A stretch of 38,561 nt of DNA from a virus: the IMG/VR virus record IMGVR_UViG_3300012931_000896, positions 1 through 38,561 of that record. One strand, written 5' to 3'. Shown here in pieces: positions 1-38,561 of the stretch. The notes under the pieces are model-generated. The model was not told the origin of the DNA and did not search any database. It saw nothing but the letters and a program-made list of their open reading frames with translations. A program made the translations under genes and the position numbers. The first letter of the stretch is position 1; each line of letters begins with the position of its first letter.

Positions 1-582
1 TCATCGCTTCAGCTCCAGGAATTTCCGCATCTCAATGGTATCTGTCAGGCTGTTGGGCGTCCCGGTAATCGTATGCTCAAAGACCTGGCCCATATCATCC
101 AGGCTCCGCCTGTCGCTATCTAGATTGACAATATCGCCCGGCTCCAGGCTGGGCAGATGGGATGCTAGGGCGATCTCCCGGATAATGGCCGCGTGTGTAT
201 GTGCATCAATCTCCGCTATTGCCCTGGCTTCGATCAATGTGCCGTTGTGATAAATTGCATGGGATATCTCATCCAGGTCCACAAACTCCTTTATCTTGAT
301 AATTTTGGCGCTGTCTCCGCTGGCCCCGGATATAATCAAATGCCAGGCATAATCATCCCGGAAGATGGACACCGGCGTTGTGGCGCCGGACGTATTAGTA
401 AGTGTAATCTCCAGGCTTGTGCCATATCCGCTCGATACCCCGCTTGCTTGTGCGTTTGTCTGTGCCGCTGCATCAGCCTCGCTCAGATATAGTGCAATCG
501 ATATTGCGCTCCCGGAAACTGCAAGCCGAACATACCAGACGGTATTTTCAGCGATATTCCAGTTGACGATTGATAGGGCCAT
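1..582 (-). CDS. Distal tail / fibre-associated protein, unrecognised
   Basis: This 193-residue protein is complete; its TGA stop is the first three bases of the window. I chose the ATG at 582 (MALSIVNW) because it lies two bases after the stop of the upstream LamG gene; a longer reading frame reaches 723 but overlaps that gene. No catalytic motif is visible. The middle is rich in Thr, Ser and Ala with beta-like segments. The C-terminal half contains a His- and Glu-rich stretch (IAEIDAHTHAAIIREIAL) and then a run resembling phage proteins that sit on the tail tip. Its position after the adhesin-like genes suggests a distal tail or fibre component (inference from order only). Confidence 0.55.
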   Translation of the reverse strand: MALSIVNWNIAENTVWYVRLAVSGSAISIALYLSEADAAAQTNAQASGVSSGYGTSLEITLTNTSGATTPVSIFRDDYAWHLIISGASGDSAKIIKIKEFVDLDEISHAIYHNGTLIEARAIAEIDAHTHAAIIREIALASHLPSLEPGDIVNLDSDRRSLDDMGQVFEHTITGTPNSLTDTIEMRKFLELKR

Positions 583-584
583 TT

Positions 585-1661
585 TTAGATAACCTCGCTC
601 ATCACAGATGACAGTCTGTGCGCAGTGACGGATCTGAATGCCGGGATGGCGCTGATTGTCTGCAAATAAACTCCCAGGTCTTTTAAAGTTGTGCCATCTG
701 TTACGGTCAACCATGTTGCCCAATTATTCAAAACTGTGCCGTCAGTAGCGGATAAATAAGTAACAAGATCTCTCATCTTAATTTTTGACGCGGCCAGTCC
801 CATTATAAAATCCGAAATATTCTGTCCCGCAACGTCCAGATTCAACTTACCGTCTTTTAAAATAAAACCGGAGATTACAGATAAATATGATTGTAAATCA
901 CGGAATTCCAGGCCGTCATGTGCTCGTAAATAAGCTTCAAAGTTTGTCAGTTTTTGATAATATGCGGACAAATTGAGAGATGCATTTTTTAATTCATAAT
1001 ACAAATCCGAAACTTCCGTGGCAGATAATGCTTTACCGTTAAAAAGGAAGACCTCATCCAGGCTTCCGGTTAGAAATTGCACTGGGGTGCCGATTTGATC
1101 TGTACATCCAATCCTAATATAATTTGTTGAAAAATAAACCGGCGGAGCTGTCCAGCTTACAGTAGCCTCCAATAAACCGTCTACATAAATTTTTAAATTA
1201 CTCTCATCCCATGTGCCAACTATAAAATGCCAGGCATTATTACTTACGACAGTAGTCGAATTAGCAACTTGATAATCAATGTTTTGAGAACCTCCAGTTC
1301 CTTTTGCTGAACCGACGCGTACGGTTCCATTAGTAAACAGATTTAGCCATATCCCATAGTATTTGCCAGTGTCTTGAGTCCGTGAATGGAAAATGCCCAC
1401 AGGATAAACTGATGTCTTAATTCGCCCCCCAATTGTAAAAGGTCCCGTCGGTCTGAAATCTGAATGATCCGTCGCAGAATAGGCGTCATTGCTGTCCAGA
1501 TCGACTCCTCCGCCATAATATCCGGTGACTGAGGCCGGATCTGATATCGCTGTCAAAGTATGCCCATTGGCAGTACTATCTGTGGTTAACGCCCCGCTCT
1601 CAAACCGGTAATATGCCTTTAATGCGCTATCATTGCACAGGCTATGATTAAATAGTTCCAT
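585..1661 (-). CDS. LamG/concanavalin-A-like tail adhesin
   Basis: This is a 358-residue protein. Residues about 10-220 fit a LamG/ConA-like jelly roll: an opening YYRFESG, a DSTANGHTLT segment, then WHFIVGTWDESNLKIYVDG and a closing SLDEVFLFN, which is the usual LamG_3 signature. Such domains bind carbohydrate or surface polymers. The C-terminal third is a series of similar short segments (YLRAHDGLEFRDL, YLSATDGTVLNNW, WLTVTDGTTLKDL), probably a repetitive stalk or trimerising region. The start at 1661 has a GAGG motif upstream and lies three bases after the preceding gene. In a phage tail cluster this is best read as a receptor-binding or fibre protein (inference). The coding strand looks more AT-rich than that of the head genes. 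Confidence 0.72.
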   Translation of the reverse strand: MELFNHSLCNDSALKAYYRFESGALTTDSTANGHTLTAISDPASVTGYYGGGVDLDSNDAYSATDHSDFRPTGPFTIGGRIKTSVYPVGIFHSRTQDTGKYYGIWLNLFTNGTVRVGSAKGTGGSQNIDYQVANSTTVVSNNAWHFIVGTWDESNLKIYVDGLLEATVSWTAPPVYFSTNYIRIGCTDQIGTPVQFLTGSLDEVFLFNGKALSATEVSDLYYELKNASLNLSAYYQKLTNFEAYLRAHDGLEFRDLQSYLSVISGFILKDGKLNLDVAGQNISDFIMGLAASKIKMRDLVTYLSATDGTVLNNWATWLTVTDGTTLKDLGVYLQTISAIPAFRSVTAHRLSSVMSEVI

Positions 1662-1664
1662 CTA

Positions 1665-2105
1665 TCATACCTCGACGAGTTGAGAGATTATCGGACCGAT
1701 AACTCCACATTTCCAGCCTTTAGTAGGTCCTCCACCCCATTCTATCCCCCAGGATCTTCGATCCCGGATTATCTTTCCGTCGCCGACCCGCCACGTCTCC
1801 ACAATGTCCTTGCCGGGCATCTTGCCGCAAAGCCAGAACGCCTGGATCTCGGCCCCGCCGCGTTGTCCTGGTGACTGCGCCGCCTCAACAAAAAAATTAT
1901 ATTGCTCCATTCCGCTTAAAACTATCTTGTGGCCGGTGGGCAGAAAAAATTCCAGCATCTCGATAGGCCGGTTAAAAAGCTCGCTCGCCCAGCCAGGATC
2001 ATTGTGTCGGATATCCGGGGTGACATATTCTTTCGGAGGCAGCTTGCCTGCAAAGGTAGCCCGGATGCGCCAGGCCATCTCGTGTTTTAGGATAAGAGGG
2101 ATCAT
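1665..2105 (-). CDS. Hypothetical tail-region protein
   Basis: This is a 146-residue protein that I do not recognise. Its ATG overlaps the TGA of the upstream gene (ATGA), so translation is probably coupled. It has many aromatic and Gly residues (EWGGGPTKGWKCG near the C-terminus), a hydrophobic FFLPTGHKIVLSG core, and no signal peptide or membrane helix. Compact proteins of this size between the hub and fibre genes occur in siphovirus-type transposable phages, but no function can be assigned from the sequence. Confidence 0.6.
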   Translation of the reverse strand: MIPLILKHEMAWRIRATFAGKLPPKEYVTPDIRHNDPGWASELFNRPIEMLEFFLPTGHKIVLSGMEQYNFFVEAAQSPGQRGGAEIQAFWLCGKMPGKDIVETWRVGDGKIIRDRRSWGIEWGGGPTKGWKCGVIGPIISQLVEV

Positions 2106-2758
2106 GAATATAAAAACCTCAGAGTCAGGACAATCGCCGTGCTCGTTTCAGGGCTGAATGTACTAGGGATCAACTGTTTGATATTAAAATACAGGTTTTT
2201 AGCAGCGGTTAATGCCGCCGTATCCAGACTGATCCTGCTGCCTGTCCCGGCCAGAGGCGTGCCTGACCATGTTGCAGATCCTGGCGCGGCGCCAGTTGTG
2301 GCAATGGCCAACAGTGTTGAGTCTACCGCCGTGCCCCCTCCTAAAAATGCATCCGTGCAAGTCGCATGGCTGCTGCTGTCCCATGCCTCCAAGTATGGTA
2401 TCCCTGCCGTAGCGCCATCAAAGTAGATGGCGAAGACATAGCGGGTGTCCCCTCCGCTCTGGCCGCCTGCTGTTGTCCCGGCCAGGGGAACCTGATCAAA
2501 TATGCTGGCCGAATAATCTTTTACAAAAGTCTTTGGCGCTTCGATGCTGCCGGAGCCTGGAATAATAATGGGAAATTTAGTTCCGGAACTGCTGTCGCCA
2601 TCCGTTTGTTGACTGTCCAGAAATAAGATTGAATCATTAGTCAGATCAATCACAACCCAGTTCGAACTGCTGCCTCCGGCCCCTCCGGAGGCATTGCCGC
2701 TATTTGCTCCGTCGTTGGATGTGTTGTTATAAAGCCAATATGTATTCGGTAAGCTCAT
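2102..2758 (-). CDS. Probable tail structural protein, Gly/Ser/Thr-rich
   Basis: This is a 218-residue protein. The N-terminal third is a low-complexity Gly/Ser/Asn segment (NSGNASGGAGGSSSN); the rest has alternating hydrophobic residues of a beta-rich fold and ends in IVLTLRFLYS. It starts at the ATG overlapping the stop of the upstream zinc-ribbon gene and ends overlapping the start of the next gene, so it sits in a tight translationally coupled string. The composition fits a virion surface protein. I cannot name a family; the structural role is inferred from neighbours. Confidence 0.6.
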   Translation of the reverse strand: MSLPNTYWLYNNTSNDGANSGNASGGAGGSSSNWVVIDLTNDSILFLDSQQTDGDSSSGTKFPIIIPGSGSIEAPKTFVKDYSASIFDQVPLAGTTAGGQSGGDTRYVFAIYFDGATAGIPYLEAWDSSSHATCTDAFLGGGTAVDSTLLAIATTGAAPGSATWSGTPLAGTGSRISLDTAALTAAKNLYFNIKQLIPSTFSPETSTAIVLTLRFLYS

Positions 2759-3111
2759 ATTGATTCTCCTTGTTTAATAATTTCCTCAATCGATAAATCA
2801 TTAAATTCCACGTATCCACACCCATTATTACAGCTCCCACAACCAGAACCACACAGCCATTTTGATTTAAACTGCTCATTGTCAGGCACAGCCAGTAACT
2901 TCATCATTTTACCGCATGCCGGGCATGCCTTTTGAGGCCGAATCCTTATGGGGCGATCTTTTTTAATCAGAACAATATCTTTCAATGTTTTATAGTTATC
3001 TTTGTATGCCCGTAAATCATTGACAGTCTTGCCCTGCGCCGTCATGTGATCAATAATATTAAGGGCGGTCTGAATTTCCTTAATGTTCCATGCCTCAAAG
3101 GTGTCTGTCAT
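2755..3111 (-). CDS. Zinc-ribbon protein of the tail cluster
   Basis: This is a 118-residue protein from the ATG at 3111, which overlaps the TGA of the tail hub gene. An alternative ATG lies five codons upstream. The C-terminal half has two Cys clusters, CPACGKMM and then a dense CGSGCGSCNNGC run, which together look like a zinc ribbon with extra cysteines. The N-terminal half is helical (IKEIQTALNIIDHM). A metal-binding protein between tail genes could be a small structural or assembly factor. No specific family is recognised. Confidence 0.6.
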   Translation of the reverse strand: MTDTFEAWNIKEIQTALNIIDHMTAQGKTVNDLRAYKDNYKTLKDIVLIKKDRPIRIRPQKACPACGKMMKLLAVPDNEQFKSKWLCGSGCGSCNNGCGYVEFNDLSIEEIIKQGESI

Positions 3112-5999
3112 GTTCCACACTGCCATTGATAGGTTTTACTGCCCTCCACATAACATCTTGTTTGCCCTTCAGGCACAGGCCCTGGTGTCCCATGTGCTTC
3201 ACAGGGGCCGCCGACGCAGCTTTCCTCACAAGTGGTGCCTTCTTCATAATAGCCGCACCAATCGTCCAGATATTTATATTGACCAATTATAAACTCAAAA
3301 ATACCAGTTCCCTCCCATCCGCCGCATTCATCAATTAATACCCATGTCCCTGCGGTGTTGCGGATTTCAGCCGTGACCTCGCTTCCACACGCATCAGTAA
3401 TCGTGACAATGGCAACAACCGCATAATCCGTCACGCACGCCCCGCTCGCACAGATCAATGTTGCGCTCTGGCCGTCAGTTGTATAACTCTGCACGCCATT
3501 GATCGTATACCCCAGGCTTGAGGTCTCGAAGGTATAAGGTGCAACACCTCCGGTCACATAGATGCCGATACTGCCACCCGCCACTATCGTATCTGCGGTA
3601 TTTTCATCATCCAGGGCAAATGTCTCCGCATTATGACATTCGTCACATTGTTCCCAGCACGCATCAATTGCCGCCTGTTTTATCTCCGCATATTTCTCCC
3701 AGAATTCCGGCGTCCCCAAAGTTAGGTCATAATCCTGGACAACAATCTTAGAAATTGTCCGCCCGCTGGCCCCGTCATAATTTTGCGTGGTGCCATATGT
3801 CGATATTTCTCCTGTGCATAGGGTCTCGCAGTCGCAATCATCATATTCCAGGGCAGTCGCAAATCTACCGGCCAACGCAGCAGGGCTGGGGTCAGAGGAG
3901 ACGCTGTTTGTCATGCACAATTTATCCTTATCAGGATCATCCGGATCATTAGGATCAGTTCCTCTCGCAATCTCCTCAAGGTCAGTCAATTCATCTTCGT
4001 CAGTATCGGGATTTGTAGGATCGGTCCCTTTCTCGTATTCCTCAAGGTCAGTCAATCCATCTTCGTCATAGTCCCCGGTCCCGTCCTGGCTCAAATCACC
4101 AAAATTATCAATTTCCCAGGCATCATCCATCCCGTCATTATCGCTGTCAGTGATATCTTCATCGTCCGGCCCAGTGGCGGAACCATCGCTGGCAGGATCA
4201 TAAGTCGAATCATCTCCCCCGACGTCGCCATACCCTCCATCCTGGTCATCGTCTAACTCAGAGGGATAATCATCTGCGGGGACTGTGTTGTCCTCTATGC
4301 TTATCTCAATGCTGGCATTGGCCCCTTCCTCACGGGTAGAGGCAATCCAGGCCATAATCTTGCATTTTCCCAACAAAGTACCGGTAAAGGTATTCAACGC
4401 CGCTCCCTGGGCAATATAATTAACCAGCAATGCCGTCCCTGCGTCCAGGTCAGTAGACAAGGCAATCGTCTTGCCCTCATGTGAGCTATACAGGTTAGAT
4501 CCGTATGCCGCGCCATCCTCATCGGCCCTGCGTACGGATGATACGCTTTTAGGGTACATTGAGATCTCGCATTGAGTAAGACCGGCAATGTTATCTATAG
4601 CTATTGTATCCTCATTTTTAATTGACACCGTCCCTAATCTGGCCGACGTCCAACTAAGGGCGCCGCGTTTTGTGGCGATAATGCTCATGTATACATATCG
4701 CCCGGCTGTGACAGGGCCGCTCTCCTCAACGTACACGATCAATTGCGATGTCCCGCCTTTTTCTATGGAGGAAGGAGCTGCAGTCAGCGCTATTGAAGGA
4801 GGGCACTGGCAAGGGTTGTCGATATAAACAATCGCAGCGCCCTCCTGCCCTTCCACATCTGCCGTAATCGTTACATCATCAGCGGTTGATCCCGCGGTCA
4901 GGTAATTTACCGCAATTCCATCGGAGTAATAGGTGACAACGAGCGTCTGGTTGCAATAAGACAATTTATTGGTAAGAGTGATAGTGTTGTCGTCAGTTGT
5001 ATATCCTCCAGCCGCCAGGTTGCTGCGACGGCCTGTGTCTGATGCCGCCCAGACGCCCACAACTGAGCTGGGCTCGGAAGCAACCACAACGCTATGAAAC
5101 GTCGCGGCTTGTTGTTTCTCGTTTTTAATCAGGATTCGTTTTGTATTCGATTTGGAAGATGACAGAGAGGCATAGGCGCTGTTTTTAGTCCAGCTCACGA
5201 CCTGATTATTAATCGGATTTCCCTCTGAGTCTTTAACCTGGGCATAGATGGCAGATTTTGAGACGCCATCAGCGGAAAGACATTCGTCCGCGACTGTAAC
5301 CGTCACGGAATAACTGCCCTGAGTCCCGGTCGGGGTAATGGAGATGCGATTGCCGAATGTAGGCCATTCAGGGCTCTCGGTAATCTCAGCGATATCATCA
5401 TCAGTAATGGTCACATCCGCCGTTGTCGGCGCGTAATCAACCTGTTTAATGCACAAATGCCCCAGCCGATCGGTAGTCACCTTCGCCCCGGCAAACCCGG
5501 CAAGTTCGGTGATCACGTCAATGGGATAAACACCTTCCACCTCATAAGTTGATGGATAAATCACAAAATCATCAGTATCGCTGTAATCCGGGTCCCAGGC
5601 AAGACCGACCAGGTCGCACATCTCCTCGCAAACGCCGAAAAATGTGGTCTGAGTTGTCCAGGTCTTTGTAACCTTAACGGCAAAGGGCTCGGCCAGCAGT
5701 GCCGTCAGGGATCTGCCCCATACGCCGGTCATCAGGTCGGATCGAGTTGTAGAGGCCAGGGCAGGCCGCTCGATAAAAAACATCCCCTGGCTTACAAAGC
5801 TTGTCCCGTTTTTTGTGAGGATCTCGATCTCTGGTGATTCGGATATCTGCGTAAAATCAAGGGAGGCATATAAATCAGAGTCTACAATATCCAGCGTCAT
5901 CTCCCGGCAATAGCTATCCAGCGAGCAGGCAATGGAAAACCCGCTCACCTTGTTGGAGATGTCAACGCTGTTTAATAATATCTGCCAGCCGTATGCCAT
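3108..5999 (-). CDS. Large tail hub/tip protein with Ig-like and calcium-repeat domains
   Basis: This is a 963-residue protein. Residues 1-200 look like a siphovirus tail-hub module (N-terminal MAYGWQILLNSVDISNKV). Residues about 235-330 resemble a Big_1/invasin-type Ig domain (SKSAIYAQVKDSEGNPINNQ, then VVSW), followed by a second Ig-like module around 400-560. Residues about 610-695 are Asp-rich repeats of the form DSDNDGMDDAWE, DYDEDGLTDLEEYEKGTDP, DTDEDELTDLEEIARGTDP, which match thrombospondin type-3 calcium-binding repeats of secreted bacterial proteins. A third Ig-like module and a Cys-rich tail (EEGTTCEESCVGGPCEAHG) follow. The gene lies downstream of the tape measure, where the hub or tip protein is expected. 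The extra domains probably extend it outward to touch the host surface (inference). Confidence 0.68.
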   Translation of the reverse strand: MAYGWQILLNSVDISNKVSGFSIACSLDSYCREMTLDIVDSDLYASLDFTQISESPEIEILTKNGTSFVSQGMFFIERPALASTTRSDLMTGVWGRSLTALLAEPFAVKVTKTWTTQTTFFGVCEEMCDLVGLAWDPDYSDTDDFVIYPSTYEVEGVYPIDVITELAGFAGAKVTTDRLGHLCIKQVDYAPTTADVTITDDDIAEITESPEWPTFGNRISITPTGTQGSYSVTVTVADECLSADGVSKSAIYAQVKDSEGNPINNQVVSWTKNSAYASLSSSKSNTKRILIKNEKQQAATFHSVVVASEPSSVVGVWAASDTGRRSNLAAGGYTTDDNTITLTNKLSYCNQTLVVTYYSDGIAVNYLTAGSTADDVTITADVEGQEGAAIVYIDNPCQCPPSIALTAAPSSIEKGGTSQLIVYVEESGPVTAGRYVYMSIIATKRGALSWTSARLGTVSIKNEDTIAIDNIAGLTQCEISMYPKSVSSVRRADEDGAAYGSNLYSSHEGKTIALSTDLDAGTALLVNYIAQGAALNTFTGTLLGKCKIMAWIASTREEGANASIEISIEDNTVPADDYPSELDDDQDGGYGDVGGDDSTYDPASDGSATGPDDEDITDSDNDGMDDAWEIDNFGDLSQDGTGDYDEDGLTDLEEYEKGTDPTNPDTDEDELTDLEEIARGTDPNDPDDPDKDKLCMTNSVSSDPSPAALAGRFATALEYDDCDCETLCTGEISTYGTTQNYDGASGRTISKIVVQDYDLTLGTPEFWEKYAEIKQAAIDACWEQCDECHNAETFALDDENTADTIVAGGSIGIYVTGGVAPYTFETSSLGYTINGVQSYTTDGQSATLICASGACVTDYAVVAIVTITDACGSEVTAEIRNTAGTWVLIDECGGWEGTGIFEFIIGQYKYLDDWCGYYEEGTTCEESCVGGPCEAHGTPGPVPEGQTRCYVEGSKTYQWQCGT

Positions 6000-6014
6000 T
6001 TATCTTTCCATTCT

Positions 6015-6047
6015 ACGTTCGATGTTCAACGTTGGACGTTCGATGTT
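6015..6047. repeat. GTTC-type heptamer array
   Basis: The stretch is built of degenerate 7-bp units of the form RAYGTTS (GATGTTC, AACGTTG, GACGTTC, GATGTTA). It lies between the hub gene and the 6046-6507 gene and contributes the TAA stop of the latter. Similar arrays recur at 6545-6586, 10345-10383, 20747-20780, 21375-21396, 25095-25173, 27190-27226, 28744-28783, 30010-30053 and 30300-30336. Confidence 0.8.
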
Positions 6048-6507
6048 AAATCGCCTTTGAAATAATTATTAAATCAATGCTGTAGCTATAAATTACCGTG
6101 CCATGCTGCGCCCAGAAAAGGTTTTTGCGATACACAAATCCGTTGGGCCGCGCAAACCGAACCAGCCAGACGCTGAACCCGTCCGTAAAATAATACTGCC
6201 CGTCAACAGTCTCATAGATAACCTTAATGGCCGCGACAATAGAGGCGCTTAAGGCGTCGGTGTCGGAGAAAACAATATGCCCGTCGCTGGCCACAACACC
6301 AAAGTCCTGAATAACATTGCCGCCAAGGGTCTGTATAACGCTGCCCCTGCCGATCTCGCCGGACATCTCATCAAACGAGGCATCACCCAGAATAGCAGGC
6401 TGATCCAGCACAACCAGAGTTGCGGGTGCGGGAGATGCCGTCGCCGGTGTGACTGTGGCGGTGATGTCCGTGGAGTAAAATGCAAAGTTTTTTTGTTCAG
6501 TCGTCAT
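6046..6507 (-). CDS. Hypothetical tail protein after the tape measure
   Basis: This is a 153-residue protein located between the tape measure and the hub gene, the place held by distal tail proteins in siphovirus-type Mu relatives. The sequence is beta-rich with many Val, Ile and aromatic residues (VWLVRFARPNGFVYRKNLFW, C-terminal YSYSIDLIIISKAI) and has no membrane segment. I recognise no named family. The stop codon lies inside a dispersed heptamer repeat, so the last residues may have been altered by that repeat. Confidence 0.6.
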   Translation of the reverse strand: MTTEQKNFAFYSTDITATVTPATASPAPATLVVLDQPAILGDASFDEMSGEIGRGSVIQTLGGNVIQDFGVVASDGHIVFSDTDALSASIVAAIKVIYETVDGQYYFTDGFSVWLVRFARPNGFVYRKNLFWAQHGTVIYSYSIDLIIISKAI

Positions 6508-6522
6508 ATTTTTGCTTGTTGT

Positions 6523-6586
6523 CCTGCGACTTGATCGCAGGGTCCATTCAACGTTGGATGTTGGATGTTGGACGTTCGACGTTCAG
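6523..6586. repeat. CTTGA-loop palindrome followed by heptamer array
   Basis: At 6523-6541 the stem CCTGCGA / TCGCAGG encloses the loop CTTGA. It is followed directly by a GTTC-type heptamer array (6545-6586) that runs up to the stop of the tape-measure gene. The palindrome belongs to a small family with changed but still paired stems, also seen at 10315-10331 and 33889-33911. Confidence 0.75.
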
Positions 6587-6588
6587 TT

Positions 6589-9500
6589 TTATCTTTTACT
6601 CAATCCCATCTTGACTAATTCCCTTTCAAACTCCTTGACCATGCCCCGAGTAACCGCTGTGTTGCCTATAACTTTAAGCGGCATCTCAACTCCGCCTGCA
6701 GTAAAATTCAGTGTTATAACCTCGCCTCCTCCTGCCATACCGACCATCCCGCCCGCTGCAAATCGTGAAACCTGAGCCTGTCGAAGGTCCGGCATGGAGA
6801 TATTGGAGATAAGCCCGCCTACCCTGGCGCGCACCACGTCGGAGAGGTTAAGACTCATAGCATTCAGGCCGTTAAATAGAGCTGCCCCGTATTTCTGCAC
6901 CGCCTCCTTGCGTACAACAAACTCCCCGGCCTCCAGGAGAGCGCGGATACGGTCCCCGCCACCATAACCGGCCAGCTTGCCGCCTCCGGCAAGGCCCACC
7001 ATCCCGCCGGTCTTTTTTGCTTCAACAGTGGAGTTGATCGTCACGACCCTGATATATTTTGTCTCATCTTTAGTAAGTGCGTTAATGGCAGATTGCGCCG
7101 CTGAAAGCCCGCTCAGAGTTATGGTGATCTTCGCCTCTCTCGCTTTTGTAATGGTATCCAACTGTGCCTTTATTGCATCGGCAGTAGCCTGCCATTGAGC
7201 CAGGGCTGTTGCAGCCGCGCTTTTTTGCTGCCCATAAAGGTCCTCCATAAATGTGCCGACCGACTTAACTCCGTTAATGGCAATCGTCTTTGTATCTTCC
7301 AGCGATTGAGATACAACCTCCTTCCCGCTTTCATCCACAGTCTTCACTGTGGTAGCCAGCCCGGCATATAGACCCTCGGCATCCTTGGCCAGCTTTTCCG
7401 CAAGCTCATAATCGCCCGCGGCCAGGGCCTGTTTTGCGGCATAATATTTTTGATCCGCCTGCAATTTCTGGTCATTCCATGCCTGGGCCTCGGTCAACCC
7501 CAACCGGCCCAACTCACGGATCTTGTCCTCAGTGGAAAGCTTCGCATACTTGATCTTTTCTTCCCACGCGATAACCTGTTGGGCATAATCAGCCGCCGCC
7601 TTTTTGGCATCGTCATAAGCGGCCTTAGCAGCCTTTTCAAACTCATCCAGTTGTTCTGTGGAGGCATCCACGGCCTTGGTCGGTTTCTGCATCTCTGTGG
7701 CCGCAGCCGCAGCAGCCGCGCCCACCTTGTCAAACTCCGTCTGGATCTCCGTGAGCCGTGCGTTCACGGTCACAAGTTCTTTCTGAGCTGCTTTGGCCTC
7801 ATCTGTGGCCTGCCCCAGCGCTGTAGTCTTTTCAGCCTGTTGCTCCAGCTTCACTTTAAGGGCTGTATAATATGTCCTGGCCGCTGCCAGACTTTGACGG
7901 AATTTAGCGAGATCTGCCTGGGCCGCCGTGGTGATATCGCCAGGGAGCTTGAAGTCTTTGAACTCTTCATATTTTTTCATTAACTGGTCGGCGTTATTAG
8001 TTAGACTTGTCTGGGCTGTCTCCAGTTCCTTTCCCGCCTTTACAGCCAGGTACATCTCTTTGGCGAGGGTCGCTAATTGATAAGAGGTATAAAGCACGGA
8101 GCCGGCAAGGCCTGCCTTCATCAAGGCTCCCGACGCCGTAAATTGGGCATTGAGTGTGCCTACGGCTAACTGTGCCGTTGAAATCTTAGTGATCATCCCT
8201 CCCAGTGCGGTCACAAGAGTTCCAAGCCCCATTTTCCACAGGGCAGTCCCGGCTACAACGGCTGCGAATGATGCAATGATTAATTTAGTGGCAGGATCAG
8301 CCTCTCCAATCATATCTATCAATGACCGCAATGCCTTTGTGACAGGCAAAAGCCCCTTTGATACGAGCGCCCCGGCTGAAATCATAAGCGAATCAATCTC
8401 GTTGGTGAAGAGCTTCATCTGATTGGCAGGCGTGTCTTTCATCTTGGCATAGGCTTCCTCCATAGATCCCGTGGAATTAGCCATTTCGGACAGGGTGGCG
8501 GTGAGTACATCAAAGTTTTGTGTCAGGGCCAACACGCCGGTGCGCGCTTCTACATCCGGTATCAGATTTCTCATCTGGTCAATGGACAGGTTCTTTTTAC
8601 GCAGGGCATCCAGTGTCGGGATCAGGCCCTGCCAGGTTATACCCAGCTTGTCAAACTCCTCCTTGGCTGTATCAGCAGGAGCGGCCAGGGCATTAATAGC
8701 GCCCCTCAGCGCGGTTATTGCCATAGGCGTTTTGAGGCCTACTTTGGTCAATGCAGCTATGCTGCCAGCAAGGTCGGTAAAATTAATGCCAGCAGCCTTT
8801 GCGGTCGGCAAGACCTGGCCCAGGCTCTGGGCTAGGTCTTCAAATTTCAAGACACCTAGCTTGACCGTCTGAAACAGGATGTCATATACCGACCCTAATT
8901 CATCGATTGATTTGCCGTAGGCATTAATAACGCTAATCCCTACATTGGCGGCGGTTTTGGTGTCAGTAACACCGGCAACCGCAGCCTTTGCGGATTGTTC
9001 AAGAACGCCGACTGATTTTTCAAGGGCAACGCCTGCCGACAATATGTCATACTCGGCAGCAGCCAATTCAGAGGCGGTCTGTGGTATCTCCTTTGTCAGG
9101 CCCCTTATCTCATCCGTTAATCCGGCAAATTTCTCCTTGCTGACGTCGATCTGCGTGTTCACCTCGCCCATGCGCTGAGAGAACTCGCTGTAACGCTGAA
9201 ACGATTTGATAGCCGCATATCCGGCCCCGGCCAGGGCGAGAAGTCCGGCCTTTGCCTGGCCGATTGAAGTTGCCCAATCGCCGGTCTCTTTTCTCAGCTC
9301 CGCTGTCTTTTCCTTCAGCTTTTGTTTTGCCGCGTAAAGCTCCGAGGTTGTCAAAGTCCCGGATTTTCTGAGGGTCTCATAAGACCCGCGCAGGGCGGCA
9401 ATCTCAGTTTGAATTGCCTTATAAGGCCGGACGCCGAGGGTCGCCTGTGCTGCCAAAACCTCCTTGGTTTTCGTTGTCGATGCCCTTAACAGCTCCTGTG

Positions 9501-9855
9501 TCGCTGTCAGGTTTTTCATATCGACGCCGGTGGAAGTGAGCGATTTGCGCAATCCATCAAGGCCGGTGCGGTTGGCAACATACTCATCTTTAAGTTTTGC
9601 CGCCTCGGTCTTTGATTTTTCAAAGGCCTTTCGCAGGGTATCGACATCAGCTCCGCCTGCCCGCATGGCGACGGCAAGCTCTTTTACCTTAGCCTGGGCG
9701 TTATTCCACTCTCTCAGGCTCTCGGCGGTCTCGCGTTTAAGCTTGGTAAAGCTGTCTATCTTGCCAAGGGTCTCCAGGTCCGCCTTCAATTTTTTGATTT
9801 CAGGACTGGCTTCATTCTTGGCAGAAATGCTTATGCTTAATTTTTTGTCGCTCAT
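6589..9855 (-). CDS. Tail tape measure protein
   Basis: This 1088-residue protein is the longest gene in the window, as expected for the ruler that sets tail length. The N-terminal 200 residues are Lys/Glu/Ala-rich and helical. Residues about 215-480 match the TP901-type tape-measure core (TDEIRGLTKEIPQTASELAAA, split here as TDEIRGLTKEI and PQTASELAAA; then AKAAVAGVTDTKTAANVGIS and QVLPTAKAAGINFTDLAGSI). A hydrophobic region near 530-590 may be membrane-active during DNA entry. Further coiled coil follows, then a Gly-rich C-terminus with repeated GGMVG(L/M)AGGG. A CCTGAGCCTGTCGAAGG-type repeat at about 6774-6790 is read in frame as DLRQAQ. The ATG overlaps the stop of the tail-chaperone ORF. 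Confidence 0.93.
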   Translation of the reverse strand: MSDKKLSISISAKNEASPEIKKLKADLETLGKIDSFTKLKRETAESLREWNNAQAKVKELAVAMRAGGADVDTLRKAFEKSKTEAAKLKDEYVANRTGLDGLRKSLTSTGVDMKNLTATQELLRASTTKTKEVLAAQATLGVRPYKAIQTEIAALRGSYETLRKSGTLTTSELYAAKQKLKEKTAELRKETGDWATSIGQAKAGLLALAGAGYAAIKSFQRYSEFSQRMGEVNTQIDVSKEKFAGLTDEIRGLTKEIPQTASELAAAEYDILSAGVALEKSVGVLEQSAKAAVAGVTDTKTAANVGISVINAYGKSIDELGSVYDILFQTVKLGVLKFEDLAQSLGQVLPTAKAAGINFTDLAGSIAALTKVGLKTPMAITALRGAINALAAPADTAKEEFDKLGITWQGLIPTLDALRKKNLSIDQMRNLIPDVEARTGVLALTQNFDVLTATLSEMANSTGSMEEAYAKMKDTPANQMKLFTNEIDSLMISAGALVSKGLLPVTKALRSLIDMIGEADPATKLIIASFAAVVAGTALWKMGLGTLVTALGGMITKISTAQLAVGTLNAQFTASGALMKAGLAGSVLYTSYQLATLAKEMYLAVKAGKELETAQTSLTNNADQLMKKYEEFKDFKLPGDITTAAQADLAKFRQSLAAARTYYTALKVKLEQQAEKTTALGQATDEAKAAQKELVTVNARLTEIQTEFDKVGAAAAAAATEMQKPTKAVDASTEQLDEFEKAAKAAYDDAKKAAADYAQQVIAWEEKIKYAKLSTEDKIRELGRLGLTEAQAWNDQKLQADQKYYAAKQALAAGDYELAEKLAKDAEGLYAGLATTVKTVDESGKEVVSQSLEDTKTIAINGVKSVGTFMEDLYGQQKSAAATALAQWQATADAIKAQLDTITKAREAKITITLSGLSAAQSAINALTKDETKYIRVVTINSTVEAKKTGGMVGLAGGGKLAGYGGGDRIRALLEAGEFVVRKEAVQKYGAALFNGLNAMSLNLSDVVRARVGGLISNISMPDLRQAQVSRFAAGGMVGMAGGGEVITLNFTAGGVEMPLKVIGNTAVTRGMVKEFERELVKMGLSKR

Positions 9856-9953
9856 TTCTCATCTTTCGGGGATTTGTAAAATTTTACCGCCTCATCTATG
9901 GCCAGATTAAAAAAGCTCCAGCCATAATCCCAGGCATGCTGATGCCCCAGCAT
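9852..9953 (-). CDS. Small second tail-chaperone ORF (possible frameshift product)
   Basis: This 33-residue ORF (opening MLGHQHAWDYGWSFFNLA) starts two bases after the stop of the upstream chaperone gene, in the -1 frame, and ends with a TGA that overlaps the tape-measure ATG. The W-D-Y-G-W motif resembles the second reading frame of tail assembly chaperones (the T part of lambda G/GT). It may be made alone by coupled re-initiation or fused to the upstream protein by -1 frameshifting. I see no textbook slippery heptamer, so the mode of expression is open. Confidence 0.5.
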   Translation of the reverse strand: MLGHQHAWDYGWSFFNLAIDEAVKFYKSPKDEK

Positions 9954-9955
9954 GA

Positions 9956-10297
9956 TCAGCTTGCAGACTGTTCTGCTGATTTCTTCGCCAGAAATGCCTT
10001 CCCTATTTCGGCCAGTCTTTTCACCAGACCGGCCAAAGTAGGGTTTAGCGTTTCGACTTCAGGAATCATCAGTTCGATCTCCGATGGAGGGTATGCCAAA
10101 AGCTCCTCCTCAGTCATTTTCATGCTCAGCCAGATAGCCTGGCCGGGCACCCTGGCTTCAGGAAAGAGCATGTCCAGAATATTGACGCCCGAATCTGTCT
10201 CAAATGTATCTGTAATCTGTTTAATTTCCTTAGCGGACAGCTCATATGCCGTAAATGATTTGTCGCCGATCGGAAATGTTTTTTGTTTCTGCATCAT
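9956..10297 (-). CDS. Tail assembly chaperone (G-like)
   Basis: This is a 113-residue acidic, helical protein immediately upstream of the tape measure and downstream of the tail tube gene, the fixed place of the tail assembly chaperone in siphovirus-type tails. It opens with a short beta part (KTFPIGDKSFTAYELSAKEI) and continues with helices (PTLAGLVKRLAEIGKAFLA). A second short ORF follows in another frame, the usual arrangement for such chaperones. The family call is by position and general character, not by a diagnostic motif. Confidence 0.65.
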   Translation of the reverse strand: MMQKQKTFPIGDKSFTAYELSAKEIKQITDTFETDSGVNILDMLFPEARVPGQAIWLSMKMTEEELLAYPPSEIELMIPEVETLNPTLAGLVKRLAEIGKAFLAKKSAEQSAS

Positions 10298-10314
10298 TAC
10301 TCCTATTTGTAACC

Positions 10315-10383
10315 CTGCGGCGTGACCGCAGAGTTCAGTATTTGATTCAATATTCGATGTTCAATGTTCGACGTTGGACGTTC
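10315..10383. repeat. CTTGA-family palindrome plus heptamer array
   Basis: The stem CTGCGG (10315-10320), loop CGTGA and CCGCAG (10326-10331) are followed at 10345-10383 by GTTC-type heptamers that end next to the stop of the tail tube gene. The pairing of palindrome then heptamers is the same as at 6523-6586. Confidence 0.75.
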
Positions 10384-10384
10384 C

Positions 10385-11356
10385 TTACAACATCGTCTCC
10401 ACCTTGTAATATTCCTGCCCGCTCGCCTGTGTGGAATCCTTCAGCACGGTGCCCGTGATCTCCAGGATTGCAGCGCCATCGCCAATAAGCGGGAAATTGC
10501 CGTTCATCAGGATATTGACTTTCCAGAACGTCCATCTCTGCCTGGTGCCGTTGTCGTCCTTGTCGGACACGAATATCAGCTTGCGTTCGACAGAAGCCGC
10601 CGACATGCCGTGGATAACGGACTTTGTGACCGCCTCGTAATCGGCGGAGACAACATCGCCGGTCGCAATGCTTCCCGTGCTGAGCTTGCGGATAAAGCCA
10701 TAATCAGGATCAAGACTATAATCAGTTCCCTGCACGCGCCTTGTTGTGCCGGCTGCGTTCGTGACAACCACATCATCCTGCACCTCAACGGCCGTGGTCG
10801 TAATATAATGAGTGTCCGCAGTTTTATATACTTCCTCGCCGACCACGAACGTCCCGGATACATTGACGACCTCAATATATCCAGCCGCCTTGTAGGCTAT
10901 ATCGCCTGTAGCCGCTGACGTATCACCTGTAACAGTATCGCCAACGGTTAGCGTGCCTGTGATCGTGCCGGTAAGTTTAACGCTGGTCAGGTTGAGTTTG
11001 CCGAGGTCGATGTACTGGTCGCTGACAAATGTAGACGCAACCTGATCCAGAAAACCCGCGGCCTGATTATTGGAGTTTACCGCGTCCGACAGCATGGCAA
11101 TCTTCAGATTTTCGTTTGTCATTTCACGCAGGCCAAAGGTTATCGTCGCCTCGGTCTCCGTGATCTTTTCGAGCAAAAGGCCCCTGGCTGCATTACGTGT
11201 GCTGTTGAGCTTGGCCGTGCTTACCTTGAGCCCGAATTTAAGATCTTCAAGTTCTCCCAGGTCGTTGAAAGATGCCCCGCCGACCAGCCCTTCATAGGCC
11301 CTGCCGGTCCCGTAATACCGTATATTGTCCGCACTTGATGCTAATCCTACTGTCAT
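10385..11356 (-). CDS. Major tail (tube) protein
   Basis: This is a 323-residue protein between the gp37-like connector gene and the tail chaperone, where the tail tube subunit is encoded. The N-terminus (VGLASSADNIRYYGTGRAYE) and the closing GDGAAILEITGTVLKD have the beta-strand character of tube proteins; both ends look like one domain interrupted by an inserted segment (about residues 120-220) rich in Thr, Gly and Val (LTGTITGTLTVGDTVTGDTS) that may be a surface-exposed decoration. No sheath-like gene precedes it, in contrast to Mu L and M, which supports a non-contractile tail. Confidence 0.72.
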   Translation of the reverse strand: MTVGLASSADNIRYYGTGRAYEGLVGGASFNDLGELEDLKFGLKVSTAKLNSTRNAARGLLLEKITETEATITFGLREMTNENLKIAMLSDAVNSNNQAAGFLDQVASTFVSDQYIDLGKLNLTSVKLTGTITGTLTVGDTVTGDTSAATGDIAYKAAGYIEVVNVSGTFVVGEEVYKTADTHYITTTAVEVQDDVVVTNAAGTTRRVQGTDYSLDPDYGFIRKLSTGSIATGDVVSADYEAVTKSVIHGMSAASVERKLIFVSDKDDNGTRQRWTFWKVNILMNGNFPLIGDGAAILEITGTVLKDSTQASGQEYYKVETML

Positions 11357-11368
11357 GTTAAGTCCTCC

Positions 11369-11821
11369 CTATGATTTGATTGTTTTAAGGCTGTAATAAG
11401 CCGCATAAAAACAGACGCCTTTTTTAGGCGATAAAAACAGCGGGATTTCCTTTGCCAGCTTCAATATACCTGCGCTGTAAACCTTTTTTCTGTGCAGGAG
11501 TTCCTGCGCCCGTTTAAGCAGGGCATACACCCCCATGCTTTTCGAATCTCCAAGCCTGGCCGAGTCCGCACCCCTCAGGTTCCTGTCTCCCACAATAATC
11601 ATAACCCCGATATTTTCTTCGTCGTATCGGTCAGTATTTGTCAGTGATAATCCGGTTGCCAGGACATAGGCGCAGGGAAATCTGGCCGTCAGTTTTGCCA
11701 ACTCCTCCAGGTCTTTTGCATCCGCCTGGCCTGTGTAGAGTTCAAGGGTTTTAAGTCCTTCAGATGATAAAGGAGCCAGCGTTGTCAGCACCCATGTTTC
11801 CAATTCTTCAAATTCGTGCAT
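11369..11821 (-). CDS. gp37-like head-tail connector (DUF1834 type)
   Basis: This is a 150-residue protein placed between the virion morphogenesis gene and the tail tube. The pattern ELETWVLTTLAPL, then PCAYVLATGLS, VMIIVGDRNLRG and a helical MGVYALLKRAQELL matches Mu gp37 (DUF1834). These proteins are thought to act at the head-tail joining site or as tail terminators. The C-terminus YYSLKTIKS is adjacent to the next gene with a 12-base gap. Confidence 0.72.
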   Translation of the reverse strand: MHEFEELETWVLTTLAPLSSEGLKTLELYTGQADAKDLEELAKLTARFPCAYVLATGLSLTNTDRYDEENIGVMIIVGDRNLRGADSARLGDSKSMGVYALLKRAQELLHRKKVYSAGILKLAKEIPLFLSPKKGVCFYAAYYSLKTIKS

Positions 11822-11833
11822 GCCATCCTCCGG

Positions 11834-11862
11834 ATAATTTCAAATTTGAGATTTCAAATATT
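11834..11862. repeat. AAATTTGA-type palindrome
   Basis: The stretch reads as alternating AAATTTGAGA and TTTCAAAT blocks and forms a short palindrome between two head-tail genes. Copies with the same words lie at 12326-12360, 13970-13998 and 16487-16516, each in the gap between late genes, and a degraded one lies near 34186. Confidence 0.75.
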
Positions 11863-12318
11863 CGAAAACAGTTCATCCATAAGCATGTTTTCAATCTCCG
11901 GCCAGTCGCTTTCCCTAACGCCCAGAAAGGGCCTGGCAAGGATCTTTACCTTATGTCCGCGCCCGGCATCCCCGCCGAACTGATGGATGGCCGCATAAAC
12001 GATGTCCGTCCCCACCTCCACGTTGTCCTCATGTGCTTCGGGATGGATCGACTTCATCAGGATTGTGCTCATGATCAGGATATCTTCAGCCTTGCGGCCC
12101 TTTTTCTCTTTAAACGCCTTTGTTGAATCCGCCAGCGGTGTCCAGGCAACGCCTTCAGGCGATTTGTGCTCCTCGAAATTCCGCTGCACGCTCTCCGTGA
12201 CGATCTCGCCGATCTCCTTCATGACAGGTGTCAAGTTGCCCATGCGCTGGGAAAGCCTGTCCAGCAGGTCCTTGACTTCTTGGTCATCAATATTCAGTTC
12301 AACAAAAGCCCCTGACAT
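11854..12318 (-). CDS. Virion morphogenesis protein (Mu gpG-like)
   Basis: This is a 154-residue protein from the ATG at 12318 (MSGAFVELN); an upstream ATG at 12342 lies inside a dispersed palindrome. The pattern LLDRLSQRMGNLTPVMKEIG, then ESVQRNFEEHKSPEGVAWTP, IHQFGG and ARPFLGV is the signature of the phage virion morphogenesis family (Phage_tail_S; Mu G), involved in head completion and tail attachment. The IHQFGG and RPFLG motifs are especially diagnostic. Confidence 0.9.
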   Translation of the reverse strand: MSGAFVELNIDDQEVKDLLDRLSQRMGNLTPVMKEIGEIVTESVQRNFEEHKSPEGVAWTPLADSTKAFKEKKGRKAEDILIMSTILMKSIHPEAHEDNVEVGTDIVYAAIHQFGGDAGRGHKVKILARPFLGVRESDWPEIENMLMDELFSNI

Positions 12319-12359
12319 CCCGCCTCCGATTTCAAATCTCAAATTTGAAATTTCAATTC

Positions 12360-12812
12360 TTAATAATTATCCAGCGTCCCCGTTGATAAATCAGATGCCC
12401 GGCCCCTGCTGAATATTCGATCACTCTTTGATGTGGTAACTGCTATCCCGGCGCTCGAATCCACGGCAGGTTCCGGCACGTCCAGTATCATTGTGCCCTT
12501 TGCGAGTTTATCAAGGTTTTTTCTGGCCAGATCGCTCTCATCCTTCCTGTTTTCAGGGTATTCAATGTCCCTGCGGCCATAAAGATTTGCGATCGCAATT
12601 GCCACTGACATCCGGCGCACCAGGTTAGGCACGGTTGAAAAGGGCAGGGCATATTTGAGGGTCAGGTATGAATCAATCTCCTCATCCGCGTCCGCTATCG
12701 CCCTGTCAACCATGTCAGAGTCAACAGCCCCGGCATCAGCATCGTCTGTCAACCGGATCAGCGTCTCCTCATCCACCTTCAATAAAATGTCGTCCTGCGT
12801 GCAATATGCCAT
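12360..12812 (-). CDS. gp36-like head-tail adaptor (DUF1320)
   Basis: This is a 150-residue protein. The opening YCTQDDILLKVDEETLIRLT and the central ADADEEIDSYLTLKYALPF followed by VRRMSVAIAIANLYGRR match Mu gp36 (DUF1320), a small helical adaptor at the portal-to-tail connection. The start at 12812 is preceded by AAAGGGGTTATC, a good ribosome site. A longer reading to 12878 would be made from a dispersed repeat and is unlikely. Confidence 0.88.
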   Translation of the reverse strand: MAYCTQDDILLKVDEETLIRLTDDADAGAVDSDMVDRAIADADEEIDSYLTLKYALPFSTVPNLVRRMSVAIAIANLYGRRDIEYPENRKDESDLARKNLDKLAKGTMILDVPEPAVDSSAGIAVTTSKSDRIFSRGRASDLSTGTLDNY

Positions 12813-12901
12813 GATAACCCCTTTCGTTTGTTGTCGGTTGTGCGTTGTCCGTTGTTCTTTGCAGCCAACGACGGGCAACTCACGACTAACAACAAGCCGC
12901 T

Positions 12902-12935
12902 GGAGGCTGGAAGGCTTTAAAGCATCCCAGCCTCC
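12902..12935. other. Perfect 9-bp hairpin after the capsid gene
   Basis: GGAGGCTGG at 12902-12910 pairs with CCAGCCTCC at 12927-12935 around a 16-base loop. It lies just downstream of the major capsid gene (minus strand). No T-run follows on either strand, so it is not a typical intrinsic terminator. It could be an RNA processing or stability element that raises capsid yield (inference), or another dispersed palindrome. Confidence 0.6.
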
Positions 12936-12947
12936 CGGCCTTAGATC

Positions 12948-13931
12948 TTAGGTCGCGTATGTATCTACCCACAGGTATCCGCAATCAGCGGCAACCTGCA
13001 CGATATCCGTTTCCTCAGCCGCCTCGTAAACATCCTGATGTTTCGAAGCCTCTCTCCATGTGCTTATGCGCCGGGGAGATCCGTCTTCGTAAGCGATGCG
13101 AACTTGCACTCCGGCTGAAGGTTCCTTGAGACTGAGCTTTTTCGGGCTATAAAAAAGAAAGCCCATGCCCTTGCCTACATTTTTTTCCCATACATTGACT
13201 GCCGTAAAATCCGTCCCGGCCTTTGTCTCCTTGGCGGAGCTTCTGATGGCAGAACCCACCAGGACCTCATCCAGTTCCAGGAGGGCGGCAAGGAGATCCA
13301 GCGCAAGCACTCCCCTCTGTGTGTACTTGATCTTTTCCTGAATTGCCTCGACCTCTTTAAGTGCTAGATATGTGGCGTAATCGATCAGGAGCTTATTGGC
13401 TATAACCCCGCATTGTTTGATCTTTTTCTTGCCGGTAGTCATATCGGTAAGAAAGGTATTTGTAGCTCCGGGTGGCGACCACAACCCCTCGGCGTCCTCG
13501 CCGCCAGAGTTTCCGTCCGACCAGGTGCCCGCTGTGATAAGAGACGCAACCCTTATCTCTTTTTTTAGGTCCACCTTGTCCGTGGCAAACTCAATGGCGT
13601 CCTGGTCCGGCTGAATAACCGGAGCGCCCTGGGACTTGGAAAACCTGCGGTCCTCATCCGTCACTTCCTTGGCAAAGGCATATTCATCCGTGCTTACGGA
13701 CACGGTTGTAAGGGGATACCCACCGCGCTTTGCCTCTGTGCCTGCTGCTCGAATACCCGCTTCATCGCGGAACCATGCGCCCTTCTGATATTTTGTTATC
13801 TTCGCCTTGGGATCGGCCCCATCGATAATAGGGAAAACCCTGTCCGCAATATAGTCCTTATTGCGGTAGGCAACGGACACGCCCTGAAGCGGCCCTGCTA
13901 TAATCTCACTTTTCACATCCGGTTGACCCAT
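12948..13931 (-). CDS. Major capsid protein
   Basis: This is a 327-residue protein directly after the decoration protein and before the gp36-like adaptor, the position of the capsid gene. The N-terminus ADRVFPIIDGADPKAKITKY and the following KAKITKYQKGAWFRDEAG match major capsid proteins of Mu-like and related phages. The middle contains long helices (VIANKLLIDYATYLALKEVE, with IDYATYLALKEVEAIQEKIK), and the end VQVAADCGYLWVDTYAT is typical of HK97-fold capsids. An isolated ATG at 13931 with an upstream gap holding an AAATTTGA palindrome marks its own leader. Confidence 0.9.
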   Translation of the reverse strand: MGQPDVKSEIIAGPLQGVSVAYRNKDYIADRVFPIIDGADPKAKITKYQKGAWFRDEAGIRAAGTEAKRGGYPLTTVSVSTDEYAFAKEVTDEDRRFSKSQGAPVIQPDQDAIEFATDKVDLKKEIRVASLITAGTWSDGNSGGEDAEGLWSPPGATNTFLTDMTTGKKKIKQCGVIANKLLIDYATYLALKEVEAIQEKIKYTQRGVLALDLLAALLELDEVLVGSAIRSSAKETKAGTDFTAVNVWEKNVGKGMGFLFYSPKKLSLKEPSAGVQVRIAYEDGSPRRISTWREASKHQDVYEAAEETDIVQVAADCGYLWVDTYAT

Positions 13932-13999
13932 TGTTCAATCCTCCATTAAAATTGTTTTTTGACCTGTCTCAAATCTCAAATCTGAGATTTCAAATTTTG

Positions 14000-14395
14000 T
14001 TAGCTCACCGCGTTAACCTGGTGCACCGCGCCTGAAAGCAGGATCTCGCCCAGTTCATCTTCATCGCCGCCTGCAAGGCAGCGGCCTATTGCAAGATCAA
14101 GCGCGGCGTCCGCGTCCATGCCCTTGCCCGCGTCAGTGGCAGAAACATATTCGAGCTTGATCCACTCGTTTTCAGCGACGGTCTCTCCCAGCACGATTTT
14201 GCTCACGCCGATGAGTCGCACACTTGCGGCCTCTCCGATCGCCGGGGCATTCTGCAGAACTCCCAGCGGAACATCGCTTGATGCGTCAGGTCTGTAAACC
14301 TTGCTGCTGGACACCCTTACAATCTTGTACTGATCGGAAGTAAGATCCTCTCCCGCCTCATAAGACAAATCCAAAACCCCATTTTCTGTTGCCAT
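14000..14395 (-). CDS. Head decoration / stabilising protein (DUF2190-like)
   Basis: This is a 131-residue protein. The pattern LSYEAGEDLTSDQYKIVRVS, then PLGVLQNAPAIGEAASVRLI and VGETVAENEW-like GETVAENEWIKLEYVS is typical of the capsid-stabilising DUF2190 proteins found just upstream of the capsid gene. It is mainly beta and lacks cysteines except one. It probably binds capsid symmetry axes on the head surface (family knowledge). Confidence 0.82.
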   Translation of the reverse strand: MATENGVLDLSYEAGEDLTSDQYKIVRVSSSKVYRPDASSDVPLGVLQNAPAIGEAASVRLIGVSKIVLGETVAENEWIKLEYVSATDAGKGMDADAALDLAIGRCLAGGDEDELGEILLSGAVHQVNAVS

Positions 14396-14429
14396 GTCAA
14401 ACTCTCCTTTTAATAATTTTTATTAAGTT

Positions 14430-14456
14430 AAACCGTGAACCCTGAACCGTGACCCG
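14430..14456. repeat. GTGAACC-type short repeat
   Basis: The gap between the protease/scaffold gene and the decoration gene carries the words CCGTGAACCCTGAACCGTGA, a tandem of GTGAACC units of another dispersed type. Confidence 0.6.
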
Positions 14457-14459
14457 ATT

Positions 14460-15119
14460 TTACCCCTTCATCTCCGCTGCATACTCGGCAGTCAGATCCG
14501 GGTTTTCCCTCTGCACCTCAGCAAATGCCGCGATATAATCAAGAGTTTTGTCCTTGGCCATCTTGTCCCTGGTCAGTTTTGTCAGCTTTTCCCCGGCGCT
14601 ACCGGTCCCGGGATCTCCGTCCCTTTTGGCGATTTCCTTAAAATCGATCAGCCTTGGCATCTCCTCTTCAAAGAGGGTCTTCAGCCTGTCATAAGGCGTT
14701 GCCTTTGCCTTGCCGTCGCCTTCGCCGAACTCGACCACGTCCTCGCTTGATGCCAGAAATTCCATGATCTGGGGCAGGCCGAATTTAATCCATGCAGGGG
14801 CAATTTTCCCGGCAAACACCATGCCGTCGCACCATGCGGATATCTCCTTGATTCTGGCATCCTTGCGGGCCTTGATGCCTTTTTCCGCGAACTCGACCTC
14901 AGCCTTTTTGCGGCCCTCAGCCTCTGCGGCCTTTCTGACCTGGTCCAGATCCGCCTCCGAAAACATCTTATCGCCCGTAGTCCCCTGAGCCGATTGCGCT
15001 CCCTGAGCCTGTCGAAGGGCGCCATCGTCCGCGGGTAGCGCCTCATCAGGCACCTTGCTGATGTCCACGCCCATAAAACTTAAAATCCCCTTAACCTTGT
15101 CTTTAAATCCTGTCGCCAT
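14460..15119 (-). CDS. Nested scaffold protein (Mu Z-like), internal in-frame start
   Basis: Within the protease gene an in-frame ATG at 15119 (MATGFKDKVKGILSFMG) is preceded by AGGAGGCAGTT, one of the best ribosome sites in the window. Starting here gives a 219-residue protein made only of the helical C-terminal part. This copies the arrangement of Mu I/Z and lambda C/Nu3, in which the scaffold is a nested product. The body is Lys/Glu-rich with long predicted helices and the conserved-looking end NPDLTAEYAAEMKG. Confidence 0.72.
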   Translation of the reverse strand: MATGFKDKVKGILSFMGVDISKVPDEALPADDGALRQAQGAQSAQGTTGDKMFSEADLDQVRKAAEAEGRKKAEVEFAEKGIKARKDARIKEISAWCDGMVFAGKIAPAWIKFGLPQIMEFLASSEDVVEFGEGDGKAKATPYDRLKTLFEEEMPRLIDFKEIAKRDGDPGTGSAGEKLTKLTRDKMAKDKTLDYIAAFAEVQRENPDLTAEYAAEMKG

Positions 15120-15716
15120 AACTGCCTCCTGTTTATCGGTTTGTGTTTCCTTGTTTGCATTGTCCCGCACATATTCGACTTCCCAATCCGGGATTATTTT
15201 ATCGGCCTTTTCCTGGCCTTCCTTCTCAATGAAATAATCGCGCAGATTTCTCAAAATGCCTGCAATTGTTCCCATGCCCGGATCATAAAAATCAAATGAA
15301 ACGGCATTGTCCGATGACTCAAACTTTAAATCCGCGAGGCCCTTTACTGCAGGCGGCATCGCGCCCAGAAAGCCCACATGGCGCAATCGGCCATCCGGAT
15401 AAAAGGCGGCTGAGCGTTTTTTGAACAGCCCCTGTTTAACCATGTCCTCAAACTCCGGCACAACCTGGTCAAACTTTGCCTGGAGAATTTTGACGCCATT
15501 GCTGATCGTGGATTGCAGGCCCTTCACCCAGCCGAAAGCAGGGGCGTTATCGACAGGGTGCCCGATTACTGCAGGCGGCTCATGCTCGGCAGCGTTGAAC
15601 CTGGATACTGCCTTGTCGATCAGTTCATCGCCGTCATGCTCGCGGCCTTGGCTGTCAACCTGTTTGCCGCCCTTGAAGATCTCCACCCAGTCACTAAACC
15701 CTGTAAATTTGCTCAT
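14460..15716 (-). CDS. Head maturation protease (Mu I-like)
   Basis: This is a 418-residue protein. The N-terminal half (DWVEIFKGGKQVDSQGRE, PAVIGHPVDNAPAFGWVKGL, KRSAAFYPDGRLRHVGFLGA) matches the Mu-like prophage I protein, the protease that processes the prohead. The C-terminal half is helical and charged and serves as scaffold. A second start at 15119 makes this scaffold separately. A CCTGAGCCTGTCGAAGGG repeat within the gene (about 15003-15022) is read in frame as ALRQAQGAQSAQG, in the linker between the two halves, where an insertion is best tolerated. Confidence 0.9.
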   Translation of the reverse strand: MSKFTGFSDWVEIFKGGKQVDSQGREHDGDELIDKAVSRFNAAEHEPPAVIGHPVDNAPAFGWVKGLQSTISNGVKILQAKFDQVVPEFEDMVKQGLFKKRSAAFYPDGRLRHVGFLGAMPPAVKGLADLKFESSDNAVSFDFYDPGMGTIAGILRNLRDYFIEKEGQEKADKIIPDWEVEYVRDNANKETQTDKQEAVMATGFKDKVKGILSFMGVDISKVPDEALPADDGALRQAQGAQSAQGTTGDKMFSEADLDQVRKAAEAEGRKKAEVEFAEKGIKARKDARIKEISAWCDGMVFAGKIAPAWIKFGLPQIMEFLASSEDVVEFGEGDGKAKATPYDRLKTLFEEEMPRLIDFKEIAKRDGDPGTGSAGEKLTKLTRDKMAKDKTLDYIAAFAEVQRENPDLTAEYAAEMKG

Positions 15717-15727
15717 TTTAAAACCTC

Positions 15728-16474
15728 CTAATCGAATACAGGCTTTTCCTGTTTAAACTGATCAGCCAATGTTTTGGGGTATTTATTCAGATCCGGCTGC
15801 CAGTTATCAATTCCCGTCCGCCCCACGTTATACCTGAAGCCTTCATCCGGCTGTTCATCCATCCCTTCCTTTTGCTCCCACAGGCCACGCTCCTGCATCT
15901 GGCGCTCGCTCAGCGTTTTAACGTAACACCTGCAATTAAAGCCGTTCGGAGGATACCATGTATTCCAGATCGGATGATCTCTGTGCCATACGCGGTCATT
16001 CATGGCCGCATGATCCGGCCTGGTGGCACTGTCCATGATCGCCTTGTATTGCCAGTACTCCCGCGACTTTGTCTCCATCATCTGTTTGTAGCGGCCCGCG
16101 CTGTAGGCTGTCTGGAGGTTCGTATTGTAAATCGTGTCAAGCCTCCATCCTGTCAGTCTTTTCCGGATTGTGCCATCCGGCATTTCAAGCTCAGCGTTCT
16201 CGCCTTTTGGCGCGTACCAGCCTTTTTTCTCCAGGATGTCGCGGATGCCTTTCTTGAAATCACCTAGGCTCTGTCCGGAACTGACGGCATCGTCAACTGC
16301 CGTGTGAATATCCGACAGCACATCCATTGCCGTCACTCTGGATACGGTAAATCCCCGGATACTCGCCTGCTGCCACAGGTCCTTCCAGGAATTGGGAGAT
16401 ATCTCGATTCCCTTATCCTGAAAATATTTTATCGCCTCATCGAAGGAGAGGTTCCCGTATTTAACCTCCGGCAT
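15728..16474 (-). CDS. Head morphogenesis protein (Mu F / SPP1 gp7-like)
   Basis: This is a 248-residue protein. The stretch YNTNLQTAYSAGRYKQM followed by DSATRPDHAAMNDRVWHRDH and PPNGFNCRCYVKTLS is the classic SPP1 gp7 / Mu F head-morphogenesis signature, with its Cys/His cluster. A few copies of the protein sit inside the head and act in assembly or DNA entry. It follows the portal gene, as in Mu. The ATG at 16474 opens MPEVKYGNLSFDEAIKYF. Confidence 0.93.
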   Translation of the reverse strand: MPEVKYGNLSFDEAIKYFQDKGIEISPNSWKDLWQQASIRGFTVSRVTAMDVLSDIHTAVDDAVSSGQSLGDFKKGIRDILEKKGWYAPKGENAELEMPDGTIRKRLTGWRLDTIYNTNLQTAYSAGRYKQMMETKSREYWQYKAIMDSATRPDHAAMNDRVWHRDHPIWNTWYPPNGFNCRCYVKTLSERQMQERGLWEQKEGMDEQPDEGFRYNVGRTGIDNWQPDLNKYPKTLADQFKQEKPVFD

Positions 16475-16510
16475 GACTGCCTCCGGATCTCAAATTTGAA
16501 ATTTCAAATC

Positions 16511-18049
16511 TCAAATCTTTTCTCCCTTGCTTGCCGCATACCCTGTCAGGCCCGCTGCAAACATCGCCTTTGCAAGCAGATCCTGAAACTCTCGCGTGTC
16601 CAGATCCGGATATAGCCCGTAAATCTTCTCGCCGATCTCCTCGAAGGATTTGGCGTTTTCGATCACGGTTAAAACCGGGGCCAATAGAACAGAAATGGCC
16701 TCCTGGCCGTCGATAGCTCCCTGCTGCGATAATTTGTCCGCGTTCGCCTGAGAAAATCGATTGTGGTACTTATTTGTCGTTTCAGCGAATTGACCTGCGG
16801 GCACGCTGCCCTGCTGAATCCCTTTGTTCGGGGTTACGATATCCTCACCCTCTTCAGGTTCCGGGATATTGTATGTCTCGTAAAAATATCTTTTGCCGAC
16901 CGGAAGGCCGATGTCCCTGGTCAAAAGCATATCCCGGTCCGCCAGGGGTTTCAGGTCTTTCTCAGCCTCAACCCTGGTCTGGATTTTCGGGTATTCAGTA
17001 ACGCCAGGGAAGTTGTAATCGACAATCCAGCGGATGAGGGTATTGTTCAGACACTCATCCAGGAGATCCGCGTCCGCCTCGGTAATATCGTCCTTTGTCT
17101 CGTCCTGTGTGCTCTCGTTGCCCAGCTTGCCGGGCGTGCCTTCCGTGGTGCCGGTCTGGCCCAGCACGGCCTTGGATATCTGCTTATCCATGTACTCGCA
17201 CAGGGACTCGTATGTGACAGTTCCGGTGCGCGTGGCCTCCAGCAGTTCAATTGCCATGTTGTCGGGGATCTTGACCCCCGTTTCCGAGTGTATCGCGTCA
17301 ATCGCATCCAGGAGGGCCTGCTGTTGCGCGGGCTCGGTCCCCGGCGGGTATTTGCCGACGCCTGTGGGCATGCCGAACTTCTCCAGGAATACCAGCCAGA
17401 ATTTGATGCCGTTTTTCTTGAACCACACCGGCCACCAGAGTTTCTGGCCCAGGCCCTTGCCGTAAGGGTTATCGCTCGAACCATAGGTAAACTGGATAAA
17501 CTTGCGGTCCGGGACCGGCTCGCCCTCTATCATGTTTGAAGGAGTAAGAAGCCTTAACTCGCGGTCGATGGAAAAGGAAAACCTGCGAGGATGTTTGGCC
17601 CTGAGTTTTGCGGGAACGATCATCCCATCGCGCACGGTCCATATCACCTCGGCAACGTAAAATCCGTACAGGATGCCCTGCAAAAGCTCCATCCTTGCCT
17701 GGTCGAAATTGATGTTTACCAGGGCAGCGCTAACGAAGTCGGCTATCTTTTGATTTTGTGTTTCACCCTGCGCCTTGCGCCTCGCGCCCTGAGCCTCTCC
17801 GGCGATAGCTGGAGCTATGCTCCAGTCCTTGCCTACAACGGACAAATAACGGGTTTGCAGGACAGATCCGGCATGCGGATCGCGGTCAACCTCGTCATAG
17901 AGTTTAAGCCCTTTCCCCTGGGATTCCGTCCGCAGCGTGGGGTCAGGGTTTTCCAGGCGTTTGAGCCACCCGGCGAAGATATCAATATCCTTTGCCGCAG
18001 TGGCTATCTCATCGGTGATCGGCTGTTTTGTGGTCTCTTCTATCGCCAT
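16511..18049 (-). CDS. Portal protein (Mu gp29-like, DUF935)
   Basis: This is a 512-residue protein. The DUF935 portal pattern is clear: DPHAGSVLQTRYLSVVGKDW near residue 60, RKFIQFTYGSSDNPYGKGLG near residue 190, WKKNG-like WFKKNGIKFWLVFLEKFGMP, then SKAVLGQTGTTEGTPG. The portal ring is the gate for DNA packaging and the docking site for terminase and neck. A Gln/Ala-rich insert (EAQGARRKAQGETQNQK, near residue 95) is encoded by a CCCTGCGCCTTGCGCC-type repeat. Bases 17571-17608 of this gene are copied exactly at 23697-23734. Confidence 0.94.
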   Translation of the reverse strand: MAIEETTKQPITDEIATAAKDIDIFAGWLKRLENPDPTLRTESQGKGLKLYDEVDRDPHAGSVLQTRYLSVVGKDWSIAPAIAGEAQGARRKAQGETQNQKIADFVSAALVNINFDQARMELLQGILYGFYVAEVIWTVRDGMIVPAKLRAKHPRRFSFSIDRELRLLTPSNMIEGEPVPDRKFIQFTYGSSDNPYGKGLGQKLWWPVWFKKNGIKFWLVFLEKFGMPTGVGKYPPGTEPAQQQALLDAIDAIHSETGVKIPDNMAIELLEATRTGTVTYESLCEYMDKQISKAVLGQTGTTEGTPGKLGNESTQDETKDDITEADADLLDECLNNTLIRWIVDYNFPGVTEYPKIQTRVEAEKDLKPLADRDMLLTRDIGLPVGKRYFYETYNIPEPEEGEDIVTPNKGIQQGSVPAGQFAETTNKYHNRFSQANADKLSQQGAIDGQEAISVLLAPVLTVIENAKSFEEIGEKIYGLYPDLDTREFQDLLAKAMFAAGLTGYAASKGEKI

Positions 18050-18097
18050 GTCTCAATCCTTTCTCTGACTTCTGTCCTCTGACATCCGCCCTCTGTT

Positions 18098-19474
18098 TTA
18101 TCCCCTGCCCAGATAATTATTCATGCGTGTAAATTCTCTGCGTTTGCCTGTGGACTCAAATTCGATAACGCCGACCGGCACTGATGCAGCATGCACCGCA
18201 AGGGAATGAGCCCAGAACTCATCCGCATGGCCTTTTTCAGTCCTGTCCGCGTCAAACCGGATATTGCCCGCGACGGTTGTTGTTTTTTTGACCGCGTGAT
18301 GAGCCCTGCGGATATCCTGGTCTATGGGTTGCCGGACCTGCCTGTCCTCGAATTTCCTGCGCAGGCCGAATGCCAGGTCTTGCTTTACCAGGTTGCCGAA
18401 TACCAGGCCTTCGACACGGTACTCGCCGTATCTTCGTTTTGCATCCTCAACAGGTTTTTCACCCATGCCCGTCTGATCCATGCAGATCCGGCGTGGATTG
18501 TATTGGGCTATAACCCGGTCAAGTTCATCATCCTGGGCCGCGAAACTCGCGCCTTTCATGCGGACAACTTCGCGGGTCCAGGCGACATCGCCAACCATTT
18601 CATCAACCCAGATGATGGTGAGGTCTCTGCGCCGCGCGATATCCATACCAACATAGAACTCACCCGTGCCTGCCAGTTCGGGTTTCCCGGCCTTTTCATC
18701 CTCGCATGGCCGAATAAGGTCCCATGTGAGGAAGGAATCGTTTTCATCAACCGGGATGCAGCAATACTCCTGCAACCAGATATTTTCATCGCCGCATGCC
18801 TCCCGCTCCTCAGCAAGCCATTGATCCCGCTCTTCCTGGGATGTGGCCCTGCCCATGATCCGGTCTAAAAGCCCCTCGTTAATGGCGTCAAAGATAGTTA
18901 CAGTATGCAGATTAAATGTGGGTTTTCTGCCTTCTTCAACCGCCTTTTTAGCGTCCCGGATAAACTGGGAATAAAGCATATTGTCAGACTGGTAAGTGGA
19001 AAGGATCCTAAGATCATAACCCCATGTAACGCAGGGCTTCGCCGCCGCGTACATCTTGGGCTGATCCTTGTGCCAGTCGAATTCGTCAAGTATCGTTTTG
19101 CCGCCCTTGGACCGGAATGCCTTCGGATTGCTGGACAATCCGTGAATCCGGCTCCCGTTTTTAAATCTGATGACCAGGGCCTTTACCGCGTTTTTCTCAT
19201 CCAGGATCTCCTCCTCGATAGAGAGGATCGCGCCCGCGGCCTTGAATATCTTTGCCCATTGTTCACAGTAGAGTATGTATTCCTTGGCAGCGGATTCATC
19301 AGCCGAGGAAAACCACACCGGCAGGCCCGGCTTTTTAACGCTGTCCCGGACATCCTCATAACTCTGCACGTACGTTGCGCCTATACGACGCGATTTTTCC
19401 CAGATCTTACGGCGCGAACCGTCCTGGAGCCAACGGACCTGATAAGGCAGAAAATATGAGGATTCATTAGGCAT
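18098..19474 (-). CDS. Terminase large subunit (Mu gp28-like)
   Basis: This is a 458-residue packaging motor. A Walker-A-like segment EKSRRIGATY lies at residues 26-35 and a Walker B TILDEFDW at about 127-134 (Asp130, Glu131). The C-terminal nuclease domain starts with FYVGMDIARRRDLTIIW (acidic Asp278) and continues with RICMDQTGMGEKP and a late GHADEFWAHSLA, giving the acidic cluster of an RNase-H-like nuclease. The start overlaps the end of the small subunit gene by eight bases. The length is close to that of Mu-like large subunits. Confidence 0.94.
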   Translation of the reverse strand: MPNESSYFLPYQVRWLQDGSRRKIWEKSRRIGATYVQSYEDVRDSVKKPGLPVWFSSADESAAKEYILYCEQWAKIFKAAGAILSIEEEILDEKNAVKALVIRFKNGSRIHGLSSNPKAFRSKGGKTILDEFDWHKDQPKMYAAAKPCVTWGYDLRILSTYQSDNMLYSQFIRDAKKAVEEGRKPTFNLHTVTIFDAINEGLLDRIMGRATSQEERDQWLAEEREACGDENIWLQEYCCIPVDENDSFLTWDLIRPCEDEKAGKPELAGTGEFYVGMDIARRRDLTIIWVDEMVGDVAWTREVVRMKGASFAAQDDELDRVIAQYNPRRICMDQTGMGEKPVEDAKRRYGEYRVEGLVFGNLVKQDLAFGLRRKFEDRQVRQPIDQDIRRAHHAVKKTTTVAGNIRFDADRTEKGHADEFWAHSLAVHAASVPVGVIEFESTGKRREFTRMNNYLGRG

Positions 19475-20066
19475 TGCGCTTTACCCCTAAAATGTTGTCC
19501 ACCTCTTCAACCAGCCGTTGCCTGTCTTCATCCGTGGCGGGCTTATCCTTCTTTTCTGCCACCCCGTACTTGATCTTCATTTCATCCAGCAGCCCCATAG
19601 CCTGCTTTAAATCCTTAATCGCGCCCAGGTTAAGCGCATCCGGTCTAACAAGCATACCCCTAAGTTTCATCTCAATCGCGTCACCGAGGGCATTTATGGC
19701 GTCCTGTGGCGTCTTAATCTCGCGTTCCGCGATTTCTGATCTCTCTTCTTGTGGTTCTAAGGCTCTGTGGCTCTGTGGCTCTGTGGTGGCCACTTTTTCC
19801 AGCGCCGCAAACGCATAAATCTTCTGAGGGTCCAGGCTTGTCATGGCATCCTTGATCAATTTCAACCGGGTCAAGGTGGAATATCTCCGGATCTCCCCAG
19901 CCGCGTCACGGTATTCCCGGCGCTTAGCCTTCCATCCGCCCTCCGCCGACCAGTTGGCCAGGGTCCTGTCAGAGATCTCCAGCTCCTGGGAAATGTCCTC
20001 CAGTGTCATGCCGTCAATGACAAAAAGTTCCTCAGCTCTCAGCCTAGTTTCCTGATCTATTGCCAT
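19467..20066 (-). CDS. Terminase small subunit (Mu gp27-like, DUF1804)
   Basis: This is a 199-residue protein. The N-terminus contains a helix-turn-helix (MTLEDISQELEISDRTLANW, then SAEGGWKAKRREY) as in DUF1804 small terminases that recognise phage DNA ends. The middle has an odd insert TTEPQSHRALEPQEERSE, encoded by a GGCTCTGTGGCTCTGTGG tandem repeat. The C-terminal KDLKQAMGLLDEMKIKYG helix probably forms the oligomer or contacts the large subunit. It is directly coupled to the large subunit gene. Confidence 0.88.
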   Translation of the reverse strand: MAIDQETRLRAEELFVIDGMTLEDISQELEISDRTLANWSAEGGWKAKRREYRDAAGEIRRYSTLTRLKLIKDAMTSLDPQKIYAFAALEKVATTEPQSHRALEPQEERSEIAEREIKTPQDAINALGDAIEMKLRGMLVRPDALNLGAIKDLKQAMGLLDEMKIKYGVAEKKDKPATDEDRQRLVEEVDNILGVKRNA

Positions 20067-20082
20067 TATATTTCCTCAAGCG

Positions 20083-20155
20083 CCGCCGGCGCGCTCCTCA
20101 AGGCCCCTGAGCTTGTCGAAGGGCCGCTCCTTATTTCCTCAAGCATAACGCCTCC
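20083..20155. repeat. CTCAAGCG/AGCGCTCC and CCTGAGCTTGTCGAAGGG repeat cluster
   Basis: The gap holds TCCTCAAGCGCCGCCGGCGC, then CCCCTGAGCTTGTCGAAGGG, then a decayed TCCTCAAGCATAACGCCTCC. Both word families recur at 22288-22335 and 30360-30382; the first also recurs at 29023-29045, 29549-29626 and 34217-34254. This is about 70 bp without a gene. Confidence 0.75.
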
Positions 20156-20398
20156 TCATCGCCCCAGGATCTCTTTGACCTTGTCGATATCGGCTATGAT
20201 AGTCTTCAGATCGATCTGCTTATTGCGCAATATCAGAGCCTGGTTTGCAATGAGATCGGCGTTCAGCTTTTCAGGCCGTACCACGACATCGAGGTTTTCC
20301 CGCATTGCCTTGACAAGCCCATCAATCTCTATTTCAAGAGTTTTTTTGCTCTTTTCCAGGACCGCCATATGCCCTTCATATTTCAATCTTTCGCTCAT
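20156..20398 (-). CDS. Small coiled-coil protein of the lysis/packaging junction
   Basis: This is an 80-residue helical protein with heptad character throughout (MAVLEKSKKTLEIEIDGLVK, LIANQALILRNKQIDLKTII). Its ATG overlaps the stop of the upstream membrane protein. Proteins of this size and nature are usual between lysis and terminase genes in Mu-like phages, but no function is established. It could be a spanin-related or structural accessory factor (weak inference). Confidence 0.65.
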   Translation of the reverse strand: MSERLKYEGHMAVLEKSKKTLEIEIDGLVKAMRENLDVVVRPEKLNADLIANQALILRNKQIDLKTIIADIDKVKEILGR

Positions 20399-20715
20399 GC
20401 CTGCACTCCTTTAGCCCTTTTTTCCAGGCGTACACCTGGGCAATATTGGTTTGTTCGTATGCTTTCCACCAACTGAGTCATAATCTCAGTATTCATTACG
20501 ATTATTTCTTTCAGATCCTTGCTCAGTGCCTCATGGGCCTCCACCAGATGCACGTTATTTTTGTACATCTGGCGCAATTCCGTCATATCATCTCGGTATG
20601 CCGCCAGGGTGCGCTGATGGGATTTGTCGGAGATCCACCACATAACAATCACTGCCCCGGTTAATCCAAATTTTGATACAAAATCAATTATTGTTTGAAT
20701 CGAGATATTGTCCAT
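20395..20715 (-). CDS. Membrane-anchored helical protein of the lysis cassette
   Basis: This is a 106-residue protein with one N-terminal membrane helix (about residues 16-30, LTGAVIVMWWI) followed by a long cytoplasmic or periplasmic helix (LVEAHEALSKDLKEIIVMNT) and the ending NQYCPGVRLEKRAK. This form, one membrane span then coiled coil, is common beside holins in Mu-like phages. It may be an accessory holin or an i-spanin-like factor. The assignment to lysis is by position. Confidence 0.65.
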   Translation of the reverse strand: MDNISIQTIIDFVSKFGLTGAVIVMWWISDKSHQRTLAAYRDDMTELRQMYKNNVHLVEAHEALSKDLKEIIVMNTEIMTQLVESIRTNQYCPGVRLEKRAKGVQA

Positions 20716-20792
20716 GTCGTGTCTCCCGTTATGTATTAATTTAAAATTGGACGTTCAATGTTCGATGTTGGACGTTCAGCGTTTTTTTATTC

Positions 20793-21320
20793 TCAATTCT
20801 TAATTGCCTTAATCGCCGTTGCGATCAGACCATCAGTCGATTCACCTGCCTCTGCCCGTTTCTGTTTGCCACGGTCCCAGGTGGCGACGCCCAGGATTGA
20901 CAGCCAGCCCACCCATATCCATTGCGGCACATCCGGGACTGTAACTTTAGCCAGAGGCAGCACAAAATAGATGCATATCACTGAGATTGGATAAGCAAAG
21001 CCGTTAAACGGACGCCAGGAGTACTGCGGCCACTTTTCGCTTTTGCTTTCTGTCTGCATAGTTGCGTTTACGGTTGCCAATTTTGTCGCATCGATCTGCG
21101 CCAGGCTAACTTCTTGCTCAAGCGCCTTTGTCTGGAGTTGCACATAAAGGGCAGGGTCCGCCTCGATCTTTGCCGCCACCGCTTCTATCTCCGAGTCTTT
21201 GTCACCCGTCACTGCCCGCATGAGTCCTTCCAACAGCGTTCCGGATCCCGGGACAACAAGGTTGCAAACCGTAGGCGCAACCGCCTTGACTCCATCAACT
21301 ATCTTGCTAAATGCGCTCAT
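20793..21320 (-). CDS. Holin, 3TM family
   Basis: This is a 175-residue protein from the ATG at 21320, preceded by GGGAGGACATT. It opens SKIVDGVKAVAPTVCNLVVP and has the W-P-Q-Y-S-W-R-P-F-N-G-F signature near residue 115, then two or three hydrophobic helices (AYPISVICIYFVLPLA; VPQWIWVGWLSILGVATWDR). This pattern matches the GTA_holin_3TM family. It would form the inner-membrane lesions that release the endolysin. It lies beside the endolysin gene, completing a lysis cassette. Confidence 0.85.
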   Translation of the reverse strand: MSAFSKIVDGVKAVAPTVCNLVVPGSGTLLEGLMRAVTGDKDSEIEAVAAKIEADPALYVQLQTKALEQEVSLAQIDATKLATVNATMQTESKSEKWPQYSWRPFNGFAYPISVICIYFVLPLAKVTVPDVPQWIWVGWLSILGVATWDRGKQKRAEAGESTDGLIATAIKAIKN

Positions 21321-21517
21321 AATGTCCTCCCTTGCCCGCCGTAGCCTCGGCGAAGGCGGGTCCAATCTTGATTTCCTGTTCGACGTTCGATGTTCATTCT
21401 TTGCTTCAGCCTTCAGTCTAAAACCCTGTTTATGAATCTGTCGCAGAATCTATTAAGTTAAAAGTGAAAGGTTAAAAGTTTCGATTCGCTTTTTACTGTT
21501 TACTTTTCTCTTTTCAC
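21321..21517. repeat. Repeat-filled gap between endolysin and holin
   Basis: No gene is visible in these 200 bases. They contain the palindrome CCCGCC (21335-21340) / GGCGGG (21355-21360), a short GTTC-type heptamer array (about 21375-21396), and a GTGAAAGGTTAAAAGT / ACTTTTCTCTTTTCAC inverted pair (about 21460-21518) that ends next to the endolysin stop. Confidence 0.6.
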
Positions 21518-22270
21518 TCATTGCATCTTCTGTAATGACAACCCAAACTGCCCGGCCAGATCATAGTTAATGCCATGCACAATTCCCTGTCCTTCAGCAA
21601 TACAAAGCTTTCGCGTCCGCACGTCTTCAATGTATTTCGGGTTTGCGGCCTCGGCCCTGCGCTTCGCTATTATTCTCATTTTGGCTGTCTCAAAAGCTTC
21701 AGGAGGGAAGTCCGGAGCTAATTTGCCGACATCTTCCAAAATTATATTTTTGATCTTTTCTGAGATCCCCCCATTCTGGACGGCGATATCAAACATCAAC
21801 GCCCGACCGCGCTCTGTCCAGAGTTCATACTCCTCACAGAGCTTTACAGCCTTGGCGTAGTAGGCCGCAACGGCCTTTGTCTCGATGACCTGAAATTCAT
21901 GGGTAAGCCCCAGGAGCCTGAACTTCTCTTTCCATGTGCGTGAAACCGACTTACTGCCCGGAGCCAGAATTGTGCCGATAGCAAAAGAGACAGATGCCTC
22001 CGTGCCATCCTTTATTGCCTTATGAAGCGGATTAAGATCCTCGCCGAATATCTGCAATGCAATATCATGATCATAGTCAAACATCTCCTGAAGGAGAGGT
22101 TGAAGAGTTCCTTGTCCGAAATTCCACTGGAGTGCCCCGAAACTCATCCCCTGGCCGTCAAAATTCCCGGCCACCGCAGCAAAACATCCCGGGGCAAGCT
22201 GCCCTGTCTCAAACGATCCTGTCAGCGCCAGGCAGCGAAACGCTAAACTTTTCTCTTTTCCTTCATCCAT
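21518..22270 (-). CDS. Putative endolysin (lysozyme-like glycosidase)
   Basis: This is a 250-residue protein from the ATG at 22270, preceded by GGAGAAAATAAG; longer readings enter a dispersed repeat. The N-terminal ALTGSFETGQ (Glu21) followed by GNFDGQGMSFGALQWNFGQG (residues 35-54) resembles phage peptidoglycan hydrolases of the lysozyme/chitosanase-like fold, with Glu21 as candidate catalytic acid. No signal peptide is visible, so a holin would be needed for release, and one is encoded next to it. The exact hydrolase family is not certain. Confidence 0.65.
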   Translation of the reverse strand: MDEGKEKSLAFRCLALTGSFETGQLAPGCFAAVAGNFDGQGMSFGALQWNFGQGTLQPLLQEMFDYDHDIALQIFGEDLNPLHKAIKDGTEASVSFAIGTILAPGSKSVSRTWKEKFRLLGLTHEFQVIETKAVAAYYAKAVKLCEEYELWTERGRALMFDIAVQNGGISEKIKNIILEDVGKLAPDFPPEAFETAKMRIIAKRRAEAANPKYIEDVRTRKLCIAEGQGIVHGINYDLAGQFGLSLQKMQ

Positions 22271-22316
22271 CTTATTTTCTCCATCCTCAAGCCCTGAGCC
22301 TGTCGAAGGGCGCTCC

Positions 22317-22460
22317 TCAAGCAAAGCGCTCCTTGAGCCATTTTATTCCTAGTTCGTAAACCGTTCCGACCCACCGCGCCCATCTATACGGCAACCCGGC
22401 ATCCATCAACCGGCAATAAACATATAGGCAATTACTGTAATGCTGTAGCCGTGCGCCCAT
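22317..22460 (-). CDS. Small late-operon protein, 47 residues
   Basis: This short gene opens with MGARLQHYSNCLYVYCRLMD and continues with GLPYRWARWVGTVYELGIKW. It lies directly downstream of a strong terminator, so it is probably the first gene of the late transcript. An AAAGG motif precedes the ATG. The amino-acid mix, rich in Tyr, Trp and Arg with amphipathic helices, looks like real coding. The end of the gene (KERFA) is written by a CTCAAGC/AGCGCTCC repeat. The function is unknown. Confidence 0.6.
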   Translation of the reverse strand: MGARLQHYSNCLYVYCRLMDAGLPYRWARWVGTVYELGIKWLKERFA

Positions 22461-22473
22461 AACCTTTGCACCA

Positions 22474-22516
22474 AATAAAAAAGGCCGATCCCTCCACTTC
22501 AGTGGAAGAATCGGCC
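22474..22516 (-). terminator. Strong intrinsic terminator
   Basis: Read on the minus strand, GGCCGATTCTTCCACT and AGTGGAGGGATCGGCC form a long, almost perfect stem, followed by TTTTTTATT. It ends the early/middle gene run after the dUTPase-like gene and separates it from the lysis and late genes. The late genes therefore need their own promoter in or just after this place. Confidence 0.88.
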
Positions 22517-22555
22517 CGACTGGTTCGATACCGATTTAATTAAATTAAACTTTTA

Positions 22556-23239
22556 TTATAAGCCAAAAAACTTATTGCAGATCCCAATTGCCAAACCGAT
22601 AACAATTGCGATCAATATGGCAAATAATAGTTTTTTGATCCATCCCATGTCCGTCACCATCTGCTTCATTTGCGTCGTCAGTTCCTTTACGGTACTTTCG
22701 AGTATTCCAACAGAGGTGACTACATCTGCTAATGTTGGCGATCTCATTTTTACCATCCTTTCTACATCCTCTTCAGGAAATCGGTCATAGCCTTGAAATT
22801 TTCCCGAATAAGGTTTTTGTGCTTTTTCTCCTAAGCGATGAAATATTACCGTACAAAATGATTCGGCATACATCAACTCAAAAGGTTCGCTAGATGGATT
22901 AAAAATAGAAACAAAAATCCTGCCACCATATCCAGGGTCTATTTGTGGACCGCCAAACCAAATGATGCCTTGGCGTGTAATACTTGACCTGATTCCATAA
23001 GTAGCGGCAAGCTTATCAGATAATTGAATGCGTTCAAGTGTTTCAATCTCTGCCCATTCACCTGTTTTCAATAGAAATTTTTCTTTTTGAGGATCGATGA
23101 TTCCTTTGCCGGCCATTAAAATACGGCCGACCTTAAAATCATAACTGGCAGGTTCAAGCCGCGATTTGTCGAAATCACTGATTTTGATATCGCCTGATTG
23201 GATTGCTTTTGAAATTTCACTATCGCTTAAGATGGTCAT
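22556..23239 (-). CDS. Membrane-anchored dUTPase/dCTP-deaminase fold protein
   Basis: This is a 227-residue protein. Residues 1-150 match the dCTP deaminase/dUTPase family: MTILSDSEISKAIQSGDIKI, EPASYDFKVGRI, then YGIRSSITRQG (Arg84, Ser85, Ser86, Arg89) and QIDPGYGGRIFVSIFN (Asp101). The glutamate that dCTP deaminases use for catalysis (in a VLEF-type motif) is replaced by Ser111, so deamination is doubtful, while the Asp of dUTPases is kept. A coiled coil (about 165-200) and one membrane helix (about 203-222, LLFAILIAIVIGLAIGI) are added at the C-terminus. Likely roles are control of dUTP or sensing of nucleotides at the membrane (inference). The start overlaps the stop of the YezD-like gene. 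Confidence 0.78.
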   Translation of the reverse strand: MTILSDSEISKAIQSGDIKISDFDKSRLEPASYDFKVGRILMAGKGIIDPQKEKFLLKTGEWAEIETLERIQLSDKLAATYGIRSSITRQGIIWFGGPQIDPGYGGRIFVSIFNPSSEPFELMYAESFCTVIFHRLGEKAQKPYSGKFQGYDRFPEEDVERMVKMRSPTLADVVTSVGILESTVKELTTQMKQMVTDMGWIKKLLFAILIAIVIGLAIGICNKFFGL

Positions 23240-23370
23240 AGTTTAATGGTTTCCTCTTTTTTTACGCAAACTATTTTGCCACTCTCAAACCTAATTAAGA
23301 TAGTTCCATAAAATTTGATTGATGTCAAGGTCTTCAGTATCTCTAATATGCGATTTAATTGGTCTATCAT
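23236..23370 (-). CDS. YezD-like small protein (DUF2292)
   Basis: This is a 44-residue gene. MIDQLNRILEILKTLTSIKF followed by YGTILIRFESGKIVCVKKEE and TIKL matches the DUF2292/YezD pattern (helix, then YG.I.I....G.IV.....E...L). The ATG is preceded by AAGGTTAAGGGAAC and the TGA overlaps the ATG of the dUTPase-like gene. The role of this family is not settled; in hosts it often lies beside sulfur-metabolism genes. Its presence in a phage operon is unusual. Confidence 0.68.
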   Translation of the reverse strand: MIDQLNRILEILKTLTSIKFYGTILIRFESGKIVCVKKEETIKL

Positions 23371-23453
23371 GTTCCCTTAACCTTCACATCACAAAGAATC
23401 TCAATAACTGTCAACAATCATTTTTTCTCTCGTTTTTCTCAAATTACCTGCAA
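23371..23453. other. Short gap with TTGACA motif
   Basis: No gene is visible. On the minus strand there is a TTGACA followed 17 bases later by TGATGT, a weak candidate promoter for the YezD-like and dUTPase-like pair. The left part carries one copy of the TCTCAA...TGCAA motif that recurs at 28.7, 29.0 and 36.9 kb. Confidence 0.35.
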
Positions 23454-23765
23454 TTATTTCCATCCCTCAATCTCGATCAACAGATCGACTTCATGTTTGA
23501 TCTTTTCCAAATCCTTAAGCCCTGAGCCACCACATTGATTAAACCGGCAAATCCGCTTAATGATACAGCCTTGTAGAAAACTCAGTTTGTTTTTAGTAAT
23601 AAACTCAACCGGCTGGATTTTGAAACCTTTATAATGGGAGCCGCCCACCTGCACATCCAGTGCTGATTTTTTCTTCCAATCATTGTCCATCAGATCGAAA
23701 AGGAAAACCTGCGAGGATGTTTGGCCCTGAGTTTGTGCTGATTTTTTCTTCCAATCATTGTCCAT
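23454..23765 (-). CDS. DUF3310 (SaV-like) protein with duplicated N-terminus
   Basis: This is a 103-residue protein. The C-terminal 80 residues, GGSHYKGFKIQPVEFITKNK followed by LSFLQGCIIKRICRF and LKDLEKIKHEVDLLIE, are typical of DUF3310, a phage family of unclear function sometimes called nucleotide-kinase-like. The start at 23765 follows GGAGGGATCTG. The first 25 residues repeat the native N-terminus: MDNDWKKKSA occurs at residue 1 and again at residue 26, separated by QTQGQTSSQVFLFDL, which is encoded by a copied piece of the portal gene. The ancestral start was probably the second ATG at 23690. Its start overlaps the Lar-like gene by eleven bases. Confidence 0.8.
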   Translation of the reverse strand: MDNDWKKKSAQTQGQTSSQVFLFDLMDNDWKKKSALDVQVGGSHYKGFKIQPVEFITKNKLSFLQGCIIKRICRFNQCGGSGLKDLEKIKHEVDLLIEIEGWK

Positions 23766-23771
23766 CAGATC
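23660..23771. repeat. 37-bp direct duplication flanking a 38-bp portal-gene fragment
   Basis: Copy A (23660-23696) and copy B (23735-23771) are identical 37-bp blocks beginning GTGCTGATTTTTTCTTCC. The 38 bases between them (23697-23734) are identical to 17571-17608 within the portal gene, in the same orientation. The added unit is 75 bp, exactly 25 codons, and keeps the reading frame. Confidence 0.92.
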
Positions 23772-23982
23772 CCTCCAGCGTTTTATTTTCCGGACCTGAC
23801 AAAAGATCAATACCAAATGGCCCCATATCATTAAATGTAGCTCCGCACCCATCGCATTTAAAATTAACAGAAAAACCGCCATGCGGCCCTTCAAGAAACT
23901 CTTTTGATTTGCAAAACGGGCATCCGTCCTTAAAAAACTTGCCTTTATTAGCCCAGTGATCAATCCCCTCGTTTGTATTCAT
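23755..23982 (-). CDS. Lar-like zinc-ribbon protein
   Basis: This is a 75-residue protein with a CPFC pair (Cys21, Cys24) and a CDGCG pair (Cys43, Cys46) spaced as in the Lar restriction-alleviation family (CPFCKSKEF ... VNFKCDGCGATF). Lar of the Rac prophage reduces restriction of incoming DNA by type I systems; whether this relative does so is not known. The ATG overlaps the TAA of the radical-SAM gene by one base and its end overlaps the DUF3310 gene, so the three form one coupled unit. Confidence 0.7.
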   Translation of the reverse strand: MNTNEGIDHWANKGKFFKDGCPFCKSKEFLEGPHGGFSVNFKCDGCGATFNDMGPFGIDLLSGPENKTLEGSDGQ

Positions 23983-24491
23983 TATGCTACTCCTTTCACC
24001 CTCATAAACACTTCATCTTTCGGCAGCGGACAATTTGGGATCCACTTTATCCCGTCCTTATGTTGCCAGCAGGATGATATCTCAATTCCCGCCATTGACA
24101 CAGCCGCGAACGTTTTAAGCCTCATTGATTTGCCGGACATGATCATGCAGCTTTCCAATGCCTTGTCCAGTTCGACAAACGGCGTCAAATCTTTCTGCCT
24201 GTGCAGCGTGACCGTCATGCCATCCACTAAAAACAGCGTGTCAATAAATGCCTTAACATCATCTGTTTTAGCGGTGTAGAGATATATAGGAGCGTCTGAT
24301 TGCGCGCGGATCTCCGACACAACTCGTTTGACCACGTCCGGCTTCAATAAAGGCTCTCCCCCGGTCAACAGGATCTCGCTATACCCTGCATAGTTTTCAC
24401 ACACCGGCAGGGCGTCCAGGTCCCAGTCTTTGTTGCAGCACTTCTGGCACCGCCGATCGCAATCGCCAAAAAGTAATAGCCGTAATTTCAT
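23982..24491 (-). CDS. Short radical-SAM / 4Fe-4S protein
   Basis: This is a 169-residue protein. The CX3CX2C cluster of radical-SAM enzymes is at Cys11, Cys15 and Cys18 (GDCDRRCQKCCNKDWDLD), and TGGEP at residues 43-47 is the usual SAM-binding motif. The rest covers about half of a TIM-type barrel and ends with NCPLPKDEVFMRV. The length is nearer to the NrdG activases of anaerobic ribonucleotide reductase (about 155-170 residues) than to full radical-SAM enzymes; the spacing does not fit QueE (CX14CX2C). No substrate can be named. A phage enzyme of this kind would work only in an anaerobic or low-oxygen host (inference). Confidence 0.75.
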   Translation of the reverse strand: MKLRLLLFGDCDRRCQKCCNKDWDLDALPVCENYAGYSEILLTGGEPLLKPDVVKRVVSEIRAQSDAPIYLYTAKTDDVKAFIDTLFLVDGMTVTLHRQKDLTPFVELDKALESCMIMSGKSMRLKTFAAVSMAGIEISSCWQHKDGIKWIPNCPLPKDEVFMRVKGVA

Positions 24492-24499
24492 AATATCCC

Positions 24500-24546
24500 G
24501 TCAATCCTGTTATGCCGCGCCGAAGCTCATGAGAGCGAAGGCGGGT
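24500..24546. repeat. GCCGAAGCTCATGAGAGCGAAGGCGGG repeat, partial
   Basis: The gap between two middle genes carries CGCCGAAGCTCATGAG and GAGCGAAGGCGGG, half of a palindromic dispersed element similar to that at 21335-21360. Confidence 0.55.
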
Positions 24547-25080
24547 CTAAAACTTTTTCCCAATCTGTGACGCCAAACTCACAATCCCGGCCTGGCGCAT
24601 ATATTCGGTAGCCGTCATTTCGTCCTCCAACCCCTGACCATCCTTGACTATCCCTGACCTTCTTTTCTCTTCTTTCTTGCTTTCCTCTTTCGCCGTCAAT
24701 CCCTCCACGCTAAGCTTCTCCGCCTTCTCTCCCAGGAGCACCTTTTTCAAATAGTTATGGTTCTTAAACCCAAACTTTTCAGCATCGACCACGGCGCGGA
24801 TCGCTGCGATGACCTTCACCCAGTCGGTCCGGTATTTCCGACCGTCATATTCAAATTCCGTCTTTGCAAACAATCCGTCTATATCCCTCAAGATCCGCAT
24901 CCTCTTTGCCTCTCCGACGCTTCCCCACTGGCTTGACCGGAAACAATCGGTATAATCGTAAACCAGGCCCCAGTTTTTTCCAAACCGCGCAGCCAAATCG
25001 ATCATTTCCTGCAGGGCCGCCTCATGCATCAGCTCTGAGAGTGCAAATTTACTATGACAAATAGGGCATCCAAGTTTCAT
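24547..25080 (-). CDS. Conserved phage zinc-finger protein, function unknown
   Basis: This is a 177-residue protein from the ATG at 25080 (MKLGCPICHSKFALSELMHE), preceded by AAGGATGAATAAGAAA. The start has one CPIC pair of a zinc ribbon. The body is helical: QEMIDLAARFGKNWGLVYDY, VKVIAAIRAVVDAEKFGFKN followed by HNYLKKVLL, then a charged linker rich in Glu and Lys, and a final AGIVSLASQIGKKF. Proteins with this layout are known in transposable phages but have no assigned role; I would guess a DNA-transaction function from the charge and zinc site. Confidence 0.65.
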   Translation of the reverse strand: MKLGCPICHSKFALSELMHEAALQEMIDLAARFGKNWGLVYDYTDCFRSSQWGSVGEAKRMRILRDIDGLFAKTEFEYDGRKYRTDWVKVIAAIRAVVDAEKFGFKNHNYLKKVLLGEKAEKLSVEGLTAKEESKKEEKRRSGIVKDGQGLEDEMTATEYMRQAGIVSLASQIGKKF

Positions 25081-25155
25081 TTTCTTATTCATCCTTCGAC
25101 GTTCAACCATTCGACCTTGCTCATGGTCGTGAGCCTGTCGAACGATGTTGGACGT
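25081..25155. repeat. Heptamer array with embedded GAGCCTGTCGAAC
   Basis: GTTC-type heptamers (TTCGACGTTCAACCATTCGA) continue over 25095-25173, interrupted by GTGAGCCTGTCGAAC, a partial copy of a second repeat family. The end of the next gene runs into it. Confidence 0.7.
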
Positions 25156-25377
25156 TCAACGTTCAATGTTCATTTTTTGACTTTCCGACATCTGAGGTTC
25201 TGTGGTTCCGAGGCTCTGTCTAAGTCGCAGCCATTCCTCAGTAGCATCCTTCAACTCCCGTCCAAAACCCTTAAACATATCCGTCGCAACTTCAACCGCA
25301 ATCCAGCCGAAACACAAACACAGCAACGGCCCCAGCCATATCCAATTGTCAGAAATCCCGATCATAATTTTTTCCAT
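25156..25377 (-). CDS. Small membrane protein of the middle region
   Basis: This is a 73-residue protein with one clear membrane helix (about residues 12-31, WIWLGPLLCLCFGWIAVEVA), followed by a charged helical tail (FKGFGRELKDATEEWLRLRQ). The C-terminal residues TEPQMSESQKMNIER come from two dispersed repeat types, so the native protein was probably shorter. A holin-like or inner-membrane function is possible; it precedes no known partner except the nearby 3D-domain protein. Confidence 0.55.
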   Translation of the reverse strand: MEKIMIGISDNWIWLGPLLCLCFGWIAVEVATDMFKGFGRELKDATEEWLRLRQSLGTTEPQMSESQKMNIER

Positions 25378-25390
25378 TCCATCCTCCGTC

Positions 25391-25472
25391 GTAGGGGCAA
25401 CCCTTGCGGTTGCCCTTTCTTGCGGTTGACATGAATCCTCTTTATACGGGCGCCCGCAAGGAGCGCCCCTAC
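25391..25472. repeat. GTAGGGGC / GCGCCCCTAC inverted-repeat element
   Basis: GTAGGGGC at 25391-25398 faces GCGCCCCTAC at 25463-25472, with internal copies of GGGCAACC(C)TTGCGGTTGCC and GGGCGCCCGCAAGGAGCGCC. The right arm supplies the TAG stop of the 3D-domain gene. Elements with this layout are scattered in many environmental genomes (general knowledge). It fills the gap between the two genes. Confidence 0.75.
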
Positions 25473-25936
25473 ATTATCAACACCGCCCTAACCACACCCC
25501 GGCCAAATTTAACCGCCTCACGCCGGGACCCCATAAACATATCAATGCTCTCCGTGTGTCTCTCCGCCATCAGATCTCCGATGGTAAACACCCCATGCCC
25601 GGCGATATAAACCTTTTTGCCAAACGTCCACCCATCATCAAACAAATCCCGCGACACAGCCACCGTACCGGCCCGTGGCCGCGTCATCATAGCCGTCTGA
25701 TGCGGCGATCCGTCGCATTCACTGGCCGATGCCGTATAGGCCGTGATAGTCACGTCCCGCTTGTATGTACGATCAAGCAACCCCTCAATCTCACCAATAT
25801 AAGCCGCCTGACGGCTGATAAGCCCCTCCTGCAGGTTAATAACCTTCCTCTGGATACCGATAGTCTCGCCCTGGCGGAACACTCCCTGCGCCAGAATCAG
25901 CAACACAATAATCAGTATCCAGTTGATGATTTTCAT
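25469..25936 (-). CDS. Membrane-anchored 3D-domain protein (probable lytic transglycosylase-like)
   Basis: This is a 155-residue protein. An N-terminal membrane helix (about residues 5-20, NWILIIVLLILAQGVF) is followed by a short coiled stretch and then the 3D domain: VTITAYTASASECDGSP (Asp75), GTVAVSRDLFDDGWTFGKKV, FTIGDLM (Asp121) and ESIDMFMGSRREAVKFGRG (Asp132). The three conserved aspartates are those of MltA/Sps-type 3D proteins, which cut or bind peptidoglycan. In a phage it could help release or entry through the wall. It lies away from the main lysis genes, in the middle operon. Confidence 0.78.
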   Translation of the reverse strand: MKIINWILIIVLLILAQGVFRQGETIGIQRKVINLQEGLISRQAAYIGEIEGLLDRTYKRDVTITAYTASASECDGSPHQTAMMTRPRAGTVAVSRDLFDDGWTFGKKVYIAGHGVFTIGDLMAERHTESIDMFMGSRREAVKFGRGVVRAVLIM

Positions 25937-25941
25937 CTACC

Positions 25942-26766
25942 TTAAATCCCCTTATCTCGGAGGACAGTCTTTTCTTTCGCCCAGGTTTTAACCTGGAGCT
26001 TTGATAATGCCCGCACACTAGGCTTTAGTTCGTCCGGTATCTCCCTGTAACCATGCTGATTTAAGTTGAGCAATTCAGCCCGCGAGATCAGCATGAGATT
26101 TTCGTCTTCACAGCAGGTTTGATCGCTATTGATAAACGCCACGACCATACCCTTCGGCACTGGTCCGTGCGCTTGCTCCCATACATGCACATGCTTAAGT
26201 TTGTAACGGGTCGTGAATCCGGTATATGGATCGCGTTCGGCGACTTTTATATAAATAAACCCATTGGCATCTACTCTCTCCGACCCGACCGGCTTCCGGT
26301 TTGGAGGATTATTCCCTTTTTTAAAGCTACCCTTATTCGCAGAGGTCAAGCCTTGTCCCTTTGTGCCTCCGTTCCAGGGTTTATGCCCCTGAGGAAATCG
26401 ACCGGTAAGGCCGGAGGTGATGCTCCGATTGCTTACAAATGTTTTCATCTGTTGCCGTGTCCTGGCGATCCCATATCGGGCATTAAAAATATCGGTCATC
26501 TCCTCAACGCTTCGGCCAGTGTAATTTTCCTTGATGAAATTTATCTGTTCCTCAGTAAAAAGCCGAATTCTATTTATGAATCGATCGGCAACCTTTCTTC
26601 CGCATCTGATTTTATTATTTGACAATGCCGAATGAATTGCCGTTTCGGTTTTCGCCGTTTGGAACCAACTATTGAACGCTTCCGTGAGGCGGTGGACATT
26701 CATGAATTGATAGCCTCTTCGCAAAAACTCAAGTTGCTCGGCTGTATATTTATTTTTTCGGCTCAT
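25942..26766 (-). CDS. HNH homing-type endonuclease
   Basis: This is a 274-residue protein from the ATG at 26766 (AAGGATCTGGCT precedes it). The N-terminal part has two helix-turn-helix-like segments (YTAEQLEFLRRGYQFMNVHR; TEEQINFIKENYTGRSVEEM) that bind DNA. A basic linker (GTKGQGLTSANKGSFKKGNN) leads to the HNH nuclease: LKHVHVWEQAHGPVPKGMVV, FINSDQTCCEDENLMLISR, ELLNLN. Normal HNH enzymes of this type have Asn and His in places that here read Ser, Asp and Cys (FINSDQTCCEDENL), so activity is plausible but not sure. It may be a mobile endonuclease gene in the phage. Confidence 0.85.
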   Translation of the reverse strand: MSRKNKYTAEQLEFLRRGYQFMNVHRLTEAFNSWFQTAKTETAIHSALSNNKIRCGRKVADRFINRIRLFTEEQINFIKENYTGRSVEEMTDIFNARYGIARTRQQMKTFVSNRSITSGLTGRFPQGHKPWNGGTKGQGLTSANKGSFKKGNNPPNRKPVGSERVDANGFIYIKVAERDPYTGFTTRYKLKHVHVWEQAHGPVPKGMVVAFINSDQTCCEDENLMLISRAELLNLNQHGYREIPDELKPSVRALSKLQVKTWAKEKTVLRDKGI

Positions 26767-27184
26767 AGCCAGATCCTTCAAGCCCCAGCATTTTTACAGG
26801 ATTTTTAATAAGATTTTTTTTAACAGCTACCTGAGCATCCAATGCCAGTCGGGCATTAAAGATAATTTGAGTTGCCAGATTGCTCACTGCTTTGGCGCGG
26901 TTTATTTCCTCTTTTAATGCCTCTCCAGCAAGAGCTTTATTTGTTAAGCGGTCCATCTCAGCAAACAAATGATCGTTCAGATCGATCAGTTTATTATTCA
27001 TTTTAGCCCCTCCTTGTGCTCCTTTCGGCAAATAATCACGATCTGTTTCTATTATATGGGTATGCAGTCCCTCGGCATCTGTCTCAATTTCGTCGCATCC
27101 ATCGCATTTGAGTTTTTTGCCGTCGAACACTGCTTTAGCCAAACAATCCTCATATTTTATGCAATCCGGGTTTCTCATTTTCAT
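26750..27184 (-). CDS. Cys-rich segment fused to a conserved phage helical protein
   Basis: The reading frame codes for 144 residues that seem to be two proteins. Residues 1-60 carry a zinc-type Cys cluster (NPDCIKYEDCLAKAVFDGKK then LKCDGCDEIET). Residues 62-144 (MNNKLIDLNDHLFAEMDRLT, GEALKEEINRAKAVSNLATQ, IIFNARLALDAQ) are a common phage protein that normally stands alone. The internal ATG at 27001 is preceded by AAGGAGGGGCTAAA, so the second protein can be made by itself. The junction LPKGAQGGAK is exactly this ribosome site read as protein. The two genes have probably been fused by loss of a stop codon. Confidence 0.68.
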   Translation of the reverse strand: MKMRNPDCIKYEDCLAKAVFDGKKLKCDGCDEIETDAEGLHTHIIETDRDYLPKGAQGGAKMNNKLIDLNDHLFAEMDRLTNKALAGEALKEEINRAKAVSNLATQIIFNARLALDAQVAVKKNLIKNPVKMLGLEGSGYEPKK

Positions 27185-27189
27185 TCATT

Positions 27190-27226
27190 CAAAATTCGAT
27201 GTTGGATGTTCGATGTTCAATGTTCA
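27190..27226. repeat. GTTC-type heptamer array
   Basis: Units such as TTCGATGTTGGATGTTCGA run between two genes; this array supplies the last codons of the gene at 27224. The array lies right before the ATG region of the gene at 26750-27184. Confidence 0.75.
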
Positions 27227-27550
27227 CCAAACGTTTTCAGTTAACCACTTCACCGCCTCTTCATAAGCCTCCTCAAACCCTTGCCCCACGCGCTTATACA
27301 ATGCCCGCTGCATATCGCCAGGCAGCGCCTTAAAACACCTGAAACAAAAGGCTTTCCCTGATTGCTTTCCCCTATCACACGCACACTCATTGCTCTGGAG
27401 AATCCGGACATAATCATTTTTAGGTGGATCCACATTGCGAACAACCGCCTTCTGACATTTCAAAATCTCATGAAATGGCAGGCAGCAGTTATCCGGCTCC
27501 CCCGCATCATAATCCCGACATCCACTATTTACGCATTTGATCAAGCCCAT
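27224..27550 (-). CDS. Cys-rich zinc-binding phage protein
   Basis: This is a 108-residue protein from the ATG at 27550 (MGLIKCVNSGCRDYDAGEPD). It has at least two Cys pairs (CVNSGC, NCCLPFHEILKC) and a second set, CACDRGKQSGKAFCFRC, followed by the helical LPGDMQRALYKRVGQGFEEA and YEEAVKWL. Such proteins occur in the GemA neighbourhood of Mu-like phages. A zinc-stabilised DNA- or RNA-binding protein is likely; no function is established. Confidence 0.65.
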   Translation of the reverse strand: MGLIKCVNSGCRDYDAGEPDNCCLPFHEILKCQKAVVRNVDPPKNDYVRILQSNECACDRGKQSGKAFCFRCFKALPGDMQRALYKRVGQGFEEAYEEAVKWLTENVW

Positions 27551-27625
27551 CCTTAACCCCTTTAAACAACCCTTTTCGAATTTCCTGTGCAATAGCCTTG
27601 CTCCAATTCCTTGCTATGCATCTAC

Positions 27626-27703
27626 TTATAAGAGCAACCCAAGACATAGGTAATATCCATATGCCAATCCAATTAAAAACCATTGAATTTCAAATCTATT
27701 CAT
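27626..27703 (-). CDS. 25-residue membrane peptide coupled to the ASCH gene
   Basis: The peptide MNRFEIQWFLIGLAYGYYLC plus LGLLL is almost all membrane helix. Its ATG overlaps the TGA of the ASCH gene, and the same GAGGTGATC serves as ribosome site. It ends with TAA well before the next gene. The coupling and hydrophobic content argue that it is real. It could be a tiny toxin-like, holin-like or exclusion peptide (inference only). Confidence 0.5.
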   Translation of the reverse strand: MNRFEIQWFLIGLAYGYYLCLGLLL

Positions 27704-28143
27704 CTGATCACCTCTTTAGACACATAGAATATTCCCTGATGGCCTTTGCATGGAATCGGTTTTTCAAATTTCTTGATAGCCGATAAATACAAACCCCATA
27801 AGCCTGGAACGCTGCAATCACACAAAGCATATTGAGAGTCATGCTCATCCAATTCACCCATGTAATATACACGGGCGGTACCGACGATCGACGGCTCCAA
27901 CTCATCCATAAGGATCGTTTGATTGACCTGATGTTCCGTCAAATATTTTTTGGCAATACTAAGCGCTTTCATGTCCCATTTCCGAGCCGCATGAATGCAT
28001 ATCTCTTTTCCCAACAGAGGCAAGAATCTCCGATGCGTCCGCGTTTCAATCGGTTTCCATCCCAAAGCAACCCACTGCGCCCACGGCTGCCATAAGCTGA
28101 TAGCCGGAATCATTCCTTCATGTTTTTCTTGCTGTTCTCTCAA
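27700..28143 (-). CDS. ASCH-domain protein
   Basis: This is a 147-residue protein (TTG start at 28143; an ATG at 28113 is the alternative). IPAISLWQPWAQWVALGWKP followed by IETRTH is the ASCH opening, with IHAARKWD, IVGTARVYYMGELDE and GLYLSAIKKFEKPIPCKGHQ filling the PUA-like beta-barrel. ASCH proteins bind nucleic acids or modified bases, and some cleave RNA or amidate nucleosides. In phages they are common but little studied. It lies between GemA and the small membrane peptide. Confidence 0.85.
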   Translation of the reverse strand: MREQQEKHEGMIPAISLWQPWAQWVALGWKPIETRTHRRFLPLLGKEICIHAARKWDMKALSIAKKYLTEHQVNQTILMDELEPSIVGTARVYYMGELDEHDSQYALCDCSVPGLWGLYLSAIKKFEKPIPCKGHQGIFYVSKEVIR

Positions 28144-28155
28144 CTTCTCACCCTC

Positions 28156-28701
28156 TCACCTTCTGACACTCTGAGGTTCTGACCTCCGGTAGTATTGGCC
28201 GCACCCCTTACTCTCCGCTTTCCGCTTAACCGCTATAACCAGCCGCCTCAATTCCTCATCCTTCAGCCATCGCGGATCATCTTTATTAAACATCTTAAAA
28301 CACAGGCCCCTCAAGGTTTTCGGCTGATAACCCATCTCCGCCCAAATAGCATAAGCCATGCGGACCTGAGTGTCATCCTCCACGCGGAATTCATACTCGA
28401 TATCCTGATCACCTTTTTTCCAGTCCCGGATATTCACCGGCACCGAAGGAGAAAATATTTTCATTCCCTTTTTCTGAAAATGATTTATGAGTCTTTGCCT
28501 TTCTCCTAATGTCAGATCACTAATGCCGTTGATTTCACCTTGCACCTTGCGCCCTGAGCCTTGCGCCACTTCATGAATCAGGGATAACCACACTTCTTTA
28601 TTTTCAGTGTAGGGCAGCCCTGAGTCATGAAACGCCTTGTGTATCAAGGTATTTTGCGCTTTATATATGTCGCTCGCCTTTCGATGTTGTACCTGTGTCA
28701 T
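28156..28701 (-). CDS. GemA-like protein (Mu gp16, DUF1018)
   Basis: This is a 181-residue protein. HRKASDIYKAQNTLIHKAF near the start is shared with the truncated neighbour, followed by ISDLTLGERQRLINHFQKKG, IFSPSVPVNIRDWKKGD and QVRMAYAIWAEMGYQPKTLR, with a later LKDEELRRLVIAVKRKAESK. These match Mu GemA (DUF1018), which alters host gene expression and DNA topology. A short Gln/Gly insert (VAQGSGRKVQGE) is encoded by a CCTTGCGCCCTGAGCC-type repeat. The ATG at 28701 has no strong ribosome site. Confidence 0.85.
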   Translation of the reverse strand: MTQVQHRKASDIYKAQNTLIHKAFHDSGLPYTENKEVWLSLIHEVAQGSGRKVQGEINGISDLTLGERQRLINHFQKKGMKIFSPSVPVNIRDWKKGDQDIEYEFRVEDDTQVRMAYAIWAEMGYQPKTLRGLCFKMFNKDDPRWLKDEELRRLVIAVKRKAESKGCGQYYRRSEPQSVRR

Positions 28702-28709
28702 AATTTTTC

Positions 28710-28952
28710 TCAATCTACTTGCAAATTTTCATTGCCGTTTTCTTGATTCGATGTTGAATGTTCAACGTTCGATGTTGGACGTTGTCCCCCTCTGGAGGGG
28801 GCAGGGGGAGGTTGTAGTAACTGATTTATCAGTTCCAGCCATACCTCCTTGTTGTCTTCATAAGACAAGCCCGACAAGCTGAAAGCCTTGTGTATCAAGG
28901 TGTTTTGCGCCTTATAAATGTCACTGGCTTTACGATGTTCCGTTTTTAGCAT
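28710..28952 (-). pseudogene. Truncated second copy of gemA
   Basis: This 80-residue reading frame opens MLKTEHRKASDIYKAQNTLI and goes on HKAFSLSGLSYEDNKEVWLE LIN, aligned to the first 45 residues of the GemA protein. After LINQLLQ the homology stops: the rest (PPPAPSRGGQRPTSNVEHST, then SNQENGNE) is a CCCCCTCTGGAGGGGGCAGG element and a heptamer array read in frame. The copy has lost the central and C-terminal parts of GemA. It is either a dead remnant or a truncated protein. Confidence 0.8.
28744..28815. repeat. Heptamer array plus GGAGGGGGCAGGGGGAGG palindrome in the gemA remnant
   Basis: GTTC-type heptamers (28744-28783) are joined to CCCCCTCTGGAGGGGGCAGG (about 28785-28804), a C/G-rich inverted element. 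Together they occupy the place where the gemA copy is broken. Confidence 0.7.
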
Positions 28953-29004
28953 TAATCTTATCCGTCCGTGGTTGTCTGTGTTAGTCTGTGGCTTATTTCT
29001 CAAA

Positions 29005-29526
29005 CTACTTGCAATTTCTTTCCTCAAGCGAAGCGCTCTTTCCCTCCTCCTTGATTTCCCACGAGAACACTTCTTTCCTCTTTCGTTCCGTCCCCACCAG
29101 GGCAAGCTTTTCCTTCGACCATTTATCCAATGCGTCCCAATCTACGCTCTCCACAACCTTCACTGCCTCAGTAAAGCCGTGTTCTTTTAAATTCTCTAAA
29201 ACCCATTTCGCCTTTCTGACACGCTCCTCAATGGTAAACAACAGCGACCCATGTTCAACCTCAACCCGTTCCTCGCCGTCAAATATCAACCCAGAATTCT
29301 TTTTCATGAGGGCAACAAGATCCTTTTCCAGACACTTCAAATCTTCCGTGGCCCCAGCAATTTGCGTCTCGAAATCCTTTGTAATCTCTTCAATTTTCTG
29401 GCCCATCACCACGGTATGACCTTTAATGCAATCCTCCCGGAATGAGATCTCCGACAGCAGATCATCCGCATAGTTAAGCAGGACCGCTTTCTCAGTTGGT
29501 ATTATTTGCTTTTTAGTCTTTTTCAT
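29005..29526 (-). CDS. Host-nuclease inhibitor Gam-like
   Basis: This is a 173-residue protein from the ATG at 29526 (AAGGAATAAA precedes it). It has the Mu Gam layout: an N-terminal long helix pair (LNYADDLLSEISFREDCIKG, VVMGQKIEEITKDFETQIAG), then a small beta part (SGLIFDGEERVEVEHGSLLF) and VLENLKEHGFTEAVKVVESV. Gam binds linear DNA ends and shields them from RecBCD; it is a Ku relative. The last residues (GKSASLEERNCK) are encoded by a CTCAAGCGAAGCGCTC repeat. It lies upstream of GemA, as in Mu. Confidence 0.85.
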   Translation of the reverse strand: MKKTKKQIIPTEKAVLLNYADDLLSEISFREDCIKGHTVVMGQKIEEITKDFETQIAGATEDLKCLEKDLVALMKKNSGLIFDGEERVEVEHGSLLFTIEERVRKAKWVLENLKEHGFTEAVKVVESVDWDALDKWSKEKLALVGTERKRKEVFSWEIKEEGKSASLEERNCK

Positions 29527-29548
29527 TTTATTCCTTCTACCTTTTCCC

Positions 29549-29626
29549 TCAAGCGAAGCGCTCCTCAAGCCCCGTAAGGGGCGCTCCCTTTCTCCTCAAG
29601 CGCAGCGCTCCCTTGCAAATTCAAAC
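29549..29626. repeat. Tandem CTCAAGCGAAGCGCTCC cluster
   Basis: Three related words stand in line: CTCAAGCGAAGCGCTCC, CTCAAGCCCCGTAAGGGGCG and CTCAAGCGCAGCGCTCCC. Each is a palindrome with a different centre. They supply the C-terminal tail of the gene at 29565-29993 (GSAALEEKGSAPYGA). Confidence 0.8.
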
Positions 29627-29993
29627 TCATCTGCCCCAAAAGCTCCGGCAAAGCAATGTGTTGCAGAGCCGCTATTTTCCTGCCTTTGCGCATGATTTCG
29701 CTTTTAAGGACATCACAATAAGCATTCAGTTCCGTGCCCGTTGCAGCCAGCCAGTACCCGCCATTGACACGCGACCGCGACGAACAAATGCGAGTCCCTT
29801 CATGTTGCAGTTCATCCACAAGGATGCGGATAAACTTTGTATCATTGATCCTATTGGCATATCCTTCCTGGAGAACCAGCTCAAAAAGCTCTCCCATGCC
29901 GATCTTGCGAGACGGCCCGACATGGTCCATTAAAATACTCTTAAGCCGCGACTTCAATTCCTTCCGTTCCTCAAGACTGCATTTGTTTTTCAT
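29565..29993 (-). CDS. Hypothetical early protein with helix-turn-helix character
   Basis: This is a 142-residue protein from the ATG at 29993, preceded by AAGGAGGACAATC. The first 80 residues are helical (ERKELKSRLKSILMDHVGPS; MGELFELVLQEGYANRINDT; KFIRILVDELQHEGTRICSS) and look like a winged-helix domain; SRVNGGYWLAATGTELNAYC follows as its wing, then a helical stretch. The last 15 residues are repeat-derived. Similar proteins lie near gam in Mu relatives and may be DNA-binding. The function is unknown. Confidence 0.65.
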   Translation of the reverse strand: MKNKCSLEERKELKSRLKSILMDHVGPSRKIGMGELFELVLQEGYANRINDTKFIRILVDELQHEGTRICSSRSRVNGGYWLAATGTELNAYCDVLKSEIMRKGRKIAALQHIALPELLGQMSLNLQGSAALEEKGSAPYGA

Positions 29994-30009
29994 GATTGTC
30001 CTCCTTGAA

Positions 30010-30053
30010 TTTTCATTCAATATTGGATGTTGAGCGTTCGATGTTGGATGTTC
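30010..30053. repeat. GTTC-type heptamer array
   Basis: Heptamers continue into the end of the gene 30017-30283, writing its last residues NIQHRTLNIQY and the TGA. Confidence 0.75.
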
Positions 30054-30283
30054 ACTCCTTTTCCCCTCACGCTCTCACGCCTCACGTTCTCACGTTTTAA
30101 TTTCTTCACCAGCTTCACAAACTGCGTAGTCCGATGCCACATCCCGCAAAACCTGCATTGATAAACCGTCTGACCGGGACACCGAGCCGCCTCCTCGGAT
30201 TCAAACGCCACCTTTCTCAGGCAGGATCTCCGCCGCCTCAATTCCAATTGCGCCTGTTCAGATTGTGCAGCGTATTTGTTCAT
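30017..30283 (-). CDS. Small Cys/His early protein
   Basis: This is an 88-residue protein from the ATG at 30283 (another ATG lies five codons upstream). The centre contains CPGQTVYQCRFCGMWHRTTQ, a zinc-knuckle-like group. The first half is basic (ELRRRRSCLRKVAFESEEAA), which fits nucleic-acid binding. The C-terminal residues are made from a heptamer array, so the native end was probably around VKLVKKLKRE. The function is unknown. Confidence 0.6.
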   Translation of the reverse strand: MNKYAAQSEQAQLELRRRRSCLRKVAFESEEAARCPGQTVYQCRFCGMWHRTTQFVKLVKKLKRENVRRESVRGKGVNIQHRTLNIQY

Positions 30284-30298
30284 CCCTTCGCCTTTCAT

Positions 30299-30388
30299 TC
30301 ATAATTCAATGTTCGACGTTGAATGTTCGATGTTCATCTTTCTTTAGCCTTTATTCTTGTCCCCTGAGCCTGTCGAAGGGAGTTCCTT
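30299..30388. repeat. Heptamer array and CCTGAGCCTGTCGAAGGG copy
   Basis: This 90-base gap has no gene. It has a heptamer array at 30300-30336 and CCCCTGAGCCTGTCGAAGGG at 30361-30380, next to the stop of the 30389 gene. Confidence 0.75.
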
Positions 30389-30937
30389 CTATTCCTCCAT
30401 CTTCCCCAGTGCCGTCCGTGCCTCGATAATCGCCGTTTGAGCTCTATTCAGGGCATCTTCAACGGCCTCCCTTTTCCTAAGTCTGATATTTCTTAGCTTC
30501 TCTGCCTTTTCCTTATCCCGCGGCATCTCCACTGGATCATATATCATCTGCCATCTGCCGTTTTTCAGGTGCCTCACAACCCCTTGTCTGGCCAGCATCT
30601 GCAGCCACTCCTTGGCATACGCCTCGCCCGCCCCGGCCAGTTCCTGGAGATCCTCTATGGTAACAGCCCGGTTTGCCCTCAATATCCGCCACATCCGCTC
30701 TCGGATCTCCGGCGCCTTTTTTGTCCTTACTGTTTGATACAGCCCGTGTTCGATCCGCTCTATCCCCCCAGTCTTAAGGATTTCGTATATCGCCTTTTTT
30801 ACCCGGTCCTTATCATGATAGGTCTGGACCCTGGTTCCAAGCGCATTGACAACATGGTCAACACTGAATACCCCGTTCAGAGTCTGAAGCGCCTCTCTGA
30901 CCGCAGCCGTAATCCCTGTGTGATGTTTAGGCGGCAT
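30389..30937 (-). CDS. Winged-helix-like early protein
   Basis: This is a 182-residue protein after the MuB-like gene, whose stop overlaps its ATG by one base. Residues 1-70 have a winged-helix form (ALQTLNGVFSVDHVVNALGT, DRVKKAIYEILKTGGIERIE then HGLYQT). Residues 75-125 look like a second HTH (RMWRILRANRAVTIEDLQEL, AYAKEWLQMLARQGVVRHLK). The last part is a charged helix (KLRNIRLRKREAVEDALNRA). It is probably a DNA-binding partner in transposition or early control (inference). Confidence 0.7.
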   Translation of the reverse strand: MPPKHHTGITAAVREALQTLNGVFSVDHVVNALGTRVQTYHDKDRVKKAIYEILKTGGIERIEHGLYQTVRTKKAPEIRERMWRILRANRAVTIEDLQELAGAGEAYAKEWLQMLARQGVVRHLKNGRWQMIYDPVEMPRDKEKAEKLRNIRLRKREAVEDALNRAQTAIIEARTALGKMEE

Positions 30938-31665
30938 TATTTCTCTCCATGAAGGCTCGCATCAAAGGCGATCTTTATTTTTTCCTTGTCGATATCGATG
31001 GTCTGCTTTGCGTTGCAGAATTGTATCAGATGTAAGAGCGTCCTCTTTGCCAGCCTGAAATTTCCTTCCAGCAATTTATGCAGGTATGCCGCACAGTCCA
31101 TGTTGAGAACAATCTTTCCGCCTGTGTGGTTTTTAACGTACAGCAAGGTATCCGCGATCTCGACAGGGTGAAACTCAACACGCTCAAAGGTCCGCGACCA
31201 CACCCGGCTATTTTTCTGCATATAGGCAAATAATTCATATTCACCGATCAGCACAATTGATGTCATTGAGAGGTCCGATAAATCCCTCACCACCTCCAGA
31301 AAACCGGCCGGCAGTTTTTCCAATTCATCAATCAGCACTGTCTTCGGGTTTTGTAGCAGGCTGTCCAGTACTGCGCTAAAACATTTTCCCTTTTTAACAG
31401 GCACAGGCATTATCAATAGCTCCCGGCAAAGTTCCTGGAGAAACTCTGTATAGTTGGTTTCCCACACCTTGCGGGTTCGCAGATATACACTGGGATTTTC
31501 GGCATGCCACCTCTGCGCTGCCCTGGTCTTGCCGAGCCCTGCATTGCCGTATACAATGCCTAAACGGCCCTCACCTTCAGCCAATGCCAGGCCATCCATA
31601 GCGACGTTAAAATTTCTAACGTTTTTCGTTGGCACAAAATTGCTTACAAATTTAATTGATTCCAT
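30937..31665 (-). CDS. DNA transposition AAA+ ATPase (MuB-like)
   Basis: This is a 242-residue protein from the ATG at 31665, preceded by AAGGAGGTTAT. Walker A is GNAGLGKT (residues about 40-47) and Walker B TVLIDELEKL (Asp113, Glu114), with a sensor-like TSIVLIGEYE. MuB coats target DNA and activates the MuA transposase. This protein is shorter than MuB (312 residues) and lacks an evident N-terminal HTH domain, like ATPases of B3/D3112-type phages. It overlaps neither gene except at its end. Confidence 0.92.
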   Translation of the reverse strand: MESIKFVSNFVPTKNVRNFNVAMDGLALAEGEGRLGIVYGNAGLGKTRAAQRWHAENPSVYLRTRKVWETNYTEFLQELCRELLIMPVPVKKGKCFSAVLDSLLQNPKTVLIDELEKLPAGFLEVVRDLSDLSMTSIVLIGEYELFAYMQKNSRVWSRTFERVEFHPVEIADTLLYVKNHTGGKIVLNMDCAAYLHKLLEGNFRLAKRTLLHLIQFCNAKQTIDIDKEKIKIAFDASLHGEK

Positions 31666-31676
31666 ATAACCTCCTT

Positions 31677-33872
31677 TCAATTGGTTTGATACATCACGGC
31701 ATATTTAACGCGTGTGTTCTCAAAATAATCCGAATATTTACCAAACTGTATCGTCTGTTCAAAATAACTCATAAAGGCTTGCTCATCCCTGGGGATTAAA
31801 ACGCCCTGGGCGTCAAGTTCCAGGTCTTTTTCATATCGCTCCATGTCCGTCAGCCTGGATATCTCATCCCATTTAATCCGTCCCAGGCCCATTTCATCAT
31901 GGGCCTTTTCCAGTGCCTCAAAATCCTCCTGGATGCGGGCCTTGGCGTCATCGGTTAAATGGATAACCTCTGCCTTCTTTTTCGAGTCCTCTTGTTTTGG
32001 CCCTTCCAGCGTAAACCCCGCGCTCTCGATCTGCCGTGTTGTTTCAGGTATAACCACAGTATTAAGCAATTCCCTGGCGCTGGTTAATGTCTGTTTTTTA
32101 AGACCCCCTTTAAGATCAAGCTGATCCGCGAGCTCCGCCTTATCCTCCGCCGTCCCCATGTGCCAGGCCATCGGGTGGACGTCATTCATCCGGGTTGCTT
32201 CGCAAATAAATTCCTGATCCCTGTAAACCAGGATTGATTGAGGGTTTTGCAGGTCGTATCTGATCGTTACGCTATGCTTGCGGCCGTAAAGGCTGGGGTG
32301 ATAATACCACTCGCCTAAAAGCCGAATGCCCCTGCGCCGGATCGTGCGGACCTCTATGCTCATCATGAGTTCATGCAGTTCCGCCTGGTCAACGCCGGAC
32401 CCCCGTCCCGGGAGAAAAACATCAATCGGACGTATGCCCTTCAGGTGCCCGTCCTGCTGTGGCCGCCTGGCATATTCATCAAACCAGGCCGCGACCGCGC
32501 GATGGGTTTCTTCCAGCGTGGGAATGCGGCCGCCCGTTATCTTCTCGCAGATCCGGCGATGTGTTTTCTCACCCATATTCAGGCGCGGCGGTTTTTCAGC
32601 AATCGACGTGCCCACATATGAGGGAGCAATCCTCTCCAGTTCTGCAAACGATCCAAAAAACCTTTCAACCGGCTTGCTTTGCGGGTGATAAGGCCATGCA
32701 AAAACAGGCTGGATTCCAAGGCGGTCATAAACCCCTGAAAACCCGGCCTCCTCCAGATTTACTCCATTAAAAAATCTGGAGGAAAAGGCGGCGCCGTTAT
32801 CCAGGTATGCAATCCTGGGACGTTTCCCCAGCATTATAATAGCCCGGCGAAGCGCGGCGTTAATGGCTTGAGTGTTTTCCGTGGGCATGATCTCCCAACC
32901 GCACGGATAGTTGCTCTTCATGTCAAACCAGAGGATCAGGGTCATACGCTTTGCCTTGCCGGTCCAGGGGTTCAGCGTTTCAAAATTGAGCGTATGCCCA
33001 TCCGCAACCAGTATGTCGCCCACGTCGATCTTGTTGTAATCGCGTTTGAGCCAGAAGAGGCATTTTTCATTCAGCCCTTTTTCGCCTTCGCGCCAGAAAA
33101 TCCACTGATCATAATTTACGGAGATCCAGTCATCCAGGAAACGGCGATAAGTGTCGTCAGAAGCGCCGTCCTGCACGCCCTTCTGATCCATAACCGCCCT
33201 GGCAATGCGGATGATTTCGGATTTTTTCTTGGGTTGAAAAGGCGAGCGGACTATTGATAACAGCACAGCAGCCTGATCAGGGCCGATGCATCGCTTTCCC
33301 TTGCTCCCGCCATAGCGAGGGGCCAGCGCCGTCACCGGATCGGCCCCCTTGCGTATCTTTACGGTCTGGCGTTCCAGGGTTTTAAAGGACGTTGAGCCAA
33401 GCGTCTCGAATAAAACAGGGTATGCGCCCGCGTTATAGGCCATTACAAAATCCCGTTTAGCCTGCACCCGTGACCCATGACTGCCTTTGTTTTTGGCATG
33501 AGCCATATAAAGCCGGATAAGATCGGCCCAGGCCAGGGCCTTGACGCGCTGCCAGTCCCGTAATGTAGATGACCCTTGAATGCTAAGTGCTGCACCCTGA
33601 AGGGCTGTAGCGGCGCGATTCATCGCGCCTGAAAAGAGTGCGGGCCTGCGGACAACAACCTGGGAGGGTATTTCAGGAGGATAGTCCGCAGCCCGCGCCG
33701 ACAAGGCAATGCGATATTCCACGGGAATTGAGTCTATATAATAATGTCTGGTCAACCTATCGCCGTCCATGTATGGCCATCCATTTTTAGTGGCTTCTAT
33801 TTTAATAAACGTCTTGGATTTATTTACTGCATCCGCGATACGTTTAGCCGTTGCCGTCTCTCTCTCGCCCAT
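31677..33872 (-). CDS. DDE transposase (MuA-like)
   Basis: This is a 731-residue protein from the ATG at 33872 (GGTGGAGCGGTC precedes it). The N-terminal part contains HTH-like end-binding regions. The catalytic core carries the DDE set: Asp291 (ILVADGHT), Asp358 (AYLDNGAAF) and Glu403 (QSKPVERFFGSF). A Mu-C-type beta barrel follows (GEWYYHPSLYGRKHSVTIRY with DLQNPQSILVYRD), and the C-terminal part is acidic and helical, probably the ATPase contact region. It cuts and joins phage ends to host DNA during replication. Its spacing and length agree with MuA. Confidence 0.95.
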   Translation of the reverse strand: MGERETATAKRIADAVNKSKTFIKIEATKNGWPYMDGDRLTRHYYIDSIPVEYRIALSARAADYPPEIPSQVVVRRPALFSGAMNRAATALQGAALSIQGSSTLRDWQRVKALAWADLIRLYMAHAKNKGSHGSRVQAKRDFVMAYNAGAYPVLFETLGSTSFKTLERQTVKIRKGADPVTALAPRYGGSKGKRCIGPDQAAVLLSIVRSPFQPKKKSEIIRIARAVMDQKGVQDGASDDTYRRFLDDWISVNYDQWIFWREGEKGLNEKCLFWLKRDYNKIDVGDILVADGHTLNFETLNPWTGKAKRMTLILWFDMKSNYPCGWEIMPTENTQAINAALRRAIIMLGKRPRIAYLDNGAAFSSRFFNGVNLEEAGFSGVYDRLGIQPVFAWPYHPQSKPVERFFGSFAELERIAPSYVGTSIAEKPPRLNMGEKTHRRICEKITGGRIPTLEETHRAVAAWFDEYARRPQQDGHLKGIRPIDVFLPGRGSGVDQAELHELMMSIEVRTIRRRGIRLLGEWYYHPSLYGRKHSVTIRYDLQNPQSILVYRDQEFICEATRMNDVHPMAWHMGTAEDKAELADQLDLKGGLKKQTLTSARELLNTVVIPETTRQIESAGFTLEGPKQEDSKKKAEVIHLTDDAKARIQEDFEALEKAHDEMGLGRIKWDEISRLTDMERYEKDLELDAQGVLIPRDEQAFMSYFEQTIQFGKYSDYFENTRVKYAVMYQTN

Positions 33873-33886
33873 GACCGCTCCACCTG

Positions 33887-34102
33887 TCATTCTGCAGCTT
33901 GACTGCAGAATCCCGTATGAAAAAATCCGTCATCATCTCTACTATTCAGTTCCAGCTCAGCAGCATGCAGCATTGCCGCGGTCATGCTCATCCAACTCCC
34001 CGGCATATCCTGTTGTGTAATGGTGTCAAAGAGCGAGTAAATAATGTCGCCTTTAGCATCACGTCCCAGTCTTATTTCAAACTGACCAACCATGATTCCC
34101 AT
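33887..34102 (-). CDS. Small early protein before the transposase
   Basis: This is a 71-residue protein from the ATG at 34102, preceded by AAGGAGGTTTGAA. It opens MGIMVGQFEIRLGRDAKGDI and continues IYSLFDTITQQDMPGSWMSM, TAAMLHAAELELN. It looks like an ordinary soluble protein of mixed fold. The end (FFHTGFCSQAAE) lies on a palindrome. No family is recognised. The gene order between ner and the transposase is where Mu relatives keep small regulators. Confidence 0.6.
   Translation of the reverse strand: MGIMVGQFEIRLGRDAKGDIIYSLFDTITQQDMPGSWMSMTAAMLHAAELELNSRDDDGFFHTGFCSQAAE
33889..33911. repeat. ATTCTGCAG-CTTGA-CTGCAGAAT palindrome
   Basis: This is a perfect 9-bp stem with the five-base loop CTTGA, lying between the small early gene and the transposase start. 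It has the same design as the elements at 6523 and 10315, with changed bases that remain paired. Confidence 0.8.
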
Positions 34103-34250
34103 TTCAAACCTCCTTTCTTTGGATGGCACAAAACTTGCTATCCTTATATATACATCCAATATGTCAAATACGTCTGATCTGTCCTTTTCTCAAATCTGAA
34201 ACTTCTTTGCCTTTACCCTCAAGCGAAGCGCTCCTAAAGTGAAACGCTCC
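34103..34250. repeat. Gap with repeats and no gene
   Basis: The gap holds CTCAAATCTGAAACTTC (about 34190), then CTCAAGCGAAGCGCTCC at 34218-34234 and a decayed TGAAACGCTCC. No reading frame is supported. A weak AT-rich patch (TCCTTATATATACATCC, about 34140) could carry a promoter for the genes to its left. Confidence 0.5.
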
Positions 34251-34769
34251 TCATCTTCCTCTGAGCTCCTTCTTCAATCTCTGCAACTCCGTAATATTGG
34301 AATCGATCTTCCCGAGTGCAAATTCCCGCACCTCTTCTCCAGATGCCACTTTTGCGTCCTCAGCTTCAGCAAAACCCTTACATATAATTAATGATGCGGT
34401 AACATGCTGTATGCCGTAGATCAACCAAGCTGGCATCGGGTATTCGACGGGCTTACTGAGATAATTGTTAAACATGGCGAGTGATATGCCTTTAGATCCC
34501 TTATGTCTGGGGCCGGTCGGCGTGGTCCATCCGAAATACTCATTAATGGCATCAACTGCCTGGTCTCTACTCATTCCGGATGATTTTATGGATTTTTTAG
34601 CATTAGCCGCTACCTCAATACAGGATTCTTCCCAACTATGCACAGCCTTCACTGCTTTTTCCGGCTTGGTCAATATTTCCGTCTTCAACGCGACATATTC
34701 ATCAATCCGCGCGTCGTAATCAAAAATGTTTAACTGTCTGGTATCTAATCTTTTCTTAGGTTTAGACAT
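34251..34769 (-). CDS. Conserved early protein near ner, unknown function
   Basis: This is a 172-residue protein. The start (SKPKKRLDTRQLNIFDYDAR) is basic. The middle has MSRDQAVDAINEYFGWTTPT, then GPRHKGSKGISLAMFNNYLS, which resembles a divergent helix-turn-helix with a basic loop. The end is a coiled helix (SNITELQRLKKELRGR). Proteins of this form lie between ner and the transposase in several Mu-like phages. A DNA-binding regulator is plausible. Confidence 0.65.
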   Translation of the reverse strand: MSKPKKRLDTRQLNIFDYDARIDEYVALKTEILTKPEKAVKAVHSWEESCIEVAANAKKSIKSSGMSRDQAVDAINEYFGWTTPTGPRHKGSKGISLAMFNNYLSKPVEYPMPAWLIYGIQHVTASLIICKGFAEAEDAKVASGEEVREFALGKIDSNITELQRLKKELRGR

Positions 34770-34789
34770 TGCCTTCCCGTTTTTAATAT

Positions 34790-34807
34790 GTTATTAATAA
34801 CGTATTG
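34790..34807. promoter_or_regulatory. Operator-like palindrome GTTATTAATAAC, left copy
   Basis: GTTATTAATAAC (34790-34801) is a perfect palindrome in the 40-base gap between ner and the next gene. It is part of a 15-base word (34793-34807) whose exact reverse complement occurs at 36153-36167. A binding site for Ner, the repressor or the transposase is possible. Confidence 0.45.
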
Positions 34808-34809
34808 GA

Positions 34810-35037
34810 TTAAGCCGCTTTTTTAATTCGTTTGTTGGGACGTAAAAAATATTCACGAAATACGACAAGGGGTTCTTTGCCTATCTTTTTGGCAATAAAC
34901 CTCATCAAAGGTTCAGATCCCCAGCCGGAATTAATAATGCGCGAAACCGTAAATTCCGCGCAGCCATATTCTTTGGCAATCGCTTTTTGTGTGAGTTTGG
35001 CTTTTTTGATCGCGGCCTGTATATCAGCAGGATGCAT
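34810..35037 (-). CDS. Ner-like DNA-binding regulator
   Basis: This is a 75-residue protein. MHPADIQAAIKKAKLTQKAI followed by AKEYGCAEFTVSRIINSGWG and SEPLMRFIAKKIGKEPLVVF is the Ner/Nlp form of helix-turn-helix. Mu Ner shuts down early and repressor transcription in the lytic cycle. Its ATG is preceded by AAGGAAAATTAATT. It is the first clear minus-strand gene after the candidate early promoter at 35.53-35.56 kb. The basic tail (RPNKRIKKAA) fits DNA binding. Confidence 0.85.
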   Translation of the reverse strand: MHPADIQAAIKKAKLTQKAIAKEYGCAEFTVSRIINSGWGSEPLMRFIAKKIGKEPLVVFREYFLRPNKRIKKAA

Positions 35038-35069
35038 AATTAATTTTCCTTTTTAAAATGAGGGATAAT

Positions 35070-35360
35070 ATGAGTCTCGCCAAATACGCCGGAGCGTGTA
35101 CCGGACTCGAGTCGGAACTAAAAGGATGTTTAACCAAAGAAGATATATCCGAACTCCGAAAAGAGTTAACCCCATTGGGTGTGAATAAGTGGTATTCATG
35201 GTATCTGGAAAATATACGAGAGGTCGAAGCGTTCGTTTCCGCAACTCCTTCTGAGCGAATGAAGCGGAAAGCCTGGCAAGAGAAAACTCTTCTCCGCCGC
35301 TTGGTGTTGGGCTCATTTCTGCATGTTCGAAATGCTCGGGACCTTCTATCCGGGCATTGA
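35070..35360 (+). CDS. Plus-strand hypothetical protein within the control region
   Basis: This is a 96-residue protein with ATG at 35070 preceded by GAGGGATAAT (an ATG at 35058 is also possible). It reads as a helical protein (LTKEDISELRKELTPLGVNK; WYSWYLENIREVEAFVSATP; ERMKRKAWQEKTLLRRLVLG). The residue mix favours this frame over the opposite strand. It runs against the early minus-strand transcript. The last residues (VRNARDLLSGH) look unlike the rest, and a second ORF in the next frame seems to continue it, so a frameshift is possible. Confidence 0.6.
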   Translation: MSLAKYAGACTGLESELKGCLTKEDISELRKELTPLGVNKWYSWYLENIREVEAFVSATPSERMKRKAWQEKTLLRRLVLGSFLHVRNARDLLSGH

Positions 35361-35493
35361 ACAGAATTATTTAGAGCCTGGTTGCTCTTACCGGGAAATG
35401 GCCGTAAAGGCCGGATATGCATATATCCGGATTTTTTACATGGAAGATCATCTTTGGCCGTTTGATGATCCGAATCCTTTTGAAAAGTCATAA
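35323..35493 (+). CDS. Second overlapping plus-strand ORF, possible continuation
   Basis: This 56-residue frame begins MFEMLGTFYPGIEQNYLEPG and continues CSYREMAVKAGYAYIRIFYM, EDHLWPFDDPNPFEKS. The Tyr-, Trp- and Pro-rich content looks strongly coding. It has no good ribosome site, so it is either coupled to the preceding ORF, which it overlaps by 38 bases, or is the tail of one gene of about 140 residues broken by a single-base change near 35325. Confidence 0.52.
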   Translation: MFEMLGTFYPGIEQNYLEPGCSYREMAVKAGYAYIRIFYMEDHLWPFDDPNPFEKS

Positions 35494-35533
35494 TTAACCT
35501 CTTTATCTATTTTTGATTTTAAAATTGATAATA

Positions 35534-35562
35534 GTTTTACATAACCCATGTATTCTTGTCAA
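35534..35562 (-). promoter_or_regulatory. Candidate early promoter (Pe-like)
   Basis: On the minus strand a perfect TTGACA (35557-35562) stands 17 bases before TAAAAC (35534-35539). It lies in the AT-rich gap before the repressor-like gene and points to ner and the transposase genes, as the Mu early promoter does. On the plus strand TATACA (35569-35574) is close to the repressor ATG, suggesting divergent, overlapping promoters. Confidence 0.6.
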
Positions 35563-35580
35563 GAGAAATATACATAGCAT

Positions 35581-36093
35581 ATGAAAAAATATAATCTTAA
35601 ATTAAATTATCCAGATATTATAGCTAGAATTGAAAATGAAAGGGAGTTTCAAGAGCTTAAACCTGGTAAATGGGCGGATAAGGTTGGTGTAACGATTAAT
35701 GTAGTGTCAAATATCCACGGCAAAACGAAGCAAAAGCCATCATTAGAATACATAATAGCTGTATCTAGGGCCACCCAAAAACCCGTGGAATATTTTCTTT
35801 ATGGTGAAGATATCAATAAAAACAGAAATGAAGTTAATGAGAAGGGTCCGATCGGCGATCTCCTATCTATGACCAAGGAGATCTTGGTGTCCAATACCGA
35901 TTATGCAACATCTTTATCAGCTAATATAAAATCATTTCATAAATCGGTTACGCTCGAAAAAAACAAATATACCCTTGAGGATGAATGCAAAGAACTAAAA
36001 AAGGAGGTAAAAGACCTTAAAAACTTAATTCATGAACATGTAACAGGTTCTGCCTCCCCTCATAAAAACCTTAAAGCCGGTAATGACCCATAA
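35581..36093 (+). CDS. Repressor-like XRE regulator
   Basis: This is a 170-residue protein. The HTH is at residues about 25-75 (LKPGKWADKVGVTINVVSNI, HGKTKQKPSLEYIIAVSRAT, then QKPVEYFLYGED), of the XRE/CI type. The C-terminal half is a coiled coil (KNKYTLEDECKELKKEVKDL) with no S24 peptidase, so control by RecA-type self-cleavage is unlikely. It is opposite in direction to ner, as c is in Mu. It has hardly any ribosome site and a TATACA seven bases before the ATG, which may mean a leaderless message. The gene is clearly more AT-rich than the late genes. Confidence 0.78.
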   Translation: MKKYNLKLNYPDIIARIENEREFQELKPGKWADKVGVTINVVSNIHGKTKQKPSLEYIIAVSRATQKPVEYFLYGEDINKNRNEVNEKGPIGDLLSMTKEILVSNTDYATSLSANIKSFHKSVTLEKNKYTLEDECKELKKEVKDLKNLIHEHVTGSASPHKNLKAGNDP

Positions 36094-36152
36094 TTTTAAA
36101 GTGGTTCGCCGCATCGGTAAAATAATTTATGTAGCTTTTAGATAGTGTTTTT

Positions 36153-36167
36153 CAATACGTTATTAAT
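36153..36167. promoter_or_regulatory. Operator-like word, right copy (inverted)
   Basis: CAATACGTTATTAAT is the exact reverse complement of 34793-34807. The two copies bracket ner, the opposed ORFs and the repressor gene, which suggests binding of one regulator on both sides. Confidence 0.45.
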
Positions 36168-36207
36168 TGCAGAAAAAAGCTATTTTTTGAGATCTTAATT
36201 AATATAA

Positions 36208-36314
36208 GTTGGTTGCCACTGTAAGTTTTACTGTAAATTAGTTATCTACTTAATATTATTAATTTATATAGCTTTCTGACTGGTTGCCAGTCAGGTTGCC
36301 AGTGACTGGCAACC
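36208..36314. repeat. GGTTGCCA repeat cluster with hairpin
   Basis: GGTTGCCA occurs at 36211-36218 and as GGTTGCCAGT at 36282-36291 and 36294-36303, with the inverse ACTGGCAACC at 36305-36314. The right copies can form two alternative hairpins. No T-run follows. It lies in the AT-rich gap before the zinc-ribbon gene (36.1-36.37 kb), which otherwise has no gene. It may be an operator or a transposase-binding group. Confidence 0.65.
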
Positions 36315-36376
36315 AAAATCGGTCTTAAAATCATTCCTAATTATCTTTTTTGAAGGTGTTCATTAAGGAGGTTTTT

Positions 36377-36865
36377 ATGGCACTGATAACCTGCCCGGAA
36401 TGTATTAAGAAAATTAGTGATACAATTGATCAATGCCCTCATTGTGGTTATAAAATAACTCCAGAAATGATTATTAATATTAAGAAAGGGGCTGAATCAT
36501 CTAAAAAAATCTGGAGTATTATGGCGATAGCTGTTGTTGCCTTTTTTATAGGTATATATTTATTTGGGAATACTAATACTCAAAAGAGTCAAAATTCCAG
36601 GGAAGACTTAATAGCACAAGGATTTGATTGGGATGGTTCACATAAGGGTTTAACCACATTAATAAAAAAGACAATGCATAATCCTGATTCTTTTAAACAT
36701 GTTGCATCAAAATATTCTGACAATGGAGATTATTTATTTATTAAAACTACGTTTAGAGGAACGAATACATTTGGAGCAGTAGTAACAAACTGGATCTCGG
36801 CAAAGGTTGATCTGAATGGTAAGGTAATTCAAGTAGTGGATCAGGGGCAAGGGAACGGACCATAA
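36377..36865 (+). CDS. Zinc-ribbon, single-span membrane protein (left-end cargo)
   Basis: This is a 162-residue protein from the ATG at 36377, preceded by AAGGAGGTTTTT. The opening ITCPECIKKISDTIDQCPHC is a zinc ribbon (CPEC, CPHC). A membrane helix (about residues 42-60, IWSIMAIAVVAFFIGIYLF) separates it from an outer domain: LIKKTMHNPDSFKHVASKYS, DYLFIKTTFRGTNTFGAVVT and AKVDLNGKVIQVVDQG. This outer domain occurs in many bacterial zinc-ribbon proteins of unknown role. The low GC content and the place between repressor and phage end mark it as a cargo gene, perhaps for exclusion of other phages (inference). Confidence 0.72.
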   Translation: MALITCPECIKKISDTIDQCPHCGYKITPEMIINIKKGAESSKKIWSIMAIAVVAFFIGIYLFGNTNTQKSQNSREDLIAQGFDWDGSHKGLTTLIKKTMHNPDSFKHVASKYSDNGDYLFIKTTFRGTNTFGAVVTNWISAKVDLNGKVIQVVDQGQGNGP

Positions 36866-36879
36866 TTTTCTCAATCTAT

Positions 36880-36988
36880 CTGCAAATAATCCTCAAAATA
36901 CTGCAAAAACCCTGCTATTATTTCCGCAAAATGAGAATTTTTAATTTCTACCTATTTAATTGATATTCCTAGATATTCCACCGCAAAA
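36880..36988. repeat. Phased YGCAAA repeats, candidate phage-end transposase sites
   Basis: CTGCAAA (36880), CTGCAAAA (36901), CCGCAAAA (36924) and CCGCAAAA (36981) stand in the same direction at steps of 21, 23 and 57 bases, about two and five helical turns. Mu end sites for the transposase are 22-bp units in tandem, so these could be its binding sites near the phage left end. A terminal CA that would close the phage could be at 37002-37003, but I cannot prove it. Confidence 0.45.
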
Positions 36989-37060
36989 TTATCTCTCTAG
37001 ACATCTCATACCCCCCTCCTCGTCACATTCAGAAAGAGGTCCCAAAAGAGAGCCCACCAA

Positions 37061-37094
37061 TAAAAAAGACTTACACCTGAAAAGATGTAAGTCT
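37061..37094 (-). terminator. Intrinsic terminator of tRNA-fMet
   Basis: On the minus strand AGACTTACA (37094-37086) pairs with TGTAAGTCT (37075-37067) over a ten-base loop, followed by TTTTTTA. It lies eleven bases after the end of the tRNA. Confidence 0.85.
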
Positions 37095-37105
37095 GTGATA
37101 TCATT

Positions 37106-37182
<77 letters not shown>

Positions 37183-37329
37183 GCAAGTAGGTATATATAA
37201 CATCGAATATTTTGCCAGTCAATGGATTTTTTTAGAATTAATTGCGTAGATACTCATGGGTTGGCATCCATGTCATTCAGCGTTATTTTTGATAAAACAG
37301 AATAGGTTAAATCAAAACATGAGAGCATC

Positions 37330-37651
37330 GAATAAGAATCAGCAATGTCCGGTTAGGATCTTGCATATAAAAAAAGCCTGCCTGACGGCATGGGAGGCCC
37401 TTTTTTTTAAGAGTGAAATGGGCGGCCTGCTGAGGGCCTGACATTAAGCATGTAACCGCGGGCGGCGGAGCGTCTCAGGCGCTTGTCAGGGCTTAAGATC
37501 CAGCGAAATCTGACGGTTCCTCTCCGCCCGCTTTATGGCGACTTATGCCGGAATATTGCATTTAAGCCATTTCATCTTTTAAAAAAAGGGCCTCCCATGC
37601 CTTGAGGATTCTTCTATGCAAGATACTAACCGGACATTACTGAATAAGAAT
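37330..37651. mobile_element. MITE-like inverted-repeat element with 10-bp target duplication
   Basis: Arms at 37341-37421 and 37568-37641 are imperfect inverted repeats of about 75-80 bp (outer 26 bases AGCAATGTCCGGTTAGGATC... against AGTAATGTCCGGTTAGTATC..., inner GGCATGGGAGGCCCTTTTTT in both). The perfect 10-bp direct repeat GAATAAGAAT flanks the element at 37330-37339 and 37642-37651. The core of about 145 bp contains GCGGGCGG / CCGCCCGC and no gene. This is what a non-autonomous transposon leaves behind. It also explains the 470-base gap between tRNA and xerD; 37183-37329 shows nothing else. Confidence 0.78.
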
Positions 37652-37658
37652 AGAAGTT

Positions 37659-38561
37659 CTATGGTCTTGGGTGAAACTTTTCGTGAACCTGTTTCAGCCT
37701 TTCCCTGCTGACATGCGTATATATCTGAGTGGTTGAAATATCAGCGTGCCCCAGCATAACCTGGACCGACCTGAGGTCAGCCCCGCCTTCAAGGAGATGA
37801 CTCGCAAAGGAATGTCTCAGGCTATGGGGGGTAATTCTTTTTTTAATCCCGGCGATTACTCCATATTTTCCTATGATCTTCCAGAAACCCTGTCGGGATA
37901 TTTGTTTCCCCCTGGAATTGACGAAAAGGCTTTGTGAATTCCTGCCGTGCAATAACCCTGGCCTCGCGTCATATATATAGGATTTAAGCGCCTCCCTGGC
38001 CTTGTCTCCCATGGGAACCATCCTCTCCTTGGCGCCCTTGCCGATAGTCCTTACATAGCCTGGCTCCAGATTAATATTGACTAAGCGGAGACCTGTAAGC
38101 TCCGACACCCTGAGGCCGGTCGCATAGAGCAATTCAAGCATTGCCTTGTCTCTCAGTCCCAGGTTGTTTGAAGGGTCAGGCTGGGCAAGGAGAAGGTCCA
38201 CCTCTTCTCCGGAAAGGATATCAGGGAGCCTTTGCGGGAGCTTCATGGACTCCAGAAGCCTTGTGGGGCTGTCTGTCATCTTTCCATTGTTTATAAGGAA
38301 TCTGAAGAACATCTTCAGGGCGGAGACGCCCCTGGCGATGCTCCTTAAGGATAGAGATCCTTCCAGAGATTCTATATATCCGGTGATATCCTTCCTTGTT
38401 GCCTTGACCGGAGAAACGCCTTTTTTATCAAGATATCCTAAAAATCTGATCAGGTCGCGGCTGTAGGACTGTATGGTATTATCCGCAAGACCCCTTTCCA
38501 CCCTCAGGTGGTTGATGAACTGGTCTGCCAGGATATTGGTTTGATCTTTTCTAAAAATCAT
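37659..38561 (-). CDS. xerD: Tyrosine recombinase XerD/XerC family
   Basis: This is a 300-residue protein, complete to the last base of the window. The N-terminal SAM-like domain (residues 8-95) is followed by the catalytic domain with Arg151 (ATGLRVSELTGL), Lys175 (GKGAKER), His246 and Arg249 (HSLRHSFASHLLEGG), His272 (MLGHADISTTQIYTH) and Tyr281. All active residues are present. XerC/D resolve chromosome dimers at dif. Length and motifs suggest the XerD branch, but XerC cannot be excluded. It belongs to the host chromosome; a phage integrase is unlikely because the phage uses a DDE transposase. Confidence 0.88.
   Translation of the reverse strand: MIFRKDQTNILADQFINHLRVERGLADNTIQSYSRDLIRFLGYLDKKGVSPVKATRKDITGYIESLEGSLSLRSIARGVSALKMFFRFLINNGKMTDSPTRLLESMKLPQRLPDILSGEEVDLLLAQPDPSNNLGLRDKAMLELLYATGLRVSELTGLRLVNINLEPGYVRTIGKGAKERMVPMGDKAREALKSYIYDARPGLLHGRNSQSLFVNSRGKQISRQGFWKIIGKYGVIAGIKKRITPHSLRHSFASHLLEGGADLRSVQVMLGHADISTTQIYTHVSRERLKQVHEKFHPRP

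Follow-up and report, generated by a model that had tools for sequence, protein, structure and literature searches.

A 38-bp fragment of a Mu-like prophage's own portal gene between 37-bp target duplications: a possible scar of off-target CRISPR spacer integration

The insertion described here lies at the start of a DUF3310 gene in a Mu-like prophage, within a virus record of 38561 bases that is called the window below. The gene set of the window contains portal, terminase, F-like head protein, Mu transposase, Gam and GemA, and the features used in the argument are collected in Table 1. The DUF3310 ORF overlaps an upstream Lar-like ORF and, read along its own strand, presents the Shine-Dalgarno (SD) sequence GGAGG, 6 nt, the ATG at 23765-23763, the residues MDNDWKKKSA, 13 residues encoded by the insert, DL, MDNDWKKKSA a second time and then the DUF3310 core. 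The SD stands just outside the upstream repeat, and the downstream repeat carries the same ATG with no SD preceding it. Matches of the ORF to PF11753 (E=3.1e-5) and to PHROG 236, 'nucleotide kinase' (E=3e-13), cover solely the part that follows the insertion.

Table 1. Positions in the window of the insertion, its donor and the genes considered in the text
Feature	Coordinates	Strand	Remarks
Upstream (gene-direction) 37-bp duplication copy	23735-23771	-	Holds the SD-served ATG and the stop codon of the Lar-like ORF
38-bp spacer-like insert	23697-23734	-	Identical to portal bases 17571-17608
Downstream 37-bp duplication copy	23660-23696	-	Original N-terminal codons (MDNDWKKKSA); ATG 23690-23688 without SD
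Donor ('protospacer')	17571-17608	-	Within portal ORF 16511-18049; Portal_Mu PF06074 E=3.7e-104
DUF3310 ORF, extended form	23454-23765	-	103 aa (78 aa counted from ATG 23690)
Shine-Dalgarno GGAGG	23772-23776 (read 23776-23772)	-	Abuts the outer duplication border
Lar-like upstream ORF	23755-23982	-	Lar_restr_allev match weak, below cut-off; overlaps DUF3310 ORF
Mu Gam-like end-binding protein	29005-29568	-	PF07352 E=1.3e-18; PHROG 491
XerD-like recombinase	37659-38561	-	Window end, read as host flank; used for host placement

Several further features of the window were recorded. Scattered between 6007 and 30334 are short arrays of GTTCGATGTTGGACGTT-like units (family D1), in about a dozen copies, as well as REP-like CCCTGAGCCTGTCGAAGGG copies (D2). 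A tandem 64-nt near-duplicate (80%) is found at 3939-4068 inside a long ORF (3108-5999), a dCTP deaminase-like protein (22556-23239) carries a C-terminal addition with a hydrophobic stretch at its end, and the protein encoded at 30389-30937, in the phage early region, gives weak AbiEi-type matches (E 5e-6, PADLOC). A 41-bp inverted repeat (85%) with arms 145 nt apart, at 37381-37607 between tRNA-Met (37106-37182) and XerD, is probably near the prophage-host border.

The two 37-mers are 100% identical, with a start-to-start spacing of 75, and the bases that separate them match the portal gene at 38 of 38 positions, in the same orientation and with 6126 bp between donor and insert. A self-match of 38 bp is not expected by chance in the window (expected number ~1e-14). 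These comparisons confirm all coordinates in a first-pass annotation of the sequence, which had described two 37-bp copies enclosing a portal-identical piece found again some 6 kb away. Neither terminal inverted repeats nor a mobile element were found between the duplications, which enclose only the 38 bp, all portal-derived; the absence of transposon ends noted in the same annotation is thus supported. When the donor was compared with the target flanks, the microhomology was 0 bp and both junctions were blunt. The 5' border base is G at both borders, which has a chance of 5.7%. Overall, the insertion is self-derived, in frame and accompanied by duplication of its target, and it is apparently recent, since there are zero differences over 37 + 38 bp.

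The added unit of 75 bp corresponds to 25 stop-free codons, so that the DUF3310 frame is still open and the ORF passes from 78 to 103 codons with its SD intact, in line with what had been annotated. The stop of the Lar-like ORF falls within the outer copy of the repeat, and therefore both overlapping genes are intact after the event. That the portal DNA was copied 'in frame', as the annotation also stated, holds for the DUF3310 frame and not for the portal's own: the portal frame gives KLRAKHPRRFSF at the donor, whereas the DUF3310 ORF gives QTQGQTSSQVFLF from the same bases. The insert is read one frame off, therefore no portal peptide is present in the DUF3310 ORF, and the idea of a new N-terminus grown from the phage's own coding DNA applies at the DNA level only. 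A longer DUF3310 protein would presumably be made.

Alignment with relatives had been proposed to recover the ancestral form. It shows that two near relatives of the DUF3310 protein (L003 and L004) start with M-TALDVQVGG directly at the core, that the N-terminal parts of other relatives are unrelated, and that the present extension is absent from all relatives examined. A direct pre-insertion allele was not found, because the nearest portal relatives are 74% identical at best. Among 203 related viral loci (2.69 Mb) no other locus shows a clean pair of repeats enclosing a templated insert, the single match of this survey being a low-complexity array.

The host was placed by a single flanking gene. 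The XerD of the window is 82% identical to that of the MAG JAFGIC01 (G001), and 60-69% identical to the next Desulfobacterota MAG group, which points to an uncultured sulfate-reducer-type Desulfobacterota near G001 as the probable host. We then considered 17 genomes of the bacterial family nearest to the probable host, as stand-ins for the host itself. Cas1 is present in 10 of the 17, and the arrays beside cas1 fall into a class with 32-nt repeats (spacers mostly 33-35) and a class of 35-37 nt. Repeats of 37 nt, separated by spacers of 35-39 nt, were seen in G011 (12 spacers), at two loci in G012 (5 spacers at one and 7 at the other) and in G017 (2 spacers, 37 and 38 nt). Among these 37-nt loci, three were assigned a type, namely III-B (with a PrimPol-Cas1 protein), III-A and III-D/E-like. 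The III-B locus, in G011, encodes a 705-aa fusion of a CRISPR-associated primase-polymerase with Cas1 (L275:8607-10721). In the nearest relative, G001, Cas1 and Cas2 lie beside Csx20 and a CARF protein, an arrangement typical of type III, and no CRISPR array was found on the 4.1-kb contig concerned. None of the 12 CRISPR repeats of the clade matches the 37-mer of the window significantly (best p = 0.014 among 12 tests), none of the 170 clade spacers matches the window, and the repeat core is absent from the 17 family genomes at up to 3 mismatches.

With a repeat of 37, an insert of 38 and a repeat of 37, the locus is built like a CRISPR array with a single spacer. During adaptation, Cas1-Cas2 attaches each 3' end of a prespacer to one border of the repeat, on opposite strands, and gap filling then doubles the repeat. 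The same reaction at a non-array site would leave a blunt, spacer-length insert between two repeat-length copies of the target. The duplication has the length of the type III repeats of G011, G012 and G017 and the insert falls within the 35-39 nt range of the spacers in the 37-nt arrays, a post hoc comparison against several array types (32, 35, 36 and 37) that concerns family members and not the true host. We regard off-target spacer integration by the host Cas1-Cas2 as the best explanation, with a confidence a little above even. It fits better than the other readings in accounting jointly for the blunt ends, the full target duplication, the lengths and the donor, and zero microhomology at both junctions is as expected for transesterification. 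The lack of another templated case in the 2.69 Mb of related viral loci also speaks for it. The unlikeness of the 37-mer to the clade repeats, the clade spacers with no match to the window and the absence of a clear leader signal at the borders speak against it. We infer both that Cas1-Cas2 was the agent and that such a system exists in the true host.

The event could have proceeded as follows. During infection or induction, a host adaptation complex, probably that of a type III locus, would trim a 38-bp portal fragment as a prespacer from replicating phage DNA. Instead of entering a host array, this prespacer would go into a phage genome where the DUF3310 gene begins, through two strand transfers, one per strand, that each attack a G and are separated by 37 bp. 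Filling of the gaps would then duplicate these 37 bp in the manner of a CRISPR repeat, giving a 37/38/37 'neo-array'. We propose that the insertion survived because its 75 bp add 25 stop-free codons and preserve the SD and the end of the upstream gene. At known off-target sites of Cas1-Cas2, G is preferred (56.5%) and serves both borders, these sites resembling the leader-repeat junction (Kim et al., PMC6895254). No PAM is recognisable at the donor, which we take as neutral since more than 95% of new type III spacers in Thermus derive from phage DNA with no PAM preference (PMC7515739). With a type III leader junction matrix built on five leaders, the SD-side border falls, among window positions, at the 82nd-96th percentile and its counterpart at the 26th-72nd. 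By eye the SD side resembles type III leader ends (purine-rich, e.g. AAGGAGGTGG|G in G017); this likeness is not counted as evidence because it reaches only the 82nd-96th percentile. Taken as a whole, the stronger statement that this is a natural, completed neo-CRISPR event, in which host type III adaptation put the phage's own DNA into a gene where it was kept as a 25-codon extension, has in our judgment an even chance of being correct.

Break repair with fragment capture is a rival mechanism that we consider doubtful: opposite-strand nicks 37 bp apart would be followed by fill-in of the overhangs and blunt ligation of the 38-bp fragment, helped by the phage Mu Gam or by host Ku. Blunt junctions are compatible with end joining, and Mu Gam is a Ku-like end binder reported to promote it; the presence of a Gam gene in this phage therefore keeps end joining alive, whereas Ku was detected in just 2 of the 17 family genomes. 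Staggered-break fill-in yields tandem duplications in eukaryotes, as set out in PMC8355091, which cites Vaughn & Bennetzen 2014. The related Mu-like phage locus L125:4200-4296 contains a perfect 42-bp duplication with 13 nt of filler, which shows that other kinds of duplication occur in related phages; however, this filler is untemplated and the lengths (42/13) differ from those found here. This duplication immediately precedes a terminator-like stretch. Break repair predicts neither the 37 and 38 lengths nor their match to the CRISPR units of the host family.

Replicative template switching, the mechanism put forward in the first-pass annotation, would produce the same anatomy: the fork would switch from the DUF3310 start to the portal gene, copy 38 nt there and resume 37 bp upstream of its point of departure. 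In its favour, donor and target share a replicon and an orientation, and 3 matching bases are present one base off each junction (GAT before the first junction, and TGC shifted by one at the second). Template switches usually use some microhomology, and here there is none at either junction. Two switches across 6 kb would also be needed, and the lengths, which are those of type III arrays in the family of the probable host, are not predicted. This mechanism is thus not well supported, and we consider it improbable.

An assembly or library chimera is very unlikely. In its favour, no second record with the exact repeat core was found in viral_contigs, a search from which very near records were possibly left out. 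Against it, the junctions have no sequence common to the donor or the target flanks, so an assembler would not join the pieces without reads, and the frame, the SD and both overlapping genes are preserved. Finally, a mini-CRISPR array or RNA anti-CRISPR that is carried by the phage and works with host Cas proteins shares the one-spacer anatomy and has precedents in viral mini-arrays (PMC8616872), but we give it next to no credence because the 'repeat' is unlike the clade CRISPR repeats, is itself part of a coding region, holding an SD-served start codon as well as the end of an overlapping gene, and would flank a spacer that targets the phage itself.

Rfam gave no match at the insertion locus, and PADLOC, run on five window proteins, gave nothing at the DUF3310 gene. 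Mu-type transposition was set aside, as no ends are present and the target duplication made by Mu is 5 bp. The HNH endonuclease encoded at 25942-26781 could have made two nicks, and nothing ties it to the site. A DGR or retroelement was also discarded, no reverse transcriptase being recognised among the window proteins searched, a subset of the ORFs.

If off-target Cas1-Cas2 integration is the correct reading, spacers would be integrated outside arrays in nature, in the genome of the enemy and with a tolerated outcome, and CRISPR adaptation would act as a mutagen of the viruses that it records. Such scars would then form a fossil record of the CRISPR-bearing hosts that were infected. Note that the signature is searchable, as two exact duplications of 28-37 bp that enclose a piece of 28-42 bp from that same genome, and could be used to estimate how frequently Cas1-Cas2 goes astray and to ask whether coding sequence is gained by phages along this route. 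Should this reading be wrong, the locus would remain a clear example, in a phage, of a short insertion that is templated and accompanied by duplication of its target.

We found no natural scar of this kind in a phage coding gene in the open-licence literature; integration outside arrays is documented from overexpression and in vitro work (Nivala 2018, as cited in PMC11788318 and PMC9456107; PMC6895254; PMC10011333; PMC13034035). Among known systems, RNA anti-CRISPRs and solitary repeat units (PMC10651486) likewise place a repeat-sized unit in a phage; unlike them, the unit described here has no likeness to clade repeats, is intragenic and is duplicated around an insert. Staggered-break fill-in also duplicates its target and may leave blunt ends, but it is described in eukaryotes, with no fixed CRISPR-like lengths (PMC8355091). 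Virus-borne mini-CRISPR arrays (PMC8616872) likewise consist of one spacer flanked by two repeats within a viral genome, but their repeats are mostly host-like and they are proposed to act against competitor viruses, whereas the present insertion has a repeat made of coding DNA and a self-derived spacer. The off-target sites of S. thermophilus Cas1-Cas2 (PMC6895254) share the G at the borders; they were obtained in vitro with a type II-A system and are likely half-site products, where the present one would be a completed full-site product. In the neo-CRISPR loci of non-canonical Cas1-Cas2 integration (Nivala et al. 2018, as relayed by the citing articles), spacer-sized DNA is likewise placed outside an array by the adaptation complex. 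Those loci are reported from Cas1-Cas2 overexpression, whereas the present insertion is natural, lies in a phage gene, consists of the phage's own DNA, keeps the frame and belongs to a lineage with type III systems. As viral mini-arrays mostly have host-like repeats, which are absent here, the insertion behaves as a scar of the neo-CRISPR kind and falls outside the functional mini-arrays.
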